Below, piece by piece: positions 1 through 64,000 of a stretch of DNA of 64,000 nt. Where the stretch lies: positions 1 to 64,000 of the forward strand of contig NZ_CP100452.1 in assembly GCF_024227715.1 (NCBI RefSeq), in the 5' to 3' direction. A model generated the notes under the pieces. That model was not told where the DNA came from. It did no database searches and saw only the letters and a program-made list of their open reading frames with translations. Within the stretch, counting starts at the first letter, position 1, and every line of letters begins with the position of its first letter. Made by a program: the position numbers and the translations under genes. The DNA comes from Halomarina litorea (GTDB taxonomy: Archaea; Halobacteriota; Halobacteria; Halobacteriales; Haloarculaceae).

Positions 1-50
1 CACTGACTAGTTATACTGACTGGTGTTACTGACTGATTTTACTGTTCAGT
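1..50. repeat. Direct repeats upstream of the ParA-type gene
   Basis: Three copies of ACTGACT start at positions 2, 15 and 29, and a diverged copy (ACTGTTCAG) starts at 41, giving a 12-14 bp period just ahead of the ParA gene. The tract is much richer in A and T than its surroundings. Regular short repeats before a ParA operon are typical of partition sites or operators, and that is the inferred role. The window begins inside the array, so its full length is unknown. Confidence 0.55.
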
Positions 51-128
51 ACAACTGTTGAGTTACACTGAATGGATGGACTGCAACGTCTGACTGAGAT
101 TTATGTCGGGAGGGACCGACCGGCCAGT

Positions 129-989
129 ATGCTCACGTACACGGTCTACTCCGAGGCCGGCGGGGTCGGGAAGACGACCCTCGCTGCGAACCTCGCGGTC
201 GCGCACGCGCGCACGAACCAGCGTGTGCTCGTCATCGACATGGATCCACAGGACGGGAGCCTGAGCTACCTACTCGACGTGGACACCGACCGCGCGGCGG
301 GCGATGCCGACAACCTCGTTCGCCACCTCATCGGGCGACCGCAGGGCCCCTTCGAGGACCTGGTCCACGAGGCCGAACACGGCATCGACGTGGTGCCCTC
401 GCACAACATGCTCGAACGGCTCACCGAACTCCTGATGAAGACCGCCGAACTGGAGGAGGACACCAGCCCCGACGCGGACTACGAGTTCCCCCAGCACGAA
501 CAGTTGTTCCGGGTGCTCCAGGAGGCCAGCGTGCCGAACGAGTACGACGTACTGGTCATCGACCCGCCCGCGACGGCGGGACCGCACCTCTACAATGCAC
601 TCTACGCCACGCGAAACCTCGTCATCCCCATCGAACTCTCCGGCAAGGGCGAACAGAGCGTCGAGGGCCTGCGCGACCTCGTCGCGGGGCTCGAGGGCGA
701 ACTCGGCATCAACATCGGCGTCCTCGCCGCCGTCCCGAACGAGGTGAAACACACGACCGACCAGCAGGCGTACCGCGAGCGACTGGAGGCGCTCGGCTTC
801 GACGTGCCGGTCGTCATCGGCGACCGCACCTCGATGTTCGAGGGGTGCTGGCGGAAGCGCTGTTCCGCGTTCACCTTCGTCGAGGAACACCGCGACCGGC
901 GACGCGACTACGAGGTCGAGACCCTCGACCAGTTCGACGACCTGGCCGCCCACCTTCACGCGCAGGTCGACATGGAGGTCCGCGCATGA
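129..989 (+). CDS. ParA/MinD-family ATPase (partition type)
   Basis: A 286-residue P-loop ATPase of the ParA/Soj family. The Walker A motif AGGVGKTT lies at residues 10-17 and a DMDPQDG motif follows the second strand; VLVIDPPA is the Walker B-like segment. The usual signature lysine two glycines before the P-loop valine is replaced by alanine. I chose the ATG at 129 because MLTYTVYSEAGG is the normal beginning of haloarchaeal relatives; an in-frame ATG at 72 would add 19 residues. The start of the next gene overlaps its stop (ATGA), so the two are translationally coupled. Next to an origin and cdc6 it probably segregates this replicon. The upstream repeats are candidate binding sites. Confidence 0.85.
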   Translation: MLTYTVYSEAGGVGKTTLAANLAVAHARTNQRVLVIDMDPQDGSLSYLLDVDTDRAAGDADNLVRHLIGRPQGPFEDLVHEAEHGIDVVPSHNMLERLTELLMKTAELEEDTSPDADYEFPQHEQLFRVLQEASVPNEYDVLVIDPPATAGPHLYNALYATRNLVIPIELSGKGEQSVEGLRDLVAGLEGELGINIGVLAAVPNEVKHTTDQQAYRERLEALGFDVPVVIGDRTSMFEGCWRKRCSAFTFVEEHRDRRRDYEVETLDQFDDLAAHLHAQVDMEVRA

Positions 990-1543
990 AAAGCGGCGCG
1001 GGCGACGACCCCTTCGCCGAGGACGTCGACCGAGAGGAGACGGCGAGAGACGACAGCGAGGACGTCGACGAGAGCGCAGGGGCCGGCGACCACGCGGACG
1101 CCCACGGTGATGGAGCGGTCCGCGCGGACGCCAGCGAGAGTGGAGGGATCGACCACGGCGAGCGACCGTCCGACGGCGGCGGGACCGTGGACGCCGACGG
1201 TCCGGTGAGGACGAACACGGAGGACCCGGAAGACGCGGACGCGGCGGACCCGGAGAACACGGATGCGGTGGACTCGGAGGACGGGGACGGCCCGCGCGAC
1301 GTCGACATCCCGTGGGTCCTCCGCCGCGGGTCGGTCAAGGACGACCGACCGAACGTGACGCAGTTCTTCCTGCGCGACGAGACCGACGCCGCGGAGCGTC
1401 GGTTCAAGAACGAAGTCGAGGACCTCCTCGACACCGACGTCTACACCCTCGACCTGCGGGAGGCCGCCTACCTCGTCGCGATGCGCCACTCTGACGAGGT
1501 CGCCCAACAACTCCGGTCGTGGGGCTACGACTACCTCGATTGA
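986..1543 (+). CDS. Acidic partner protein of the ParA operon
   Basis: A 185-residue protein starting at ATG 986, overlapping the ParA stop by four bases. Residues 1-105 are almost entirely Asp, Glu, Ala, Gly and Thr, with degenerate repeats such as DPEDADAADPENTDAVDSED, and are probably disordered. The last 75 residues form the folded part, with motifs NVTQFFLRDET and DLREAAYLVAMRHSDEVAQQ and a likely helical C-terminus. The position in the operon matches that of a ParB-like adaptor, but I see no ParB or ribbon-helix-helix signature. Function is inferred from context only. Confidence 0.7.
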   Translation: MKSGAGDDPFAEDVDREETARDDSEDVDESAGAGDHADAHGDGAVRADASESGGIDHGERPSDGGGTVDADGPVRTNTEDPEDADAADPENTDAVDSEDGDGPRDVDIPWVLRRGSVKDDRPNVTQFFLRDETDAAERRFKNEVEDLLDTDVYTLDLREAAYLVAMRHSDEVAQQLRSWGYDYLD

Positions 1544-1585
1544 CCCCGCGAGGGTCGTACGAGCGCGGGTGACGGACCACTCACC

Positions 1586-1619
1586 CGTCACGGTACAACG
1601 TCACGGTACAACGTCACGG
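1586..1619. repeat. 13-bp tandem repeat beside the origin
   Basis: The unit CGTCACGGTACAA occurs twice head to tail (1586-1598, 1599-1611) followed by a third partial copy CGTCACGG (1612-1619). It sits between the ParA operon and the first origin box and could be a protein-binding site or simple slippage. Confidence 0.6.
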
Positions 1620-1660
1620 CACCCCCCAGCGCACCCCTGACACACCCCGAGTGACTCCCG

Positions 1661-2208
1661 GCACACCGCGTTTCCGGTGAAACGGGCCGTTCGGAGAGTC
1701 TGTCACCCGAATCAGCCGCCGGACAGTGAGGACGGCGCGTCTCGCCTCCCGATCCGACGCGAGACACACCGTGTTTCCGGTGAAACACAGCGGTACGGTG
1801 TCGCGACGACCAGCCGGTGGCGCCCCGAAGCCGCGACGGGCGAGAACGACTGGACCGCGCGCTGGCGGCGGCGAGGGACGACACACCGCGTTTCCGGTGA
1901 AATCGAACGGCGAGTGACCGGATGACGAGTGACAGAAGAGCGACGGCCGGACACCACGTTTCCGGTGAACGGCGGACCCACGCCCGAGGAGGTATCGAAT
2001 GGGATGGACCTGACCTTTAGACGTGGGACTGTAATGGCACACCACGTTTCCGGTGAAACCGGCGAGCGGCGTCCATCCTCGCCCGAAACGGGTCGTCCGG
2101 AAGTCATCGGTGTGTCCGTTCCGGATGCCGTTATCGCCGTTCCAGCTGAAACAGGGGTTGTCGAAAGGTGGGAGTGGCGAGACACACACACCACGTTTCC
2201 GGTGAAAC
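1661..2208 (+). repeat. Forward array of origin recognition boxes
   Basis: Six copies of an origin box, all on the plus strand, with core TTTCCGGTGAAAC at 1671-1683, 1774-1786, 1891-1902 (ends AAATC), 1959-1970 (one A missing), 2047-2059 and 2196-2208. Each is preceded by a conserved ACACCRCG or ACACCGTG flank, making a box of about 21 bp. A seventh forward copy is at 2776-2788. This is the sequence class bound by haloarchaeal Orc1/Cdc6 proteins. Spacing varies from 68 to 149 bp. Confidence 0.9.
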
Positions 2209-2775
2209 GGGGTTCGGAGGGGTGGGGGGGGCCTGCGGGAACGAGGGCGGAGAGTCGTGACCACGAACCGGGAGTACAGGGTGCCACGGTGGCTCTCCCG
2301 AAGCCGAAACGGCCGAAAACGCGCATCTCGGGGCTGCTTCCCCTCGCCGACTCCCCTGACCACATCTATCGAGGGAGGAGAATCACAGCGAGAGAGATCA
2401 GTTGCCACATCGGCAACTAGTCGACTATCGGCTAGGTTGCAACTATTGCTGTCTGACGTATACTTATGTGCTACCGTATCCAAAAGTCCATTGAGACAAT
2501 CGAAGATAGTACTAAAGAGCGATATCTATCGCTCTTGTCGCTGCCGTTCTCGACTCGAACCTCTCCTCGCGGATTCCGGATGTCGCCTCGTGCTCTCGTC
2601 CTCGGTGGTGGCTCAGCGTTCGTTCGACGTCCGTGGTCGTCCTGCTTTGCCTCAGTCGACAATCGCGGCCGATGGCCATCTCGACCCGTGTACGTGATGG
2701 TTTCGAGCACCGACGAATCGTGGGAGCTAGCGGTCCGGCGGCCCGCAGCCGACTTCGAGGTCGGGACACACCGCG

Positions 2776-2993
2776 TTTCCGGTGAAACCAGACCCCCGTT
2801 TCCTCACCCCCACCCCCCACCCTCACACCCCGTTTCACCGGAAACGTGGTGTGTGTGTGCGGTCTGTGGCTACCGGTGAAACAAAGTCCAAATATTCCTA
2901 TTCGTCCGATATTCTATGCCAAATACCGCCGAGTAGCAAATTATCACTTCCACCAAGCTGTTCAGGGAAACAGTCAAGCCGTTTCACCGGAAA
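2776..2993. repeat. Facing origin boxes around the likely unwinding site
   Basis: One forward box (core 2776-2788) faces two inverted boxes (cores 2832-2844 and 2981-2993, reading GTTTCACCGGAAA), with a forward half-box at 2871-2882. The inverted copies keep the CGTGGTGT flank. The last inverted box ends 16 bp before the cdc6 start, so Orc1 binding there could also repress its own gene. Oppositely facing boxes around an AT-rich stretch are the usual core arrangement of an archaeal origin. Confidence 0.88.
2883..2960. other. Candidate DNA unwinding element
   Basis: An AT-rich stretch, far below the roughly two-thirds GC of the window, placed between inverted origin boxes and just upstream of cdc6. 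It contains AAATATTCC and AAATTATC. Position and composition suggest a duplex unwinding element. The promoter of cdc6 must also lie here. Confidence 0.55.
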
Positions 2994-3009
2994 CGTGGTG
3001 TCCAACTCC

Positions 3010-4209
3010 ATGTCAGACGCCGACGACCTCTTCATCCGGGAGGACCCCATCTTCGTCAACAAGGAACTCCTCGAGATCAGTCACCTCCCCGAGGAGGGCC
3101 GCATCGTCGGCCGCGACGCGGAGATCGGACAGCTGGCCAACGCGGTCAACCCCGCCATCTTCGGCCAGAGTCCGAGCAACGTCCTCATCTACGGGAAGAC
3201 GGGTACGGGGAAGTCGCTCTGTGCGAAGTACGTCTCCGGGCGGCTCATCAGCACCGCCGAGGAGGAGGGGGTGACCGCGGCGTTCGCCTACGTCGACTGC
3301 GCGCAGGACTCCACGGAGACGCAGGCGGTCCAGACCATCGCGAGCGCACTCAACGACCACGAAACGACGGGAATCAACGTTCCCGACAAGGGCATCTCGA
3401 CGGCGACGTACTACAAGCGTCTCTGGACCATCCTCGACACCTGCTACGACGTCGTGCTGGTCATCCTCGACGAGATCGACAAACTCGACGGCGACGACAT
3501 CCTCATGCAGCTCTCGCGGGCGGGGGAGGCGGGCAAACTCACCGACTGCAAGATCGGCGTCATCGGCATCAGCAACAAGATCAAGTACAAAGACCGGATG
3601 GACGAGCGCGTCAAGTCGAGTCTCTGCGAACGCGAGTTCGTCTTCCCGCCGTACGACGCCGAGCAACTGGGCGACATCATGGCCGCCCGGAGCGACGCGT
3701 TCCGCGAGGGCGTCCTCGACGACTCGGTCATCCCGCGGGCGGCAGCGCTCGCCGCGCGGGAACACGGTGACGCGCGGAAGGCCATCGACATCCTCCGGTA
3801 CGCGGGCGAGATCGCCCAGTCGACGGGCGCGGACGTGGTCCGCGAGGAGTTCGTCGTCCAGGCGCGCGAACGGGCCGAGACCGACCGCTTCCGCGAACTC
3901 ATCCGCGGGTCGACGCCCCACTCGCGGTACATCCTGCAGGCGCTCACGGTGCTCTCGCTCAACGAGGGCGACGACGAGGCGTTCCGCACCACGCGCATCT
4001 ACGAACTGTACGAGCAGGTCTGCAGACAGGAGGGGTCGGAGTCCCTCTCGCTTCGTCGGGTCCGCGACCTGCTGAAGGAGCACGCCTTCCTCGACGTCAT
4101 CGAACAGTCGCGGCACAGCGGAGGCAGCGCCGAGGGGAGCTACACGGAACACCGACTGCTCGAGGACCCCGTCGTCGTCCAGAGCGTCCTGCAGGACACG
4201 CTCGACTGA
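3010..4209 (+). CDS. orc1/cdc6: Orc1/Cdc6 replication initiator
   Basis: A 399-residue AAA+ initiator that binds the origin boxes and loads the replicative helicase. Walker A is GKTGTGKS at residues 62-69, Walker B VILDEID has D154 and E155, and GVIGISNK is sensor 1. A C-terminal winged-helix domain follows, ending in EHRLLEDP. Length is normal for the family. I chose ATG 3010 because translation from farther upstream would run through the origin boxes. The gene reads away from the adjacent array, and inverted boxes lie just before and 170 bp behind it, consistent with self-recognition and autoregulation. Haloarchaea carry many paralogues, so the specific number (orc1-n) cannot be assigned. 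Confidence 0.93.
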   Translation: MSDADDLFIREDPIFVNKELLEISHLPEEGRIVGRDAEIGQLANAVNPAIFGQSPSNVLIYGKTGTGKSLCAKYVSGRLISTAEEEGVTAAFAYVDCAQDSTETQAVQTIASALNDHETTGINVPDKGISTATYYKRLWTILDTCYDVVLVILDEIDKLDGDDILMQLSRAGEAGKLTDCKIGVIGISNKIKYKDRMDERVKSSLCEREFVFPPYDAEQLGDIMAARSDAFREGVLDDSVIPRAAALAAREHGDARKAIDILRYAGEIAQSTGADVVREEFVVQARERAETDRFRELIRGSTPHSRYILQALTVLSLNEGDDEAFRTTRIYELYEQVCRQEGSESLSLRRVRDLLKEHAFLDVIEQSRHSGGSAEGSYTEHRLLEDPVVVQSVLQDTLD

Positions 4210-4613
4210 CCGCCGGTCGCCGGCACGCGCCACGGACACACCTCGGTGGAGTCCCGACTCCGACGACCCGTCGACTGCCCTGACTGCCCCCGACGGGTGC
4301 CGACGAGTTCCGGCGGGCCGACGGGTCCAGATGGGTCCAGACGGATTCTGACGGGCCGGCGCAAGACGGGTCGTGGCGATTCCACCGGAAACGCGGTGTG
4401 TCGTAATATCGACGTAAGAATATATCCTAACTAGAACACATTATCGGGGGGATTCAAGTACCGGTGGTCAAACACCACGGGAAGACACCGAGCAGGGTGG
4501 CTGAGACGGCGGGCGTGGCCCGCGTGGGGGTGTCGTCCGCACCGAACGCTCTCTATCCGCACTCGCGAGAATCATCTGAAGACCAAACTGTTTGGGTTCC
4601 CTGTTGATTACCG
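4210..4613. other. Intergenic region with a further inverted origin box
   Basis: Downstream of cdc6 lies an inverted, slightly diverged origin box (4379-4402: TTCCACCGGAAACGCGGTGT), followed by an AT-rich stretch at about 4405-4450 and a second around 4570-4620. Short imperfect direct repeats (GGGTCCAGA twice) occur at 4323-4342. With the array at 1.7-3.0 kb this places boxes on both sides of cdc6. I see no gene here. Confidence 0.6.
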
Positions 4614-4652
4614 ATGCTAGTATCGGATAGAGTGAAGGTCATGGGGATTTGA
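4614..4652 (+). CDS. Possible 12-residue leader cistron before the DUF7344 gene
   Basis: A short frame, MLVSDRVKVMGI, that stops 2 bases before the start of the next gene. An ACCAAAC promoter-like box lies 32 nt upstream of its ATG, the spacing expected for a leaderless start. It fits the window-wide pattern of mini-cistrons ending at gene starts, but is a weaker case because there is a gap rather than an overlap. Confidence 0.3.
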   Translation: MLVSDRVKVMGI

Positions 4653-4654
4653 CT

Positions 4655-5263
4655 ATGTGTGCAATGGCTGCTACGATGGACGCGGAACAGACCGAGGACG
4701 CCGAGGTCGATCCCGACGCACCCGACGCGGCGGCCGAGCCACGGACGCTCCCGAAAGACGAACTCTTCCACCTCCTCCAGAACGAGCGTCGTCGACGCGC
4801 GCTCCAGTTCCTGCGTGGACACGAGGACGGGGTCGTCGACATGCGCGACATGGCGGAGCACATCGCGGCCCTCGAGAACGACGTCGAGGTCGTCCAGTTG
4901 ACCTCCGCCCAGCGCAAGCGGGTCTACGTCGGCCTCTACCAGTGCCACCTCCCGAAACTCGACGAGGCGGGCGTCGTCGACTACGACAAGAACCGGGGGA
5001 CCGTCGCACAGACCCCGCTCTCGGCGCAGCTGACGCCGTACCTCGCCGTCGAGGCGGGCGACGTGCCCGAGACGGAGGAATCGGCAGACCGGACGGTCCG
5101 GGAACTCGTCGACGCCGCGGGACCCGCGGGCGCGGCGACGGTGATCGCCGCCGTGCTGACGGTCGGTGCGGCGACCAGCACGCTCCCGGCAGCCGGGCTG
5201 TGGCTACCCGTCGTCCTCACCACACTGTTCGCCGTCGTGACGCTCATCTCGGTGCTCCGATAA
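4655..5263 (+). CDS. DUF7344 winged-helix membrane regulator
   Basis: A 202-residue protein with a DUF7344-type winged-helix region (about residues 28-122; motifs LLQNERRRRALQFL, HIAALENDVE and SAQRKRVYVGLYQCHLPKLD) and two predicted membrane helices at the C-terminus (about 150-200). These are haloarchaeal predicted transcription regulators tethered to the membrane; targets are unknown. It is one of three paralogues in the window (also at 18.5 and 54.4 kb). I used ATG 4655; internal ATGs follow at codons 4 and 8. It stands alone downstream of the origin module. Confidence 0.75.
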   Translation: MCAMAATMDAEQTEDAEVDPDAPDAAAEPRTLPKDELFHLLQNERRRRALQFLRGHEDGVVDMRDMAEHIAALENDVEVVQLTSAQRKRVYVGLYQCHLPKLDEAGVVDYDKNRGTVAQTPLSAQLTPYLAVEAGDVPETEESADRTVRELVDAAGPAGAATVIAAVLTVGAATSTLPAAGLWLPVVLTTLFAVVTLISVLR

Positions 5264-5472
5264 CCGCCTTCTTCGCGGACTCGACGTCCGAGCGGTATCA
5301 CATGACCGAGCGACAGCGCTCGCGCTCTCCTCCTGCGTCCACCACGACTCGACCCTCACTCCCCGCTTCGACCGGCAGCCGGCCCCGAGCGGCCGGTAGC
5401 TGTCGACTACTGGCTCGTTAGCGTGTCAGTAGCAAAGTCGGATTACGTGAATGTGTGAGCTGGTGCCGACAC

Positions 5473-5664
5473 ATGAACTTGGGCAACACAGCTCGGTCGT
5501 CTGACACGCATCGCCGCTGCCAGAACTGCGGCGATTTCGTCACCCAGCAGTTTAGCAGGGTGTTCGGGAACAACGCGGACGAGGTCTACGGCTGTCTCAG
5601 CTGCCGGACCGCCCGCGACCTGCGGGAGGGCCACCAGCTCCGCCCGTCGGAGTCGGCGCCGTAG
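5473..5664 (+). CDS. Small zinc-ribbon protein (DUF7563-like)
   Basis: A 63-residue protein with two CxxC knuckles (CQNC and CLSC) about 30 residues apart, enclosing the motif GDFVTQQFSRVFG. This matches the small haloarchaeal zinc-ribbon proteins usually labelled DUF7563. They are of unknown role, often guessed to bind nucleic acid. The start could also be a GTG at 5455, six codons upstream. Flanking intergenic regions suggest an independent transcript. Confidence 0.6.
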   Translation: MNLGNTARSSDTHRRCQNCGDFVTQQFSRVFGNNADEVYGCLSCRTARDLREGHQLRPSESAP

Positions 5665-6109
5665 CCGCACAGCAGAACGCACACGACACTGTACCTGTCA
5701 TGCACCGTCCGGTGGTTGGCCGGACGGCTTTTCTTCGCCCCACGAGTGGTGAGGGACTGTCGCGAACCAGGGTCCGCACCACCGACGCCCCGCGTCGGAC
5801 TGCCCCCCGGTCGAGGTGGGGCCATCGCCCCGTCCTCGCGTAGTTTTCCCTCGCCCGGACGCCGGTGCCGTCGCCCCGTCGACCGGTCGACCCGTCCCGG
5901 TAAACGGTTCAACGTCCGATTAGGCGTGGAAAAATCGCCAGACTGCGGCCGGGTGGGGGGCAACACCCCCATCCCCGCTTGAACCGTCCACGACCGGTGT
6001 TACTCTGCGTATAATAATGTGTCGTTCACGAGTACGTCGAGCCAAGAGGTCGAGTGGCCTGTGCGGCCACCGAGGGACGCCACGACGATGACCTCGTCAC
6101 TAATCAACA
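5665..6109. other. Intergenic region upstream of glmS
   Basis: No gene seen. It contains a perfect 7-bp hairpin with a 3-nt loop (CCGACGC/GCGTCGG, 5782-5798), a 14-bp palindrome GTCGACCGGTCGAC (5878-5891), and a promoter-like TATAATAATG at about 6011-6020. If that box drives glmS, the message would have an untranslated leader of about 65 nt, unlike most starts in this window. Confidence 0.5.
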
Positions 6110-7927
6110 ATGTGTGGAATTATCGCGTGCATCGGATCGGACGACGCGGTCGGTGAGCTGCTGACGGGGCTCGAGAACCTCGAGTACCGAGGGTACGACT
6201 CGGCCGGCATCGCCGTCCAGAACGGCCACGGCATCGCCGTCAGGAAGAAAGCGGGTAAGATCAGCGAGCTCAAGGGGGCCATCGCCGCGGACGTCCCCGA
6301 CGGCAGCGTCGGTATCGGCCACACCCGGTGGTCGACGCACGGTCCGCCGACCGACGAGAACGCCCACCCGCACACGAGCCAGAGCGAGGGGGTGGCCGTC
6401 GTCCACAACGGCATCATCGAGAACTACGAGGTCGTCCGCTCCCGGCTCATGGAGGAGGGGTACGTCTTCACGAGCGAGACGGACACCGAGGTAATCCCCC
6501 ACCTCATCGACCACTACATGGACCAGGGCGACGACGTCGAGACGGCGTTCGAACGCGCCATCGACGACCTGGACGGGAGCTACGCGGTCGCGCTCATGGT
6601 CGACGGGACGGACACCGTCTACGCGGCCCGACAGGACTCCCCGCTCGTCGTCGGCGTCGACGACAGCGGCCCCGAGACGCGCTACTACCTCGCCAGCGAC
6701 GTGCCCGCCTTCCTCGAGTTCACCGACCGGGTGATGTACCTCGAGGACGGCGACGTCGCCCGCGTCACGACCGACGGCATCGACGTCCACGACGCGGACG
6801 GCCCCGTCCAGCGACCGATCGAGACCGTCGAGTGGAACGCCGAGGAGACGGGCAAGGGCCAGTACGAGCACTACATGCTCAAGGAGATACACACCCAGCC
6901 CGAGGCCCTGCGCGGGACGCTCTCCGGCCGAATCGAGGACGGGGACGTCACGCTGGAGGAGTTCCCCGAGGGCACCTTCGAGGGCATCGAGCAGGTCCAC
7001 CTCGTCGCCTGCGGGACCTCTTTCCACGCCGCGAAGTGCGGTGCCCGCCAACTGGTTCGGGCGGGCATCCCCGCGAGCACCTTCCGCGCGAGCGAGTACC
7101 ACGACCTCCAGCCCGTCGACGAACGGACGCTGGTCGTCGCCGTCACCCAGAGCGGCGAGACCGCGGACACGCTGAGCGCGCTGCGTCGCGCCGAGGAGGC
7201 CGGCGCGTCGACGGTCGCGCTGACGAACGTCGTCGGGTCGACCGTCTCGCGGGAGGCCGACGACACGCTCTACATCCGCGCCGGTCCCGAAATCGGCGTC
7301 GCGGCCACCAAGACGTTCACCTCGCAGGTCGCCGCGCTCACGCTCCTGACCCACCGGCTCGCCGCGGACCTGGAGCGGGGGACCGTCCGCGAGGATGCCG
7401 CCGAGTTCCTGGCCGAACTCGAGGCGCTCCCCGACCGTATCGAGGACCTCCTCGGGCGCACGCGCGCGAGCGACGTGAGCGAGAGCAACATGGGGCGGGA
7501 CGCGTACTTCTTCATCGGGCGGGACTTCGAGTACCCGGTCGCGCTGGAGGGGGCGCTGAAGTTCAAGGAGATCACGTACGAGCACGCCGAGGGGTTCGCC
7601 TCCGGCGAACTGAAACACGGTCCCCTCGCCCTCGTCACCCCCGACGCGACTATCTTCGCCCTGCTCACCGGGGACCGCGGCGAGGAGACGCGCAAGAACG
7701 CCGAGGAGGCCCGGACTCGGGGTGCGCGCGTCATCGCCGTCGCGCCCGAGGGGATGGACGTCGGCGAGATGGCCGACGACGTCCTCCGGGTACCCGACAC
7801 CCACCCCGACCTCGCGGGCCTACTGGCGAACGTCCAGCTCCAGCTCGTCTCGTACCACACCGCCTACGGGCTGGGTCGCGAGATCGACAAGCCGCGCAAC
7901 CTCGCGAAGAGCGTCACCGTCGAGTAG
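6110..7927 (+). CDS. glmS: Glutamine-fructose-6-phosphate aminotransferase (copy 1)
   Basis: A 605-residue GlmS, which makes glucosamine-6-phosphate from fructose-6-phosphate and glutamine, the entry to UDP-GlcNAc. Residues MCGI place the catalytic Cys2 at the N-terminus once Met is removed. The glutaminase domain shows GHTRWSTHGPPTDENAHPH and VVHNGIIENY, and two SIS domains follow (CGTSFHAAK, TQSGETADT). The end KPRNLAKSVTVE is the normal GlmS C-terminus. A second full-length copy lies inverted at 52.4-54.2 kb with similar but clearly diverged protein. It is monocistronic and precedes a sulfatase-fold gene. Confidence 0.96.
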   Translation: MCGIIACIGSDDAVGELLTGLENLEYRGYDSAGIAVQNGHGIAVRKKAGKISELKGAIAADVPDGSVGIGHTRWSTHGPPTDENAHPHTSQSEGVAVVHNGIIENYEVVRSRLMEEGYVFTSETDTEVIPHLIDHYMDQGDDVETAFERAIDDLDGSYAVALMVDGTDTVYAARQDSPLVVGVDDSGPETRYYLASDVPAFLEFTDRVMYLEDGDVARVTTDGIDVHDADGPVQRPIETVEWNAEETGKGQYEHYMLKEIHTQPEALRGTLSGRIEDGDVTLEEFPEGTFEGIEQVHLVACGTSFHAAKCGARQLVRAGIPASTFRASEYHDLQPVDERTLVVAVTQSGETADTLSALRRAEEAGASTVALTNVVGSTVSREADDTLYIRAGPEIGVAATKTFTSQVAALTLLTHRLAADLERGTVREDAAEFLAELEALPDRIEDLLGRTRASDVSESNMGRDAYFFIGRDFEYPVALEGALKFKEITYEHAEGFASGELKHGPLALVTPDATIFALLTGDRGEETRKNAEEARTRGARVIAVAPEGMDVGEMADDVLRVPDTHPDLAGLLANVQLQLVSYHTAYGLGREIDKPRNLAKSVTVE

Positions 7928-7944
7928 TCCGCTCGGTCCCGAGG

Positions 7945-7966
7945 ACACCTGATTTCCGGTGAGTCC
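7945..7966 (+). repeat. Degenerate origin-box-like sequence
   Basis: ACACCTGATTTCCGGTGAGTC resembles the origin boxes of 1.7-3.0 kb at most positions but differs in the core 3' end (GAGTC for GAAAC). It lies 18 bp behind glmS and 5 kb from the origin. It may be a relict, a weak Orc1 site or chance. Confidence 0.3.
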
Positions 7967-8093
7967 GGTGGTCGACCGTCGGCGGCACCGTCCGCCGTCG
8001 GTCCGAAACAGCAGTCGCCTCGTTGATGCTTCTCGGCGCGCTCGCGGCTCGGAGCGGCGGAATCTCGCCCGTCGCGCCGCACAAACTCCCCCA

Positions 8094-8101
8094 TAACAAA
8101 G
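8094..8101 (+). promoter_or_regulatory. TAACAAAG promoter box of the sulfatase-fold gene
   Basis: ATAACAAAGCC with its T 32 nt before the ATG at 8126, the distance expected if transcription starts at the start codon. One of about fourteen close copies in the window. Confidence 0.65.
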
Positions 8102-8125
8102 CCTCGAAGGGCCGGAGTCGGAGAT

Positions 8126-9517
8126 ATGGCCGACCAGCCGGACGTCCTGTTTCTCGTCCTGGATTCCATGCGGCGGGACCGGGTCTCGACGTACGGGCAC
8201 CACCGCAAGACGACGCCGACGCTCGACGCACTGGCGAAGCGCGCCTCGGTCTTCGAGAACGCCTTCACGCCCGCGCCGTGGACACTCCCCTCGCACTGCT
8301 CGATGTTCACGGGACTGTTCCCCTCCGAGCACGGCGTCACCAACGGGTTCACCGACCGGGACCTGCGCCTCGCCGAGGAGTTCACGACCGTCACCGAACG
8401 GCTCGCAGAGCGGGGGTACCGCACCGCCGGGTTCTCGAACAACCCGTGGGTAGGGAAGCTCTCGGGGCTCGACCGCGGGTTCGACGAGTACGTCGAGTGG
8501 AACCTCGAAATCGGCGTCGAGGGGGACGCCGACCTCCACACGCGTCGCGAGCGGCTCTACTCGCGCGGGAACACGTGGCTCGGCCACGCCTCCCGCCAGC
8601 CCCTGTTCGCGCTCAAGCGGCCTTTCTTCACGTCCAGCCTGACCGACCGCGCGAAGCGCTGGTTCGACTACACGAGCGGGAGCGACGACCCGACGTTCAC
8701 CTTCATGAACCTCATGGAGGCACACAGTCCGTACTTCCCGCCGAAGGACGCCTTCCGCAAACTCGGGCTGAAGGCACCGAACGAACTCGAACCGCGCCTG
8801 CTGAACACGAGGCTGCTCGCGTACGTGCTCGGCACGCGCGACCTCGGGGACGACGAACGCGAGCGCGTCCTGGAGTTCTACGACGCGGCGCTGCGCTATC
8901 AGGACGCGAAGGTCAACGGACTGCTCACGATGCTCGACGAGCAGGGCCGACTGGACGACACCCTCGTCGTCGTCTGTGCCGACCACGGCAAGACGCTCGG
9001 CGAGTACGACCGCGACGGGACCCCGCCCCACTACGTCCGCGACATCAACGTCAACGTCCCACTCCTCGTGAAGTGGCCCGGCCAGAACGAGGGCGAACGC
9101 GTCGAAGCGCCCGTCGACCTCACCGACCTCCACGAACTCCTGCTGGGCGAGGCCGAATCGAGCGAGGCGTGGGCAGACGACGACGTGGCGCTCACCGAGG
9201 ACCACGTCCCCCACACGGGCCGGGCCTCGAAGCCCGTCACCCACTGGCGCGTGCTCTCGGATTCCGAGTTCAAGTACGCTCGCAGCGAGGAGGGCGAGGA
9301 GTTCGTCTTCGAGCGTCGTGGAGATGCGGACCCCGCGAACCGCAAACCCAACGGCGAGCGACTGGTCGAGGCCGACGAGGCGATGCTGGCGGAGGCACGC
9401 CGCCGACTCGACGAACGCATCGAGACCCTGAACGAGTCGGCGGGTGTCGCGGACGACGCCGACGGGGAACTCGACGGCGACGTGCAGGCGCAGTTGCGGG
9501 ACCTCGGCTACCTATAG
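8126..9517 (+). CDS. Sulfatase-fold (alkaline phosphatase superfamily) hydrolase
   Basis: A 463-residue member of the sulfatase/phosphotransferase superfamily. Metal ligands are suggested by VLDSMRRD (D13) near the N-terminus and CADHGKT (D286, H287). At the nucleophile site the sequence is WTLPSHCSMFTG, with Thr53 where true sulfatases carry Cys or Ser that matures to formylglycine. Thr is the nucleophile in LtaS-type phosphotransferases, so desulfation should not be assumed. There is no signal peptide. The predicted start is leaderless. The 3' end overlaps the convergent beta-propeller gene by 6 bp. It may modify cell-surface glycans. Confidence 0.8.
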   Translation: MADQPDVLFLVLDSMRRDRVSTYGHHRKTTPTLDALAKRASVFENAFTPAPWTLPSHCSMFTGLFPSEHGVTNGFTDRDLRLAEEFTTVTERLAERGYRTAGFSNNPWVGKLSGLDRGFDEYVEWNLEIGVEGDADLHTRRERLYSRGNTWLGHASRQPLFALKRPFFTSSLTDRAKRWFDYTSGSDDPTFTFMNLMEAHSPYFPPKDAFRKLGLKAPNELEPRLLNTRLLAYVLGTRDLGDDERERVLEFYDAALRYQDAKVNGLLTMLDEQGRLDDTLVVVCADHGKTLGEYDRDGTPPHYVRDINVNVPLLVKWPGQNEGERVEAPVDLTDLHELLLGEAESSEAWADDDVALTEDHVPHTGRASKPVTHWRVLSDSEFKYARSEEGEEFVFERRGDADPANRKPNGERLVEADEAMLAEARRRLDERIETLNESAGVADDADGELDGDVQAQLRDLGYL

Positions 9518-10636
9518 GGCCAGCCCCGCGAGCACCTCGGGGCGGTACTGTCTCACCTTCCCGTCGTGGCGGTCGGTGTTGTACGGGTTGACGAACAGGC
9601 CCCGGTCGTCGCTGGCCGCGAGGAAGACGTAGGTGCTGGCGGTGGGAAGCCGCCCGCCGGTGTAGTCGGCCAGCGCACGGCGCTTCCCGTAACTCGCGAG
9701 GGTCTCCCAGCGCTCGAAGTCCACGTCGGAGGAGGAGACGAGGACGTCGGCGCTCGTGGTTCGATTGACCCGCCGGTCGGTCGGCGAGGTGCTGTCGAGG
9801 CCCGTCTCCAGCGCCGTCGAGAAGGCGATCCACTGCGTCCCGTCGTGGCCCCATGTCGCACTGTAGAACACCGACCCGGAGGCGGTCCCGACCACCTCGG
9901 GGTCCGGGTCGTCGTCCAGTTCGTCGCGTGCGACCCGAAGGAGGTGGTTGTCCTCGGCGTAGGTGCAGTCCATCCCCCACAGCACCGCCTCGGGGGTGAA
10001 GGCGAGTTCGACCGCCCGCCAGCGCTGACTGCCGGTGCCGACGACGTCGAGTTCGACCTCCCCGCTCCCCTCGCGCAGGCGGGCGATGCGACACTCCTCG
10101 TCGGCGTCGCCGGTCGTCACCCAGACGTCTCCGGAGTAGGGGTCGGCCTGTATCGCGTGGACGTGGCGCACCTCGGGGAGGGCGAGGAGCGTCGACCACG
10201 ACCGCCCGCCGTCGGTCGATTCGAGGACGTTCGGCACCTCGTCGCCCAGCGGGTACTCCCCGAGCAGGAGGCGGTCGCCGTCCCGACAGAGGGCGGTCGG
10301 GAGGACGCCCATCGGGCCCGACGACCGGGGGAGTTCACGGACGGGCCGCCAGGACGCCCCGCCGTCGCGCGAGAGGAGCAGCCAGCGGTCGAGCGTCGCC
10401 AGCACGGCGTCGCCGGGGAGCGCCCAGACGTTCGTCGTCGGGAACGCCCCGACGGTGTACTCGACGAGTCGCTTCGGGAACCGGGCGGTCAGCGCCTGGC
10501 TCCGGAGGTAGTCACGCCCGCACATGGGGTTGGTGAGACGGCCCGTCGCCGCGAACCGGCCGGGGCGCGTCTCCGCGTAGAGGGTCTGGTAGTCCGACCC
10601 GTACAGCCTCCCGTCGTAGAGTCCGTGGAGTCGCAT
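9512..10636 (-). CDS. Beta-propeller (BNR/sialidase-like repeat) protein
   Basis: A 374-residue protein with several blades carrying Asp-box-like motifs, for example LLLSRDGGASW and LESTDGGRSW, typical of six- or seven-bladed propellers. No secretion signal, lipobox or catalytic sialidase residues are recognisable, so it is more likely a binding or scaffold protein than an enzyme. A T-rich promoter element (TTTTTGTATTC, about 10660-10670) lies about 30 nt upstream, consistent with a leaderless start at 10636. Tail-to-tail overlap of 6 bp with the sulfatase-fold gene. Confidence 0.7.
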   Translation of the reverse strand: MRLHGLYDGRLYGSDYQTLYAETRPGRFAATGRLTNPMCGRDYLRSQALTARFPKRLVEYTVGAFPTTNVWALPGDAVLATLDRWLLLSRDGGASWRPVRELPRSSGPMGVLPTALCRDGDRLLLGEYPLGDEVPNVLESTDGGRSWSTLLALPEVRHVHAIQADPYSGDVWVTTGDADEECRIARLREGSGEVELDVVGTGSQRWRAVELAFTPEAVLWGMDCTYAEDNHLLRVARDELDDDPDPEVVGTASGSVFYSATWGHDGTQWIAFSTALETGLDSTSPTDRRVNRTTSADVLVSSSDVDFERWETLASYGKRRALADYTGGRLPTASTYVFLAASDDRGLFVNPYNTDRHDGKVRQYRPEVLAGLAL

Positions 10637-10749
10637 CGAGTTATCAGACGGTTCGGCAGTGAATACAAAAAGCTACTTCCGGCGTGCGCGCCGGAAAACC
10701 GACAGGCGGAAAGGGCATGAACTGACGTGCTGTAGATGTAGCTGCCGAT

Positions 10750-10757
10750 TAACTATG
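10750..10757 (+). promoter_or_regulatory. TAACTATG promoter box of the DUF4129 operon
   Basis: TTAACTATGCC lies 43 nt before the ATG of the leader cistron and 90 nt before the first operon gene. It is related to the TAACAAAG class but has T at position 5. Confidence 0.45.
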
Positions 10758-10792
10758 CCCGCGTACAGCGCACGTGTGAGCAGTAACCTGTG

Positions 10793-10843
10793 ATGCCAGC
10801 TGGAGTGACTTACTGGAGCGAGAACCGTTCGGTGGTCGGATGA
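10793..10843 (+). CDS. 16-residue leader cistron of the DUF4129 operon
   Basis: A short frame encoding MPAGVTYWSENRSVVG whose TGA stop overlaps the ATG of the next gene as ATGA. A GGTGG lies a few bases before the downstream start. It probably couples translation of the operon to termination on the leader. Coding status is inferred from promoter spacing and overlap only. Confidence 0.45.
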   Translation: MPAGVTYWSENRSVVG

Positions 10844-11586
10844 ACGTCGAACGAGTCGTCTCGCTCGGCGTCATCCTCGCCGTCATCGTCGCGATGGGCG
10901 TCTCTGCGACGACCCTCGAGTCGTCGCTGTCGTCGAACCCCGACGAGGTCATCGACCTCGACTACGAGAACATCCCGCTCGGCCAGGACGCCGTCAGGGA
11001 CGCGAAAGACGAGGTCGAACAGAACAAGGAGAACCCCAACCCGACGGGCGACCCGCGCACCATGCCCGAACAGAAACCCACCGAGGTACAGGCCGGCGGT
11101 GGGGGGCCGAGCGACGACGGGCCCGGCGAGGAGCGCTCGCTCCTCGACCGCCTGCTGGACCTGCTGATGCAGCTCCTGCCGTTCCTCCTGGCGCTGCTCG
11201 CCCTGCTGGTCCTCGCGGCGCTCGCGCGCCGGTACGGTCGACGGCTCCTCGCGCTCCTGCTCGCGCTGGTGCCACAGGACGGCACCGAGTCGACCGACGA
11301 CGACGTCACGTGGACGCCCCACCCGCGAAACGACATCGAACGGGCGTGGCTCTCGATGCTCGACCGCGCCGGCGTCCAGCGCCCCCGGCAGATGACGCCC
11401 GCCGAGTGCGCGAATCAGGCCGTCGCCGCGGGCCTCGACCCCGACGGCGTCCAGCGCCTCCGCACCGCCTTCGAGAAGGTTCGCTACGGCGGCGGGGAGG
11501 TCACCGACGAGGACGCCCGACAGGCCCGCGAGGGCCTCCGCCGGATGGGCCTCGGCGGTGGCGGGAGCCTCGGGGGGAGTAGCTGA
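10840..11586 (+). CDS. DUF4129 membrane protein
   Basis: A 248-residue protein: N-terminal membrane helix (about 5-25), an Asn/Pro/Asp-rich linker, a second strongly hydrophobic segment (about 105-150), and a C-terminal DUF4129 domain (DIERAWLSMLDRAG to the Gly-rich tail). In bacteria DUF4129 is often fused to a transglutaminase domain, which is absent here. It heads a four-gene operon with DUF7269, DUF58 and DUF7519, next to a MoxR ATPase. This is a conserved haloarchaeal gene set thought to assemble or fold envelope proteins. The next gene starts within the stop codon (TGATG). Confidence 0.8.
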   Translation: MNVERVVSLGVILAVIVAMGVSATTLESSLSSNPDEVIDLDYENIPLGQDAVRDAKDEVEQNKENPNPTGDPRTMPEQKPTEVQAGGGGPSDDGPGEERSLLDRLLDLLMQLLPFLLALLALLVLAALARRYGRRLLALLLALVPQDGTESTDDDVTWTPHPRNDIERAWLSMLDRAGVQRPRQMTPAECANQAVAAGLDPDGVQRLRTAFEKVRYGGGEVTDEDARQAREGLRRMGLGGGGSLGGSS

Positions 11587-12305
11587 TGGGCGTCCTCAAG
11601 CGGGCGCTCTGGTACTTCGCGGTCCTGCTCGGCATCGTCGTCTTCGGCGGCGCGCTGGCGGTCCTCCTCGTCCCGTCGCTCCGGGCGGCCCTTCCGGTCG
11701 AGGCACTCGTCGACGTCGCCGGGAGCGACTACCTGCTGGTAGCCGTCTTCGGCGGCCTCGCGCTGGTCGCCCTCCTCGTCATGCTCGTCGCCCGCGCCGT
11801 GGGGAGCGTCGAACAGGAGCGTCCGCCCGAACCGGAGTACGTCGAGCGGGTGCCCCTCCTCGGCGCGGAGTTCGACGACCTCGTCGAGAACGGGGTCGGC
11901 GTCCGCGCCATGCTGTCCGGCGACGAGGCCGACCGCATCCGCGAGCGACTCCGCGAGCAGGCGACTCGCACGCTGATGCGAAAGCGCAACCTCTCGCGCG
12001 AGCGGGCGGACGACCTCGTCGAGCGCGGCGCGTGGACCGACCGCCGCGTCCCGAGTGCGTTCCTCGCCGGCGGAAGCATCCCGACGAAGGCCCGCGTCAA
12101 GGCCGCGATTCGCGGCCAGACGTGGCTGCAGTTCGCCGCCAGCGAGACGGCCGACGAGATCGTCCGTCTCGCCGACGAGCGACACGACCGGTCCGTGCGG
12201 ACGGGCGCGGGTGACCGGCCGACCGACGCCTCGGCGTCGTCATCGACGGCCACGACCCCGCCTGGCGGACGACCCGCCGCGACTGACGGAGGCGACGAAC
12301 GATGA
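11586..12305 (+). CDS. DUF7269-type membrane protein
   Basis: A 239-residue protein with two N-terminal membrane helices (about 8-30 and 45-70) and a cytoplasmic helical domain containing RERLREQATRTLMRKRNLSRE, then a disordered Ser/Thr/Pro-rich tail. The order DUF4129, this gene, DUF58 with overlapping starts and stops matches the conserved haloarchaeal operon in which it is called DUF7269. Function unknown; probably a structural component of the MoxR/DUF58 system. Confidence 0.7.
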   Translation: MGVLKRALWYFAVLLGIVVFGGALAVLLVPSLRAALPVEALVDVAGSDYLLVAVFGGLALVALLVMLVARAVGSVEQERPPEPEYVERVPLLGAEFDDLVENGVGVRAMLSGDEADRIRERLREQATRTLMRKRNLSRERADDLVERGAWTDRRVPSAFLAGGSIPTKARVKAAIRGQTWLQFAASETADEIVRLADERHDRSVRTGAGDRPTDASASSSTATTPPGGRPAATDGGDER

Positions 12306-13651
12306 GCGAGACTACTACCACCACCAGCTTCGAACACGCGAGCACCGCCGGCGGGACCGAGGACGACGACCGGGTCGTCGAGAGCGAGGTCCGCCGGACC
12401 GGGCGCTGGCGCGGTATCGTCGCCGTCGCCCTGCTGGCGGGGTCGATGGGCGTCCTCGCCGCCCGCCCGCTCGTCCTCCTGATGGGCATCGTCGGCGCGA
12501 CGTTCGCGGCCTACCCCCGGCTGACGGGGACGCCGAACCCCACCGTCCGTATCGAGCGCGAACTGAGCGACGACACGCCGGGCCGGGGCGACGAGGTGGA
12601 GGTGACCGTCCGCGTCACCAACACCGGTCGATGGCCGCTCTCGGACGTGCGCGTCGTCGACGGCGTGCCGCCGATACTCGCCGTCCGGGACGGGTCGCCG
12701 CGCCACGGGACGTTCCTCTGGCCGGGTCGGTCGAGCGAGTTCAGCTACACCGTCGGCGCGGAGTACGGGCGCCACCAGTTCGTCCCCGCGACGGTCATCG
12801 TCCGCGACGTCAGCGGCGGCCGGGAACTGTCCGCGGCGGTCGACTCCGCCGAGAAGACGGTGTTGACGTGTACGGACGCGGTGCCCGAGGTCCCCCTCCG
12901 CAAACGGACGCAGTACCACTTCGGTCGCCTCGTCACCGACGACGGGGGGAGCGGCATCGAGTTCCACCGCACCCGCGAGTACCAGCAGGGCGACCCGATG
13001 AGCCGGGTCGACTGGAAGCGCTTCGCCCGGACGGGACAGCTCACGACCATCGAGTTCCGCGAGGAGCGCGCCGCCTCGGTCGTGTTGCTCATCGACGCCC
13101 GCCCGAGCGCCTACCGCGCCAGCGCCGAGGGCGAACCCCACGGGCTGGCGTACAACCTCGCCGGGGCCGAGCAACTGCTGACCGCGCTCGGCGACACCCG
13201 CGACTACGTCGGCCTCGCGGCCATCGGTCGGGAGTTCTGCTGGCTCTCCTCCGGGACGGGCGTCGAACACGAACTCACCGCCCGCGAGTTGCTCGCGGCC
13301 CACCCGACGCTCTCGACCATCCCGCCGGAGGACGACGAGGTGGCGGACGCCGAACAGCAGGCGACCGAACTCCGCAAACGACTGGCCAACGATACCCAGG
13401 TCATCCTGCTCTCGCCGCTGGCCGACGAGTTCGTCACGTCGCTGGCGCTCTCGCTGGAGGCGACCAGCCACCCCGTCACCGTCGTCAGCCCGGACGTGAC
13501 GAGCGACGCGACGCCGGGTGCACGCCTCGCCCGCGTCGAGCGTGACAACCGCATCCACTCGCTGCGCGAGGCGGAGATACCCGTCGTGAACTGGACGCCG
13601 GACCAGCCACTCGGAACCTCCATCGTCCACGCACAGGAGGTGGCCGGATGA
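12302..13651 (+). CDS. DUF58 domain protein (MoxR partner)
   Basis: A 449-residue protein with two membrane helices near residues 35-70, a beta-rich region, then the DUF58 signature REYQQGDPMSRVDWKRFART followed by a von Willebrand A-like segment (VVLLIDARPSAYRA). DUF58 proteins work with MoxR AAA+ ATPases, whose gene lies on the opposite strand at 15.2-16.2 kb. Starts and stops overlap both neighbours by 4 bp, so synthesis is coupled. The exact substrate of the complex is not known. Confidence 0.88.
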   Translation: MSETTTTTSFEHASTAGGTEDDDRVVESEVRRTGRWRGIVAVALLAGSMGVLAARPLVLLMGIVGATFAAYPRLTGTPNPTVRIERELSDDTPGRGDEVEVTVRVTNTGRWPLSDVRVVDGVPPILAVRDGSPRHGTFLWPGRSSEFSYTVGAEYGRHQFVPATVIVRDVSGGRELSAAVDSAEKTVLTCTDAVPEVPLRKRTQYHFGRLVTDDGGSGIEFHRTREYQQGDPMSRVDWKRFARTGQLTTIEFREERAASVVLLIDARPSAYRASAEGEPHGLAYNLAGAEQLLTALGDTRDYVGLAAIGREFCWLSSGTGVEHELTARELLAAHPTLSTIPPEDDEVADAEQQATELRKRLANDTQVILLSPLADEFVTSLALSLEATSHPVTVVSPDVTSDATPGARLARVERDNRIHSLREAEIPVVNWTPDQPLGTSIVHAQEVAG

Positions 13652-14343
13652 CGCGCGTCGTCTACCGCCCGACCCGCATCAGTTCGACGGTGGCGGTCCT
13701 CGCCGCCGCCGCGAGCGTCGGGTTCGTCGCCAACGCACCCGGTCAGCTGATGGCCGTCGGCACCGCCCTCGGGGGATGCGTCGTCCTCGCCCTCGGCGCG
13801 GCGCTCCACCGCCGAGGGTTCTGGTTCTTCGGCCTCCCCATCGCGCTGGTCGGCCTCGGCGTGTCGCTGTCGGCCATCGGCGTCGGGTTCGTCATGACTG
13901 GATCCACCCGCATCACCGAACGCGCCGAACTGGTCGGCCTGCTCGGCATCCCGCTGGTCGCCCTCGGCGTCGTCCCCCTCCACAAGCGCGTGGCCCGTCG
14001 CCTCGTCTCGGCCGGCCTCGTCTTCCTCGTCGTGGGGGCCGTCCTCAGCGGGATGCTCCACGGGACGGGCCTCGAACCCCTCCCCCTGCTAGCGAGTCTC
14101 GCGGCCGCAGTGGTCGCGTGGGACGCCGGCGAACAGGCCATCAACCTCGGCGAGCAACTGGGTCGCAGCGCCCGCACCTGGCCCGTCGAACTGAGCCACA
14201 CCGGCGGAACCGTCGTCTTCGGCGGGTTGAGTATCGGGACGGCGATGACGCTCTACGGCGCGAACGTGACTGGACTCCCAATCGAGACCCTTCTCTTACT
14301 GCTCGCGGCGGCCGTCGTGCTGATGATGGCGCTGTACAAGTAG
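13648..14343 (+). CDS. DUF7519-type membrane protein
   Basis: A 231-residue, mostly hydrophobic protein with about seven predicted membrane helices and short loops; RRGFWFFGLPIALVGLGVSL and ELSHTGGTVVFGG are the most distinctive segments. It is the last gene of the operon and overlaps the DUF58 gene by four bases. Position and topology match the haloarchaeal DUF7519 family. Function unknown, presumably the membrane part of the MoxR/DUF58 system. Confidence 0.7.
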   Translation: MTRVVYRPTRISSTVAVLAAAASVGFVANAPGQLMAVGTALGGCVVLALGAALHRRGFWFFGLPIALVGLGVSLSAIGVGFVMTGSTRITERAELVGLLGIPLVALGVVPLHKRVARRLVSAGLVFLVVGAVLSGMLHGTGLEPLPLLASLAAAVVAWDAGEQAINLGEQLGRSARTWPVELSHTGGTVVFGGLSIGTAMTLYGANVTGLPIETLLLLLAAAVVLMMALYK

Positions 14344-14527
14344 CGTCGCCCTCCTCCCCCTTCTCGCGCTCTTCCCCCACCTCCCGACTGACGTGCCGCC
14401 AGCGTTTACTAGCCAAGCGCCGTGGTCGCTTTCGCTCCGACCTTTCTGCACCGCCAGTGCTGTAGACGTACTGGGGTTGAGCCGATGTGCGAGTGCTCCA
14501 TCTATGACCCTACGCTGAGGCAGAACA

Positions 14528-15139
14528 TCAGTGGCGAATTCTGACTGCGACCGTTTTGATTAGCAGTCGGGTTCGATAGCCAAACTGGAGGCAAGCGAAC
14601 CATGCCCATCCAAGCAGGAGACCAACGGCGTGAGCGCTAATCGATTGACCTGGTGGGGCAGTGAGAATGCCAAGGGCACGACCCACCGTCTGTGCAGTAC
14701 TTGAGAAGACAACGACCGACAACAACAGTCCGCCTACGAGTTTGGCAGTGTCTTCGAAATCAGCTTTACCCGACCGGAGAAACGATTGCGTGTCTTTCAG
14801 CAAAACCAACGCCAAGTATCCGGTCAAGGCCTTCGTAAGACCGCTCGCTCCGAGTGGGTGAGCATAGCGCAGCAGTACGGGAATAATTATTGACAGATAT
14901 AGCGCCCCTACGGCAAACCCTGCGTATCCAACGGTCCCAATCCGCCGCTCGGTCACCCACCCCAGAATAACGAGGACAACGACGTTTCCTCGGTAGTGGT
15001 CAACTCCGGAGTGGAGCCACGGCCCATACCACAGGTAGCTGACGTGGTACGGGTCAAGCTTGGCGAGGTGAACAGCGGTCATCCCCACCACGATTAGAAC
15101 CGTTGCCACCGGGATTCTACTGAAACTGCTCGTATTCAA
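14528..15139 (-). CDS. Rhomboid-family intramembrane serine protease
   Basis: A 203-residue polytopic protein with the rhomboid features in order: HSGVDHYRGN (loop 1/TM2 His and Asn), GASG with the catalytic Ser, and SAHAVG with the catalytic His in the last core helix. It should cleave membrane proteins within a helix; no substrate is indicated. The start appears to be TTG at 15139, about 31 nt downstream of a TATATATTCTC box. Base composition is visibly lower in GC than both neighbours and codon use is different (more ATA, TTG, AAT), suggesting recent acquisition. Confidence 0.78.
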   Translation of the reverse strand: MNTSSFSRIPVATVLIVVGMTAVHLAKLDPYHVSYLWYGPWLHSGVDHYRGNVVVLVILGWVTERRIGTVGYAGFAVGALYLSIIIPVLLRYAHPLGASGLTKALTGYLALVLLKDTQSFLRSGKADFEDTAKLVGGLLLSVVVFSSTAQTVGRALGILTAPPGQSISAHAVGLLLGWAWFACLQFGYRTRLLIKTVAVRIRH

Positions 15140-15233
15140 TAATCAGCTTATATCAATGAGAATATATGGATGTGTCGAGTGGGATTGTATATTTCGACGA
15201 GACACGAAACAGAGCGAGCGCCTTTCAGCCGAC

Positions 15234-16202
15234 TTACTGCTGCTGCTGGGTGTACTGCACCGTCGGCACCTCGATGTCGTCGAGGATGTCCCGGACGACG
15301 GTGCGCTTGTCGACGTTGCCGACGCGGGCGTCCGCGGTGAGGACGATACGGTGGGCGAGGACAGGCGGCGCGATGGTCTTGACCTCGTCGGGGGTGACGT
15401 ACATCCGGCCGTTGATGGCCGCGAGCGCCCGCGACACCTCGAAGAGGCGCTGAGTCGCACGCGGGGAGACGCCAGTCTTCACGCGGGAGTTCTCGCGGGT
15501 GGCCCGGCAGACGCGGGTGATGTAGCGTCGGACGTCCGGGTCGACGTGGACCCGTTCGACCGTCTCGCGGAGGTCGGCGGGTTCGCCGTCGTCACAGACC
15601 CGCCCGGCGGAGGGCGTCGCGGTGGTGCGCTCGGCGCGCCGGTTGATGATCTCCAGTTCGCCCTCCTCGTCGGGGTAGCCGATGCTGGTCTTGATGATGA
15701 AGCGGTCCTTCTGGGCCTCGGGCAGCGGGAAGGTCCCCTCCTGTTCGACGGGGTTCTGCGTCGCGATGACGAAGAACGGCTGGGGGAGCATGTGCGTCTC
15801 GCCGTCGACGGTGACCTGTCCCTCCTCCATGGCTTCGAGGAGGGCGGACTGCGTCTTCGGCGAGGCGCGGTTGATCTCGTCGGCGAGGACGATGTTCGCG
15901 AAGATGGGACCGGGCTGGAACTCGAACTCGCGGGTCTTCTCGTTGAAGATGTGGGTACCCGTCACGTCGGAGGGGAGGAGGTCGGGCGTGAACTGGATGC
16001 GCGAAAAGGAGAGGCCGAGGGCGGTGGCGAACGACCGTGCGGTCAGCGTCTTCCCGGTCCCCGGCACGTCCTCCAGCAGGACGTGCCCGCCGGCGAGAAA
16101 GCCCGTTAGCACCGTCCGCATGACCTTTCGGTCGGCGATGACGGCCCGTCCGACCTCGTCGAGTATCGCGTTGCTCCGCGAGTGCACGTCCTGTATCTCC
16201 AT
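15234..16202 (-). CDS. MoxR-family AAA+ ATPase
   Basis: A 322-residue AAA+ chaperone-like ATPase. Walker A is EDVPGTGKT (about residues 45-53), Walker B LADEINRASPKTQ, then the MoxR motif ALLEAMEEGQVTVDGE and sensor 1 ATQNPVEQEGTFPLPEAQ. MoxR proteins act with DUF58/vWA partners; those genes lie just downstream on the other strand. I chose MEIQDV at 16202 because a TAACAAAG box lies 31 nt upstream, so an upstream in-frame ATG at 16241 would precede the transcript. The tail Gln-rich end TQQQQ is unremarkable. Confidence 0.9.
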   Translation of the reverse strand: MEIQDVHSRSNAILDEVGRAVIADRKVMRTVLTGFLAGGHVLLEDVPGTGKTLTARSFATALGLSFSRIQFTPDLLPSDVTGTHIFNEKTREFEFQPGPIFANIVLADEINRASPKTQSALLEAMEEGQVTVDGETHMLPQPFFVIATQNPVEQEGTFPLPEAQKDRFIIKTSIGYPDEEGELEIINRRAERTTATPSAGRVCDDGEPADLRETVERVHVDPDVRRYITRVCRATRENSRVKTGVSPRATQRLFEVSRALAAINGRMYVTPDEVKTIAPPVLAHRIVLTADARVGNVDKRTVVRDILDDIEVPTVQYTQQQQ

Positions 16203-16225
16203 ACGGGCTATCGTCCACGACCGGG

Positions 16226-16233
16226 CTTTGTTA
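16226..16233 (-). promoter_or_regulatory. TAACAAAG promoter box of the MoxR gene
   Basis: GATAACAAAGCCC reads toward the MoxR gene with 31 nt from its T to the ATG at 16202, which supports that start and a leaderless message. Confidence 0.65.
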
Positions 16234-16421
16234 TCGCCCACATAAGGGTCGTAACTACTCCCCGGCTCCCGCGACCGTCGCGACCATCGATAGCCGGGTC
16301 CCGGAGCGAAGCTGCCGGTACGGGGGTCGAGAGACCCGAGAACGGATCATTTCGCGCTCATCGAGTCCTCGGTAAGACGACGTATAACTAATCCGGGTGG
16401 CGCTGTACGGAGCCTCGGAGC

Positions 16422-16436
16422 GTGAACCCAACATGA
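16422..16436 (+). CDS. Possible 4-residue leader cistron
   Basis: GTG-initiated MNPT whose TGA overlaps the ATG of the next gene. A TAACTAAT box (16385-16392) lies 37 nt before the GTG. Very short, so chance is a serious alternative. Confidence 0.25.
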   Translation: MNPT

Positions 16437-16831
16437 GTCAGAACCCACAGGGTCACAACTCGCAGGCTGCAGCCCAGAGCACCGCGCAGGGGAGCCAGCA
16501 GGGCACCCAGCAAGGCACCGCTCAGGGCGGCCAGCAGGCACAGGGAACGCCCCAGCAGAACCAGCCGAACGCGCAGAACCAGCAGGCGCGACAGCCCCAG
16601 CAGAGCACCACCGAGGAGGTGGGCAGTTGGTTCGCGGAGACCACTGTCCGCGCCGGTGTGCTCGTGCTCGGGGTCGTCGTTCTGCTGTTCGCGCTCGGTC
16701 AGGCCGCGGGTGCGCCCCTGTTGGAGGCGGTCGGTGAGTTCTTCGCCGGCTTCGGCGTGTGGCTCGTCGTCGCCTTCTTTGCGCTCCTGCTGATCGTCGC
16801 CGCGACCAAGAGTTGGCGCACCGTCAACTGA
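16433..16831 (+). CDS. Gln-rich membrane protein
   Basis: A 132-residue protein. Residues 1-65 are a low-complexity Gln/Gly/Ala/Asn/Thr tract (for example SQQGTQQGTAQGGQQAQG), unusual in this Asp/Glu-rich proteome. Two membrane helices follow (about 76-98 and 105-127) with a short basic tail SWRTVN. No family recognised; related haloarchaeal proteins of this form are labelled hypothetical. The start at 16433 follows a TAACTAAT box by 48 nt. The polar tract could mediate assembly or surface display, but this is a guess. Confidence 0.65.
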   Translation: MSQNPQGHNSQAAAQSTAQGSQQGTQQGTAQGGQQAQGTPQQNQPNAQNQQARQPQQSTTEEVGSWFAETTVRAGVLVLGVVVLLFALGQAAGAPLLEAVGEFFAGFGVWLVVAFFALLLIVAATKSWRTVN

Positions 16832-16904
16832 GCCGCGGTCCGACGTCGGCATCTTTCACGCGAACGGTTAACACGACCGTACCGCTGGGAGGGAACCTCT
16901 TACG

Positions 16905-17060
16905 ATGCCGATAACTAAGCGGATAGCCGTCGCAGTGTCTACTGCGCCCCTCCCCCGAGGGGTGTTGGACCGCATGGGCTACGGAGTCCGGGGGCCCCAC
17001 GTGCCATCGTCACTGCCAGCCATATCCCACCCCCGCCGTGCCCACGCACCTTTTTACTGA
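16905..17060 (+). CDS. Possible 51-residue small protein
   Basis: An open frame from ATG 16905 to TGA 17060, beginning MPITKRIAVAVS and ending RRAHAPFY, is preceded by a TTAACACG box 36 nt upstream. It contains a strong hairpin in the DNA (CCCCTC/GAGGGG, 16947-16962). ATA and ACT codons are atypical for this genome, so it may be a leader or a non-coding RNA instead. It lies in the 293-bp gap before the zinc-ribbon gene, and I see nothing else in that gap. Confidence 0.3.
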   Translation: MPITKRIAVAVSTAPLPRGVLDRMGYGVRGPHVPSSLPAISHPRRAHAPFY

Positions 17061-17124
17061 GGCCGAATCCGTGAGTGCGACCGCTTCCGGTAGATAGTTA
17101 AACGAACAATCCCGTGTGGAAGCC

Positions 17125-17274
17125 ATGAGTCTCCTCGCGTCGCTCGTCAGGCGCTATCGCGACACCGGGACCGGCCCCTTCTGTGAGTGCCGACGTTGCA
17201 GCGCTCACGTGGCTGACGCCGACGAGGAGTGTCCACGGTGCGGGAGCGGTTCGATAGCGACGTACGACCTCTGA
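17125..17274 (+). CDS. 49-residue zinc-ribbon protein
   Basis: A very small protein MSLLASLVRRYRDTGTG... ending SIATYDL, with two CxxC pairs (CRRC and CPRC) 15 residues apart, the classic small zinc-ribbon spacing. The N-terminal 18 residues form a short basic helix. Haloarchaea carry many such proteins of unknown role. A TTAAAC element lies about 27 nt upstream. It is followed 35 bp later by a DUF7511-like gene, suggesting one transcript. Confidence 0.6.
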   Translation: MSLLASLVRRYRDTGTGPFCECRRCSAHVADADEECPRCGSGSIATYDL

Positions 17275-17309
17275 ACCCAACGGGGCTCCCAGACCCAGAC
17301 CACGGGACC

Positions 17310-17507
17310 ATGCACTCGACACGCTCGACGGACGTCGACCCGGACGAGTGGCCGACGTACGAACTCGACTGGACGTTCAACCCGCGGGAGTCGACGCTCC
17401 CCTCGGTCGCTCCCGACGAACTGGTCGTCTTCGACCCGAACGCGACGAGCACTCGCTGGGTCGCCGCCGGGCGAAACTCGTTCGTCACCATCGAGGACGT
17501 CAGGTGA
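17310..17507 (+). CDS. Small DUF7511-like protein
   Basis: A 65-residue acidic protein with the pattern DELVVFDPNATSTRWVAAGRNSFVTIEDVR, which resembles the haloarchaeal DUF7511 family and the neighbour at 18.1 kb. The ATG at 17310 is preferred; a GTG at 17229 would overlap the zinc-ribbon gene. No function is known. Its clustering with HalOD1 and other mini-proteins suggests a signalling or regulatory locus. Confidence 0.5.
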   Translation: MHSTRSTDVDPDEWPTYELDWTFNPRESTLPSVAPDELVVFDPNATSTRWVAAGRNSFVTIEDVR

Positions 17508-17646
17508 GGGTCGCTCCCTCCGTCGCTCTCCGGGAGTCGTCGTTGCCACCGCTCGCCGCCCGAAGACGGGAGACTCACGACGTCTCCGCACAATTCGGTT
17601 CCCGACACCGTTAGATTTATCAGTCGACTTTCCAAGCATTCTCCAG

Positions 17647-17970
17647 ATGACCAGCAGCGGTTCGGGAGGGGATCGTGGGTACCCACTCAGCACGGCGATT
17701 ATCGAGCGCATCGCCGCTCTCGAGGAGGTCGACCCGCTCCAGCTCGAGCACCCGCTGAACGACGCCGTCGACCCGGACGCGCTCGACTCGCTGTTCGACG
17801 GCGTCGACACCGTCCCGGGTCACGTCGTCTTCGAGTACTGCGGTTACGAGGTGTTCGCCGACAGCCAGGGTCGGGTCTCCGTCGAGGAGATCCCCGAGGA
17901 GGGATTCGACCCCGACGGGGCGGTCGAGCGTCACCTCCCGGAGTCCACCTCGCCGTCGTCGAAGAACTAG
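17647..17970 (+). CDS. HalOD1 output domain protein
   Basis: A 107-residue stand-alone HalOD1 domain (about residues 13-75), recognised from STAIIERIAALEEVDPLQL, DAVDPDALDSLF and the final FEYCGYEVFADSQGRVSV strand. HalOD1 is found at the end of haloarchaeal signalling proteins and as solo proteins, and is thought to be an output module. A TTTATC element lies about 30 nt upstream, so the start is probably leaderless. A second solo HalOD1 lies at 31.8 kb. Confidence 0.85.
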   Translation: MTSSGSGGDRGYPLSTAIIERIAALEEVDPLQLEHPLNDAVDPDALDSLFDGVDTVPGHVVFEYCGYEVFADSQGRVSVEEIPEEGFDPDGAVERHLPESTSPSSKN

Positions 17971-18045
17971 CTCCGCGCCCGAGAAATCTCCCGAATTCGG
18001 GGGAAAAGAAGCGCTAAACGTCCTGTTTCGAATCTTGCGTCTGCA

Positions 18046-18053
18046 TAACTATA
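18046..18053 (+). promoter_or_regulatory. TAACTATA promoter box
   Basis: ATAACTATAGC is 32 nt upstream of a GTG that opens a six-residue leader cistron and 49 nt before the main start at 18095. Confidence 0.45.
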
Positions 18054-18077
18054 GCATTCTCCGCCGTAGCGAGAGGC

Positions 18078-18098
18078 GTGCCGGGGGCCATTCAATGA
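18078..18098 (+). CDS. Six-residue leader cistron (GTG start)
   Basis: GTG-initiated MPGAIQ with its TGA overlapping the ATG at 18095 as ATGA. The distance from the TAACTATA box is exactly that of leaderless genes here. Alone this could be chance; it is listed because it fits the same rule as longer leaders. Confidence 0.3.
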   Translation: MPGAIQ

Positions 18099-18316
18099 GA
18101 AAGAACGCCAACGCCTCGCCGCGCCGCTCCGCGAGCACCGAGGACGGCTCGCTGTTCGCGTGGCCGCGCTTCGGGCTCGAGTACACCGTCGAGCCGTACG
18201 ACGACGCACCGGACCTCTACACGTTCTATCCGGAGGGAGCGTCGGACGAGGAGATCATCACGCAGTGGATATCGGCCTCCGAGGAGTCCGTCGTCGACAT
18301 CACTGCCGTCCGCTGA
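18095..18316 (+). CDS. Small DUF7511-like protein
   Basis: A 73-residue protein: a basic N-terminus, then LEYTVEPYDDAPDLYTFYPEGASDEEIITQWISASEESVVDITAVR, similar to the DUF7511 family and to the 65-residue protein at 17.3 kb. No function is known. It is separated from the HalOD1 gene by 124 bp with its own promoter box. Confidence 0.6.
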   Translation: MRKNANASPRRSASTEDGSLFAWPRFGLEYTVEPYDDAPDLYTFYPEGASDEEIITQWISASEESVVDITAVR

Positions 18317-18459
18317 GGACACCCACCGCAGCACGACCCTCTCACTTCTTCGCGCACCGACCGCCGAGCGGCCGCTCTCGGCGCGCGTCCCTCGAAAGAA
18401 CGACAGTGGCGACTGACGGTCAGTCGCGGTCTACGTCCCGCCTCACTCCCGGGTTCGCC

Positions 18460-18993
18460 TCACTCCAGGTCTTCGAGCTGGAGGAAGTCGGCCTGTCCGT
18501 CGTCGTTCGAGACGAGAAACTGGTAGACGACGACGGCGAGCAGTCCGAGCGCGACGGCGATGGCCGCCGCCCCCGCGGGGATGACGTCGACGAGGATACC
18601 GAGCATCAACACCACCGCGCCGCCCGCTAGCGCGACGTAATACCACGTGAAGTCACGCTGCTCGCGCTCCCCGACAGGGAGGTAGCGGACGATCTCGTCG
18701 GCCCGGTCGGTCAGCTCTACGACCCCCTCGTCGCGGTCGTAGTCCGCGATGCCGAAGTCGTCGAGTTTCGGCAGGTGGGTCTGGTAGAGCGAGACGTAGA
18801 CGCGACGCCGCGCCGTGTCGTCGAGTTCGTCGATGGGTATCTCGTTCTCCCAGGCGGCGATCTGTCCGGCGAGTTCGTCGATGGTCGCCGGCTCGTCGTG
18901 CGTGTAGAGGTAGTAGAGGATGTACCGACGACGTGAGTTGCTGAGGATGTTGAACGCGTCGTCGAGCTCCAGCTCGTCGGACGGGCTCTCCAT
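18460..18993 (-). CDS. DUF7344 winged-helix membrane regulator
   Basis: A 177-residue DUF7344 protein with motifs FNILSNSRRRYILYYLYTHDEP and RRRVYVSLYQTHLPKLDDFGIADYD, followed by two membrane helices (about 115-160). I placed the start at ATG 18993 because a leader cistron stops exactly there (TAATG) and an AGGAG lies 6 nt upstream. An in-frame ATG at 19011 would add MSQEPV. It is a likely membrane-tethered transcription regulator and lies opposite the PadR-like gene, at the edge of the glycan region. Confidence 0.78.
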   Translation of the reverse strand: MESPSDELELDDAFNILSNSRRRYILYYLYTHDEPATIDELAGQIAAWENEIPIDELDDTARRRVYVSLYQTHLPKLDDFGIADYDRDEGVVELTDRADEIVRYLPVGEREQRDFTWYYVALAGGAVVLMLGILVDVIPAGAAAIAVALGLLAVVVYQFLVSNDDGQADFLQLEDLE

Positions 18994-19103
18994 TACTGGC
19001 TCCTGAGACATGACAGTCTTCGGTCGTGTCTACTCGCTACCGGTCCGCCCACCTCGGCGTCACCCCCATCTCCACCTACAGGAGACAGTATCGGCATCAA
19101 CAT
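18993..19103 (-). CDS. 36-residue leader cistron of the DUF7344 gene
   Basis: The frame begins MLMPILSPVGG and ends RLSCLRSQ, with its TAA stop sharing a base with ATG 18993. Its ATG is 32 nt from a TAACAAAG box on the same strand, as for leaderless genes. An AGGAG for the downstream gene lies inside it. It has no recognisable homology and is probably a translated leader. Confidence 0.45.
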   Translation of the reverse strand: MLMPILSPVGGDGGDAEVGGPVASRHDRRLSCLRSQ

Positions 19104-19127
19104 GAACGTATCCTCGGTGTACGGTCC

Positions 19128-19135
19128 CTTTGTTA
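19128..19135 (-). promoter_or_regulatory. TAACAAAG promoter box of the DUF7344 transcript
   Basis: GGTAACAAAGGG on the minus strand, 32 nt before the leader ATG at 19103. Confidence 0.6.
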
Positions 19136-19273
19136 CCGAGTCACTATCCGGCTCTAAGCAGTCTTTTGGCGTGTATGTGGCGTGCTCACGGCACCCGGCT
19201 GGCCCGCGCCTGTCGGTCGAGCGTACCGACTGCTCGAAGTGGTAGTCAAGATAGTGACTATTTACACAGCGAC

Positions 19274-19281
19274 TAACAAAA
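19274..19281 (+). promoter_or_regulatory. TAACAAAA promoter box of the PadR-like gene
   Basis: CTAACAAAATCC is 34 nt before ATG 19308, supporting that start and a leaderless message. Confidence 0.5.
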
Positions 19282-19307
19282 TCCGTTATCCGATGATTCC
19301 ACCTGTC

Positions 19308-19589
19308 ATGCAGATATTCGACTTGACGGGGTTCCAGCGCGACCTCCTGTACGTCATCGCAGGATTGGATCGCGCGTCGGGACAGTCGGTCAAAGAGGAA
19401 CTCGAGGCGCACACCGGGCGGGAGATCACGCACGGTCGGCTCTACCCGAACCTCGACGTGCTCGTCAATCGCGACCTCGTCGAGAAGGGACAGATCGACC
19501 GCCGGACGAACTACTACACCGTCTCCGACCAGGGCCTCGAGGCGCTCCGGGAGCGTCGGGACTGGGAGGAACAGTACATCGATCTCTGA
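19308..19589 (+). CDS. PadR-family transcription regulator
   Basis: A 93-residue winged-helix protein of the PadR class: FQRDLLYVIAGLDRASGQSVKEELE, then HGRLYPNLDVLVNRDLVEKGQ as the recognition and wing region, then the YYTVSDQGLEAL beta-wing and a final helix. The family binds promoters as dimers, often as repressors. Start ATG 19308 is supported by promoter spacing; ATG 19293 would add five residues. It faces the DUF1616 operon and may regulate it. Confidence 0.85.
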   Translation: MQIFDLTGFQRDLLYVIAGLDRASGQSVKEELEAHTGREITHGRLYPNLDVLVNRDLVEKGQIDRRTNYYTVSDQGLEALRERRDWEEQYIDL

Positions 19590-19625
19590 GACGGTGTCAC
19601 ACGGCGCCGACGGATAGTCGCCCTA

Positions 19626-19633
19626 TAACAATG
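19626..19633 (+). promoter_or_regulatory. TAACAATG promoter box of the DUF1616 operon
   Basis: CTATAACAATGCGC, 37 nt before the leader ATG at 19663. Confidence 0.6.
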
Positions 19634-19662
19634 CGCTAGACGTACCTCCTCCCGACCAGAGC

Positions 19663-19710
19663 ATGCAGAACGCCGAACCGGTGTCCCTCCACGGTCGGAG
19701 GTACCAATGA
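19663..19710 (+). CDS. 15-residue leader cistron of the DUF1616 operon
   Basis: MQNAEPVSLHGRRYQ, ending in TGA that overlaps the next ATG as ATGA. A perfect GGAGG lies 5 nt before the downstream start, inside the leader, while the leader itself has no ribosome site. This is one of the clearest examples of the pattern. Confidence 0.5.
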   Translation: MQNAEPVSLHGRRYQ

Positions 19711-20747
19711 GAAGCGGTCGGTCGGCACCGCGCGGGTCCGCGGTCCCCGTCGACCTCGTCTTCGTCCTCGCGTACATCGGGGGCGTCGACGCTCTCCTGT
19801 TGATAGACGCCCTGGGCGGCCCCGCCAGCCCGCTCCGCGTCCTCCTCACACTCCCGGTGCTGTTCTTCCTGCCGGGATACAGTCTCGCCGCGGCGGCGTT
19901 CCCGCGAGTCGCCCCCACCCACCGGGGCTCACAGGGCCCGTCGCTCCTCGACCGGGTCCAACAGCCCACCCAGGGTATCGACCACGTCGAGCGGGCGGCG
20001 CTCGGATTCGGGCTGAGCTTCGCCCTCCTGCCGATAGTCGGTCTCCTCGTCGCGGCCACGCCCGGCCCCGTCTCCGCTCGCGGGTCCGTCGTCGCGCTCA
20101 CCGTCGTCACCGCGCTGTTCGCAGTCGTCGCGGCGGTGCGCCGCTGGCGGCTCGACCCCGAGGAGCGCTACACCCTCCCGTTCGGGACGTGGGAGAGCAC
20201 GCTGGGGGGGTCCGGCGGGTCGGCGCTCGACGCCGCGCTGTCGGTCGTCCTCGCACTCGCCATCCTCGCCGCGATGGGGGCCGGGGCGCTGGCCATCGCG
20301 GCCCCGCAGGACGGCACCTCCTTTACGAACTACGGCATCGGGACCATCAACGACTCGGGCGAGTTCGTCGCCGCCGACTACCCGACGGAGTGGCAATCGG
20401 GTGAGCCGCGCAACATGGCGTTCCAGGTCGTCAACCACGAGGACGAGCGCGTCAACTACACGGTCGTCGTCCAGATGCAGCGCATCAGCGAGGACGGCCG
20501 CGTGGTCGAACTCGCCGAACTCGACCGGTTCAACGAGTCGATCGGCGACGACCGCTCGTGGACGCAGGAACACCGTATCCAGCCGCCGCTCAACGGCGAC
20601 CGACTGCAGGTCGTCTACCTGTTCTACAAGGGTGACCCGCCGTCGACGCCGACCCGGTTCAACGCCGACGAGTACGTCTACTTCTGGACGAACGTCGGCA
20701 GCGGCGGGGAGGAGAGCTCGTTGGCCGGTCCGGCGAGGTCTCGCTGA
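19707..20747 (+). CDS. DUF1616 membrane protein
   Basis: A 346-residue protein of the DUF1616 family. Four predicted membrane helices (about 15-35, 45-68, 90-112 and 170-195) precede a C-terminal extracytoplasmic domain with the typical YPTEWQSGEPRNMAFQVVNHEDERVNYTVVVQMQR beta-sandwich signature. DUF1616 genes are common in archaeal glycosylation loci but the activity is unknown. It opens the glycan region and is probably co-transcribed with the next gene. Confidence 0.85.
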   Translation: MRSGRSAPRGSAVPVDLVFVLAYIGGVDALLLIDALGGPASPLRVLLTLPVLFFLPGYSLAAAAFPRVAPTHRGSQGPSLLDRVQQPTQGIDHVERAALGFGLSFALLPIVGLLVAATPGPVSARGSVVALTVVTALFAVVAAVRRWRLDPEERYTLPFGTWESTLGGSGGSALDAALSVVLALAILAAMGAGALAIAAPQDGTSFTNYGIGTINDSGEFVAADYPTEWQSGEPRNMAFQVVNHEDERVNYTVVVQMQRISEDGRVVELAELDRFNESIGDDRSWTQEHRIQPPLNGDRLQVVYLFYKGDPPSTPTRFNADEYVYFWTNVGSGGEESSLAGPARSR

Positions 20748-20748
20748 G

Positions 20749-21324
20749 ATGTGGCCGTGGGAGCATCTCGCGGTCGGCTACGTGCTCGTCTCGCTGCTGT
20801 GGCGGCTCCGCGGCGAGCGACCCGACCTGCTGGCGGCGTTCGCCGTCGCGTTCGGGACGCAGTTCCCTGACCTCGTCGACAAGCCGCTAGCGTGGGTGTT
20901 CGGCGTCTTCGACAGCGGCATCGCGGCCGGACACTCGGTGCTCGTCGCCGTCCCGCTGTGTACGGTGCTGGTCGCTCTCGCCTACCGGGCGGGCTACGTC
21001 CGCGCCGCCGCCGCCTTCAGCGTCGGGTACTTCTCGCACATCCCGGGCGACGCCTTCTACCCGATGTTCTACGGCCAGCCGTTCCGGTGGAAGGTGTTCT
21101 TCTGGCCCATCTCCCAGGGGGCCGGCGAGGGGCAGGTCGACTTCCTCGCGCAGGTCCTCCGGTTCCTCTCGCGGACCGAGTCGTTCGCCACCAGCCCGCA
21201 GGGGGCCACCTACATCGGGTTCGAGTTGCTGTTGCTCCTGACCGCGTTCTCGCTGTGGGCGCTCGACGGGGCACCCGGCCTCCCGCGACCGTGGGAGACC
21301 GGCTCGAAGGCCGGTGAGCGGTAA
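20749..21324 (+). CDS. Membrane-bound metal-dependent hydrolase-like protein
   Basis: A 191-residue polytopic protein starting one base after the DUF1616 stop. The His/Asp pattern MWPWEHLAVGY, FGTQFPDLVDK, AAGHSVL and FSHIPGDAFYP matches the YdjM-type family of membrane-bound predicted metal-dependent hydrolases. Substrate unknown. Close coupling to DUF1616 suggests a shared envelope function. Confidence 0.7.
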   Translation: MWPWEHLAVGYVLVSLLWRLRGERPDLLAAFAVAFGTQFPDLVDKPLAWVFGVFDSGIAAGHSVLVAVPLCTVLVALAYRAGYVRAAAAFSVGYFSHIPGDAFYPMFYGQPFRWKVFFWPISQGAGEGQVDFLAQVLRFLSRTESFATSPQGATYIGFELLLLLTAFSLWALDGAPGLPRPWETGSKAGER

Positions 21325-21443
21325 CATCTCGCACGATAACTGGTCGTTTCACGTGATGTTCTCCGAACGATACCCGTGTCTGACGGAGTTTATCGAACCA
21401 TTACCTCTGGTAGCGTTTTGGCAACTCTCGTGCAAGTCGCGCA

Positions 21444-21451
21444 TAACAAAG
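21444..21451 (+). promoter_or_regulatory. TAACAAAG promoter box before a glycosyltransferase
   Basis: GCATAACAAAGCAC. No start codon gives a clean leaderless or leader frame at 32-43 nt, so the message may have an untranslated leader or a longer upstream cistron. Confidence 0.5.
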
Positions 21452-21515
21452 CACGAAAGAGCGGATATTCGACATAGCTGACTGTGTCCGGCACCCGCCG
21501 GGCAACGAGTGAGAT

Positions 21516-21698
21516 ATGGAGCACGACCAACACACCCACCCCACGAGGGCATCGAGAAGGAGCCATGCGGGGCGCGCCGCGAACGCGCGCGAAGCGGTCG
21601 CTGTCGGTCGTCTGGGTGTCGAATCCCGGTCGGTGCTCCCGTCCGGTGCGCCGTCGCGGTCCGGGTATCGGGTATCCCCGACAGCGGGGCGGTGGTAG
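21516..21698 (+). CDS. Possible 60-residue upstream cistron
   Basis: An open frame starting MEHDQHTHPTRASRRS, rich in Arg, Ser and His, ends 2 bp before the GTG start of the glycosyltransferase. Its ATG is 72 nt from the promoter box, too far for a leaderless start. It could be a long leader or a chance frame in GC-rich DNA. Confidence 0.25.
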   Translation: MEHDQHTHPTRASRRSHAGRAANAREAVAVGRLGVESRSVLPSGAPSRSGYRVSPTAGRW

Positions 21699-21700
21699 CA

Positions 21701-22708
21701 GTGTACCGCAACCACACCATCGCAGTCGTCATCCCCGCGTACAACGAGGCGGGGCTCATCGGTCGCGTCATCGACACGGTCCCCGACTACGTCGACCGCG
21801 TCTACGCCATCGACGACCGGTCGACGGACGACACGTGGGCGGAGATTCAGGCGGCCGCCGCGTCGGTCAACCGCCGCCGCGAGCAGACCGAACCGCAGGC
21901 GGCCGTCGCCGACGGCGGCCACGACGCACCCCGCGTCGTCGCCATGCGCAACGAGGTCAATCAGGGCCGGGGCGCGAGCGTCAAGCGCGGCTACAAGCGG
22001 GCGCTCGCCGACGGGATGGACATCGTCGCCGTGATGGACGGCGACGGCCAGATGGACCCCGCGGTCCTCGACCGCATCCTCGACCCCGTCGTCGAGCGCC
22101 GGGCCGACTACGCGAAGGGCAACCGCCTCGCGAACGGCGCGTGGGACGGGATGTCGCGCTTCCGCCTGTTCGGCAACATGGTGCTCTCGTTCCTGACGAA
22201 GCTCTCGTCGGGCTACTGGGAGGTGAGCGACTCGCAGAACGGCTACGCGGCCATCTCGCGCGAGGCGCTCGAGGAACTCGACATCGACGACCTCTACGAG
22301 GACTACGGCTTCGAGAACGACATCCTCGCGAAGCTCAACCTCCACGATATGCGCGTGGCGGACGTCCCGCACCCCGCGGTGTACGGCGACGAGACGAGCA
22401 CCATCAAGTACAACACGTTCATCCCGCGGGTGTCGATGCTCCTGCTCGGGAACTTCGTCCACCGCATGAAGTCGAAGTACTTCGGCGAGAACTTCCACCC
22501 GGTCGCCCTCTGCTACGCCCTCGGCGTCCTCGCGGTACTCGCGGGCCTCGTCACCGGCGCGTTCACGCTGTTGACGCTGGCGGAGGGGACGCTGGCGGAG
22601 GGGATGCTCTCCGTGGTCGTCTTCCTGTTCGGTGCGCTCTCGCTGGTGCTCGCACTCGCGGTCGACGTGCGCCTGAACGCCCACCTCGCCGCTGACCCGG
22701 AAGCGTAA
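21701..22708 (+). CDS. GT2-family glycosyltransferase, membrane-anchored
   Basis: A 335-residue inverting glycosyltransferase of the dolichol-phosphate sugar synthase type. Residues 1-250 hold the GT-A fold with VVIPAYNEAGLIG, DDRSTDDTW, the metal-binding VMDGDGQMDP and SDSQNGYAAI; two C-terminal membrane helices (about 265-285, 295-325) anchor it. Likely it charges dolichol phosphate with a sugar at the cytoplasmic face. I chose GTG 21701 (MYRNHTIAVV) because relatives begin there; a GTG at 21509 would add 64 unconserved Arg-rich residues. Confidence 0.85.
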   Translation: MYRNHTIAVVIPAYNEAGLIGRVIDTVPDYVDRVYAIDDRSTDDTWAEIQAAAASVNRRREQTEPQAAVADGGHDAPRVVAMRNEVNQGRGASVKRGYKRALADGMDIVAVMDGDGQMDPAVLDRILDPVVERRADYAKGNRLANGAWDGMSRFRLFGNMVLSFLTKLSSGYWEVSDSQNGYAAISREALEELDIDDLYEDYGFENDILAKLNLHDMRVADVPHPAVYGDETSTIKYNTFIPRVSMLLLGNFVHRMKSKYFGENFHPVALCYALGVLAVLAGLVTGAFTLLTLAEGTLAEGMLSVVVFLFGALSLVLALAVDVRLNAHLAADPEA

Positions 22709-22741
22709 CCGAGAAGTCGCCTCCCCCGCGTAACAGCACGG

Positions 22742-22749
22742 TAACAAAG
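22742..22749 (+). promoter_or_regulatory. TAACAAAG promoter box
   Basis: GGTAACAAAGCG, 36 nt before the leader ATG at 22778. A second related sequence, GTAACAGCA, lies 13 bp upstream. Confidence 0.6.
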
Positions 22750-22777
22750 CGTCCGAGCCGTCGAATCTACTCCAAAG

Positions 22778-22828
22778 ATGTATCTCGTCGAAACGGGTCG
22801 GTCCGGCGGCCCCCTCCGTGATGACTGA
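22778..22828 (+). CDS. 16-residue leader cistron
   Basis: MYLVETGRSGGPLRDD, whose TGA lies 8 nt inside the next gene, overlapping its ATG at 22821. No GGAGG is present before the downstream start. Confidence 0.4.
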   Translation: MYLVETGRSGGPLRDD

Positions 22829-24713
22829 GCGACCGGGCGGGCGACACCGCCGCTCGAAGGGAGCGCTCACCGTCGGCTTCCTCGCCGTCGCGGTCGCCAT
22901 CTTGCTGGCGTGGTCGTCGCCAGCCGGCCAGTACGAACTGTCCATCTACGGGGCGACGCCCGCGCCCGTCTGGGCGGCGCTGTCGGTCGCACTCCTGGTC
23001 TCAATCCTCGTCGGCTCGTCCGGTCGGGAGGGCTACGCGATGCCGCTCGCGGCGGTCCTGGCCGTCGCCGCGATGATGACCGTCGTCGGCCTCCCCATCA
23101 TCCGTAACTACCACGCCTACGGGCTGGCAGACGCGCTGACCCACATGGGGTGGGCGAAGGGCATCGCGTTCGGCGAGATGAGCACGCTGGGGATTCTCTA
23201 CCCGGGGAGTCACATCGCCACGTCGCTCGTGAGCGCCGTCACCGGGGTGTACATCGGACGGGCGATGATGTTCGTCGTCGCCCTCTTCGTCCTCGCGTAC
23301 CTCGTGTTCGTCCCGCTCACGGTGCGGACGCTGGTCGGCGACGGGGCGGCGACGGTCATCGCCACGTTCTCGGGGCTGTTCCTCCTGCCCATCACGAACG
23401 TCTCGACGTTCCTCGACTACCACCCCTACACGCTGGCGACGTTCCTGTTCCCGCTCTTGCTGTTTCTCGTGTTCAAGTACCTCGCCGACCGCCCGCGCCA
23501 GTCGAGACTCGGCGACGTCCTCTCTTCGACCGGGCTGGTGCTCGTCGTCGTGGGCGTCACCGTCAACCTCGTCCACCCGCAGGTCGCGGTGAACATGCTG
23601 GTGTTGCTCGGGGCCATCGTGGCTGCCCAGTGGCTCTATCGCTGGCTGCCGGGCGGCGACCCGCTCTCCGAGAACCGCTCGCTGCTCGCACCCACGCTGT
23701 TCCTCGGGGCGTTCTTCCTCGTCTGGACGCTGCGCTACGAGATCGTGTTCAACATGCTGTTCCGCCTCGTCGAGCAGTTCCAGTTGTTCCTCGACGGCGG
23801 CGCGGGCGCCGGCGCCGTCGTGAAGGCGCGCGAGGAGTCCGCCGACGGCCTCGGCGTGAGCATCGTCGAACTGTTCGGCAAGCTGTTTTTCGTCCACGCC
23901 GCGTACGTGTTGCTCTCGGCGGGGCTCGTGCTGGTCGCGCTCGCGGGGCGGCTCACCGACGACCGGCCGGACCGAAACGCGGCGGTCGCCTACGTCACCT
24001 ACGGGGGGCTGGCGCTCACGCCGTTCTTCCTCCTGCACTTCCTCGGCGACGTCTCGGGGTACTTCTTCCGGCACGTCGGGTTCGGGATGATGCTGATGAC
24101 GATACTCGGCGCGCTGGCGCTCCACGCGCTCCAGCGATGGGCCGTCGCCACCGACGTGGCCAGGTGGGTCAGGCCCATCGCCGTCGTCGCGTTGGCGGCG
24201 GCGCTGGTGTTGTCGGTGCTGGTCATGTTCCCGTCGCCGTACATCTACAAGCCGACGCACCACGTCACCGAGGCGTCGATGAGCGGCCACGAACTCTCCT
24301 TCGAGAGCGGGGACCTCGACGACGTCCGCTACACCGGCCTCGAACCCTCGCCCGAACGGTTCGCTGACGGCCTCCGGACCGACATCCGCTCGTACGACAC
24401 CGTGCCGCCGGCGTACCTGCGGGCCAACAACCTGACGGAGTACACGGGCGACGACCCGTACTACTACACGGTCACCCGGCACAACTACGGCGTCGAGGTC
24501 GTCTCGCACAAGGGCCACGAGTACACCCGACGGATGTTCGCGAACATCGGGACCGAGTTCGGCGTCGACCGGGTTCAGGCCAACGGGGACCTCACGGTCT
24601 ACTACGTCGACTCCGCGGTGACGACGCCGCCCCCCGACGAGTCGTCCCGGTCACAGGCACGCGACGGGCGTCCGTTCGCGCTCTCGACGGGGACTCCGTC
24701 CCGAGTTCGGTAG
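22821..24713 (+). CDS. Large polytopic membrane protein, GT-C-like
   Basis: A 630-residue protein with about twelve predicted membrane helices (residues 15-480) and a C-terminal extracytoplasmic domain of about 150 residues rich in Asp, Tyr and Arg. The first external loop contains NYHAYGLADALTHMGWAKGI, an Asp-bearing loop as in GT-C lipid-linked sugar transferases. I cannot name the family with certainty and see no WWDYG motif of AglB oligosaccharyltransferase. Context between a dolichol-phosphate glycosyltransferase and a secreted protein supports a role in glycan transfer or polymerisation. A GTG at 22818 is an alternative start. Confidence 0.65.
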   Translation: MTERPGGRHRRSKGALTVGFLAVAVAILLAWSSPAGQYELSIYGATPAPVWAALSVALLVSILVGSSGREGYAMPLAAVLAVAAMMTVVGLPIIRNYHAYGLADALTHMGWAKGIAFGEMSTLGILYPGSHIATSLVSAVTGVYIGRAMMFVVALFVLAYLVFVPLTVRTLVGDGAATVIATFSGLFLLPITNVSTFLDYHPYTLATFLFPLLLFLVFKYLADRPRQSRLGDVLSSTGLVLVVVGVTVNLVHPQVAVNMLVLLGAIVAAQWLYRWLPGGDPLSENRSLLAPTLFLGAFFLVWTLRYEIVFNMLFRLVEQFQLFLDGGAGAGAVVKAREESADGLGVSIVELFGKLFFVHAAYVLLSAGLVLVALAGRLTDDRPDRNAAVAYVTYGGLALTPFFLLHFLGDVSGYFFRHVGFGMMLMTILGALALHALQRWAVATDVARWVRPIAVVALAAALVLSVLVMFPSPYIYKPTHHVTEASMSGHELSFESGDLDDVRYTGLEPSPERFADGLRTDIRSYDTVPPAYLRANNLTEYTGDDPYYYTVTRHNYGVEVVSHKGHEYTRRMFANIGTEFGVDRVQANGDLTVYYVDSAVTTPPPDESSRSQARDGRPFALSTGTPSRVR

Positions 24714-25263
24714 CGCCGTGAGAGCCGCCGAAACCGGTATGCCTGGGTGTAATGTTACCTTTACGTGAACGTTTGGCGGGTCATCGGGCGGGTGTGGATT
24801 CTCTGAAACACACAAAAAACTTAATACAGTTAAGACGATGCTACAAACTGCGAGGCACACGGTCCGGCACCCGAACCGGGGGCTCCACAGGATGGCATCT
24901 GGGAAGCGAAGTACGCTGTAAATGTATCCCTTATCGACGAGCGAACGCCACGGACGTCCGGCGGTTTCCTCCATCGCTGATACTCGGCCGAAACTCCACA
25001 CACCGCCCACGGGTCGGAGCGGTCGACCGCCCGGTAGTCGCCGTTCGTAGGTGAGTAGCCAGTCGTCTTACGTGGTGTGCGGTCGATGGACCACTACCCG
25101 TCGGCGTCGGGACCCTCCGACGCCGGCACTCCCGGCCGGCACTCCCGCGGATGCTGGACTCCGTTCGGTCCGCCGTATGCCTTCTCCGGCGAACGTGCGG
25201 AAATGGTAACACTTTGTGATTAGTCCGAATGCTTATACGTTTCGGTCCGGTTCTCGGAGACGT
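24714..25263. other. 550-bp intergenic region
   Basis: No convincing gene. It holds an A-rich stretch (about 24808-24834) with a small inverted repeat CTTAA/TTAAG (24820-24824, 24830-24834), which could end transcription of the preceding gene, and several AT-rich patches near 24745-24770. At the right end GCTTATACG (25231-25239) is the likely promoter of the beta-helix gene, about 31 nt before its ATG. Confidence 0.5.
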
Positions 25264-27858
25264 ATGGCACACGATTCGGTAGACGACCCGGAGGAGCGTG
25301 GGGCTGGCACCCCCAACGCGGACTCCGGCGAGGACTACCTCCTCGGCAGACGCAATTACCTCCGACTCGGCGTAGCGGCGGCCGGCACGATGGCCCTGGC
25401 GAGCAACGGGGCGTCGGCGGCGACGACCCGCCACGGCATCCAGTTCGACCGGATCGTCGACGCGGTCGACGACCTCGGGTGGGACCCGAGCGGTGAGCGC
25501 GAGATCGAGATTCCGACCGACGACGGCCTCCTCATCGAGGTGCCCCCGGGCGAGTACGTCTTCCCCGGGACGGGGAGCAAGGCTGCGCCCGTCGAGGGGA
25601 CCCTCACGCGCTGGGGGATTCGCGGGACGGGCGAGCACTGGTCGGACGTCACGTTCCGGACCTCGAACGGCCAGTCGACGCGCTTCGTCTCGTCGGGCTA
25701 TCGCTCGAACGGCATCCTCCTCGAGAACGTCACCTTCGATAACGGCCCGTCGCGCACCGGCGGCGACATCGGCCTCACGCTGAACGCCCGCGACAACGTC
25801 GAGGTGCACGACGTCGAGGTCGTCGGGATGAGCGGCGCGGAACCGTACTGTCGCTGGACCATCAAGCCGAAGGTCACCTCCCCGGACGGCGAGGCGAACA
25901 TCGTCAACTTCCGCAAGACCGGCCCCTCGGTGTTCACGGGGCACGGCAACTCCGACGGCGGCGGCGGCTGTTTCCCCGGCAACGACGGCACCGTGAACTT
26001 CGTCGACTGCCGCATCGAGAACCAGGGCGGCGACGGCGGCCTCTACACGGGCAAGCACGAGGGGACCTGTAACTTCTACAACTGCCACTTCGCGAACAAC
26101 GACATGGCCGTCCTCCGGATGGGTGCGGGGAGCGAGATTCGCGACTCCACCATCGTGATGGACTGGGACAACGCCCATCCCGACAACGTCGTCCTCGAGG
26201 GTGACTGGGACGACCTGGCGCCCACCGGAACCAGCGGCATCTACTGTTCGAGCGCCGAGTTCGGCAAGAGCGGCGGCGGCTTCTACAACTGCGACATCGT
26301 CGTCAAGTCGACGTACCGCCGCGGGCAGGCCGCCCTCTCCATCAACAACTCCGAGGGGAACATGACGGTCAAGGACTGTCGCATCCGGGTCGACGTCGAC
26401 GGGATGCCCGGCATCTGGGGGCGCAACCCGGCGGACCAGCGCCTCTCGCGGCACAAGACCCCCAGCAAGCCGTGGGGGCTGACCATCGAGAACTGCTCGA
26501 TCACCGGCAGTTCCGACGACCCGGCCATCCTGCTCGACCACCGGCACGGCTCGACCATCCGGGACTGCTGTATCCAGATGGAGGGCACCGGTCCCGGCAT
26601 CGTCCTCGAGGACGCGAGGGACTGCCGCGTCGAGAACACGAACGTCAACACGAACGGGCAGGCGACGGTGTTCCGCAACTGCACGGCCCGGACCACCGGC
26701 ATCACCAGTTCAGACTCCTGTCCGCGCCCCGCGTGGGACGGCGATTCGGGCAGCGACGGGTCCGACGGCGGCGACTCGGGTGAGTCGACGACTGAACCCG
26801 TCGAGCGCGTCCTCACGATCGCCGGCGACGGCACCCTCTCCGAGTACACGTTCACGGTCGACGGGAGCGTCCGCGACAACCCGGAGAAGGGCCCGCTCGC
26901 GGGCCCCGACCAGATATCCGGGTCGACCGCGAGCGGTGCGGTCGCCAGCGGCGACGACAGTTTCCTCGTGGAGGGGCAGGTGACGGAGTTCTCGCTCGAC
27001 GGGAGCGCCGGCGTGCTCCTCGACGGCGAGGCGGTCGCTCCGGGTGACCTCCCTGCCCTGACCGCGCCCCCGGAGCCGGCGACGGAGCACGTCCTCGAGT
27101 TCGTCGGGACGGGGGTCCGCGCCGCCTACGAGGTCACCGTCTCGGGTACTCTCGAACACAACCGCGAGCACGGAACGGTCGACACGCAGGACAGCATCTC
27201 GGGGGACACGGCGACGGGCGTCGTGCTGGAGGGCACCGACGCCTACACGTTCACCGGCGAGATATCGTCGCTCTCGCTCGACGCGGACGCGACGGTCCGC
27301 ATCGACGGCGAACTGGTCGACCCCGTGACGCTCTCGCCCGCCAGCACGCTCGCCATCGTCAGTGACTCCGCGACGGCCGCCGCCTACCGGTTCACCGTCT
27401 CCGGCGACCTGGCGGTCGACCCCGAACGCGGGGCGCTGGAGGACGCCGACAACATCTCCGGCCCGAGCGCCGAGGGCGCCGTCAGCAACGACGTCGACAG
27501 TTACCGGTTCACCGGCGACGTCACCCACTTCGACCTCCGGGGCGAGGCCGCGGTCTACCTCGACGGCGAACAGGTCAGCGCGGACCGCCTCGGCACCGAG
27601 GAGGACCCCGCGTTGCCCAACCTCGTCGTCGTCGACGGTACCGGTTCGTCCGGTCGCTGTGACTACCGGTTCACCGTCACCGGCGAGGTCGAGAAGAGCT
27701 TCGAACTCGGCTCTCTCGAGACGACCGACATCATCGAGGGCGGCACCGTCACGGGGTCGGTCGAGGGGGACGTGGACGGCTACCGCTTCACCGGCCACAT
27801 CACCTCCTTCGACATGGACGGGACCGCGGCCATCCTCTTCGAGGAGTCGACGGACTGA
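25264..27858 (+). CDS. Secreted beta-helix protein with four C-terminal repeats
   Basis: An 864-residue protein with a twin-arginine signal (GRRNYLRLGVAAAGTMALAS, residues about 28-50), so it is exported folded. Residues about 60-490 form a right-handed parallel beta-helix with many short GxxIxNC-like turns, as in polysaccharide lyases and glycan-binding proteins. A Gly/Ser/Asp linker leads to four repeats of about 80 residues (about 514-600, 609-690, 696-775, 785-862), each opening with VLxIxGDG-like, then YxFTVSG, an ISG or IxG turn, and ending DGxAxVxxDGE. The substrate is unknown; a surface polysaccharide is likely. It sits amid glycan genes with a leaderless promoter. Confidence 0.85.
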   Translation: MAHDSVDDPEERGAGTPNADSGEDYLLGRRNYLRLGVAAAGTMALASNGASAATTRHGIQFDRIVDAVDDLGWDPSGEREIEIPTDDGLLIEVPPGEYVFPGTGSKAAPVEGTLTRWGIRGTGEHWSDVTFRTSNGQSTRFVSSGYRSNGILLENVTFDNGPSRTGGDIGLTLNARDNVEVHDVEVVGMSGAEPYCRWTIKPKVTSPDGEANIVNFRKTGPSVFTGHGNSDGGGGCFPGNDGTVNFVDCRIENQGGDGGLYTGKHEGTCNFYNCHFANNDMAVLRMGAGSEIRDSTIVMDWDNAHPDNVVLEGDWDDLAPTGTSGIYCSSAEFGKSGGGFYNCDIVVKSTYRRGQAALSINNSEGNMTVKDCRIRVDVDGMPGIWGRNPADQRLSRHKTPSKPWGLTIENCSITGSSDDPAILLDHRHGSTIRDCCIQMEGTGPGIVLEDARDCRVENTNVNTNGQATVFRNCTARTTGITSSDSCPRPAWDGDSGSDGSDGGDSGESTTEPVERVLTIAGDGTLSEYTFTVDGSVRDNPEKGPLAGPDQISGSTASGAVASGDDSFLVEGQVTEFSLDGSAGVLLDGEAVAPGDLPALTAPPEPATEHVLEFVGTGVRAAYEVTVSGTLEHNREHGTVDTQDSISGDTATGVVLEGTDAYTFTGEISSLSLDADATVRIDGELVDPVTLSPASTLAIVSDSATAAAYRFTVSGDLAVDPERGALEDADNISGPSAEGAVSNDVDSYRFTGDVTHFDLRGEAAVYLDGEQVSADRLGTEEDPALPNLVVVDGTGSSGRCDYRFTVTGEVEKSFELGSLETTDIIEGGTVTGSVEGDVDGYRFTGHITSFDMDGTAAILFEESTD

Positions 27859-27968
27859 CCGCCCGGTCGTCACGGGACGCGATTCCGGACCGGCCGAGCT
27901 CCCGATTTCCGCTCTGACCCTCTCGAATCTCGACATCTCTCACCGCTCGCTGGCCAACAGGCGAACCA

Positions 27969-27976
27969 GAACAAAG
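27969..27976 (+). promoter_or_regulatory. GAACAAAG promoter box
   Basis: CAGAACAAAGAC, one mismatch from the common box, 41 nt before a leader ATG at 28010. Confidence 0.45.
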
Positions 27977-28009
27977 ACTTCAGGAGGTGGCGTGAAGACA
28001 CTCACATCT

Positions 28010-28099
28010 ATGTGGCTGTCTGGTAGGAGCGCGTCGGCGCCGGTGAACGCTCGAAGAGTGGGACGCAGGGTCGCCCGGTGCGAGACGGGGGGACGCTGA
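28010..28099 (+). CDS. 29-residue Arg-rich leader cistron
   Basis: The frame begins MWLSGRSASAPVNARRVG and its TGA shares a base with the ATG of the dehydrogenase (TGATG). Seven of its 29 residues are Arg. It has no recognisable homology and is likely a translated leader. Confidence 0.45.
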   Translation: MWLSGRSASAPVNARRVGRRVARCETGGR

Positions 28100-29397
28100 T
28101 GGCGTCCGTCTGCGTCCACGGACTCGGCTACGTCGGGCTCCCGACCGCGGCGCTACTCGCCAACAACGGACACGACGTGTCGGGGTTCGACGTGGACGAC
28201 ACCGTCGTCGAGGACCTCGCCCGCGGCGAGGTTCGGGTGAGCGAACCCGACCTAGCGGCGTACATCGAGGACGCCCTCGCGGCGGGGACGCTCGCCCCCA
28301 GCCACGAGGTGGTCCCCGCCGACTACCACCTCGTCTGCGTCCCGACGCCCCTCGACCACGACGCGGGGCGCGCGGACCTCTCGTACGTCGAGGCGGCCGC
28401 CGAGGGCATCGCGGCCGTCCTCCGCGAGGGCGATACGGTCATCCTCGAGTCGACGGTCCCGCCTGGGACCACCGGGGGTCCGATGCGCGAGGCCCTCGAA
28501 CGCACGGGGCTGGTCGCCGGCGAGGACTTCCACCTCGCGTACAGCCCCGAGACGGTCCTGCCGGGGAACATCCTCGAGGAACTCCGGTCGAACGACCGGT
28601 TCGTCGGCGGCCTCGACGAGACGTCGACGGAGCGCGCCTACGACCTCTACGCGCCCTGCATCGACGGGACGGTCGGCCGCGCCCCGACACCGCGGAGCGC
28701 CGAGTTCGTCAAACTCGTCCAGAACGCCTACCGGGACGCGAACATCGGGTTCGCGAACGAACTCGCCCGCATCGCCGGCGACTACGGCGTGGACGCCCGC
28801 GAGGCCATCGACCTGGCGAACCGCCACTCGCGCGTGGACATCCTCGACCCGGGTCCGGGCGTCGGCGGCCACTGCCTGCCGGTCGACCCGCTGTTTCTCG
28901 CCCACGACTCGGACTCGGTGCGCCTCATCCGCGAGGCCCGCCGCGTGAACGACGGGATGGCGGACTACGTCGTCGGCCTCGTCGAGGGCCGACTCGGGAC
29001 GCTCGACGACAGGCGCGTCGCAGTCCTCGGGGTCGCCTATAAGGGCAACGTCGACGACGTGCGCAACAGTCCCGGACTCCGGGTTGCACGGGCCATCCAC
29101 GACCGCGAGGTCGAACCGACGGTCCGGGCGGTCCCCGACGGCGGCGTCTCGACGGCCGAGGTCCGTCTGAACGACCCGCACGTCGACGACGGCAGACACG
29201 AGTTCGACCTCGTCTCCGTCGAGGGGGCGCTGACCGGGGCGGACGCGATGGTCGTCACCGCCGACCACGACGAGTACCGCGACGTCGACCCCGTGGCCGC
29301 GAAGCGGTGGATGCGGACGCCGCTGCTCGTCGTCACCAAGGGGATGCTCGACGAGGAGGAGTGGCGCGCCGCCGGCTTCGACGTGGTCGGGCTATGA
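28099..29397 (+). CDS. Nucleotide-sugar dehydrogenase (UDP-sugar to uronate)
   Basis: A 432-residue UDP-glucose/UDP-ManNAc dehydrogenase family enzyme that oxidises the C6 hydroxyl of a nucleotide sugar twice with NAD. The Rossmann motif is GLGYVGLPTAA near residue 7. SPETVLPGNILEEL is closer to the WecC-type SPERxxPG motif than to UDP-glucose dehydrogenases, and the catalytic Cys259 lies in GVGGHCLPVDP. A C-terminal UDP-binding domain (LGVAYKGNVDDVRNSP) completes it. The DUF354-type gene overlaps its stop. It probably provides an acidic sugar for the surface glycan. Confidence 0.92.
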   Translation: MASVCVHGLGYVGLPTAALLANNGHDVSGFDVDDTVVEDLARGEVRVSEPDLAAYIEDALAAGTLAPSHEVVPADYHLVCVPTPLDHDAGRADLSYVEAAAEGIAAVLREGDTVILESTVPPGTTGGPMREALERTGLVAGEDFHLAYSPETVLPGNILEELRSNDRFVGGLDETSTERAYDLYAPCIDGTVGRAPTPRSAEFVKLVQNAYRDANIGFANELARIAGDYGVDAREAIDLANRHSRVDILDPGPGVGGHCLPVDPLFLAHDSDSVRLIREARRVNDGMADYVVGLVEGRLGTLDDRRVAVLGVAYKGNVDDVRNSPGLRVARAIHDREVEPTVRAVPDGGVSTAEVRLNDPHVDDGRHEFDLVSVEGALTGADAMVVTADHDEYRDVDPVAAKRWMRTPLLVVTKGMLDEEEWRAAGFDVVGL

Positions 29398-30491
29398 GGG
29401 CGTCCGAACGCGGGAGTCGACGGTCGAGAGCCCCGACCGAGACGGGTCGTCGCCCGCCCGTCTGGGTCGACCTCGCCAGCCCCTCGCATCCGGTGTTCTT
29501 CGAGGCCATCGCGGCCGGCCTCGACCTCCCGACGGTCGTCACCGTCCGCGAGAAGACCGAGACGGTCCCGCTGGCGCGGGACACCGACTTCGAGTTCACG
29601 ATACGCGGCCGCGACTTCGACAACACGTGGCTGCGCACGCTCGGCGTCCCGCTGCGGACCATCCAGTTGGCCGTCCGCACGCCCGAGGCGGCCGTCTCGC
29701 TGTCCCAGCGCAACGCGATGTGCGTCCTCGCGTCGAAGGCCAACGGCGTCCCGTCAATCCACTTCACGGACAACGACATCACCTACTACCGCGAGACGCC
29801 GCTGGCGGAGGCGGGATTCAACTACTTCCGGTCGATGGCGACGGCCCACGTCGTCCCCGACGCGTTCCAGACGGCGGAACTCACCGAGTACGGCGCGTCC
29901 CGCGACGCCATCTACACCTACGACGGATTCAAAGAGGAGGTCTGCGTCGCCGACTTCGACCCGGACCCGACGTTCCTCGACCGACTCCCGTTCGACGAGT
30001 TCGTCGTCCTCCGCCCGGAGGCCATCGGGGCGGCGTACATCGACCTCGCCCCCGAGGAGTCGCTCGTCCCCGACGTCCTCGCGCGCGCCGTGGACGCCGG
30101 CCTCAACGTCGTCTACCTCCCGCGCCGTCCCGGCGACCGGGAGCACGCGACGGGCTACCCCGACGACCGCGTGTTCGTCCCCGACTCGCCCCTGCCGGGC
30201 CTCCAGTTGGCGTGGCACGCCGACTGCACCCTGACCGGGTCGGGAACGATGGCCCGCGAGGCCGCCGCGATGAACAAGCCCGCGGTGTCGTTCTTCCCGC
30301 ACACTATGCTCTCGGTCGACCAGCGCCTCGTGCGTCAGGAGCGAATCTTCCACTCGCGCGACGCCGCCGACATCGTCGACTACCTCACCGGCCTGTCGAA
30401 CGAGGCGGTCGCCCCCGGCCTCAACCGCGCGCGTGCGGTACGCGACGAGGTGGTCGACATCACCGACGGCGTCATCGACGACGTCGTCTGA
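29394..30491 (+). CDS. DUF354-family glycosyltransferase-like protein
   Basis: A 365-residue protein of the DUF354 family, a GT-B-like fold related to UDP-GlcNAc 2-epimerases and glycosyltransferases. Visible features are WVDLASPSHPVFFEAIAAGL (N-terminal Rossmann), SIHFTDNDITYY in the centre, and the C-terminal TGSGTMAREAAAMNKPAVSFF donor-binding loop. It is coupled to the dehydrogenase by a 4-bp overlap (ATGA), so its donor or product may be the uronate made there. The first 20 residues are basic and unconserved. Confidence 0.75.
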   Translation: MRASERGSRRSRAPTETGRRPPVWVDLASPSHPVFFEAIAAGLDLPTVVTVREKTETVPLARDTDFEFTIRGRDFDNTWLRTLGVPLRTIQLAVRTPEAAVSLSQRNAMCVLASKANGVPSIHFTDNDITYYRETPLAEAGFNYFRSMATAHVVPDAFQTAELTEYGASRDAIYTYDGFKEEVCVADFDPDPTFLDRLPFDEFVVLRPEAIGAAYIDLAPEESLVPDVLARAVDAGLNVVYLPRRPGDREHATGYPDDRVFVPDSPLPGLQLAWHADCTLTGSGTMAREAAAMNKPAVSFFPHTMLSVDQRLVRQERIFHSRDAADIVDYLTGLSNEAVAPGLNRARAVRDEVVDITDGVIDDVV

Positions 30492-30578
30492 GCACGACTC
30501 GACGCACCGACGACACCGACGACGCGACGACACGACGATACCGACGACACCGACCCACACGAACCCAGATACACACTC
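30492..30578. repeat. Low-complexity GAC/ACC repeat spacer
   Basis: The 87 bp between two glycan genes consist largely of imperfect CGACGACAC and CGACACC units. It is a simple-sequence tract with no start-codon leader and no promoter-like box. Confidence 0.5.
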
Positions 30579-31778
30579 ATGGCACGACACCAGCTGTTCT
30601 CGACGCGCACGCCACCGGAGACGCCCGCGGACGTCGAACGGACGCTCGACGCCGCCCTCGACTACGCCCGGGAGTACGACTACGCCGGGTGGGACCCCTA
30701 CGACGGACTGGAGAGTCCCGTCCTCGACCCGTTCGCCCGCAACTGGTTCCTCCGGCTGGTCGTCATGCACGGCGTCCACAAGTCTCCCGTCAACCTCCGA
30801 CCCCTGCTTCGCGTCCCGAAACGACGCAACGCGAAGGGTATCGCCCTGTTCGCGACGGCGTATCTCGACGCCTACGACGAACTGGGCGAGGAGGCGCACC
30901 TGGAGGAGGCGGAGGACCTGCTGGGGTGGCTGCTGGACAACCGGTCGGCGAGCGCCACGCACTCGGCGTGGGGCTACCCCTTCGACTGGCAGAACTCGAA
31001 CAAGTTCTTCCTCGAGGCGTACGAGCCGTCCATCGTCGCCAGCGTGTTCTGCGCGCAGGCGTTCGTCCGGCACTACGAGGTGACCGGCGACGAGGACTCT
31101 CTCGCCGTCGCGGAGGACACCTGCCGGTTCGTCACGGAGGAGGTCAACACCGTCCGTGTCGACGGCCACCGCGCGTACGCCTACACGCCCTTCGACGACT
31201 ACGTGGTCGTCAACGCCAACGCCCTCGGCGCGAGCCTCCTCGCCGTCGTCGGCGACGAGGTCGGGAACGAGGCGTACGTCGAACGCGCCGACGAGGTCGT
31301 CGACCTCGTCCTCGACGTGCAAGACGAGAAGGGGGCGTGGTACTACTCGGTGCCCGCCTCGGGGTCGCACCTCTCGCACGACAACTTCCACACCGGGTTC
31401 GTCCTCGAGTCGCTGCACGACTACCTGACGGTGCGCCCGGAGCGCGAGGACGTCCGGACCGCCTACGACCGCGGCATCGAGTTCTACCGCCGGAACCTGT
31501 TCGACGAGGGCGGCGCGCCGAAGTTCGAGCACGACTCGTCGTACCCCCGGGACGTCCACGCCTCGGCGCAGGCGATTCGGACGTTCGTGAAGGACGGGTC
31601 GCCCGAGAGCGTGGCGCTGGCCCGCGAGGTGTACGACTGGACGGTCGAACACCTCATGGACCCCGAGGGCTACTTCTACCGGCGTCGCGGGCGCGTCCTC
31701 GACGACAGAACGCCGTACATGCGCTGGAGCCAGGCCTGGAGCTGCTACGCGCTCGGGACGGCGCTGGGAGAACTCTGA
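30579..31778 (+). CDS. Alpha/alpha-toroid (six-hairpin-like) protein
   Basis: A 399-residue protein, almost all helical, with repeated aromatic and acidic hairpin motifs: GWDPYDGLESPVL near the start, SAWGYPFDWQNSNKF, KGAWYYSVPASGSHLSHDNFHTG and EGYFYRRRGR toward the end, ending RWSQAWSCYALG. This pattern matches six-hairpin glycosidases, epimerases and lyases. Similar haloarchaeal proteins in glycan clusters are often mislabelled as transporter components. I infer a sugar-active enzyme but see no assigned catalytic pair. It follows the DUF354 gene. Confidence 0.6.
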   Translation: MARHQLFSTRTPPETPADVERTLDAALDYAREYDYAGWDPYDGLESPVLDPFARNWFLRLVVMHGVHKSPVNLRPLLRVPKRRNAKGIALFATAYLDAYDELGEEAHLEEAEDLLGWLLDNRSASATHSAWGYPFDWQNSNKFFLEAYEPSIVASVFCAQAFVRHYEVTGDEDSLAVAEDTCRFVTEEVNTVRVDGHRAYAYTPFDDYVVVNANALGASLLAVVGDEVGNEAYVERADEVVDLVLDVQDEKGAWYYSVPASGSHLSHDNFHTGFVLESLHDYLTVRPEREDVRTAYDRGIEFYRRNLFDEGGAPKFEHDSSYPRDVHASAQAIRTFVKDGSPESVALAREVYDWTVEHLMDPEGYFYRRRGRVLDDRTPYMRWSQAWSCYALGTALGEL

Positions 31779-31791
31779 ACGGAACGCCGAC

Positions 31792-32085
31792 TCACTCGAC
31801 CAGCAGGATGGTCCCGTCGTCGACGACGACCTCGTAGTCGGCGAAGGGGAACGAGACCATGATTTGCTCCCCAACGGTGGCGTGTTCGAACATCGCGTCA
31901 AGCGCGTCCGGGTCGACGGCCTCGTACAGCGGCGGGAGGGTTATCGGGTCCCGGCCGGCCGCCCTCGCGACGGCCGCGATGACCGCTTCGCTCGTCCGTT
32001 CGTGGTCCTCGGGCGCGTATACGTGCGCTGGACCGTCCGGAGTAACTATCGGGGCCGTCGTCCTATTTTTTCGTGGTTCGTCCAT
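31792..32085 (-). CDS. HalOD1 output domain protein
   Basis: A 97-residue solo HalOD1 protein: SEAVIAAVARAAGRDPITLPPLYEAVDPDALDAMF followed by FPFADYEVVVDDGTILLVE. Start at ATG 32085 is supported by an AATATCAAGG element about 37 nt upstream; a longer in-frame frame from upstream is probably not translated. It lies convergent to the toroid gene and downstream of a bacterio-opsin activator-type regulator on the same strand, which could be its partner. Confidence 0.82.
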   Translation of the reverse strand: MDEPRKNRTTAPIVTPDGPAHVYAPEDHERTSEAVIAAVARAAGRDPITLPPLYEAVDPDALDAMFEHATVGEQIMVSFPFADYEVVVDDGTILLVE

Positions 32086-32170
32086 TGTATCACCGCGTGC
32101 CGACAACTGAATCGATACCTTGATATTCGGATGTAAAATCATAAAGTGTGCGATTCCCCATCGAACACGT

Positions 32171-32818
32171 TTAAATGGACTTCGTGGTCGGGAGGCTGTT
32201 CTCGATGAGGTTCGCGATGCCGCGACGGAGCCGCTGTGAGACCGCACGCGGGGACACGTCGAACTCCTCCGCGAGTTCCGCCAGCGTCACGCCGCGCGGG
32301 GAGTCGTAGTACCCTCGCCGGAACGCCTCGGCGAGCGTCTCGCGCTGGACGCTGGTCAGCGCGTCCGCCGCGGTCCCGCCCGGTTCGGTCTGTCGGGTGA
32401 GCTGGTTCAGCTCCAGGTCGACCCCGTGTCGGGTACAGAACTCGCGGAACGCCGTCAGGGCACTCCAGTCGGGGGCCCGGACGCGGAACGACCAGGTCTG
32501 GCCGTCGCCCGCCGCCGTCAGGAGGGTCAGGTCGGCGTCGACGATTCCCGCGAACACGTCGGTTCCGTCGCCCGTCCACTCGACGCTACACAGCGCGCCG
32601 CCGTCGACCCGGTCCCGGACGCTCACCGCGAGCACGGGCGGTCGGTCCTCGACTCGCTCGCGGAACCCGTCTACGTCGTCGGTCCACACCCAGACGTCCG
32701 TGGCGTGGCCGTCGGTCGGGACGACCTGGTCGAACTCACACCGCACTTCGCCGACACAGAGCGCGCGGCCGAGGGCGAACCCATCCGTCTCGACCACGAA
32801 CTCGCCGACGACACTCAT
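32171..32818 (-). CDS. Bacterio-opsin activator-type HTH regulator
   Basis: A 215-residue protein with an N-terminal sensor-like domain (residues 1-150) and a C-terminal HTH_10 (LTSVQRETLAEAFRRGYYDSPRGVTLAELAEEFDVSPRAVSQRLRRG), the DNA-binding domain of the bacterio-opsin activator family. These are haloarchaeal transcription activators or repressors. It begins at ATG 32818. Being in the middle of the glycan region it is a candidate regulator of some neighbours. Confidence 0.87.
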   Translation of the reverse strand: MSVVGEFVVETDGFALGRALCVGEVRCEFDQVVPTDGHATDVWVWTDDVDGFRERVEDRPPVLAVSVRDRVDGGALCSVEWTGDGTDVFAGIVDADLTLLTAAGDGQTWSFRVRAPDWSALTAFREFCTRHGVDLELNQLTRQTEPGGTAADALTSVQRETLAEAFRRGYYDSPRGVTLAELAEEFDVSPRAVSQRLRRGIANLIENSLPTTKSI

Positions 32819-32890
32819 AGTTGCAACAACGACATCAGAGGGAAAAACCCGTTGCATTAACTGATCGGTCCCGGGGACCGCCTCGAGCGG

Positions 32891-34012
32891 TCAGCGCTCG
32901 ACGACGTCCATCGTCACCAGCACGTCGCACCAGTCGTCCGTCGCGGCATCGTACGAGTACCGCTCGCTGACGTTCCCCGCGTTCGCGCCGAGTCGCTCGC
33001 GCAGGTCGTCGTCGCCCAGCAGGCGGTCCAGCGCGTCGGCGAACGCGGCGGGCGTCCTGTCGTCGGCGACGAGCGCCGTCTCGCCGTCCCGCGCGACGTC
33101 CGGGACGTTCCCGACGGCGGGGACGACGCTCGGCAGGCCGGTCGCCATCGCCTCCACGAGCGACAGCGGGAGGGCGTCGCGCTCGGAGGTGAGCACGAAC
33201 GCGCCCGCCCGTCGGTAGTAGTCGGCGGGGTCGTCGACCCACCCGACGAGGTCGACCCGGTCGGCCAGCGCGCGTTCGCGGACGGCCCGCTCGACGACGG
33301 GGTGGAGGGGACCGTCGCCCGCCAGCACCGCGTTGAACGACCGACCCCGGTCGGCGAGTTCGTCCAGCGCCGCGAGGAACGTCAGCGGGTCCTTCTCCGA
33401 CTCGAACCGGCCGACCCACAGCAGATCGAACTCCGGGTCCCGCTCGACGGGGTGGTACGTCCCCACGTCGATGGGGTTGACCAGTATCGTCGCGCGGTCC
33501 TCGGCGACGCCGAGTTCGAGGAGCCGGTCCCTGAACGCCGTGCCGGGGACCGAGACGGCGTCGAACCGGCGTATCAGCGCCCGCACGACCGCCCCGTAGC
33601 GCGCCTCGACGTGCACGTCGAGGTCGATGCCGATGATGCCGAGGTGAGTCGGGAGGCCGAACAGCGCGCCCACGGCGAGGGCGATACAGCCGTTCGGCAG
33701 CAGCGAGAAGGAGGCGACGGCGTCGTAGTCGCCGCGCCACGCCTCGACGAACGCCGCCAGCGCCATCAGGACCAGTCCGACGGGCCGGACCCCGAAGTCG
33801 GGGACGGTGACGTAGTCGACGCCGTCGACGGACTCGTCGGCGTCGATGCACACCATCGTCACGTCGGCAGCCTCGGTCAGGGGGCCGACGTGGCGCTCGA
33901 TCTTCGCGAGGTTCCGCACGGAGTAGACGACGAGTACGGACGGTCGGTCGGCCGTCCCCGCTCCCGACCCCACGTCGTCGGCGCTCCCGTCGCTCGCGGG
34001 ACCGGCACTCAT
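32891..34012 (-). CDS. GT4-family glycosyltransferase
   Basis: A 373-residue retaining glycosyltransferase of GT-B fold. The N-terminal half has a weakly conserved acceptor domain; the C-terminal GT1 domain shows LLWVGRFESEKDPLTFLAAL, VLAGDGPLHP and the donor-binding SERDALPLSLVEAMATGLPSVV. The last motif carries the usual Glu of the EX7E pair. Cytoplasmic, no membrane helix apart from a hydrophobic stretch near residue 85. It has its own leader cistron and promoter box and lies near the nucleotidyltransferase gene. Confidence 0.9.
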   Translation of the reverse strand: MSAGPASDGSADDVGSGAGTADRPSVLVVYSVRNLAKIERHVGPLTEAADVTMVCIDADESVDGVDYVTVPDFGVRPVGLVLMALAAFVEAWRGDYDAVASFSLLPNGCIALAVGALFGLPTHLGIIGIDLDVHVEARYGAVVRALIRRFDAVSVPGTAFRDRLLELGVAEDRATILVNPIDVGTYHPVERDPEFDLLWVGRFESEKDPLTFLAALDELADRGRSFNAVLAGDGPLHPVVERAVRERALADRVDLVGWVDDPADYYRRAGAFVLTSERDALPLSLVEAMATGLPSVVPAVGNVPDVARDGETALVADDRTPAAFADALDRLLGDDDLRERLGANAGNVSERYSYDAATDDWCDVLVTMDVVER

Positions 34013-34068
34013 CTCGGCCCCCCGCTCGCCAGCCCCCGCTGTGGACGCGAGAAATCGATAGGCGACAT
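34009..34068 (-). CDS. 19-residue leader cistron of the GT4 gene
   Basis: MSPIDFSRPQRGLASGGPR, with a TGA overlapping the downstream ATG as ATGA. The ATG is 38 nt from the TAACAAAG box. Confidence 0.45.
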   Translation of the reverse strand: MSPIDFSRPQRGLASGGPR

Positions 34069-34098
34069 CCTCGTTGCCCGGGGTTCGGGGCTCCCCAG

Positions 34099-34106
34099 CT
34101 TTGTTA
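34099..34106 (-). promoter_or_regulatory. TAACAAAG promoter box of the GT4 transcript
   Basis: GGCTAACAAAGCTGG on the minus strand. It lies only 17 bp beyond the end of the upstream nucleotidyltransferase gene. Confidence 0.6.
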
Positions 34107-34123
34107 GCCGCGCGCTATCCCGC

Positions 34124-34879
34124 TCAGTCGCCCGCGGACTCGGCGGACTCCGTCTTCGGGGCACCGCGCGCCTCGCGGAGGCGGCGTTCCGCTTCGTCGC
34201 GGTCCTCGGGGTAGCCGACGTCGACGCGCCAGCCGTCCATCCGGATGGCGTCGATGGTCCGACCCGACCGGATGAGCAGGTCGATGGCGTCGGAGAGTTC
34301 GTACTCGCCGCGGTCGCTCGGCTGGGTGAGGTGGCAGGCGTGGAAGATGGCGGGCGTGAACGTGTAGAAGCCCGTCATCACGAGGTTCGTGGGTGGTTCC
34401 TCCGGTTTCTCGACGACGGCGGTGATCTCGCCGTAGTCGTTAGTGTCACAGACGCCGTAGCGACTCGCCTCCTCCCAGGGCACCTCCTCGACGAGAAACG
34501 CCGCGTCCGCGCGGTCCTCGCGCTGACGCCGGACCACGTCCTCCAGGTTCGCGTCGAAGACGTTGTCTCCGAGCATGAGCATGAAGTCGTCGTCGATGTG
34601 TTCCTCGACGGTGAGCAGGGCGTGGGCCAGCCCCTTCGCCTCCTCCTGGTGGCTGTAGGTGATGGGCACCCCCTCGAACTCGTCGCCGTAGTGCTCGGCG
34701 ATGTGCTCTTTCAGGTAGCCGACGACCACGACGAACTCGGTCGCGCCCAGGTCCGCCAGTCGCTCGAAGCAGTGCGTGAGAAGGGGTTTCCCGTCGACTT
34801 CGACCATCGCCTTCGGTTTGTCGGCGGTCAACGGACGGAGCCGTGTCCCCTCCCCCGCGGCGAGTACGACTGCTTGCAT
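34124..34879 (-). CDS. Sugar-1-phosphate nucleotidyltransferase
   Basis: A 251-residue enzyme that joins NTP and a sugar-1-phosphate. GEGTRLRPLT (residues 9-18) is the nucleotide-binding signature, PKAMVEVDGKPLL follows, LGDNVF has the metal-binding Asp and EKPEEPP the sugar-binding Glu. It lacks a left-handed beta-helix, so it is of the short RmlA/AglF type; the nucleotide and sugar cannot be decided. Promoter spacing of 32 nt supports a leaderless start at 34879. It supplies an activated sugar for the glycan. Confidence 0.92.
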   Translation of the reverse strand: MQAVVLAAGEGTRLRPLTADKPKAMVEVDGKPLLTHCFERLADLGATEFVVVVGYLKEHIAEHYGDEFEGVPITYSHQEEAKGLAHALLTVEEHIDDDFMLMLGDNVFDANLEDVVRRQREDRADAAFLVEEVPWEEASRYGVCDTNDYGEITAVVEKPEEPPTNLVMTGFYTFTPAIFHACHLTQPSDRGEYELSDAIDLLIRSGRTIDAIRMDGWRVDVGYPEDRDEAERRLREARGAPKTESAESAGD

Positions 34880-34903
34880 ATCCGTTCGTCCGGTATCCAG
34901 CGG

Positions 34904-34911
34904 TATTGTTA
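34904..34911 (-). promoter_or_regulatory. TAACAATA promoter box of the nucleotidyltransferase
   Basis: CATAACAATACC, 32 nt before ATG 34879. Confidence 0.55.
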
Positions 34912-34992
34912 TGTACTGTGTAACGACAGTCTCCGAACTCGGAACGGTTGCACGAACCGCACGACTGTTCTACGGGTCGCCGCCTGCAGGGA

Positions 34993-35955
34993 CTACTCGT
35001 CGAATGCGGCGAGCGCCCGACTGGTCCGCTGGGCGGCCGTGAACACCGGCTGGCCGCCGAGCGCCAGGAGCAAGAGGAGGTACGCCGAGGCGTCGGTCGG
35101 CCGCTCCCGGACGGCCCGGAGGGCGAAGCGTCTGGCGTCGTCGTACTCGCCCGCCTTGAGCGCCGACGTGGCGACGGCCCGCGACCGGGAGGCGGCCATC
35201 TTCCGGACGGTGTCGACGCCGTACTCGGCGGCCAGCGGGCGGAACGTCTCGACGAACAGGGGGTAGGCGACGTCTCGCTTCGCCGCGAAGTCGTCCGTTA
35301 TCTGCTCGTGGTCGGTCGTCCGGTGGTCGACGAGGACGTCGGGGACGACGCCGAAGCGACAGCGCGTCGAGAGACGGATGGGCCACTCGCGGTCCTGCCA
35401 GCAGGGGAACCGCTCGTCGAGCGGGCCCGTCTCGCGGGCGACGCTCGCCCGGACGGCGATGGTCGAGAACGTCCCCAGCGGAGCGCCGACGAGGAGCGCT
35501 TCGGTCACGTCGCCCGCGAGGGTCGGTTCGAGGACGTGGACCGTCTCTCCGTCGGCGACGTAGCGCATCCCCGTGTAGACGGCACCCACCTCGGGGTCGT
35601 CGAACGCCGCCAGCTGACGTTCGAGCTTCGTCGCCGCCCACAGGTCGTCGTCGTCGATGAAGGCGACGAACTCGCCGTCCGCCTCCTCGATGCCCGTGTT
35701 GCGCGCGCCGTTCGCCCCCCGGTTCTCCTCGTGGCGGACGACGCGGAGGGTCCGCTCGCCGGGGTACGCCTCGGGGTCGATCCCGTCGAGCACGGGGGCG
35801 ACGGGGTCGGGCGAGCAGTCGTCCACGACGAGTAACTCGACGCGCTCGTAGGTCTGGGAGAGCACGCTCTCGACGGCCTCCGTCAGGAAGTCAGGGCGTC
35901 CGTACGTCGGAAGTACGACACTCGCGAGGGGGGTGTCGTCGCTACCCACAGCCAT
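34993..35955 (-). CDS. GT2-family glycosyltransferase
   Basis: A 320-residue glycosyltransferase with the GT-A fold at the N-terminus: SVVLPTYGRPDFLTEAVESVLSQTY, VVDDCSPD, NRGANGARNTGI, then the metal-binding AFIDDDDLWAATKLE. The C-terminal third is helical with no membrane segment, and lies beyond the catalytic domain. It transfers a sugar from a nucleotide donor to an unknown acceptor, probably the lipid-linked glycan. Confidence 0.88.
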   Translation of the reverse strand: MAVGSDDTPLASVVLPTYGRPDFLTEAVESVLSQTYERVELLVVDDCSPDPVAPVLDGIDPEAYPGERTLRVVRHEENRGANGARNTGIEEADGEFVAFIDDDDLWAATKLERQLAAFDDPEVGAVYTGMRYVADGETVHVLEPTLAGDVTEALLVGAPLGTFSTIAVRASVARETGPLDERFPCWQDREWPIRLSTRCRFGVVPDVLVDHRTTDHEQITDDFAAKRDVAYPLFVETFRPLAAEYGVDTVRKMAASRSRAVATSALKAGEYDDARRFALRAVRERPTDASAYLLLLLALGGQPVFTAAQRTSRALAAFDE

Positions 35956-35980
35956 TGTGATCCGGAACCCGACGGGACCA

Positions 35981-35988
35981 CTTGGTTA
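35981..35988 (-). promoter_or_regulatory. TAACCAAG promoter box
   Basis: CCTAACCAAGTG, 33 nt before ATG 35955; one mismatch from the common box. Confidence 0.45.
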
Positions 35989-36063
35989 GGCAGGGCCTGT
36001 CGCCGTGCCGTGTGCTGGATGCTCTCACGTCTCTTTCCGACCCGAGCGCACTTAGCAGAGGTA

Positions 36064-36071
36064 TAACAATG
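36064..36071 (+). promoter_or_regulatory. TAACAATG promoter box of the flippase operon
   Basis: GTATAACAATGCCT, 35 nt before the leader ATG at 36099. Confidence 0.6.
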
Positions 36072-36098
36072 CCTGCGTACGTGCGAGGAACTGAACGA

Positions 36099-36173
36099 AT
36101 GATGGAATCGTACGTGTCTCGCCGTGTCCGTCGCGGCGAGATCGGCAGTGACGCCGTCGTCGGAGGGGGATAA
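36099..36173 (+). CDS. 24-residue leader cistron of the flippase operon
   Basis: MMESYVSRRVRRGEIGSDAV and four more residues, ending in TAA that shares a base with the ATG of the flippase (TAATG). A GGAGG sits inside the leader 6-7 nt before that ATG. One of the clearest cases. Confidence 0.5.
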   Translation: MMESYVSRRVRRGEIGSDAVVGGG

Positions 36174-37720
36174 TGGGCCTCCGACAACTCATCCGGCGCG
36201 TCCGCGAGATGCTCTCGTCCGGCAGCGACGGGAGCATCACGGGTCGAGTCGTCAAGAGCGGGATGTGGGTCAGCGTGCTGCAGGTCTCAGACCGCCTCCT
36301 GCAACTCGTCCTTCTCGTCGTCCTCGCCCGCCTGCTCGACCCGACAGCGTTCGGTGTCTTCGGTATCGCCATGCTCGCGCTGGGGGCGCTGCGGAAGTTC
36401 TCCGACCTCGGTCTCAACGCCTCGCTCATCTACGACCGCGACGAGAACATCGACCACCTGCTGGACACGGCGTGGATCCTCGAGATCGCCCGGACGGCGG
36501 TGCTCGGTGTCGGCCTGTTCCTCGCTGCGGGCACCATCGCTCGCGTGTTCGGCGAGCCGAGCGCGGAACCGCTCATCCAGGTCATCGGTCTCTCGCGGCT
36601 GTTCATCGGCATGCGGAATCCTGCCGTCATCTACTTCCAGAAGGACCTCCAGTTCCACAAGCAGTTCGTCTACATCTTCAGCGGCTCGGTCATCCACTTC
36701 GTCGCCGGCATCGGCTACGCGCTGTTCGTCGCCGCCGACGCGTGGGCGCTCGTCATCGGCTACGTCCTCGCCGACGCCTTCCGCTTCTTCGCGTCCTACG
36801 TGCTCCACGACTACCGGCCGAGCTTCTCCTTCGACATGGACGCCGCCCGCTCGATGATCGGGTACGGCAAGTGGATCACCGCGACGTCCATCCTCTACTT
36901 CTTCTACAGCGAGGGTGACGACGCGCTCGTCGGTGCCTTCCTCGGGTCGACCGCGCTCGGCCTCTACCGCTACGCCTACCAGCTCTCGAACGCGCCGGCG
37001 ACGGAGGTCACGCACGTCATCTCCAGCGTCATGTTCCCGGCGTACTCGAAGCTTCAGGACGACCTCTCGATGCTCCGTGAGGGGTTCCACCGCACGCTGC
37101 AGGTGACCACGCTCATCTCGTTCCCGCTGGCGATGGGCATCGTCGCCGTGACGCCCCCGTTCGTCCGCGGGTTCCTCGGCTCGCAATGGGAGCCGGTCAT
37201 CCTCACGATGCAGATCCTCGCGCTCTTCGGGCTGATGCGCTCGGCGGCGGCGACGTTCGGTCCGGTCTGGAAGGCAACCGGACAGCCGGACCTCATCGCG
37301 AAGTTCTCGCTCGTCCGCGTGATCTGTCTCGCCCTCACGATTCCGCCGGTCGTCCTGTTCTACCAGGGCGGCGGCCAGCTCCTCGGCCTGCGAGGTATCG
37401 AGGTGGTCGCGCTCATCATCATCGGCGTGCAGGTGTTCCCGATGTTCCCCATCGACATCTACTACCTGCGAAAGACCATCGACACGACCTACTCGCGGAT
37501 GGCCCGCGACCTCTCGTACCCCCTCGCGGCGAGCCTCGCGATGTACGCCGTCGTCGTCGCCGTCCGGGAGCTCCTGGCGTTCGGCCCGGTCGTCGAGTTC
37601 GGCATCCTCGTCGTCGTCGGCGGCATCGCCTACGTGGCGGCCGTCTTCGTCCTCGACCGGGGATTTGGCTGGGGGCTGGAGCGCAACATCCGCAAGGCCC
37701 TCTCGTCGGTCGCCGGGTGA
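36173..37720 (+). CDS. Polysaccharide flippase (Wzx-like), copy 1
   Basis: A 515-residue MOP-superfamily lipid-linked oligosaccharide flippase with about fourteen membrane helices. Motifs include LARLLDPTAFGVFGIAMLALGALRKFSDLGL near the start, DALVGAFLGSTALGLYRYAYQLSNAPATEV in the middle, and FPAYSKLQDD. It should move the lipid-bound glycan to the outside. A second copy of clear homology starts 42 bp after it. It is translated through a leader cistron overlap. Confidence 0.93.
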   Translation: MGLRQLIRRVREMLSSGSDGSITGRVVKSGMWVSVLQVSDRLLQLVLLVVLARLLDPTAFGVFGIAMLALGALRKFSDLGLNASLIYDRDENIDHLLDTAWILEIARTAVLGVGLFLAAGTIARVFGEPSAEPLIQVIGLSRLFIGMRNPAVIYFQKDLQFHKQFVYIFSGSVIHFVAGIGYALFVAADAWALVIGYVLADAFRFFASYVLHDYRPSFSFDMDAARSMIGYGKWITATSILYFFYSEGDDALVGAFLGSTALGLYRYAYQLSNAPATEVTHVISSVMFPAYSKLQDDLSMLREGFHRTLQVTTLISFPLAMGIVAVTPPFVRGFLGSQWEPVILTMQILALFGLMRSAAATFGPVWKATGQPDLIAKFSLVRVICLALTIPPVVLFYQGGGQLLGLRGIEVVALIIIGVQVFPMFPIDIYYLRKTIDTTYSRMARDLSYPLAASLAMYAVVVAVRELLAFGPVVEFGILVVVGGIAYVAAVFVLDRGFGWGLERNIRKALSSVAG

Positions 37721-37730
37721 CTTCGATAGC

Positions 37731-37766
37731 ATGAAACCGGATTCCGTCGTAGCGAGCCAGCGATGA
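37731..37766 (+). CDS. 11-residue cistron between the flippases
   Basis: MKPDSVVASQR, with its TGA overlapping the next ATG as ATGA. It lies inside the intergenic 42 bp, with no promoter box upstream, so it would be an internal coupling element of the operon rather than a transcript leader. Confidence 0.35.
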   Translation: MKPDSVVASQR

Positions 37767-39271
37767 AGGGGCGTCTCCGGAAGCTGAAGCGCCTGCTCTC
37801 GCCGAACAGCGACCTGGCCTCCCAGACCGTCGTGGGCGGGATGTGGGTCGCGTTCACCAACGGCGGCGGGCGGGTGCTCCACCTCACGATGCTCGTCGTG
37901 CTGGCGCGCCTGCTCTCGCCGTCGGAGTTCGGGGTGTTCGGCATCGCGCTGCTGGCGCTCTCGGCACTCCAGCGCTTCTCCCAGCTGGGCATCAACGACG
38001 CGCTCGTCCAGCTCCCGGACGCCGACGTCGACGACTACCTTGACACGGCGTTCACGCTCCGGTTCATCCGGGGGGTGGTCATCGCCGCCGTCGCGTACCT
38101 CCTCGCGCCGCACGTCGCCAGCGTCTTCGGGGAACCGCGCGCCACCGCGCTCCTCCGCGCCGTCGTGTTCGCCACGCTGTTCCAGACGCTGAACAACCCG
38201 GGGACCATCTACTTCGAGAAGGACCTCGAGTTCCACAAGCAGTTCGCCTTCGTCATCAGTGGGACGTTCACGCGCGTCAGCGTCTCCATCGGCTACGCGC
38301 TGTTCGTCGAGGCGACCGTGTGGGCGCTCGCCGTGGGCTTTCTCGCCGGCAACTTCGTCCAGATGGTCGCCTCGTACCTCATCCACGACTACCGACCGTG
38401 GCCGGGGTTCGACGTGCCGAAGGCCCGCGAGATGGTCGGCTACGGGAAGTGGATCCTCGGGTCGGGCGTCGTCGCATTCCTCTTTCGCGAGGGCGACGAC
38501 GCCCTCGTCGGCGTCCTCCTCGGGTCGGGGGCGCTGGGGCTGTATCAGCTCTCCTATCGCCTGTCGAACGCGCCCGCGACCGAGATCGCCCAGAGCGTCT
38601 CCCGGGTCGTCATGCCAGCCTACTCGAAACTGCAGGAAGACATCGAGGCGGTCCGCGAGGGATTCTTCCGGGCGCTCCGCCTCTCGACGCTGGTGTCCTT
38701 CCCGGTCGGCGTCGGTATTATCGTCGTCGCGCCGCCGTTCGTCGCGACGTTCCTCGGCGACCAGTGGACCGAGATGATCGTCCCGATGCAGGTGCTGACG
38801 GGCTTCGGCCTGCTCCGGTCGATTCGGTCGCCGACCTCGCCGCTGTTCAAGGCGCTCGGCCGGCCCGACTACATGACCAAGATACAGGCGGTCAGGCTCG
38901 CGGTGCTGGCCGTCCTCATCTACCCGCTGACGACGGCGTACGACCTCACGGGGACGGCCGCGGCGGTCCTCGTGACGGGGCTGGTCTCCGCGCCGCTGGG
39001 GGCCGTCCTCGCGGCTCGCCTCGTCGAGGACGACGTCACCTCGTTCGCCGCCATCCTGGCGTACCCCGCCCTCGGGAGCGCGGTGATGGGGGCTGCAGCG
39101 TGGACGGTCCGAGAGGGCGTCGCCGCGACGGGCCTCGGGTCGCTCGTGACGTTCGTGGCGACCGTGCTGACGGGCGTCGCCGTCTACGCCGCCGTGATGC
39201 TCGCGCTCGAACGGCGGTTCCAGTTCGGGCTCTCGGAACTGCTCGCACAGGTCAAGGGCGCGGCGGGCTGA
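37763..39271 (+). CDS. Polysaccharide flippase (Wzx-like), copy 2
   Basis: A 502-residue paralogue of the preceding flippase with the same motifs: LARLLSPSEFGVFGIALLALSALQRFSQLGIND, IYFEKDLEFHKQF, EGDDALVGVLLGSGALGLYQLSYRLSNAPATEI. The two match over their whole length apart from the C-terminal helices. They may handle different glycans or work as a pair. The arrangement suggests duplication within the cluster. Confidence 0.93.
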   Translation: MKGRLRKLKRLLSPNSDLASQTVVGGMWVAFTNGGGRVLHLTMLVVLARLLSPSEFGVFGIALLALSALQRFSQLGINDALVQLPDADVDDYLDTAFTLRFIRGVVIAAVAYLLAPHVASVFGEPRATALLRAVVFATLFQTLNNPGTIYFEKDLEFHKQFAFVISGTFTRVSVSIGYALFVEATVWALAVGFLAGNFVQMVASYLIHDYRPWPGFDVPKAREMVGYGKWILGSGVVAFLFREGDDALVGVLLGSGALGLYQLSYRLSNAPATEIAQSVSRVVMPAYSKLQEDIEAVREGFFRALRLSTLVSFPVGVGIIVVAPPFVATFLGDQWTEMIVPMQVLTGFGLLRSIRSPTSPLFKALGRPDYMTKIQAVRLAVLAVLIYPLTTAYDLTGTAAAVLVTGLVSAPLGAVLAARLVEDDVTSFAAILAYPALGSAVMGAAAWTVREGVAATGLGSLVTFVATVLTGVAVYAAVMLALERRFQFGLSELLAQVKGAAG

Positions 39272-39337
39272 GGGCCGGAATCGGAAGCGAGACCGGAACG
39301 GGAACCGGGGTCGACCGCGGGCGCACGCCCGGGTCGG

Positions 39338-39547
39338 TCAGTTCGCGGCGTTCGACTCGCCCTCGCCGTCCGCCCCGGTCTCAACGAGTCGGGCCGCGAG
39401 GTACGACAGGCCGACACCGACCAGCCACGCCGTCGCCGCGAGCGTCGCGTCCGCCGGCGAGAGCGCCAACAGCGGCATCATGACGACGCCACAGAGGGCG
39501 ATGACCGCGAGCGTGAACCGCGCGTCGGTGTTCAGATTCGGCGACAT
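39338..39547 (-). CDS. 69-residue two-helix membrane protein
   Basis: A small protein beginning MSPNLNTDARFTLAVIALCG with two membrane helices (about 12-33 and 39-57) and an acidic tail GEGESNAAN. A TAACTATA box lies 32 nt upstream of the ATG, strongly supporting a real leaderless gene. No family recognised. It reads toward the flippase operon and could be an accessory subunit. Confidence 0.65.
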   Translation of the reverse strand: MSPNLNTDARFTLAVIALCGVVMMPLLALSPADATLAATAWLVGVGLSYLAARLVETGADGEGESNAAN

Positions 39548-39571
39548 GTATCGTCGAACAGGCTCCGGGGG

Positions 39572-39579
39572 TATAGTTA
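39572..39579 (-). promoter_or_regulatory. TAACTATA promoter box
   Basis: CTAACTATACCC, 32 nt before ATG 39547. Confidence 0.5.
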
Positions 39580-39620
39580 GAGTGTCTCTGACACACTTCG
39601 GTGTGGCGACCCGCGACCAC

Positions 39621-40781
39621 TCAGGGTTCGGGCGTGACGAGCAGGTCACCCGCCTCGACCATCGCCGCCAGCGGGTTGTCCTCGATGTCGAGGGGGAGGT
39701 CGATCCGGCCGCGCCGCCGCGAGGACTCCCACGCGGCGAAGATGAGTTCCTCGGCGGCCAGCGCGCCGCCGGCGTGGAGTTCCGGCTCCCGGTCCTCCCG
39801 GAGCGAGTCGACGACGTCCTCGACGGCCAGGTCGAGGTAGCGCGGTTCGACCAGCAGGCGGCGGAGCGACTCGCGGCCGGGGAGTCGCTCGGGCAGACGA
39901 GCGGCGAGCGCCTTCCGGGCCACGCCGAGGCGGCCGGTCTGCGGACGATAGACGCCCGCCCCGCCCACGTCGACGGCTCGCCAGTCCCCCCCGTCGGTCC
40001 GCATCCGGAGCGTCGGCAGGTCGGCGTCGTCGTGGAGTTCGAGGACGCCCTCGCTCCCGACGAGGCGGAGATAACAGCCGACGAACTCCCGGCCGACGCC
40101 GGTGGCGGCCAGCCCGTAGACGCCGTTCTCGTAGCGCCACTGGACGACCGCCTGGTTCTCGTTGTGCGCGCCGAACCAGCGGTTCTCCTCGCGGTAGTCG
40201 ACGTTGCCGAGCACCCACTCGACGGGCGCGTCCACGTAGTAGTTCGAGAGGTCGAAGGCGTGCGTCCCGGCGTCGAAGAGGTGCTCGCGGCTCCACTCGA
40301 CCCGCCGCAGGTCGCCGACCGCCCCCGCGTCGAGGAGTTCCTTCGCGCGGCGGAACGGGCGACCGAACCGGAGCTGGTGGTTGATGGTGAGCTGGACCCC
40401 CTCACGCTCGCAGACCTCGGCCATCCGCCTGCAGTCGCCCCACGTGTCCGCCATGGGTTTCTCGCAGTGGACCGCCCGGACGTGCCCGCTCTCGGCACAG
40501 CCGACGACGATGTCGGCGTGGACACCGGGCGGGACGCAGACGCTCACCACGTCCGGTTCGACGGCGGCGAGCATCGCCTCGTAGTCCTCGAAGACGTGCT
40601 CGTCGGGGACGCCGAACTCGTCGGCGAACCGTCGAGCGTTCTCGGGGACGATGTCTGCACAGGCGGTCAGCCGGCACTCGTCGAGGCGCGCGTAGGCGCG
40701 CGCGTGTCGGTACGCCATCGCGAAGCCGTCCCGTCCGGGGGCGTCGGGTTCACCCGTGCCGATGAGGGCCACGTCGAGCAT
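39621..40781 (-). CDS. Gfo/Idh/MocA-family oxidoreductase
   Basis: A 386-residue NAD(P)-dependent sugar dehydrogenase. The Rossmann start is VALIGTGEPDAPGRDGFAMAYRHARAYARL; VHCEKPMADTWGDCRRM is the conserved Glu-Lys-Pro motif, and HAFDLSNYYV lies in the catalytic domain. The glycine motif carries an insertion after GTG, which is unusual. It is divergent from a TIM-barrel isomerase at 41.0 kb, and the two families commonly act together on inositol or sugar derivatives. Substrate unknown. Confidence 0.88.
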   Translation of the reverse strand: MLDVALIGTGEPDAPGRDGFAMAYRHARAYARLDECRLTACADIVPENARRFADEFGVPDEHVFEDYEAMLAAVEPDVVSVCVPPGVHADIVVGCAESGHVRAVHCEKPMADTWGDCRRMAEVCEREGVQLTINHQLRFGRPFRRAKELLDAGAVGDLRRVEWSREHLFDAGTHAFDLSNYYVDAPVEWVLGNVDYREENRWFGAHNENQAVVQWRYENGVYGLAATGVGREFVGCYLRLVGSEGVLELHDDADLPTLRMRTDGGDWRAVDVGGAGVYRPQTGRLGVARKALAARLPERLPGRESLRRLLVEPRYLDLAVEDVVDSLREDREPELHAGGALAAEELIFAAWESSRRRGRIDLPLDIEDNPLAAMVEAGDLLVTPEP

Positions 40782-40907
40782 TACCCGGGACCAAACGTCC
40801 CCACTGCATGAGTATGGGCCGTCTACCGACCCCTCGCGGTCGAGTCACTTCTGCCGAACGGCGGCGCGTTCGGCCGTCGGACGCCGCGAACAGGCATAAG
40901 CAAGCTA

Positions 40908-40915
40908 TTACAATG
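40908..40915 (+). promoter_or_regulatory. TTACAATG promoter box of the isomerase
   Basis: CTATTACAATGCCC, 32 nt before the leader ATG at 40940. Confidence 0.55.
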
Positions 40916-40939
40916 CCCTCGGGAGCACCACGTCGAGAC

Positions 40940-41005
40940 ATGAGTGGACGCCGTACCTGCTGTCCGAACCGCCCGTCGACTAGCCTCGCCCGGAGGACCG
41001 AATGA
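40940..41005 (+). CDS. 21-residue leader cistron of the isomerase
   Basis: It begins MSGRRTCCPNRPSTS and ends LARRTE, with TGA overlapping the isomerase ATG. A GGAGG lies 5 nt before the downstream start, inside the leader. Five Arg and two adjacent Cys stand out. Confidence 0.5.
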   Translation: MSGRRTCCPNRPSTSLARRTE

Positions 41006-41919
41006 CCCGCCCCGCGATTCAGCTGTACTCCCTGCGGGACCTCGACGAGCCGCTTCAGGACGTCATCCGCCGCGTTGCCGACGTGGGGTTCGAGGGCATC
41101 GAGTTCGCGACCCGGTTCGAGGACGCCGACGTCGAGGCCGTCGCGGACGCCATCGCCCAGACCGGCGTCGAACCGGTCGGCGCGCACATCGGCCTCGACG
41201 CCATCGAAGCCGACCCCGCGGAGGTCGCCCGCCGCTACTCGATGGTCGGCTGTGACCGCCTCGTCATCCCGCACCTCCCGCTCGCACACTACCGGACGCC
41301 CGACCGCGTCCGGACGCTCGCCCGCCGCCTCGACGCACTCGGGGCGCGACTGGCCGAGCACGACGCGCAACTCGTCTACCACAACCAGGTCCACGACTTC
41401 CTGCCCGTCGTGCGACCGGGGGCGCTCGGTCGCCTCCTCACGGCCGTCAACCCGCGCGCCGCGGGCAACAGCAAGCCCCGGACCGCCGTCGGCCTCCTCG
41501 GCGACCGACTCTACAGCAAGTACGCCAGCTACCCCCGCGACGTGGACGTCGAGCGGACGGCGTTCGGTCACCTCGTCGCCACCACGGACCCCGAGACGCT
41601 CCAGTTCGAGGTGGACGTCGGGTCGGTCGTCGCGGCGGGCTACGACCCGCGCGAGGTGCTGGAGTACGTCGGGACCCGGGCACCGCTCGTCCACGTGAAG
41701 GACGTCGCCGTCGACGGCCGACCCGGCCCCCTCAGCGACATGGAGTCGGTCGAACCGGGGACGGGACTGCTCGACATCCCCGCCGCCGTCGAGGCCGCCG
41801 AGGACATCGGCGCGGAGTGGGTCGTCTACGAACAGGACAGTCCCGCCGACCCCATCACCACGCTCCGCAACGGGGCCGACGCCCTCGCCCGGGCGACGGG
41901 CGTGGCTCGACTCGGCTGA
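41002..41919 (+). CDS. Sugar phosphate isomerase/epimerase (TIM barrel)
   Basis: A 305-residue AP-endonuclease-2-type TIM-barrel protein (xylose isomerase-like). AIQLYSLRDLDEPLQDVIRRVADVGFEGIEF opens the barrel; metal ligands are suggested by LVYHNQVHDF, QFEVDVGSV, PLVHVKDV and WVVYEQD. It would isomerise or epimerise a sugar or polyol, likely with one of the Gfo/Idh dehydrogenases here. Substrate not determinable. Confidence 0.87.
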   Translation: MTRPAIQLYSLRDLDEPLQDVIRRVADVGFEGIEFATRFEDADVEAVADAIAQTGVEPVGAHIGLDAIEADPAEVARRYSMVGCDRLVIPHLPLAHYRTPDRVRTLARRLDALGARLAEHDAQLVYHNQVHDFLPVVRPGALGRLLTAVNPRAAGNSKPRTAVGLLGDRLYSKYASYPRDVDVERTAFGHLVATTDPETLQFEVDVGSVVAAGYDPREVLEYVGTRAPLVHVKDVAVDGRPGPLSDMESVEPGTGLLDIPAAVEAAEDIGAEWVVYEQDSPADPITTLRNGADALARATGVARLG

Positions 41920-42061
41920 GGACGCGACACGCGACTGTCTTCCCTCTTCCGTGCCACTCGTCCGACGTCGGGCGTCGCCACTCGGCGCAGATGTCCCGTG
42001 AGAACGACGCACCCGTCCGGGCGCGTCCCGACCGCCGCCGCGAGTCTCTCTTCCCGCCGGT

Positions 42062-43003
42062 TCAGTCCCGCAGAGTGAGCACTACCTTCACCACGCCGAG
42101 CACTGCCAGTTCGTGGACCCGGTCGGACAGGCCGCCGGTCGCGTCGTCCTCGCGCTCACTCCCTGGGGTTTCGTAGCTCCGGGTGAAGTCGAAGACGTCC
42201 GGGTGGAGGTCCCTGATGTCGGTCGCGTAGCGACGGCGGTAGCGGCGCTTGTGGAGGTACTGGCCGAAACTAACGGCGTTGTCGTGGTAGATGACGGGGT
42301 CGGGGGAGTACCGGATGGCCTCGCGGTCGTAGCCCGCCCGAACCGCCCGGTAGGTCAACTCGATGCCCTCGTGGCCCGCACGCCCGGTCAGGCGCTCGCT
42401 GAACCCGCCCAGTTCGAGGAAGGCCTCCCGGTCGACCGAGCAGTTCCCCTCGATGTTGAGGTAGTAGGGCGCCGGTTCGTCCCCGAGGTCGTAGTGCGAC
42501 TGCAGGCGGTTGTAGACGCAGTCGGTCGCGGGGTGGACCCGACCGCGGACCGCGAACAGGTCGTTCTCGCGGTGCTCTCGCAGGTGTGAGGCCACGAAGT
42601 CCGGGGCCGGGACGGCGTCGTCGTCGAGGAACGTCACCACGTCCGCGGTGGCGAGGCGGGCGCCGACGTTCCGCCCGCGGGTGACGCCGAGGTTCTCGAC
42701 GGCCTCCGCGTAGGTGCGCACGCTGTCGTACTGCCCGGCGACGTTTACGACCGGCCAGTCGGTCCCGTTGTCGACGACGAGCACCTCGAAGTCGTCGGTG
42801 GTCTGCCGGTCGAGCGCCGCGAGGAGCGCTCGCACGTCCTCGCGGTCGGTTCCGTAGGTCACGACGACGACGGAACAGGAGACGGCGGTCGCGGGAGCGA
42901 ACTCGACGACTCGCTCGATGGCGTCGTCGTCGTTCGCCGGCAGGGGACGCGCCGGGGCGTCGTCGTCGGCCTGGTGGTCGGGGCGGGACTGCAGCACGGA
43001 CAT
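42062..43003 (-). CDS. GT2-family glycosyltransferase
   Basis: A 313-residue glycosyltransferase. After about 40 residues of acidic N-terminus, VVVVTYGTDREDVRALLAALDRQTTDDFEVLVVDNG starts the GT-A fold; TFLDDDAVPAPDF is the metal-binding DDD motif, and GFSERLTGRAGHEGIELTYRAVRAGYD contains the acceptor-site Glu. No membrane helix. A TATATTAG box lies only 8-16 nt upstream of ATG 43003, so translation may start at a different point; GATTATACG at about 43041-43049 is an alternative. Confidence 0.87.
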   Translation of the reverse strand: MSVLQSRPDHQADDDAPARPLPANDDDAIERVVEFAPATAVSCSVVVVTYGTDREDVRALLAALDRQTTDDFEVLVVDNGTDWPVVNVAGQYDSVRTYAEAVENLGVTRGRNVGARLATADVVTFLDDDAVPAPDFVASHLREHRENDLFAVRGRVHPATDCVYNRLQSHYDLGDEPAPYYLNIEGNCSVDREAFLELGGFSERLTGRAGHEGIELTYRAVRAGYDREAIRYSPDPVIYHDNAVSFGQYLHKRRYRRRYATDIRDLHPDVFDFTRSYETPGSEREDDATGGLSDRVHELAVLGVVKVVLTLRD

Positions 43004-43129
43004 GGACTACTAATATACAGAGATAGTCATGAGAATGAATCGTATAATCGTACGCTCAGCGACAGTAGGTGGGTGCTACCCGCGTGTGGGTGGACGGGGC
43101 GGACACGCCACGAGAGGACACGACGCCAA

Positions 43130-43137
43130 TAACTAAC
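43130..43137 (+). promoter_or_regulatory. TAACTAAC promoter box
   Basis: AATAACTAACCCC, 32 nt before ATG 43162, which fixes the start of the GT39-like gene. Confidence 0.5.
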
Positions 43138-43161
43138 CCCACGTGCTCCGTCCCCCGGACG

Positions 43162-44685
43162 ATGCGCTGGCACCGCACGGTGGCGACGGTCCCCCACGGA
43201 CTGGTGGCGATTCTGCTCGTCGGGGCGGCCCTCCGGTTTTACGGCCTGGGGGCGGAGGCGCTCTGGACGGACGAACTCATCACGGTCGAGTTCGTCCGCG
43301 CGTACTCCCCCCTCGAACTGTTCGTCGCCATCCCGCTGAACCAGCCACACCTCCCGCTGTACTACGTGATCCTCGACCTCTGGGCCGCCATCGGTGGGTT
43401 CTCGGCGACGTGGCTCCGCCTGCTGTCGGCGGTGTTCTCCGTCCTCGCCATCCCCGTGATGTACCGCGTCGGCCGGGACCTGTTCGACCACACGGCGGGG
43501 ATCGTGAGCGCGTTGCTGTTCGCACTCACGCAGTTCCAGGTGTACTACGCACAGGAGGTACGGATGTACAGCCTCGTCGCGTTGCTCTCGCTCGTCTCCC
43601 TCTCGCTGTACGTCCGCCTGCTCGGTCGCGGGGGGCGGTGGCGGGCGGCGGGCTACGCGCTCGCGACCATCGCGCTCGCCTACACGCACCCCTTCGGCGT
43701 GCTGGTCGCGTTCGCGGAGGGCCTGTACGTGCTGGCGGCGTTGCGGGCCGGCACGGTGCGCCTCGACCGGCCGCACCTCGGCGCGGCGGCTGCCGTGACG
43801 CTCGCGATTCTCCCCCTGCTCGCGGGGCTGGTGTACAAGCTCGCGAGCTTCGGCGGGGCGTCGGCGCTCCCCTACATCCCGCCGCCGACGCCCGCCGTGG
43901 TGTTCGCCGTCTTCACGGGCTACTTCGCGGAGACGTCCATCGAGGCGGCGGTCGCCTTCGTCGCCCTCCTGACCGGGGGGCTGCTCGTCCTCGGCGTCAC
44001 GGACGGCCGTGTCACGGAGGCGCTCGACTCGAACCCGGCGACGGCACTCGGGACGCTCGCGGACCGCCTGTCGCCGACCGACGACCACGGCGTCCACCTG
44101 CTGGCCGTCTGGGTGCTGGCGACGTTCTTCCTGCCCATCGTCGTCTCCTACCTGCTCCTGCCAGTGTTCTGGCCGCGCTACACGCTCCCGGCGGCGCTCG
44201 GGTTCTACCTGCTCGTCGGACGCGGCGTCACCCGCGTCCGGCGCTCGCACCTGCAGGTCGGCCTCGTCGTGTTGCTCGTCGTCGCAGTCGCGCCCACGAC
44301 GGCGTTCGAACTCACGACTGACACGAAAGAGCAGTGGGACGAGGCCACCGCGGACATCGAGTCGCGGGCCGACCCCGGGGCGCTGGTCCTCGTCAGCGAC
44401 CTCATCACCGAACGCGGGGTCGAACACTACCGGACGCGCTCGGACATCCAAGTCGAGGGCGTGACCGCCGCCGGGTCGGGGACGGGCCGGGACCCCGTGA
44501 CAGACGCGGAACTCGAGCGGACGCTCGCGGGCCACGACGAGGTGTGGCTCGTGCTCTCACACACCAACGAACGGTCCGACGAACGGTTGAAGGCCGCCGT
44601 GAGCGACGGGCGCGTGCTGAAATACGAGCGTAACTACGTCGGAATCGAGGTCTACCGCTACGAACGGCCCGATGACGGCGGATGA
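43162..44685 (+). CDS. GT39/PMT_2-like polytopic glycosyltransferase
   Basis: A 507-residue GT-C membrane protein with about eleven membrane helices and a C-terminal domain of about 120 residues. The first external loop has LRFYGLGAEALWTDELITVEFVRAY, matching the acidic catalytic loop of ArnT/PMT-type transferases that use dolichol-phosphate sugars; AYTHPFGVLVAF follows in the fifth helix. Length is normal for the group. It likely adds a sugar at the outer face of the membrane. Promoter spacing supports ATG 43162 rather than the in-frame start at 43069. Confidence 0.85.
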   Translation: MRWHRTVATVPHGLVAILLVGAALRFYGLGAEALWTDELITVEFVRAYSPLELFVAIPLNQPHLPLYYVILDLWAAIGGFSATWLRLLSAVFSVLAIPVMYRVGRDLFDHTAGIVSALLFALTQFQVYYAQEVRMYSLVALLSLVSLSLYVRLLGRGGRWRAAGYALATIALAYTHPFGVLVAFAEGLYVLAALRAGTVRLDRPHLGAAAAVTLAILPLLAGLVYKLASFGGASALPYIPPPTPAVVFAVFTGYFAETSIEAAVAFVALLTGGLLVLGVTDGRVTEALDSNPATALGTLADRLSPTDDHGVHLLAVWVLATFFLPIVVSYLLLPVFWPRYTLPAALGFYLLVGRGVTRVRRSHLQVGLVVLLVVAVAPTTAFELTTDTKEQWDEATADIESRADPGALVLVSDLITERGVEHYRTRSDIQVEGVTAAGSGTGRDPVTDAELERTLAGHDEVWLVLSHTNERSDERLKAAVSDGRVLKYERNYVGIEVYRYERPDDGG

Positions 44686-44831
44686 CGGGAATCGACGGAC
44701 TGACCCGCCGACCGGGTCTCGCCGGACTGTCCCAACAGCCGACTGGCAGTATTGAAACTGTTTCACCACGCCGGGAGTATCTCACACCTCTAAACACTCG
44801 TCGCGAGTGGGGTACGACACGGCCGACGGCC

Positions 44832-44897
44832 GTGGCGCTCCCGCCCGCAGGACGTGGGCGGCCACGGACGACACCGCCCGCCCGAGACACACCATGA
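44832..44897 (+). CDS. Possible 21-residue GTG-initiated leader
   Basis: Begins MALPPAGRGRPRTT and ends ARDTP, with TGA overlapping the next ATG. A CTAAACAC element lies 41 nt upstream. It is Pro/Arg-rich and could be chance in GC-rich DNA. Confidence 0.3.
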   Translation: MALPPAGRGRPRTTPPARDTP

Positions 44898-45850
44898 CCG
44901 CACAACTGACCGGGGCTCCAGCGCGGACCGACGAGCGACAGACGACGGACACTCTGTTCGTCTCCGTCATCGTCCCGGTGTACAACGACCCGGAAGGGGT
45001 ACGCGTGACCTTGGAGTCGCTGACCGAACAGACGTACGGGAACTACGAGATCATCGTCGTCGACAACCGCTCGACGGACGATACCCGCGACGTCGCCGCC
45101 GAGTTCGCCGACCGGTTCGACACCGTGACGGTGCTCGACGAGCGCCGCGAGCAGAGTTCGTACGCGGCGCGGGTACGGGGCATCCGGTACGCCTCTGGCG
45201 ACGTCTTCGCGTTCATCGACGCCGACATGACCGTCGAGCGCAACTGGCTCGACGCCGCTATCGAGCGGATGGACGACGACGGACTGGACTACATGGCGTG
45301 TAACGTCCAGCTGTACACGCCCGGCGAGGAATCGCTCGTCGGCAAGTACAACCGACTCAACGGGTTCCCTATCGACCGCTACATCTCCACGTTCCACTTC
45401 GCGCCGACGTGTTGCCTGTTCGTCCGCCGGGAGGTCATCGAGACGGTCGGACCCTTCGACACGCGCTTCGTCTCCAGTGGCGACCGGGAGTTCGGTCACC
45501 GCGTCCACGCGGCCGGCTTCGACCTCGGGTACGCCGAGGACGTCCCGATGTACCACCCGACGCGGACGACGCTCTCCGCACTCGTCAAGAAGGCCGTCCG
45601 CATCGGGCGCGGGAAACAGCAACTGCGCCAGTACTACCCCGAGCGCTACGGCAACCCCGCGCTCATCGTGTTCTACCCCGGGCTGTACAGCCCGACGCCG
45701 CCGGGCCGCCTCGGCGACGTCTTCCGCGGGTGGGACCGCCTCGACACGAGCGAGAAGGTCGCCTTCTACTTCCTCACCTACGGCCTGAAGCTCACCAACG
45801 CCTACGGGACGGTCCGCGAGACCGTCGAGCGGTTCCTCGGTCTCGACTGA
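44894..45850 (+). CDS. GT2-family glycosyltransferase
   Basis: A 318-residue glycosyltransferase with SVIVPVYNDPEGVRVTLESLTEQTY, VVDNRSTDDT, AFIDADMTVERNW as the metal-binding motif and SSGDREFGHRVHAAGFD as the ED-like catalytic motif. The C-terminal part is helical, with hydrophobic segments but no clear membrane helix. It lies between the GT39-like gene and the oxidoreductase operon. Confidence 0.9.
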   Translation: MTAQLTGAPARTDERQTTDTLFVSVIVPVYNDPEGVRVTLESLTEQTYGNYEIIVVDNRSTDDTRDVAAEFADRFDTVTVLDERREQSSYAARVRGIRYASGDVFAFIDADMTVERNWLDAAIERMDDDGLDYMACNVQLYTPGEESLVGKYNRLNGFPIDRYISTFHFAPTCCLFVRREVIETVGPFDTRFVSSGDREFGHRVHAAGFDLGYAEDVPMYHPTRTTLSALVKKAVRIGRGKQQLRQYYPERYGNPALIVFYPGLYSPTPPGRLGDVFRGWDRLDTSEKVAFYFLTYGLKLTNAYGTVRETVERFLGLD

Positions 45851-45894
45851 TAGCCACCCCCGGCTCGCGACGTTCGGTCGGTTTATACGCTCCA

Positions 45895-45902
45895 TAACAA
45901 GA
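45895..45902 (+). promoter_or_regulatory. TAACAAGA promoter box
   Basis: CCATAACAAGATAG, 33 nt before leader ATG 45928. A TTTATACG sits 13 bp further upstream. Confidence 0.5.
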
Positions 45903-45927
45903 TAGCGGACGCTCGTTCTCCCGTGCA

Positions 45928-45987
45928 ATGATACGACTGCCGTCGAAGCGACGCATCGGCGACCGACCATCGCGGGTGGTCGCGTGA
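45928..45987 (+). CDS. 19-residue Arg-rich leader cistron
   Basis: MIRLPSKRRIGDRPSRVVA, whose TGA overlaps the GTG start of the oxidoreductase (GTGA). Five of its residues are Arg. Confidence 0.45.
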   Translation: MIRLPSKRRIGDRPSRVVA

Positions 45988-47042
45988 GCGACCTTCGCAT
46001 CGGACTCCTCGGCGTGGGCAACATCGGTACGGTCCACCTCCAGTCCACGCGCGGCATCGAGGGCGTGGACGTGGTCGCCGCCGCCGACGCCGTCCCCGGT
46101 AACCGCAAGCGTGCAGAGCGTCTCGGCGTCGACCGCACCTACGACGACTTCACCGACTGCCTGCAGAATGAGGACCTCGACGCCGCCATCGTCGCCCTCC
46201 CGCCGTTCCTCCACGCCGACGCCACCGTCGCCGCCGCGGAGGCCGGCTGTCACGTCTTCGTCGAGAAACCCTTCGCCCGCACCGTCGCGGAGGGCGAACG
46301 GATGCTGGAGGCGGCCGACAACGCGGGCGTCTCCATCGGCGTCGACCACACCATCCGCTACCAGCCCGAAGTCCAGCGCCTGAAGGAACTGTACGACGAG
46401 GGCCGCATCGGGCACGTCCCCGTCGCGTCCATCTCGCGCATCAACAACGGGCCGTTCTCGGCCCCGCCCGCGAGACAGGGCGTCTCGTCGTGGCAACTCG
46501 ACCCCACCGCGACCGGCGGTGGCGCGCTGATGGACCTCGGCGTCCACCTGCTGGACGTCCTCGAGTGGTTCTTCGGCGACCTCTCAGTCGAGTACGCCCA
46601 CGTCGAGTCGGGCCTCGACCTGCCCTACGAGGACACCGCGACGGTGGTCGTCCGGGGCGCGGAGTCCGGGACGACGGCGACGCTCACCGCCGGCTTCTTC
46701 CAGTGGGAGGAGCCGCCGAACGTGACCGGGAACTTCCGGCTGGACGGCGTGGCCGACTCGCTCGTCAGCGACGACTACATGCCGAAACGGTTCGTCTCGC
46801 ACGCGGCGAAGTCCGCGCTGGAGAACCTCACCCGGAGGGTGCGCGGCGAGACGCCCCACTACTTCAAGCCGACGTACTACTACCAGGCGCACTACCACGC
46901 CCTCTCGGACTTCTGTGACGCCGTCCGGGCCGGCGAGACGCCGCCGGTCGACGGGGCCTGCGGCCTGCGGATGGTCGAACACGTCGCGGAGGCCTACCGG
47001 CAGGCGGGTGTCGAACCCGCGGCCGTGGAGGTGGACCGATGA
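45984..47042 (+). CDS. Gfo/Idh/MocA-family oxidoreductase
   Basis: A 352-residue NAD(P)-dependent dehydrogenase: GLLGVGNIGTVHLQST (nucleotide site), FVEKPFARTVAEGERML (EKP motif), GALMDLGVHLLDVLEWFFG (catalytic region). The start is GTG at 45984, coupled to the leader. It heads a three-gene operon, overlapping the DUF362 gene by four bases, with an epimerase after that. The set is a plausible route to a modified sugar. Confidence 0.92.
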   Translation: MSDLRIGLLGVGNIGTVHLQSTRGIEGVDVVAAADAVPGNRKRAERLGVDRTYDDFTDCLQNEDLDAAIVALPPFLHADATVAAAEAGCHVFVEKPFARTVAEGERMLEAADNAGVSIGVDHTIRYQPEVQRLKELYDEGRIGHVPVASISRINNGPFSAPPARQGVSSWQLDPTATGGGALMDLGVHLLDVLEWFFGDLSVEYAHVESGLDLPYEDTATVVVRGAESGTTATLTAGFFQWEEPPNVTGNFRLDGVADSLVSDDYMPKRFVSHAAKSALENLTRRVRGETPHYFKPTYYYQAHYHALSDFCDAVRAGETPPVDGACGLRMVEHVAEAYRQAGVEPAAVEVDR

Positions 47043-47932
47043 CGGAGGACTTCGTCGCCGGGCGGCGCTGTGACACCACCACCCCGGCCATCGGCGCGGC
47101 CGTGACGGAACTGGTCGAGGAGTGCTCCCCCGACCTCGGCGGGCGCGTCCTCGTCCTCCCGGACGCCCACTACCCCTTCCACCCCTCGACGGGCGCAGTC
47201 ACGAATCCCGACACCGTCGAGATGCTCGTGGAGACACTGACGAGTCGCGGCGCGGACGTCACGCTCTGTCTGCCCGAGACGCCGTGGGTCGACGGGACCG
47301 ACTGCACGACGTACCTCGGCTACGACGCCATCGTGGACCGCACCGGCGTCGAGACGCTCGCCCTCGGCGACGCGCCGACCGTCGAGCGCCGGGTCCACAT
47401 CGACGATCGGACCGTCGACGTGGAGGTGCCGGAGGCCCTCGAAGCCGACCCGCTGGTCGTCGTCCCCACGCTCAGAACGGACCCCGACCGCTCACTGGTC
47501 GCCACGCTCGTGACGACGGCGATGGGCGCGTACGGGGTGAGCGAGGCGGACCTCACGCCCGACGAGGTCGTGGCCGCGACGGCCGTCTGCGACCCCGCGT
47601 TCACCCTGCTCGACGGCACGTACACCTACACGGGCGCGCCGCATCGCTCGCGGTTCCTCGTCGCCGGGACGGACGCCCCCGCCGTGGACCGGGCGGCCGC
47701 CACGCTGGTCGGGAAGACGCCCGCCGACATCCCCTATCTCGCGCCGTTCGGGCTCGGGCGCGAACCGGTCGACGGATTCGACCTGGAGGAACTCGCCGCC
47801 TCCCTGCCCAACGAGGAACCGGCCCCCGACATGAGCGACTCCGGGGGACCGGCCGCGATGGGCTACCGTCTCTACGCCCGCGTCACGGGTGACCTCGTCC
47901 CGCCGCAGTTCATGGGTGAGGAGGATGGCTGA
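47039..47932 (+). CDS. DUF362 domain protein
   Basis: A 297-residue protein of the DUF362 family, with LVLPDAHYPFHPSTGAVTNPDTVEMLVETLTSRGADVTLCLPE at the start and LGYDAIVDRTGVETLAL and LVVVPTLRTD following. The ferredoxin-like Cys clusters found in some members are missing. It overlaps the oxidoreductase stop and the epimerase start, so the three are coupled. Members in glycan clusters have no settled role. Confidence 0.75.
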   Translation: MTEDFVAGRRCDTTTPAIGAAVTELVEECSPDLGGRVLVLPDAHYPFHPSTGAVTNPDTVEMLVETLTSRGADVTLCLPETPWVDGTDCTTYLGYDAIVDRTGVETLALGDAPTVERRVHIDDRTVDVEVPEALEADPLVVVPTLRTDPDRSLVATLVTTAMGAYGVSEADLTPDEVVAATAVCDPAFTLLDGTYTYTGAPHRSRFLVAGTDAPAVDRAAATLVGKTPADIPYLAPFGLGREPVDGFDLEELAASLPNEEPAPDMSDSGGPAAMGYRLYARVTGDLVPPQFMGEEDG

Positions 47933-48896
47933 GGACCGCGCGCTCGTCACGGGCGCGACGGGCTTTCTCGGGTCACACCTGTGTGAACGGCTCGCCGCCG
48001 ACGGCTGGTCGGTGACGGCGACGAAGCGGGCCAGTTCCGACACGAGCGCCCTCGACGACGTCGACGTCGAGTGGGTCGAGGCCGACACGCTGGACGAACG
48101 CGCGGTACGCGAGGCCGTCTCGGGCCACGACCGGGTGTTCCACCTCGCGGGCATCGGCCTCCAGTCCGCCGACGCGGAGACCGTCGAACGCGTCAATCGG
48201 GAGGGGACGCGGAACCTGCTCGAAGCCGCCCACGAGGAGGGCGTCGACCGCGTCGTCTTCACGAGCACGGCGGGCACCCGCCGGAAGGCGGGCGGCATCG
48301 CCACCGAGGCGGACGTAGCCGACCCCATCGGGGCCTACCAGCGCGGCAAGGCCGCCGCCGAGGACCTGTGCGACGAGTACGGCGAGCGGGGTCTCGACGT
48401 CGTCACCGTCCACCCCACCTCCATCTTCGGCCCGCGCGACGAGAACTTCACCGGGCGCTTCCTCACGATGGCCAGCGATCCGAAACTCGCCGTCCACCCG
48501 CCCGGGGGGGCGAGTTTCGTCGGCGTCGAGGACGCCGTCTCGGGGACCATCGCCGCCATGGAACGCGGCGGGGCCGGCGAGCACTACCTGCTGGCCGGCG
48601 AGAACCTGCGCTTCGGCGAGGCGCTCGACGTCATCGCCCGCGAGATAGACGGGCACGCGCCGCTCGCGGAGGTGCCGCCACAGATAATCCGCATGGCCGG
48701 ACCGGTCGTCGGGCAGGTCAACGCCCGCCTCGGGACGCGCATGTTCCCGTTCGACGCGGAGATGGCCCGCCTCTCGACGCAGGAACTGTTCTACAGCCCG
48801 CGAAAGGCACAGCGGGAGCTGGGGTACAGCTACCGACCGCTCCGTGAACTCGTCGCTCCGGCGTGGGAGTGGTTCAAAAGCGCCGAAGGTCGGTAG
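47925..48896 (+). CDS. NAD-dependent sugar epimerase/dehydratase
   Basis: A 323-residue extended short-chain dehydrogenase with the Rossmann motif GATGFLGSHL, STAGT and the catalytic YQRGK (Tyr-xxx-Lys). The C-terminal ends LREL VAPAWEWF. It resembles NAD-dependent epimerases/dehydratases and dihydroflavonol-4-reductase-like enzymes; substrate unresolved. The first 8 bp overlap the DUF362 gene. It closes the operon. Confidence 0.9.
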   Translation: MAEDRALVTGATGFLGSHLCERLAADGWSVTATKRASSDTSALDDVDVEWVEADTLDERAVREAVSGHDRVFHLAGIGLQSADAETVERVNREGTRNLLEAAHEEGVDRVVFTSTAGTRRKAGGIATEADVADPIGAYQRGKAAAEDLCDEYGERGLDVVTVHPTSIFGPRDENFTGRFLTMASDPKLAVHPPGGASFVGVEDAVSGTIAAMERGGAGEHYLLAGENLRFGEALDVIAREIDGHAPLAEVPPQIIRMAGPVVGQVNARLGTRMFPFDAEMARLSTQELFYSPRKAQRELGYSYRPLRELVAPAWEWFKSAEGR

Positions 48897-48976
48897 CCAC
48901 CTCCTGGCAAGAGGCGGGTACCCCCTCGCTCGGACGCCACAGCGGAACGCTTCCCGGGCCCGCAGTACGAATTGGT

Positions 48977-49000
48977 TGGCACACGAACTGGCACGCGAAC
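48977..49000. repeat. 12-bp direct repeat
   Basis: TGGCACACGAAC is followed at once by TGGCACGCGAAC, one mismatch. It sits in the 231-bp gap between the epimerase and a regulator on the other strand, which also holds an AT-rich GGTATTAAATC at about 49030-49040. No gene seen there. Confidence 0.45.
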
Positions 49001-49127
49001 CGGGGAAGCTACTCTTTGTTTCATCCATCGGGTATTAAATCTTCGGCCGCCATACGAGGGGGTCCGACCGAGAACCGCCGGCAGACGGCGCGGTGCACAC
49101 TGCTACCGTCCCCGTCGGTCGCCGGGG

Positions 49128-49640
49128 TCAGTTCGCGTTCAGCGAGTCGACGAGGTGCTCGCCGTCTGTCTCTGGGGCCACCTCGGTCCCAGCCCGGCGG
49201 TTCAACTCGGCCCAGACGGTGAGGAACTCGCTAAAGAGGTTCTCCGGGAGGCGCAACTGGAGGTCGACGACCGGGTCGCCCTCGCCGTCGGACTCGACGA
49301 CGGTGAACGTGGGGACGCCGTCGTCGTCGGTTGGCGGGTCGTCCGTCCGGACCTCGATGCCGTCGGGGCCGAGGGACACGTCGATGTGTTCGACGGCGGT
49401 AGTGTACTCCTTGCCGCCGGAGACGGCCTTCGAGTCGATACGGGTGTGTTCGTCGAGGAGGCCGGCGCTCATCAGTCGGTTGAGTCGGCGGTAGATGGTC
49501 GCCTCGGAGACGCCACAGCGGTCGGCCAGTTCACCGACGCTCCGGGCGTCGACGGCGCAGGCGGACAGAATCGCCCGCGAGACGTCGTCCCCGAGGTGGT
49601 CGAGGACCGCCGCTCCGGATTCGGTGTGCTCGTCGGTCAT
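49128..49640 (-). CDS. ArsR-like winged-helix regulator
   Basis: A 170-residue protein whose first 75 residues are a winged helix: AVLDHLGDDVSRAILSACAVDARSVGELADRCGVSEATIYRRLNRLMSAGLL. The rest is an acidic beta-rich domain, perhaps for ligand or dimerisation, ending in a helix. A TATATATACATAAG element lies about 30-40 nt upstream of its ATG, so it is transcribed by a standard strong promoter different from the glycan class. It could regulate the epimerase operon or rdfA pair. Confidence 0.83.
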   Translation of the reverse strand: MTDEHTESGAAVLDHLGDDVSRAILSACAVDARSVGELADRCGVSEATIYRRLNRLMSAGLLDEHTRIDSKAVSGGKEYTTAVEHIDVSLGPDGIEVRTDDPPTDDDGVPTFTVVESDGEGDPVVDLQLRLPENLFSEFLTVWAELNRRAGTEVAPETDGEHLVDSLNAN

Positions 49641-49667
49641 GCTACCGCACCGTGCACCCGGAGGGCT

Positions 49668-49680
49668 TATGTATATATAT
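49668..49680 (-). promoter_or_regulatory. TATA box of the winged-helix regulator
   Basis: ATATATATACATAAG on the minus strand, about 30-40 nt before ATG 49640. It is a canonical AT-only box, in contrast with the TAACAAAG class. Confidence 0.6.
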
Positions 49681-49799
49681 CATTGTGCGACTGTCACGAG
49701 CGGTGACTGCTTTCGGTAGCCCGCCCCTGAACTCAGGGAGTGAGTGGCGTCCCGTCCACATAAATCACGGGGAGACGTTCGACCGACGGTAGGAATCTC

Positions 49800-51587
49800 C
49801 TACCGGCCGTCTGTGGCCGCCTCGCGCAGGAGTTCCCAGTCGGCGTCGAGTTCGAAGGCGTCGAACCCCGCGTTCTCCGGGTAGGCCGTGAGGACGACGT
49901 GGGTGGCGCGGTCGGTGAGGTACTCGGCCAGTCGGAGGAGGGCGTCGTTGGCGAGGGCGCCGAGGCGGTCGACCAGCAACACGGGCGTCCGGTCGGCCAC
50001 GTCGAACGCCTCGAACCCGGCGAGACAGACCAGCAGACCGAGCAGTTCCACCTCGCTCTCGCTGAGGGCGTCGAGGCTCGCCCGCCGACCGTCGCGGGCC
50101 ACCACGAGGTCGAAGTCGGGCGTGAGCCGTGCGGCCTCGAACCCCACGTCGAAGCGGGCCAGCACCTCAGAGACCGCCGCGTCGAACTCCTCGCGGGCGC
50201 GACGGCGCGTCCGGTCACGCCGCTCCCGGAGGTCGCGTATCTCCTCGCTCAGGGCGTCCCGCCGGGTCTGGAGGCGGTCCCGTCGCTCGGCGGCGGCCTC
50301 CGCGCGGTCGATGTCGGCTTCCACGTCGGCGAGCGTCGACTCGTGGTACTTGATGTCGCTCTCGAGGTCGGTGACGGCGTCCGCTGCCGTCGACACCGTC
50401 GCCGCTATCTCCTCGACTCGGGCGCCGAGCCGGTCGACCTCCTCGCGGGCGCGTTCGAGGCTGTGGATCCGGTCTGTGAGCGTCGACTCGACCTCCTCGA
50501 CGCGTTCGGTGAGGTCTCCCACCTCGCGGCGGTGGTCGCGGCGGCGGCGGCGGGCCTCCGCGAGTTCGGTCACCCGGTCGCGGTCGTCGGCGATGGCGGC
50601 CTCGAGAGTCACGACCCGGTCGGCGAGCCCCTCGACGCGCTCTTCGACCGCCGAACGCTCGACGGCCTCCCCGCAGAGCCAGCAGTCGACGCCGTCGTCC
50701 GCCAGTCCGTGGTCGACGCTCGTAAGGAGGTCGACGCGCCCCTCGTCGAGGACCTGCTTGTTCGCGGCGTACACCGACCGGAGCAGTTCCACGTCGCGTT
50801 CGCGCTCCTCGACCCGGTCGCGGGCGGCGGCCAGTTCCGCCTCGACGCCCTCGTCGACCGGCACCTCGCGCTCGCGGAGGGCCGCGAGTTCCTCGCGGAG
50901 TTCGTCGAGGCGGTCGCGGGTCCGGTCGACGGTCGCCGCGAGTCGGTCGCGGCGGTCTGCCACCCGGTCGCGCTCGGCCCGGACCTCGCCGAGTTCGGCG
51001 CGGTCGGCGGCCGACGCGTCGTCGGGGAGGGCCGCGCGCTCCTCGCGGAGGGCGTCGAGGTCCGCGTCGAGCCGCCTGCGGCGCTCGACCAGGTCCGGGA
51101 GGCGGTCCGCGGCGCGGTCGGCCTCGCGCAGTTCGGCGTCGACCCGGTCGCGTTCGGCGCGACGCTCCGCGACCTGCCGGTCGACGTCCTCCAGCGCGAG
51201 CGGGCGGGTCAGCAGCGGTTCGAGGTTCTCGCCGGCGCGGACGGCCCGGCGGACGGGGTTGTCCTCGCCGAGGAACGCGAACAGTTCGGCACAGGCCCGG
51301 TCCACCTCGTCCGCGAGGAGGGGGTCGCCGGCCAGTTCGACGCCCTCGCCGGTTTCGGGTCGGGAGAGGTCGAGCGTCGTCCTGCCGGTGTGGGTGTCAC
51401 AGACGACGCGCCCCCTGTCGCGGCCGTCCGAGAGCGCCCGTCGGGTGCCGGCGGCCGTCTCGATAGCTCGCAGGAAACTCGTCTTGCCCCGACTGTTCGT
51501 CCCGCGGACGACGGTCACGCCGGGCGGGAGGGTGGCGGCACCCTTCCTGATGCCGCCGATGTTCTCGACGGTCAGTTCGAGGGACAC
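49800..51587 (-). CDS. Archaea-specific SMC-related protein
   Basis: A 595-residue SMC/Rad50-like ATPase. The N-terminal P-loop is VVRGTNSRGKTSFLRAI; two long coiled-coil arms (about residues 140-280 and 320-480, rich in ERDRVxxRRDRL) flank a CWLCG zinc-hook at about residue 300. The C-terminal signature is LSESEVELLGLLVCLAG and the Walker B strand PVLLVDRLGAL, where the usual Glu after Asp is Arg. Start is GTG 51587, overlapping rdfA by 16 bp. The family pairs with RdfA in haloarchaeal cell-shape control. Confidence 0.85.
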   Translation of the reverse strand: MSLELTVENIGGIRKGAATLPPGVTVVRGTNSRGKTSFLRAIETAAGTRRALSDGRDRGRVVCDTHTGRTTLDLSRPETGEGVELAGDPLLADEVDRACAELFAFLGEDNPVRRAVRAGENLEPLLTRPLALEDVDRQVAERRAERDRVDAELREADRAADRLPDLVERRRRLDADLDALREERAALPDDASAADRAELGEVRAERDRVADRRDRLAATVDRTRDRLDELREELAALREREVPVDEGVEAELAAARDRVEERERDVELLRSVYAANKQVLDEGRVDLLTSVDHGLADDGVDCWLCGEAVERSAVEERVEGLADRVVTLEAAIADDRDRVTELAEARRRRRDHRREVGDLTERVEEVESTLTDRIHSLERAREEVDRLGARVEEIAATVSTAADAVTDLESDIKYHESTLADVEADIDRAEAAAERRDRLQTRRDALSEEIRDLRERRDRTRRRAREEFDAAVSEVLARFDVGFEAARLTPDFDLVVARDGRRASLDALSESEVELLGLLVCLAGFEAFDVADRTPVLLVDRLGALANDALLRLAEYLTDRATHVVLTAYPENAGFDAFELDADWELLREAATDGR

Positions 51588-52210
51588 TGCTCTTCCCTCT
51601 CTTCGTGGTGGCGTTTGCAGACGTACCCGCGGGCGAGTGCGTCCCCGATGCGGACGCGCGTGGGGCAGTCGGGACACGACAGGAGGACGTGGATGTCCAC
51701 GTCCGACTCGTCCCCGCCGACGACCTGCCCCTTGTTGGCGAGCGACCGCAGGGCGTCGCTCGCCTTCTCGCGGGCCCGGTCGCGGGCGATGCGGACGCTC
51801 TCTCGCTCCCACTCCGTCGTGGCCGCCGTCTCCTTCTGTGCGCCCAGACAGTCGTTCAGGTGGCGGCGCATCGTGCTCCACGACAGGAACTCCCCGCGGA
51901 GCCAGTCGGGGTCGATGCCCGCCTCGTGGAGCGACACCTCGAGTTCCGCGCGTTCGACGGTGTCGTCGCCGGTCAGCAGGGCGTACTCGTCGTCCAGTCG
52001 CCCCGCGACGGTCTCGCGTCCCCGCTCGTCGTACACCCGGTTCAGGAGTCGCCCGTTCAGCCAGTCGGTCAGCGTCCGGTAACCCGCCGGCCGTCGCCCG
52101 TCGCTCCCGACCCAGCGCGCCCGGAGGTAGTCGTCGACGTCCCCGCCGGGGGCGACTGCGTGCAGGTCGTGGCGGTCGACCAGTCGCTCGATCTTGCAGG
52201 TTTCTCTCAT
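51572..52210 (-). CDS. rdfA: Rod-determining factor RdfA
   Basis: A 212-residue protein beginning MRETCKIERLVDRHDLHAV and ending with a C-terminal zinc-binding segment CPDCPTRVRIGDALARGYVCKRHH (three Cys and His). The middle carries LSWSTMRRHLNDCLGA and a helical stretch. This pattern, with the overlapping SMC-related gene after it, matches RdfA, a factor needed for rod shape in Haloferax. It is a predicted regulator or assembly factor of cell shape. A TTATAGTC box lies about 37 nt upstream. Confidence 0.82.
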   Translation of the reverse strand: MRETCKIERLVDRHDLHAVAPGGDVDDYLRARWVGSDGRRPAGYRTLTDWLNGRLLNRVYDERGRETVAGRLDDEYALLTGDDTVERAELEVSLHEAGIDPDWLRGEFLSWSTMRRHLNDCLGAQKETAATTEWERESVRIARDRAREKASDALRSLANKGQVVGGDESDVDIHVLLSCPDCPTRVRIGDALARGYVCKRHHEEREEQCPSN

Positions 52211-52298
52211 CGCGTTCGTCGAAGAATGGTAAGATTACATGACTATAAGCGTTTCCGCACTGTGTGTGGCACCGGTCGGTCGGTGGGTGGAGAGACAC

Positions 52299-52323
52299 GT
52301 GACACACACTAAGGGTGTGTCAC
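52299..52323. terminator. Perfect 9-bp inverted repeat between glmS and rdfA
   Basis: GTGACACAC (52299-52307) and GTGTGTCAC (52315-52323) with a 7-nt loop. It lies 57 bp behind glmS copy 2 and 89 bp before rdfA, both on the minus strand. It can be a terminator hairpin for glmS or an operator of rdfA; no T-run follows, so the operator reading is as good. Confidence 0.4.
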
Positions 52324-52379
52324 GAGCGGATGTGTGGTGGAGAAGCTTCCCCCGCGTGGGCCGCCCACCGTCTCGCGAC

Positions 52380-54197
52380 TTACTCGACGGTGACGCTCTT
52401 CGCGAGGTTGCGCGGCTTGTCGATGGGCCGTCCGAGCAGGTCCGCGGCGTGGTACGAGACGAGCTGGAGCTGGACGTTCGCGAGGATGCCGCCCACCTCG
52501 GGGTGGCTCTCGGGGATGGTGAGCACGTAGTCGGCGAAGCCCACCTTGTCGGCCTTCGAGGGGGGTGCGACGACGATGACGGGCGCGTCGCGCGCCTGTA
52601 CCTCCTTCAGGTTGCCGATGGTCTTCGTCTCGTCCTCGCCCGTCAGCACGCCGAAGACGGGCGTCTCGTCCGTCACGAGCGCGAGCGGGCCGTGTTTCAG
52701 TTCGCTGGCGGCGAACCCCTCGGCGTGTTCGTACGTGATCTCCTTGAACTTCAGCGCCCCCTCCAGCGCGACGGGGTAGGCCGCCCGGCGTCCGATGAAG
52801 AAGTACGCGTCACACCCGTAGAGCGCCTCTGCGACCTCGCGGGCGGGCGACTCGTCGAGGATGCGCTGGACGTCGCCGGGGAGGTCCGAGAGAGCGTCGA
52901 GCAGCGCGCGGGTGTCGGCACTCGCCACGCCGGTGACGTCCTCGGCGACCCGTTCGGCGACCAGCGACAGCGTGGCGACCTGCGAGGAGAACGTCTTGGT
53001 GGCCGCGACGCCGATCTCGGGACCGGCACGGATGAACAGCGAGTCGTCGCACTCCCGGGTCACCGACGATCCGACGACGTTCGTCACCGCGAGGGTGCGC
53101 GCGCCGCCGTCGCGGGCCCGCCGGACGGCGTTCATCGTGTCGGCGGTCTCGCCGCTCTGGGTGACCGCGACGACGAGGGTGTCCGCGGACATGGGCGGCG
53201 GGGAGTCGGCGTACTCGCCGGCCATGTAGGCGTTGGCCGTGACGCCACGCCCCGAGAGCATCGACGCCGCGTACATCGCCGCGTGGTGGGAGGTGCCCAT
53301 CGCGACGAACTGCACCTGCTCGACGTCCGCGAAGGCGCCGGGAGGGAACTCCTCCAGGGTCACCGTACCGGCGAGCGACTCGACGCGCCCCTGGAGGGTC
53401 TGGCGCAGGGACGCGGGCTGTTCGTGTATCTCCTTCAGCATGTAGTGGGGGTAGCCGGACTTGCCCGCGGCCTCCGGCTCCCAGTCGACCGTCTCGACGG
53501 GGCGAGCCAGCGGGACGCCGGAGCAGTCCGTGACCGTGTAGCCGTCGGGCCGGACGACGACGATGTCGCCGTCCTCGAGATAGACGACCTCGTCGGTGAA
53601 CTCACGGAAGGCGGGGACGTCGCTGGCGAGGAAGTACCGTCCCTCGGCCTGCCCGAGGACGAGCGGCGACCCCTGTCGGGCCGCGTAGACGACCTCCGTC
53701 TCGTCGACGAGACACGCGATGGCGTAGCTCCCCTCGAGGCGGGAGACGGCCGCGCGGAACGCGCTCTCGGGGTTCTCGTGGCGCTCCAGTTCGGCCTCGA
53801 TGAGGTGCGGGACGACCTCCGTGTCGGTCTCGCTGTGGAACTCGTGGCCCGTGGCGCTGAGTTCCTCGCGGAGCGTCTCGTAGTTCTCGATGATGCCGTT
53901 GTGGACGACGGCCACCCGTCCGGTGCAGTCGGTGTGCGGGTGGGCGTTCTCGTCCGTCGGCGGGCCGTGCGTCGACCACCGGGTGTGGCCGATGCCGATG
54001 GTGCCGGTGGGCCGTTCGGTGCCGAGCGCCTCGCGGAGGCGTTCGAGTTCGCCCTCGCGTTTGACGACCCGGAGGCCGCGTCCGTTCTTGACCGCGATGC
54101 CGGCCGAGTCGTACCCCCGGTACTCGAGGTTCGCCAGTCCGGTGAGGAGGCCGCCGACGGCGTCGTCGGTACCGACGTACGCGGTGATGCCGCACAT
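52380..54197 (-). CDS. glmS: Glutamine-fructose-6-phosphate aminotransferase (copy 2)
   Basis: A second 605-residue GlmS with Cys2 (MCGITAYVG), GHTRWSTHGPPTDENAHPH, VVHNGIIENY, the SIS motifs MGTSHHAAMY and TQSGETADT, and the terminal KPRNLAKSVTVE. Same length as copy 1 but clearly diverged in the middle of each domain, so it is an old paralogue rather than a recent duplicate. It is preceded by a leader cistron and a TAACAAAG box, unlike copy 1, so it seems to belong to the glycan regulon. Confidence 0.95.
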   Translation of the reverse strand: MCGITAYVGTDDAVGGLLTGLANLEYRGYDSAGIAVKNGRGLRVVKREGELERLREALGTERPTGTIGIGHTRWSTHGPPTDENAHPHTDCTGRVAVVHNGIIENYETLREELSATGHEFHSETDTEVVPHLIEAELERHENPESAFRAAVSRLEGSYAIACLVDETEVVYAARQGSPLVLGQAEGRYFLASDVPAFREFTDEVVYLEDGDIVVVRPDGYTVTDCSGVPLARPVETVDWEPEAAGKSGYPHYMLKEIHEQPASLRQTLQGRVESLAGTVTLEEFPPGAFADVEQVQFVAMGTSHHAAMYAASMLSGRGVTANAYMAGEYADSPPPMSADTLVVAVTQSGETADTMNAVRRARDGGARTLAVTNVVGSSVTRECDDSLFIRAGPEIGVAATKTFSSQVATLSLVAERVAEDVTGVASADTRALLDALSDLPGDVQRILDESPAREVAEALYGCDAYFFIGRRAAYPVALEGALKFKEITYEHAEGFAASELKHGPLALVTDETPVFGVLTGEDETKTIGNLKEVQARDAPVIVVAPPSKADKVGFADYVLTIPESHPEVGGILANVQLQLVSYHAADLLGRPIDKPRNLAKSVTVE

Positions 54198-54286
54198 CAG
54201 TTGCCTCCCCCGTGCCCGTCACGTGTGCCGTCCGTGGTGTCGTGGGAGTCGACACCCCGTCCAATCGTCGTGTCCCGAGGGAACAT
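54197..54286 (-). CDS. 29-residue leader cistron of glmS copy 2
   Basis: Begins MFPRDTTIGRGVDSHD, Asp/Gly/Thr-rich, and stops with TGA sharing a base with the glmS ATG (TGATG). A GGGAGG lies 6 nt before the glmS start, inside the leader. Confidence 0.5.
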   Translation of the reverse strand: MFPRDTTIGRGVDSHDTTDGTRDGHGGGN

Positions 54287-54318
54287 GGTCAGTCGGAGGT
54301 ACAGACAGTCTCCTCTGC

Positions 54319-54326
54319 CTTTGTTA
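54319..54326 (-). promoter_or_regulatory. TAACAAAG promoter box of glmS copy 2
   Basis: CGCTAACAAAGGC, 40 nt before the leader ATG at 54286. Copy 1 of glmS has a different promoter. Confidence 0.6.
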
Positions 54327-54440
54327 GCGACGTGTTGAATCGGCGATGGGAACTGTCAGTACCTCACTAACCGGCCCTTCGACCGCACGGCTGGTCGGCG
54401 GTGAGAACGGAGACGGCACCGAGAGAGGAAGAGGGGGTGT

Positions 54441-55067
54441 TCAGGACGCGCTCTCGCCCGCCGAGAGACGTGCGCGCAGGGCGAGGAACGAGTCGAACAG
54501 GTCGTAGTCGTCCCCGGTGTGGACCTGGTCGCCGGCGACGAACAGCAGCGCCAGCGTGCTCACCAGCGCCCACCCCAGCGCGGGGACGGCGGCGAGCGGG
54601 CCCAGTCCGAGGACGCCCGCCGGAACGACCACGCCGACTGCGAGTGCGACGGCGAGGCTCCGAGCGGAGACGTCGGTCGTCTCGTCGCTGTCGGGAGTCA
54701 GGTAAGGACCCAGTTCGGCCGCGGCCTCGCGCAGGGCGATGGTGCCGCGGTGTTTGTCGAACTCGACGATACCAGCGTCGTCCATCTTCGGGAGGTGACA
54801 CTGGTAGAGGCCAATGTACACGCGCTTGCGCTGGGAGGACGACAGCGCGGCGACCTCGATTTCGTTCTCGAGGGCGGCGATGTGCTCGGCGAGTTCGCCG
54901 ATGTTGGCGGAGCCGTCGTGGTTCCAGAGGTACTGGAGGATGTCGCGTCGACGACGGTTCTTCAATATCTCGAAGACCGTATCGAGCGACAGGTCGGCCG
55001 ACGCGCCCTGTGGCTCGTCGGACCCCGCCGCTACCGCGTTCGGCGTCTCGATTTCGGATGTGCTCAT
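54441..55067 (-). CDS. DUF7344 winged-helix membrane regulator
   Basis: A 208-residue DUF7344 protein, closest to the one at 4.7 kb: FEILKNRRRRDILQYLWNHDGSANIGELAEHIAALENEIEVAALSSSQRKRVYIGLYQCHLPKMDDAGIVEFDKHRG. Two membrane helices follow (about 140-185) and an acidic C-terminus. A possible nine-residue GTG leader (MRPATGGKQ, 55093-55064) ends at its ATG. It lies between glmS and the epimerase gene on the same strand. Confidence 0.78.
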   Translation of the reverse strand: MSTSEIETPNAVAAGSDEPQGASADLSLDTVFEILKNRRRRDILQYLWNHDGSANIGELAEHIAALENEIEVAALSSSQRKRVYIGLYQCHLPKMDDAGIVEFDKHRGTIALREAAAELGPYLTPDSDETTDVSARSLAVALAVGVVVPAGVLGLGPLAAVPALGWALVSTLALLFVAGDQVHTGDDYDLFDSFLALRARLSAGESAS

Positions 55068-55479
55068 TGTTTACCACCTGTGGCTGGCCGCACCGTCGGG
55101 TCGGACGTCGACGGACTCGCGACCCGTCACGGACCGTTATACAGGACGTATCAGCGGGTTACGCGCCGCGATACGGCTGCTCACCAGTGCATCCCCACGA
55201 TGCTGCGTCAGCTGTAGCTATGTATATCGTGAATAGCTTAATAAGTAACTGATTTATGCAGAGTTTGCAACCGGCCCCGCGCCGGTTGCAGATTCTGCGA
55301 AAGATATGCAGTCAGTGCGAGATATGGCAGCGGCTTTCAGGGATATTAACCGGTTAAAAACCACTGTACAGGGGTCGATAGTCACGGTATCGGAGGTCTA
55401 TCCCGGCGGGTCGTGACGCTCAAAGTCACGTTCATGGGTCGGGTAAATTACGAGATACTGCCTCCCGTGGTATGTGGTC
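55068..55479. other. 412-bp intergenic region with hairpin and palindrome
   Basis: AT-rich DNA between the DUF7344 gene and the epimerase gene. It holds a large inverted repeat: a perfect 10-bp stem TGCAACCGGC/GCCGGTTGCA (55266-55275, 55281-55290; 5-nt loop) extended outward by GCAGA/TCTGC (55258-55262, 55294-55298). Then follows a 12-bp palindrome TTAACCGGTTAA (55346-55357). The structures may end the epimerase transcript, encode a small RNA or bind a regulator. TATAACGG near 55134-55141 is a possible promoter of the DUF7344 gene. Confidence 0.55.
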
Positions 55480-56385
55480 TCACGCGACGAGGTCAGTCAA
55501 TCCAGCCGTTAACCCGACCGTCGGGGCGTATCCGAGGCGGTCTCTCGCCTTCGAGATGTCCGCCCGACTGGCGGTGACGTCGTCCGTACCGTCGGACACG
55601 CTGAGGAGGTCGCCGGGCGCACCCGTCAGGTCGCAGACGAGGCGCGCGAGGTCGAGGAGCGTCGTGCTCCGCCCGGTGCCGACGTTGAACGCCTCACCGA
55701 CGGCGTCGGTGGTCGCCGCCAGTAGCGTCGCCGCGACCACGTCGCTGACGTGGACGAAGTCGCGGACCTGCGACCCGTCGCCCGCCACGGTCAGCGGCTG
55801 GCCGGCGCAGGCCTGTTCGAGGAACGTCGTGATGACGCTGCTGTACTCGGCACACGCCTGCCGCGGGCCGTAGACGTTGAAGTAGCGCAGCACGACCGTC
55901 TCCAGACCGTAGCGCTCGTAGTACCGCCGGGCCGCGCAGTCGACGGCGCACTTCTCGGCCCCGTAGGCCGACAGCGGCGAGAGGGGGGCCTCCTCGCAGA
56001 CCGGGAGAGCCTCCGGGTCGCCGTACACCGCGGTGCTGGAGGCGACGACGACGCGGGCGTCCTCCTCGCGGGCGCGCTCGAACAGATCCAGCGTCGCCCG
56101 GTCGAGGGCGCACGGCCCGTCGGCGGGGGTGTCGGCGGCCCCGCTGGCCGCGAGGTGGAACACCACGTCGACGCCGCCCATCGCGCGAGCGAGGGTGTCG
56201 CCGTCACAGAGGCTCCCCTCGATGAACGTCGCGTCCGGGTGGAGGTACTCGCGTCGTCCCCGGGAGAGGTCGTCGACCACGCGCACCTCGCAGTCCGCGG
56301 CGAGCGCCTCGACCAGGTGGCTCCCGATGAACCCGGCGCCGCCGGTGACGAGCACCGTCCGTCCCCGGAGAGCAGCGGTTCCCAT
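55480..56385 (-). CDS. UDP-glucose 4-epimerase-family enzyme
   Basis: A 301-residue extended short-chain dehydrogenase/reductase. TVLVTGGAGFIGSHLVEAL is the NAD site, SSTAVYG and YGAEK supply the catalytic Ser, Tyr and Lys, and RYFNVYGPRQ and RDFVHVSDVV are typical of the GalE/WbpP group. It interconverts UDP-hexoses (or makes a uronate epimer). A TAACAAAG box 36 nt upstream indicates a leaderless start at 56385. Confidence 0.9.
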   Translation of the reverse strand: MGTAALRGRTVLVTGGAGFIGSHLVEALAADCEVRVVDDLSRGRREYLHPDATFIEGSLCDGDTLARAMGGVDVVFHLAASGAADTPADGPCALDRATLDLFERAREEDARVVVASSTAVYGDPEALPVCEEAPLSPLSAYGAEKCAVDCAARRYYERYGLETVVLRYFNVYGPRQACAEYSSVITTFLEQACAGQPLTVAGDGSQVRDFVHVSDVVAATLLAATTDAVGEAFNVGTGRSTTLLDLARLVCDLTGAPGDLLSVSDGTDDVTASRADISKARDRLGYAPTVGLTAGLTDLVA

Positions 56386-56413
56386 GCTGTCGTCCCTAGA
56401 GCGATACTGGAGG

Positions 56414-56421
56414 CTTTGTTA
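56414..56421 (-). promoter_or_regulatory. TAACAAAG promoter box of the epimerase
   Basis: CATAACAAAGCCTCC, 36 nt before ATG 56385. Confidence 0.6.
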
Positions 56422-56540
56422 TGTGTCTACTACTCGTGAGGTTCGTGCGACAGGACGCCCGCCGGAAGGCCGGGGGCGAGCGGCGACGACGACCCGCGCA
56501 GCACAGGAGGGACCGCCCCTGACCCGAATTAGGACGGTTA

Positions 56541-56548
56541 TTACAACA
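56541..56548 (+). promoter_or_regulatory. TTACAACA promoter box
   Basis: TATTACAACAG, 32 nt before ATG 56573, which supports this start over longer in-frame ones. Confidence 0.45.
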
Positions 56549-56572
56549 GTCCTGTGGGACCGAACGAGGAGC

Positions 56573-57766
56573 ATGCAACCCTCGACGCAGGCGGCGGACG
56601 CGACCCGCGATGCGGACGGTTCCCTTCGGTTCCGTCACGAACGCATCGACGACAACCCGCCGTCGGGCCAGCTCAGCCAGTGTCTCACGACCGACCTGAC
56701 GGGCAACGGCCGCCCCGACATCATCGTGACGACGCTCGGTGCCCGACCCGAGTTCTCCGTCGCCGGCAAGAGCATCAAGCCCCGCAGCATGCCGTGGTTC
56801 AACCGCCTCTACGCCCAACTCGAGACCAACGTCTTCTGGTACGAGAACCCCGGCTGGGAGCGCCACACCCTCGCCAGCGAGAAGAACCTCCACCTCAGCA
56901 TCGGTGCCGACCTCTACGACCTCGACGGCGACGGCCGACTCGACCTCATCGCCGGCCAGAGCTACCAGGCCAACGATATCTACTGGTTCCGCCAGCCCGA
57001 GGACCCCCGCGACCCGTGGGAGAAACACGTCGTCTCCAGTCGCTTTCAGAAGTACCACGACCTGACGATGGGCGACGTGGACAACGACGGCGAACCCGAA
57101 CTCGTCGGCCTCTCGCAGGAGGCCGAGACGGTGTTCTACTACGACCTGCCCGCGGACCCGACGGTCCAGCCGTGGCCCGACGAGCACTGTCACGTCATCG
57201 ACGAGGGCATCTCGCTAGAGGGGATGTGGGTCGGCGACGTCGACGGCGACGGCCTGAACGAACTCGTCGCCGGGCCGCACATCTACCGCCTGCGCGACGG
57301 CGAGTGGGACCGCGAGGACATCGCGAGCGGGTGGGACTACACCCGCGTGGCGGTGGCCGACATCGACGGCGACGACGAACCCGAGATCGTCCTCAGCGAG
57401 GGTGACTCGCCGCTGTTCGGCACCCACCTCGGTCGCGTCGCGTGGTTCGACGGACCCGACTGGAAGATGCACCTCCTGCAGGACGACCTCTACTGCCCGC
57501 ACAGCCTCCAGACCGCCGACTTCACGGGCGACGGTACGCTCGACATCTACGTCGGCGAGATGGGCCACCGCGACAACGACAGCCCCCGCGGGTTCGTCCA
57601 CGTCAATCAGGGCGACGGCACCTTCGAGCAGTACTGCATCTCCGAGGGCATCGGCGTCCACGAGGCCAAGGCCGTGGACATGAACGACGACGGGCGGACG
57701 GACATCGTCTCGAAGTCCTACGGTCCCGCCCACCACGTCGACGTCTGGTACAACGGCTCGTACTGA
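56573..57766 (+). CDS. FG-GAP/VCBS beta-propeller protein
   Basis: A 397-residue protein with repeated calcium-binding-like motifs DLTGNGRPDIIV, DLDGDGRLDLIAG, DVDNDGEPELVG, DVDGDGLNELVAG, DIDGDDEPEIVLS, DFTGDGTLDIYVG and DMNDDGRTDIVS, seven in all, fitting a seven-bladed propeller of the integrin-alpha/VCBS type. Such proteins usually sit outside the cell, yet no signal peptide or Tat motif is present from the chosen start. Longer in-frame starts give no signal either. It may be a lyase-associated or intracellular protein. Confidence 0.82.
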   Translation: MQPSTQAADATRDADGSLRFRHERIDDNPPSGQLSQCLTTDLTGNGRPDIIVTTLGARPEFSVAGKSIKPRSMPWFNRLYAQLETNVFWYENPGWERHTLASEKNLHLSIGADLYDLDGDGRLDLIAGQSYQANDIYWFRQPEDPRDPWEKHVVSSRFQKYHDLTMGDVDNDGEPELVGLSQEAETVFYYDLPADPTVQPWPDEHCHVIDEGISLEGMWVGDVDGDGLNELVAGPHIYRLRDGEWDREDIASGWDYTRVAVADIDGDDEPEIVLSEGDSPLFGTHLGRVAWFDGPDWKMHLLQDDLYCPHSLQTADFTGDGTLDIYVGEMGHRDNDSPRGFVHVNQGDGTFEQYCISEGIGVHEAKAVDMNDDGRTDIVSKSYGPAHHVDVWYNGSY

Positions 57767-57821
57767 CCCCGCATCCCCCGCACCACAACCGTTACGCCCT
57801 CGGTGGCCGACCGGTCGTCCA

Positions 57822-59168
57822 ATGAGCGTACCCCGCGGGGCGACGGTCCCGGGCGAGGCCGGCGGCGGCGACCCGGTCGCCCCCCGCGGGGCACTCGCCA
57901 TCGTCGTCGCCATCGTCTTCGTCGACCTGCTGGGGTTCGGCATCGTCATCCCCATCCTCCCGTTCTACGTCCGCAGTTTCGCCGTCAGCGACGTGTTCAT
58001 CGGCCTGCTGGCGGCCTCCTACTCGGTCATGCAGTTCCTCTCCGCGCCGTACCTCGGGCGCCTCTCGGACAGTCGGGGGCGCCGTCCCGTCCTCGTCCTC
58101 TCGCTGGCGGGCAACACCGCGGCGTGGGCCGTCTTCGGCCTCGCGGGCGAACTGGGCGACTCGTTCGGGCTGGGCGTCGGCGTCGGAACCCTCTTCGCGG
58201 CGCGGATGCTCGCGGGCGCGATGGGCGGGAACATCGCCACCGCGCAGGCGTACATCGCCGACGTGACGCCCCGCGAACGCCGGGCGGGCGCGCTCGGCCT
58301 CATCGGCGCGTCGTTCTCGCTGGGGTTCATCTTCGGCCCGGCGCTGGGCGGTCTGCTCGCGAGCGACCCCACCGTGGCCGTCGCGAGCGACATCCTCCCT
58401 GCAGTCGTCCCCGCCAACCGCTTCTCGCTGCCGAGTTTTGGGGCGGCGTTTCTCAGCCTGCTCGCACTCCTCGGCGCGTTGTTCTTCCTGCCCGAACCCG
58501 ACCGGACGCGGACGAGTCGGCGCACGACCCTCGTGGGCCAGTTCCGCGAGGCGCTGGCCGACGACGACCTGCGGGGACTGGTCGTCGCCTTCTTCCTCGT
58601 CTCGGTGGCCTTCTCGGGCATCCAGGTCATGTTCATCCCCTTCGCGGCGGACGTCTACGGCTACGACGCGGCGCAGACGGCGCTCTTGCTCACGTACATC
58701 GGCGTCCTCGGCGTCGTCAACCAGGGCGTCCTCGTCGGCCGTCTCGCCCGGCGCTACGACGAGGCGTTGCTGGCCATCGTCGGCGCGAGCGTCCTCGTCG
58801 TCGCCCTCGGGAGCCTCCCGTTCTCCCCGAACCTGGGGAGCGTCCTGCCCGCGCTCGCAGGCCTCGAGGGAGCGGTGGTGGCGCTGCTGGGCGTGCTGGC
58901 GCTGCTCTCGTTCGGCAACAGCCTCCTGACCGTCTCGCTGACCACGCTCGTCTCGAAGCGCGCCAGCGCGGAGGGACAGGGCACCGCCTTCGGCGTCACG
59001 CAGGGCGCGGGGAGCCTCGGACGGACCGTCGGCCCGCCCGCGATGGCCGCGCTGTACGCGCTGGCGGCCTACTGGTCGCCGTTCGTCGCCGGTGCGCTCC
59101 TCGTCGTCCCCATCGTCGCCCTGCTCGTCGGCGGCGCGCGGGCACGGGGACTCCTTGACCCGACCTGA
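57822..59168 (+). CDS. MFS transporter (TetA-like)
   Basis: A 448-residue major facilitator with twelve predicted helices. AIVFVDLLGFGIVIPILPFYVRSF in helix 1 and GRLSDSRGRRPVLVLS in loop 2-3 are the drug-proton antiporter motifs; GASFSLGFIFGPALGG is the antiporter motif C in helix 5. It probably exports a small molecule. It follows the FG-GAP gene by 55 bp and may be transcribed with it. Confidence 0.9.
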   Translation: MSVPRGATVPGEAGGGDPVAPRGALAIVVAIVFVDLLGFGIVIPILPFYVRSFAVSDVFIGLLAASYSVMQFLSAPYLGRLSDSRGRRPVLVLSLAGNTAAWAVFGLAGELGDSFGLGVGVGTLFAARMLAGAMGGNIATAQAYIADVTPRERRAGALGLIGASFSLGFIFGPALGGLLASDPTVAVASDILPAVVPANRFSLPSFGAAFLSLLALLGALFFLPEPDRTRTSRRTTLVGQFREALADDDLRGLVVAFFLVSVAFSGIQVMFIPFAADVYGYDAAQTALLLTYIGVLGVVNQGVLVGRLARRYDEALLAIVGASVLVVALGSLPFSPNLGSVLPALAGLEGAVVALLGVLALLSFGNSLLTVSLTTLVSKRASAEGQGTAFGVTQGAGSLGRTVGPPAMAALYALAAYWSPFVAGALLVVPIVALLVGGARARGLLDPT

Positions 59169-59397
59169 CCCGGCTGATTCGCGGGTCGGTCGTGTACAGC
59201 GGGTGCACGACTGCACAGTACTTACGATCATCTGTCACGTCTTCCCCCTGCGGTGGTCGCCGCAGTGTCGGAGTCACGGGCGAGAGATGTGTGGACGGGT
59301 GGTCACCACGGCGGGTGCGTGTGTGTCAGAGGCGCACGACCGGGCGACCGAGTACGGGCCGCAGAAGAGAGAGGGGACGCCCCCATCGAGGGCGGAG

Positions 59398-59727
59398 TCA
59401 GAGGTAGCCGAGGAAGAAGGCCACCGCCGCGCCGGCGGCGAGGAAGCCGCCGTACAGCAGGAGGTTCATCCGGATGAGCGAGAGCGCCGCGCCGAGGCTG
59501 TCGTCGCGCGTGACGTTCGCCCCGCTATTCGCCGAGACGCGGCGGTGGAGGACGACGTGGGCGGCGACGTACGCGACGGCCACCAGCGCGAAGACGCCGA
59601 GCGTTCCGAGGACGACGGTCCCCATCTCGAGGACGACGCCCACGACCAGCGCGATGACCGCCACCGCGAACGCGGCGTTCATGCCGACGGTCAACCGGCG
59701 GGCGGTCGCGATGTCCGAGTTCGACAT
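59398..59727 (-). CDS. Small four-helix membrane protein
   Basis: A 109-residue protein with about three or four membrane helices (LTVGMNAAFAVAVIALVVGVV, TLGVFALVAVAYVAAHVVL, NLLLYGGFLAAGAAVAFFLGYL). No family recognised. GTTATGTTCGG lies about 30 nt upstream of ATG 59727, suggesting a leaderless start. The 229 bp upstream of the MFS gene end hold nothing else. Confidence 0.62.
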   Translation of the reverse strand: MSNSDIATARRLTVGMNAAFAVAVIALVVGVVLEMGTVVLGTLGVFALVAVAYVAAHVVLHRRVSANSGANVTRDDSLGAALSLIRMNLLLYGGFLAAGAAVAFFLGYL

Positions 59728-60009
59728 ACCTGAGCGTGGCAGAACGCCGAACATAACGGTTTTCGTTCGCGTGTGGCCGTGGGACGCGCTGTCGAACCGC
59801 TGGCTCGCGCGAGTGAGGACACCGCCGCGAACGGAGGTTGGAGCGCCCACGGACGAAGGGTCGGGGGCCCGCGGCAGGTCGAAGGAGGTGGCCGGGGGAT
59901 CCGAAGCGGGGGCCACCGGGAGGGCCGAAGGGGGACGGATGACAGCGAGTGACTCTATCACACGGAGTGTCATAATCGCGCCGGAGCGTCAAACGGACGT
60001 TTCAGTCAC

Positions 60010-60177
60010 TCAGCGCCACTCGTCGGTGTCGACGAGGCAGTCGTCGGAGACGGTGAGCCAGCGCGAGGCCAGCGCCAGCCCCGTCGCGTCCGACTCGCAG
60101 ATGGTGATGAGGGAGGGGTCGTCGGGGTCTTCCATCTGGACGAGGCCCGCCGGGACCAGGAGGTGTTCGGCGCTCAT
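60010..60177 (-). CDS. 55-residue hypothetical protein
   Basis: A small acidic protein MSAEHLLVPAGLVQMEDPDD... ending RWLTVSDDCLVDTDEWR. The hydrophobic pattern fits a small beta-rich domain. It overlaps the preceding gene as ATGA, so the two are coupled. No family recognised. Confidence 0.6.
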   Translation of the reverse strand: MSAEHLLVPAGLVQMEDPDDPSLITICESDATGLALASRWLTVSDDCLVDTDEWR

Positions 60178-60386
60178 CGCTCGTCGCCCCCCTCGCTCAG
60201 CGGGCCGTCCTCGGCGAACTCGACGCAGGTGCGGAGCTCTGCGCCGATGATGGCCGCGCGGTTGGAGAACTCGGCGGCGTCGCCGTCGGTGATGACGCCG
60301 TCGGACCACAGGTCGTCGATGACGTCGTGGAGGTCGGTCGTGGTTCGGTCGACGGCCGCCAGCACGTCGGTCGGGTCCTCGCTCAT
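60174..60386 (-). CDS. 70-residue helical hypothetical protein
   Basis: MSEDPTDVLAAVDRTTTDLHDVIDDLWSDGVITDGDAAEFSNRAAIIGAELRTCVEF... is predicted all-helical and very acidic. It is cotranslated with the 55-residue protein. Small paired proteins like these may be a two-part unit, for example a protein and its binding partner; nothing in the sequence identifies it. A start-codon overlap exists with a GTG frame upstream (MFYPVLYP), probably chance. Confidence 0.55.
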   Translation of the reverse strand: MSEDPTDVLAAVDRTTTDLHDVIDDLWSDGVITDGDAAEFSNRAAIIGAELRTCVEFAEDGPLSEGGDER

Positions 60387-60557
60387 GGGTACAGAACAGG
60401 GTAGAACACTGCTACGGATGCCGATTACAGGTACAGGCGTTCCGGCTCTGAGAGGGAGCGGCTAGGTGTGTAGTCCTGTCCACACGTTCGCGTACTTCGT
60501 CGCGTAGAGAGTTTCACGGGATCAAATGCGTGCGGTCGCGAGAGCGAGTACCGTCCG

Positions 60558-63155
60558 TCAGTCGGCGGTGGTCGGGGTCCCGGCGGCGACCCCGTCGGTT
60601 CCAGTGTCGGTGGTGGTGGGCCTGACCCGCGAGAGGCGCATCGCGTTGCCGGTCACGAGCAGGGTCATCCCGGCGTCGCCCAGCAGGACGGCCGCCCAGA
60701 TGGGGACGTAGCCGAACGGGACGGCGAGCGCGAGTGCGGCCTTCGCGCCGAGGCTGACCCAGACGTTCTGCCGGATGACGCCGTTAGCCCGCGACGAGAG
60801 GTCGTAGAGGTACGGTAGTTTCGCCACGTCGTCGCCCATCAGCGCGATGTCCGCCGTCTCGAGGGCGGCGTCGGTGCCCGCCGCGCCCATGGCGATACCC
60901 ACGTCCGCGGTGGCGAGGGCGGGCGCGTCGTTGATGCCGTCGCCGACCATCGCCACCGTCCCGTACTCGGCGCGGAGGGCCTCGACGGCCTCCACCTTCT
61001 GCTCGGGGAGGAGTTCGGCGCGGAAGTCGTCGACGCCCACTTCCTCGGCGATGGCGCGGGCGGTCCGCTCGTTGTCGCCGGTGAGCATCGCGACGTGGAC
61101 GCCCGCTTCGCGCAGGCGTGCGACCGTCTCACGGGCCGCGGGGCGCACGTCGTCTGCGACGGCGATGACCCCCTCCAGTTCCTCGTCCGTCCCGACGAGC
61201 ACCACCGTCTTGCCCTCCGACTGGAGGCGCGGCACCGTCTCCTCCAGCAGGTCGAGGCAGTCGTTGCGCGCACAGAGGTCGCGGCTGGTCGTCGTCACCT
61301 CGCCGCCCTCCATCGCGGCGTGGACGTGCGAGAGGTCGAACCCGAGGTCCTCGAACAGCGCGGGTTTGCCGGCGTAGTGGAGTCGCCCGTCGAGCGTCGC
61401 GCGCACCCCCTTCCCGGTGATGCTCTCGAAGTCGTCGACGTCGCGGTCACCGACTGCGGCGTCCTCCGCGTGGTTCACGATGGCCTCGCCGATGGGGTGT
61501 TCACTCCGCGTCTCCAGCCCCCGCGCACACCGGAGGACGTCCGCCTCGCTGTGCCCGTTGAGGGCGACGACGTCGGTGACGACGAGTTCGCCCCGCGTCA
61601 GCGTCCCCGTCTTGTCGAAGGCGACGGCGTCCACCGCGCCCATCGTCTCGAGGTGCGTGCCGCCCTTGATGAGGACGCCGTTCTTCGCGGCACTGGTGAC
61701 GCCCGACACCACGGAGACGGGCGTCGAGATGACGAACGCACACGGGCAGGCGAGGACGATCAGGGTGAGACCGCGGACGAACCACGTCTCCCACGGCAGG
61801 CCGAAGGCGAGTGGCGGGACGGCGGCGACCAGGAGCGCCGCCGCGACGACTATCGGCGTGTAGTAGCCCGCGAAGCGCTCGACGAACTGTTCGCGGTCGG
61901 TCTTCTCGCGCTGGGCGTCCTCGACCATCTCGACGATGCGCGCGATGGTCCGGTCGCCCGCGCTCGCGGTCACCTCGACTTCGAGGTAGCCGCCCTCGTT
62001 GACCGTCCCGGCGTACACCTCGTCGCCCTCCGTCTTGTCGACGGGGACGGACTCGCCGGTGATGGGAGACTGGTTGACCGCACTCTCGCCCGCCACGACG
62101 ACGCCGTCCATGGGGATCTTCTCGCCGGGGCGGACGAGGACGACTTCGCCCACGGCCACGTCGTCGACGGGCACCGTGACTTCCCGCTCGTCGCGCCGGA
62201 CCGTCGCCTCGTCCGGCGAGAGTTCCATCAGTTCCCGCAGGGAGTTTCGCGCGCGGTCCATCGAGTAGCGTTCGAGCAACTCGGCGACGCTGAACAGGAA
62301 GGCGAGCGTCCCGGCCTCGAAGTACAGCGACGCGCCGAAGCCCAGACTCGCGGCCAGTGCTCCGATGATGGCCGCGCCCATCAGCAGGTCGATGTCGAGG
62401 TTCAGGTTCCGCAGCGAGTAGTAGCCGTTGCGGACGATGGCCTGCCCGCCGAGGACGACGCCCACGACGAACAGCAGGTCCGCCAGCAGGAACTCGTGGC
62501 CGAGGAGCGTCGCCACGAGGGCGTTCAGCGGGGGCAGGAGGAACTCCACGACCAGCCCTGCGCCGACGAACAGCCCGCTCGCCCACGTCTTCGTCGCCCG
62601 CGTGGAGCGCCAGACGCTCCCCTGCGCAGGGGCGTGCGAGTGGCCGTGGCCCCCGTCGTCCGCGTCAGCCCCGTCGCTCCCGACTACCTCGTAGCCGGCG
62701 CGCTCGACGGCCGAGACGACGCTCGCCCGGTCGCCCGTGTAGGTCACCTCGACGCTCCCGGTCGTCGGGCGCGTCTCGTATCCCGTGACCCCCTCGACGC
62801 CGGAGAGGGCGTTCTCGACCTTCCCGGCACAGGAGGCGCAGTCCATGTCGGGCACCTCGAACCGGTCGGTCCGGGCCGCCGTCTCACCCCCCGAGTCGTC
62901 CGCGATGTCGTAGCCCGCCTTCCGTACCCGTTCGCGAACCGCCGCCTCGTCGGTCAGGTCGGGGTCGAAGGTGACCGAGAGCGTGCCCGTCGTCGGGCGT
63001 GGCGCGACGGCGTGGATGCCCTCCAGCGACCGGACGCTCCGCTCGACCTTCGACGCGCACGACGGGCAGTCCATCGAGGGGACCGAGAGGCGCACCTCGC
63101 GGCCCCCCGCTCGACCGCCGTCACGCGTTCGTCCCGTCCCCGAACCATCGCTCAT
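60558..63155 (-). CDS. Heavy-metal P-type ATPase (ZntA/CadA-type)
   Basis: An 865-residue P1B ATPase. Two N-terminal metal-binding domains carry MDCPSCASK (about residue 28) and MDCASCAGK (about residue 104), followed by a His-rich GGHGHSH linker. Eight membrane helices, the intramembrane CPCAFVISTP motif, phosphorylation site DKTGTLTRG and hinge GDGINDAPALATADVGIAMG complete it. CPC plus the AALETADIALMGDD end fits Zn/Cd/Pb exporters. TTAATACAC lies 32 nt upstream, so the start is probably leaderless. No metal regulator gene is adjacent. Confidence 0.95.
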   Translation of the reverse strand: MSDGSGTGRTRDGGRAGGREVRLSVPSMDCPSCASKVERSVRSLEGIHAVAPRPTTGTLSVTFDPDLTDEAAVRERVRKAGYDIADDSGGETAARTDRFEVPDMDCASCAGKVENALSGVEGVTGYETRPTTGSVEVTYTGDRASVVSAVERAGYEVVGSDGADADDGGHGHSHAPAQGSVWRSTRATKTWASGLFVGAGLVVEFLLPPLNALVATLLGHEFLLADLLFVVGVVLGGQAIVRNGYYSLRNLNLDIDLLMGAAIIGALAASLGFGASLYFEAGTLAFLFSVAELLERYSMDRARNSLRELMELSPDEATVRRDEREVTVPVDDVAVGEVVLVRPGEKIPMDGVVVAGESAVNQSPITGESVPVDKTEGDEVYAGTVNEGGYLEVEVTASAGDRTIARIVEMVEDAQREKTDREQFVERFAGYYTPIVVAAALLVAAVPPLAFGLPWETWFVRGLTLIVLACPCAFVISTPVSVVSGVTSAAKNGVLIKGGTHLETMGAVDAVAFDKTGTLTRGELVVTDVVALNGHSEADVLRCARGLETRSEHPIGEAIVNHAEDAAVGDRDVDDFESITGKGVRATLDGRLHYAGKPALFEDLGFDLSHVHAAMEGGEVTTTSRDLCARNDCLDLLEETVPRLQSEGKTVVLVGTDEELEGVIAVADDVRPAARETVARLREAGVHVAMLTGDNERTARAIAEEVGVDDFRAELLPEQKVEAVEALRAEYGTVAMVGDGINDAPALATADVGIAMGAAGTDAALETADIALMGDDVAKLPYLYDLSSRANGVIRQNVWVSLGAKAALALAVPFGYVPIWAAVLLGDAGMTLLVTGNAMRLSRVRPTTTDTGTDGVAAGTPTTAD

Positions 63156-63320
63156 ACGTCGAAGCTAGCGCTCCGAGTGTATTAATCCGACTGCTACGAA
63201 CCCGGTCGTGGATACGACTCCTTAACAAAATTTCTCATCTCGTTTCACAATTCGGAGGGGTGCGAACGAGGGGCGACGGGCGACCCCCTCGCCCTCGCCC
63301 TGCGGCGCATCGAACGCGCT

Positions 63321-63488
63321 ATGACGCCCGGATGGGGCCTGTTCGCCCCGCTGATCGTCCCCGACGAGGAGAGCCGCCTGCAGCGCTGGCTGGCGACCCA
63401 CCCCGACACGGGCGAGCGCGTCGAGCGACTGGTCGAACGCGCCGAACGGGCCGGTCGGGAACGCGGGAGGAGAATCGAGGTTCAGTAG
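63321..63488 (+). CDS. Possible 55-residue protein
   Basis: MTPGWGLFAPLIVPDEESRLQRWLATHPDTGERVERLVERAERAGRERG... has an amphipathic helical C-terminus and normal codon use. A TAACAAAA sequence lies 97 nt upstream at 63224-63231. It fills the gap between the P-type ATPase and a DUF5518 gene and ends 8 bp before the latter. Coding is uncertain. Confidence 0.4.
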   Translation: MTPGWGLFAPLIVPDEESRLQRWLATHPDTGERVERLVERAERAGRERGRRIEVQ

Positions 63489-63496
63489 CCCGGCGC

Positions 63497-63907
63497 TCAG
63501 TAGCGAGTCGCCGGAGGGTCGCGGGCCCGACGCTCGAAGAGGAGGACGCCGAGGTAGCCCCCCAGCGCGCCGAGGCCGGCGGTGTAGAGGCCGACCACCA
63601 CCAGCAGGACGACGCCCAGCGCGCCCAAGCCGACGAGCGCGCCGACGACGCCGCCCTCGGGGACGATGAGGAGGAGCGAGGCGACGAACGTCACGACGGC
63701 CACGACGGGGAGCGTCGCGACGAGGCCCGCGAGCGCCCCGACCGTGAGGCCGTCGCGGCGGTGGAGGTAGCCGGCCGCCGCCCCGCCCAGCACGGGTGAG
63801 AGCGGGAGCAGCGAGAGGAGGAACATCACCACCGCGCCGACGAGGGCGTGGAGGAGGAGACCGCCGCGCGGTCCCGTGGCTGTTTGCGTGCCGGTCGTCT
63901 CGGTCAT
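63497..63907 (-). CDS. DUF5518 membrane protein
   Basis: A 136-residue protein with about four membrane helices and the DUF5518 pattern LLHALVGAVVMFLLSLLPLSPVLGGAAAGYLHRRDGLTVGALAGLVATLP. The function of the family is unknown. The basic C-terminus FERRARDPPATRY is cytoplasmic. It is the last complete gene; the final 93 bp hold nothing recognisable. Confidence 0.78.
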   Translation of the reverse strand: MTETTGTQTATGPRGGLLLHALVGAVVMFLLSLLPLSPVLGGAAAGYLHRRDGLTVGALAGLVATLPVVAVVTFVASLLLIVPEGGVVGALVGLGALGVVLLVVVGLYTAGLGALGGYLGVLLFERRARDPPATRY

Positions 63908-64000
63908 CGTACTACTCGAAGGCCGTCCGAGGGGATAAACCGGCGTACCGGCGGAGCGGCGGAACGGCGAACCGACGACCGCGCTGGAGTCAGGCCTCCT

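Follow-up and report, generated by a model that had tools for sequence, protein, structure and literature searches.

A predicted oriCb-type replication origin on a Halomarina litorea plasmid, with a conserved promoter-like element in its core

INTRODUCTION

Is the cdc6-linked array of repeats near the start of a 94.5-kb contig of Halomarina litorea the replication origin of that contig, and if so, which part of it would be opened by the initiator? We analysed the first 64 kb (hereafter, the window) of this contig, C5 (94,505 bp), which is one of six in a genome of 3.88 Mb. A preliminary description of the window had proposed an origin with an unusual one-sided array of boxes and an AT-rich stretch between inverted boxes next to the gene. 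As an origin, the locus turns out to be a regular member of a known family; its core holds an element that is shared with some other haloarchaeal origin types.

RESULTS

The replicon and the genes around the locus

The 94,505-bp contig is almost certainly a plasmid of the Halomarina type. The nearest layout known is that of the Halomarina sp. BND7 plasmid (95,860 bp, complete and circular), which begins with the same kind of ParA gene, a hypothetical gene and orc1. The circularity of C5 is only inferred, because the contig ends without an overlap. The genes at its start are the following.

129–989, forward strand: ParA-family partition ATPase (an ATG further 5′, at 72, is a possible start; the Halomarina BND7 plasmid has the same neighbour)
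986–1543, forward strand: hypothetical protein, next after ParA (several related plasmids likewise have a hypothetical gene behind ParA)
3010–4209, forward strand: orc1/cdc6, 399 aa, oriCb family (Pfam and NCBIfam; relatives)

Three 13-bp direct repeats of the CTGACTRGT type lie at 3–45, at the contig start and just 5′ of ParA, and are a possible partition site; ParA on Halosegnis and Halorussus plasmids is likewise preceded by short repeats. The glmS gene (6110–7927) is near the oriCb orc1 here and also on two Halorussus plasmids (L127, L131). The BND7 plasmid has a second orc1 gene (L135, 25929–27170). In the 130.6-kb record of the Halomarina PSR21 plasmid (NZ_CP119994.1; L138, L140), ∼40 kb are repeated at an offset of 89,372 bp, and this record is possibly an over-long circular assembly.

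The locus belongs to the oriCb family

Pfam identifies a Cdc6 lid domain and a C-terminal winged-helix domain in the 399-aa Orc1, which also matches TIGR02928 (NCBIfam). It is 91–93% identical to Halomarina proteins, ∼82% to the Orc1 proteins on pNMAG01, pHTUR04 and pHALXA01, and 81% to the Haloferax orc5-type protein. These three replicons carry published oriCb members, and the classification uses an identity of at least 80% (PMC3528665); we matched the members by replicon and not by locus tag. Besides this identity of the adjacent Orc1/Cdc6, we found the family-specific ORB sequence beside the gene, as well as inverted ORBs around an AT-rich region (forward box at 2188, inverted box at 2832, AT-rich 2390–2540 between them). 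The Haloferax and Halorubrum oriCb relatives adjoin rRNA genes, as published for Hvo orc5. From these sequence features, the locus is very probably a replication origin of the haloarchaeal oriCb family (Haloferax volcanii oriC2-orc5 type). The orc5-type origin is active in H. volcanii (oriC2; PMC7776575), and so is the orc5-orthologue origin oriC3-cdc6G of H. mediterranei, for which autonomous replication was shown (PMC4595724).

Ten boxes specific to the replicon

A search of the 64-kb window with the 21-bp sequence ACACCRCGTTTCCGGTGAAAC, allowing up to 3 mismatches, gave ten matches where none are expected (100 shuffles): on the forward strand at 1663, 1766, 1883, 1951, 2039, 2188 and 2768, and on the reverse strand at 2832, 2981 and 4379. 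The same ten boxes are all the matches to CACCNCGTTTCCGGTGAAA (up to 2 mismatches) in the 3.88-Mb genome, in which the reversed control pattern of CACCNCGTTTCCGGTGAAA had no match. The 23-bp form of the ORB is ACACACCRCGTTTCCGGTGAAAC. We looked at its end for the G-string of haloarchaeal origins; in inverted orientation this end is GTGGTGTGTG, which is rich in G without being a run of G, and the relatives have the same end. The boxes are listed below together with one variant.

1661–1683, forward strand: ORB box 1, of the forward (left) array
1764–1786, forward strand: ORB box 2
1881–1903, forward strand: ORB box 3
1949–1971, forward strand: ORB box 4, lowest score (32.6 bits)
2037–2059, forward strand: ORB box 5
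2186–2208, forward strand: ORB box 6, left edge of the proposed core origin
2766–2788, forward strand: ORB box 7, 66 bp before the inverted box
2791–2810, forward strand: ORB-like variant, family consensus ∼AACCCCCGTTTCAWCTGGACC, at a fixed distance to the next box
2832–2854, reverse strand: inverted ORB box 8, right edge of the proposed core origin
2981–3003, reverse strand: inverted ORB box 9, immediately 5′ of the orc1 start (at −29)
4379–4401, reverse strand: inverted ORB box 10, downstream of orc1

All ten boxes named in the preliminary description thus exist, with cores (the TTTCC starts) that were right within one base; the spacings of 68 to 580 bp given there were measured as 103, 117, 68, 88, 149 and 580 bp. 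The box scores range from 32.6 to 40.2 bits in a weight matrix, where score does not equal affinity.

The array has the layout of its family

This weight matrix, built from the window boxes and refined on relatives, finds boxes at nearly all relatives and had no match in 747 kb of reversed control sequence. Among the 83 relatives with enough flank, 319 of the 342 boxes to the left of the inverted pair are forward, and exactly two inverted boxes precede the gene in 78. Seven or more forward (left) boxes are present in 13 of them, and boxes downstream of the gene in 40, so the 7+2+1 arrangement of the window is on the high side, yet inside the family range. In the Haloferax loci, six to eight boxes are forward, and the array extends as far as 1.35 kb upstream. 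A forward box 65–66 bp before the inverted box is often present in relatives, and the gene-proximal box is 20–45 bp before the start codon in all 92 relatives with two right boxes.

Other box types are arrayed beside orc genes on C2, C3 and C4 of the same genome (L029, L004 and L008); each orc gene on these plasmid-size contigs has its own box type in ∼6 to 10 copies. A cluster of 11 ORBs is also published for oriC2 of Haloarcula hispanica (PMC3936714). The view that a long one-sided array is unusual therefore does not hold: the family layout and the arrays of the other replicons show it to be ordinary. By analogy with the H. hispanica oriC2 cluster, the array's role is likely to be one of restraint.

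GC skew places a single switch near the boxes

We computed the cumulative GC skew over the whole contig. The maximum is at 2,291, inside the core proposed below, and the minimum at 48,502, separated by arcs of 46.2 and 48.3 kb; the minimum is 49% of the way round from the maximum, as expected for one bidirectional origin at this locus. The skew amplitude was reached by none of 2000 block-order shuffles, and by 0–3 of 2000 when blocks were flipped at random. The peak position is loose (5–95% range, −1.5 to 4.7 kb), and GC skew may partly reflect gene direction. On the BND7 and PSR21 plasmids, the skew maximum is 369 and 908 bp before orc1, respectively. It is the maximum, and not the minimum, that is at the origin on three Halomarina plasmids (C5; L134–L135; L138–L140). 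On the Halostella oriCb plasmid the skew maximum was not at the origin. Family membership, the replicon-specific boxes and the skew switch together bear out the proposal of a cdc6-linked replication origin.

The same data bear on another reading, in which the boxes are mainly an Orc1 operator or titration array, the replicon starts elsewhere and the locus is a dormant origin. Haloarchaea are known to have orc-linked origins that are dormant or ARS-negative (PMC3528665, PMC4595724), and oriC2D, with its 11 ORBs, is a negative regulator (PMC3936714). However, the orc1 homologue of the locus is the only one found on contig C5, the ParA pair adjoins, and the contig has a single clear skew switch, located here, with the opposite extreme half-way round. 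We consider a dormant origin very improbable.

The proposed core origin and its AT-rich stretch

The core of the origin likely extends from 2186 to 2854, in the order ORB, G-rich arm, AT-rich stretch (∼2390–2540), C-rich arm and ORB; the ten boxes, all of one type, point at its AT-rich centre from either side. The parts of the core, and a second AT-rich stretch outside it, are as follows.

2209–2254, forward strand: G-rich inner flank, pairs with the C-rich flank in a 66-nt inverted repeat
2390–2540, no strand: AT-rich stretch, proposed unwinding element (AT profile; family comparison)
2809–2831, forward strand: C-rich inner flank
2883–2960, no strand: second AT-rich stretch, with an inverted box on either side; not conserved in the family

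The 66-nt inverted repeat (2182–2247 and 2793–2858, 82% complementary) had escaped the preliminary description. One of its arms consists of the box at 2188 with the G-rich flank, the other of the box at 2832 with the C-rich flank. This bias recurs in the family: G exceeds C on the left in 57 of 80 relatives, and C exceeds G on the right in 68 of 80.

The AT-rich stretch at ∼2390–2540, likewise missed earlier, reaches 60% AT in 60-nt windows on a 30-nt grid, and 65% at best. The stretch at 2883–2960 that had been pointed out instead is also real (up to 58% on the same grid, 63% at best). The model attached to it took 2883–2960 as the unwinding site and the array as a set of boxes of graded affinity for the initiator. 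This stretch is AT-rich and flanked by two inverted boxes, and the box scores do differ. On the other hand, it is not conserved: in 53 of 92 relatives, no more than 65 bp separate the two inverted boxes nearest the gene, which leaves no room there for an AT stretch of this type. Moreover, 2883–2960 sits where the orc1 promoter is expected, and the GC-skew peak is instead at 2,291. We regard this model as improbable; 2883–2960 is unlikely to be the main unwinding element and is probably the orc1 promoter region. In 62 of 76 loci (28% expected), the AT maximum of the upstream gap falls on a conserved element, which is described next.

A conserved element in the core

In the gaps from the last forward to the first inverted box, perfect inverted repeats of at least 8 bp occur in 37 of 94 loci, against a mean of 6.3 in shuffles. 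Their alignment brought out a common block, in which a TATA-like stretch is followed after ∼17 nt by an almost invariant A, and CCATTGA begins ∼22 nt 3′ of the TATA-like centre. The element in the window has the following parts.

2454–2503, forward strand: promoter-like block (weight matrix in oriCb loci; sequence-only model)
2462–2468, forward strand: TATA-like ACTTATG, inside the block
2483, forward strand: near-invariant A, −10-like, inside the block
2488–2494, forward strand: CCATTGA, with a predicted start site at ∼2493
2498–2502, forward strand: half-site AATCG, inside the block
2515–2536, no strand: dyad AAGAGCGATA-tc-TATCGCTCTT, whose arms co-vary across relatives

The spacing of the block agrees with the published haloarchaeal promoter motifs, TTWT as TATA box and WW at −10 (PMC4983044). 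A weight matrix for the block has a forward-strand match in 84 of 94 oriCb loci, a number that describes conservation and is not an independent test, as the matrix was trained on the same loci; one reversed control scored above the training threshold. In 11 Haloferax loci, the element is a ∼110-bp island of near-identity in otherwise diverged sequence, and the block is 450–600 bp upstream of the orc5 orthologue in all 11 aligned loci. Upstream of orc1 in Haloferax larsenii (L059), part of the element occurs twice in tandem.

A sequence-only model of the element has two matches in its own genome, in the window (E 2.9e-4) and at C2:174432 (E 0.36), both near orc genes. It has 12 matches in 30 genomes (own included), all beside orc genes, and 39 in 117 genomes of the order, not all independent because some genomes probably overlap the training loci. 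Of 25 new loci that were fetched, 20 have an orc gene in reach and 3 have oriCb boxes without an orc gene in the fetched stretch; one of the remaining two is at a contig end and the other has neither. Overall, 36 of 38 fetched element loci adjoin an orc1 gene or oriCb boxes.

The element is also present without oriCb boxes at seven loci (L142, L144, L145, L149, L165, L170 and L177), whose Orc1 is 45–57% identical to the query or to the C2 paralogue. A similar locus, with a divergent Orc1 and without oriCb boxes, was found by the matrix in Halorussus salilacus. At L029 (on C2), L144, L145, L165 and L170, the element is flanked by other inverted repeat boxes. We therefore hold it highly probable that the conserved element is linked to origins, including those with other ORB types. 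It was absent from the tested orc loci on C1, C3 and C4 of the same genome, and had no match in 53 sampled genomes of the phylum outside the order; an element general to all haloarchaeal origins is thus rejected. It is also unlikely to be the orc1 promoter: its distance to the gene varies from ∼290 to 840 bp, at C2 it points away from orc1, and a Northern analysis in H. volcanii yielded no sign of orc5 mRNA with a long leader (PMC6490895). We found no description of the element in the literature searched, the scope of which excluded most subscription journals.

RNA or DNA site?

The short half-site that follows CCATTGA has the sequence of the dyad's right arm over again and is able to pair with the left one; examples are CTTCGTTG with AAGCAACGA/TCGTTGCTT at L170, and ATCGC with GAAGCGAC/GTCGCTTC at L045. 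Complementarity between the arms is not independent evidence, because elements were chosen for their dyad; the half-site test is independent. In 54 non-redundant dyad elements, the longest match of the half-site to its own right arm averaged 3.87, compared with 2.96 to the right arms of others. None of 20,000 permutations reached this value; the test treats the loci as unrelated, and kinship among them would tend to weaken the contrast. The control with the left arm on the same strand gave no signal in these 54 elements. That half-site and dyad change together between replicons is as expected of a replicon-specific control of initiation or copy number.

In H. volcanii, a small RNA that was verified by Northern blot and is strongly induced in low salt has its transcription start far upstream of orc5 (HVO_1725); the authors left open whether its place beside orc5 is due to chance (PMC6490895). 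We had identified the core element in sequence before this paper came up.

The element could also be a DNA site only, that is, an unwinding sequence with palindromic sites for a dimeric protein and no RNA gene. Consistent with this, the dyad arms have no preference for wobble pairs of the RNA type (G·U mismatches 5, A·C 3), the forward strand folds no better than the reverse strand, the element is at the AT maximum of the gap in most loci, and at other origin types its direction with respect to orc1 varies. The promoter-like spacing (A ∼17 nt and start region ∼27 nt downstream of the TATA-like block, fitting the motifs of PMC4983044), the variable length of the dyad loop and the published small RNA upstream of orc5 argue against it. 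As RNA, the window's dyad region has a somewhat better fold than shuffled sequence (z ∼−2.2); there was no Rfam match up to E = 1 within 1544–4660. On balance, we favour transcription of the element as a short RNA, with some reservation, and give the DNA-only alternative a lower, though appreciable, probability.

DISCUSSION

The explanation that we consider best, and with fair assurance likely, is an oriCb origin of the 94.5-kb replicon with a core element transcribed to a short RNA that influences opening. The local Orc1 would bind the ten boxes; the core at 2186–2854 would open at ∼2390–2540, where MCM would be loaded. The additional forward boxes and the downstream box may adjust the supply of Orc1 by titration, and the box at −29 could let Orc1 act on its own promoter. 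The promoter-like block would give rise to a short RNA comparable to that reported 5′ of orc5 in H. volcanii, and either transcription or RNA folding may influence the opening of the origin.

A role of the element in initiation or copy control is proposed tentatively. Equally tentative is its more specific form: a conserved, switch-like element, either a small RNA or a transcription unit, would be embedded where origins of several haloarchaeal types open. The left arm of its dyad would pair alternatively with the 5′ half-site or with the right arm, and these sequences change together between replicons. What has been described is a core element tied to orc1 genes across many haloarchaea, with different ORB types. 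The position of the H. volcanii small RNA beside orc5 would then very probably be no accident, and a direct test becomes possible of whether transcription or RNA helps to open, or limits, an archaeal origin.

The locus can be compared with four known systems. The oriCb family (Wu et al. 2012, PMC3528665; e.g. Haloferax volcanii oriC2-orc5, pNMAG01, pHTUR04 and pHALXA01) shares the box sequence with the locus, as well as the succession of a forward array, a gap, a pair of inverted boxes and the gene; here, the origin is on a 94.5-kb plasmid and has seven forward boxes, a number inside the family range. In oriC1 of Haloarcula hispanica (PMC3936714), inverted ORBs surround a G-rich/C-rich inverted repeat with an AT-rich centre, as they do here. 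That repeat is a proven enhancer, whereas the one described here is a candidate for this role; the Orc1 and the ORB also differ, and the ORBs are many more in the present locus. In H. hispanica oriC2-cdc6E with oriC2D, as here, the ORB cluster exceeds the needs of the core, and it was shown to restrain initiation, probably by binding Cdc6E (PMC3936714). It is downstream of cdc6E (11 ORBs in 722 bp), while the extra boxes of the present locus are mostly upstream of the core. The small RNA of H. volcanii (PMC6490895), finally, lies far upstream of orc5 and is likened to the window element by position only; its transcript is known, whereas the plasmid element is known from its sequence.
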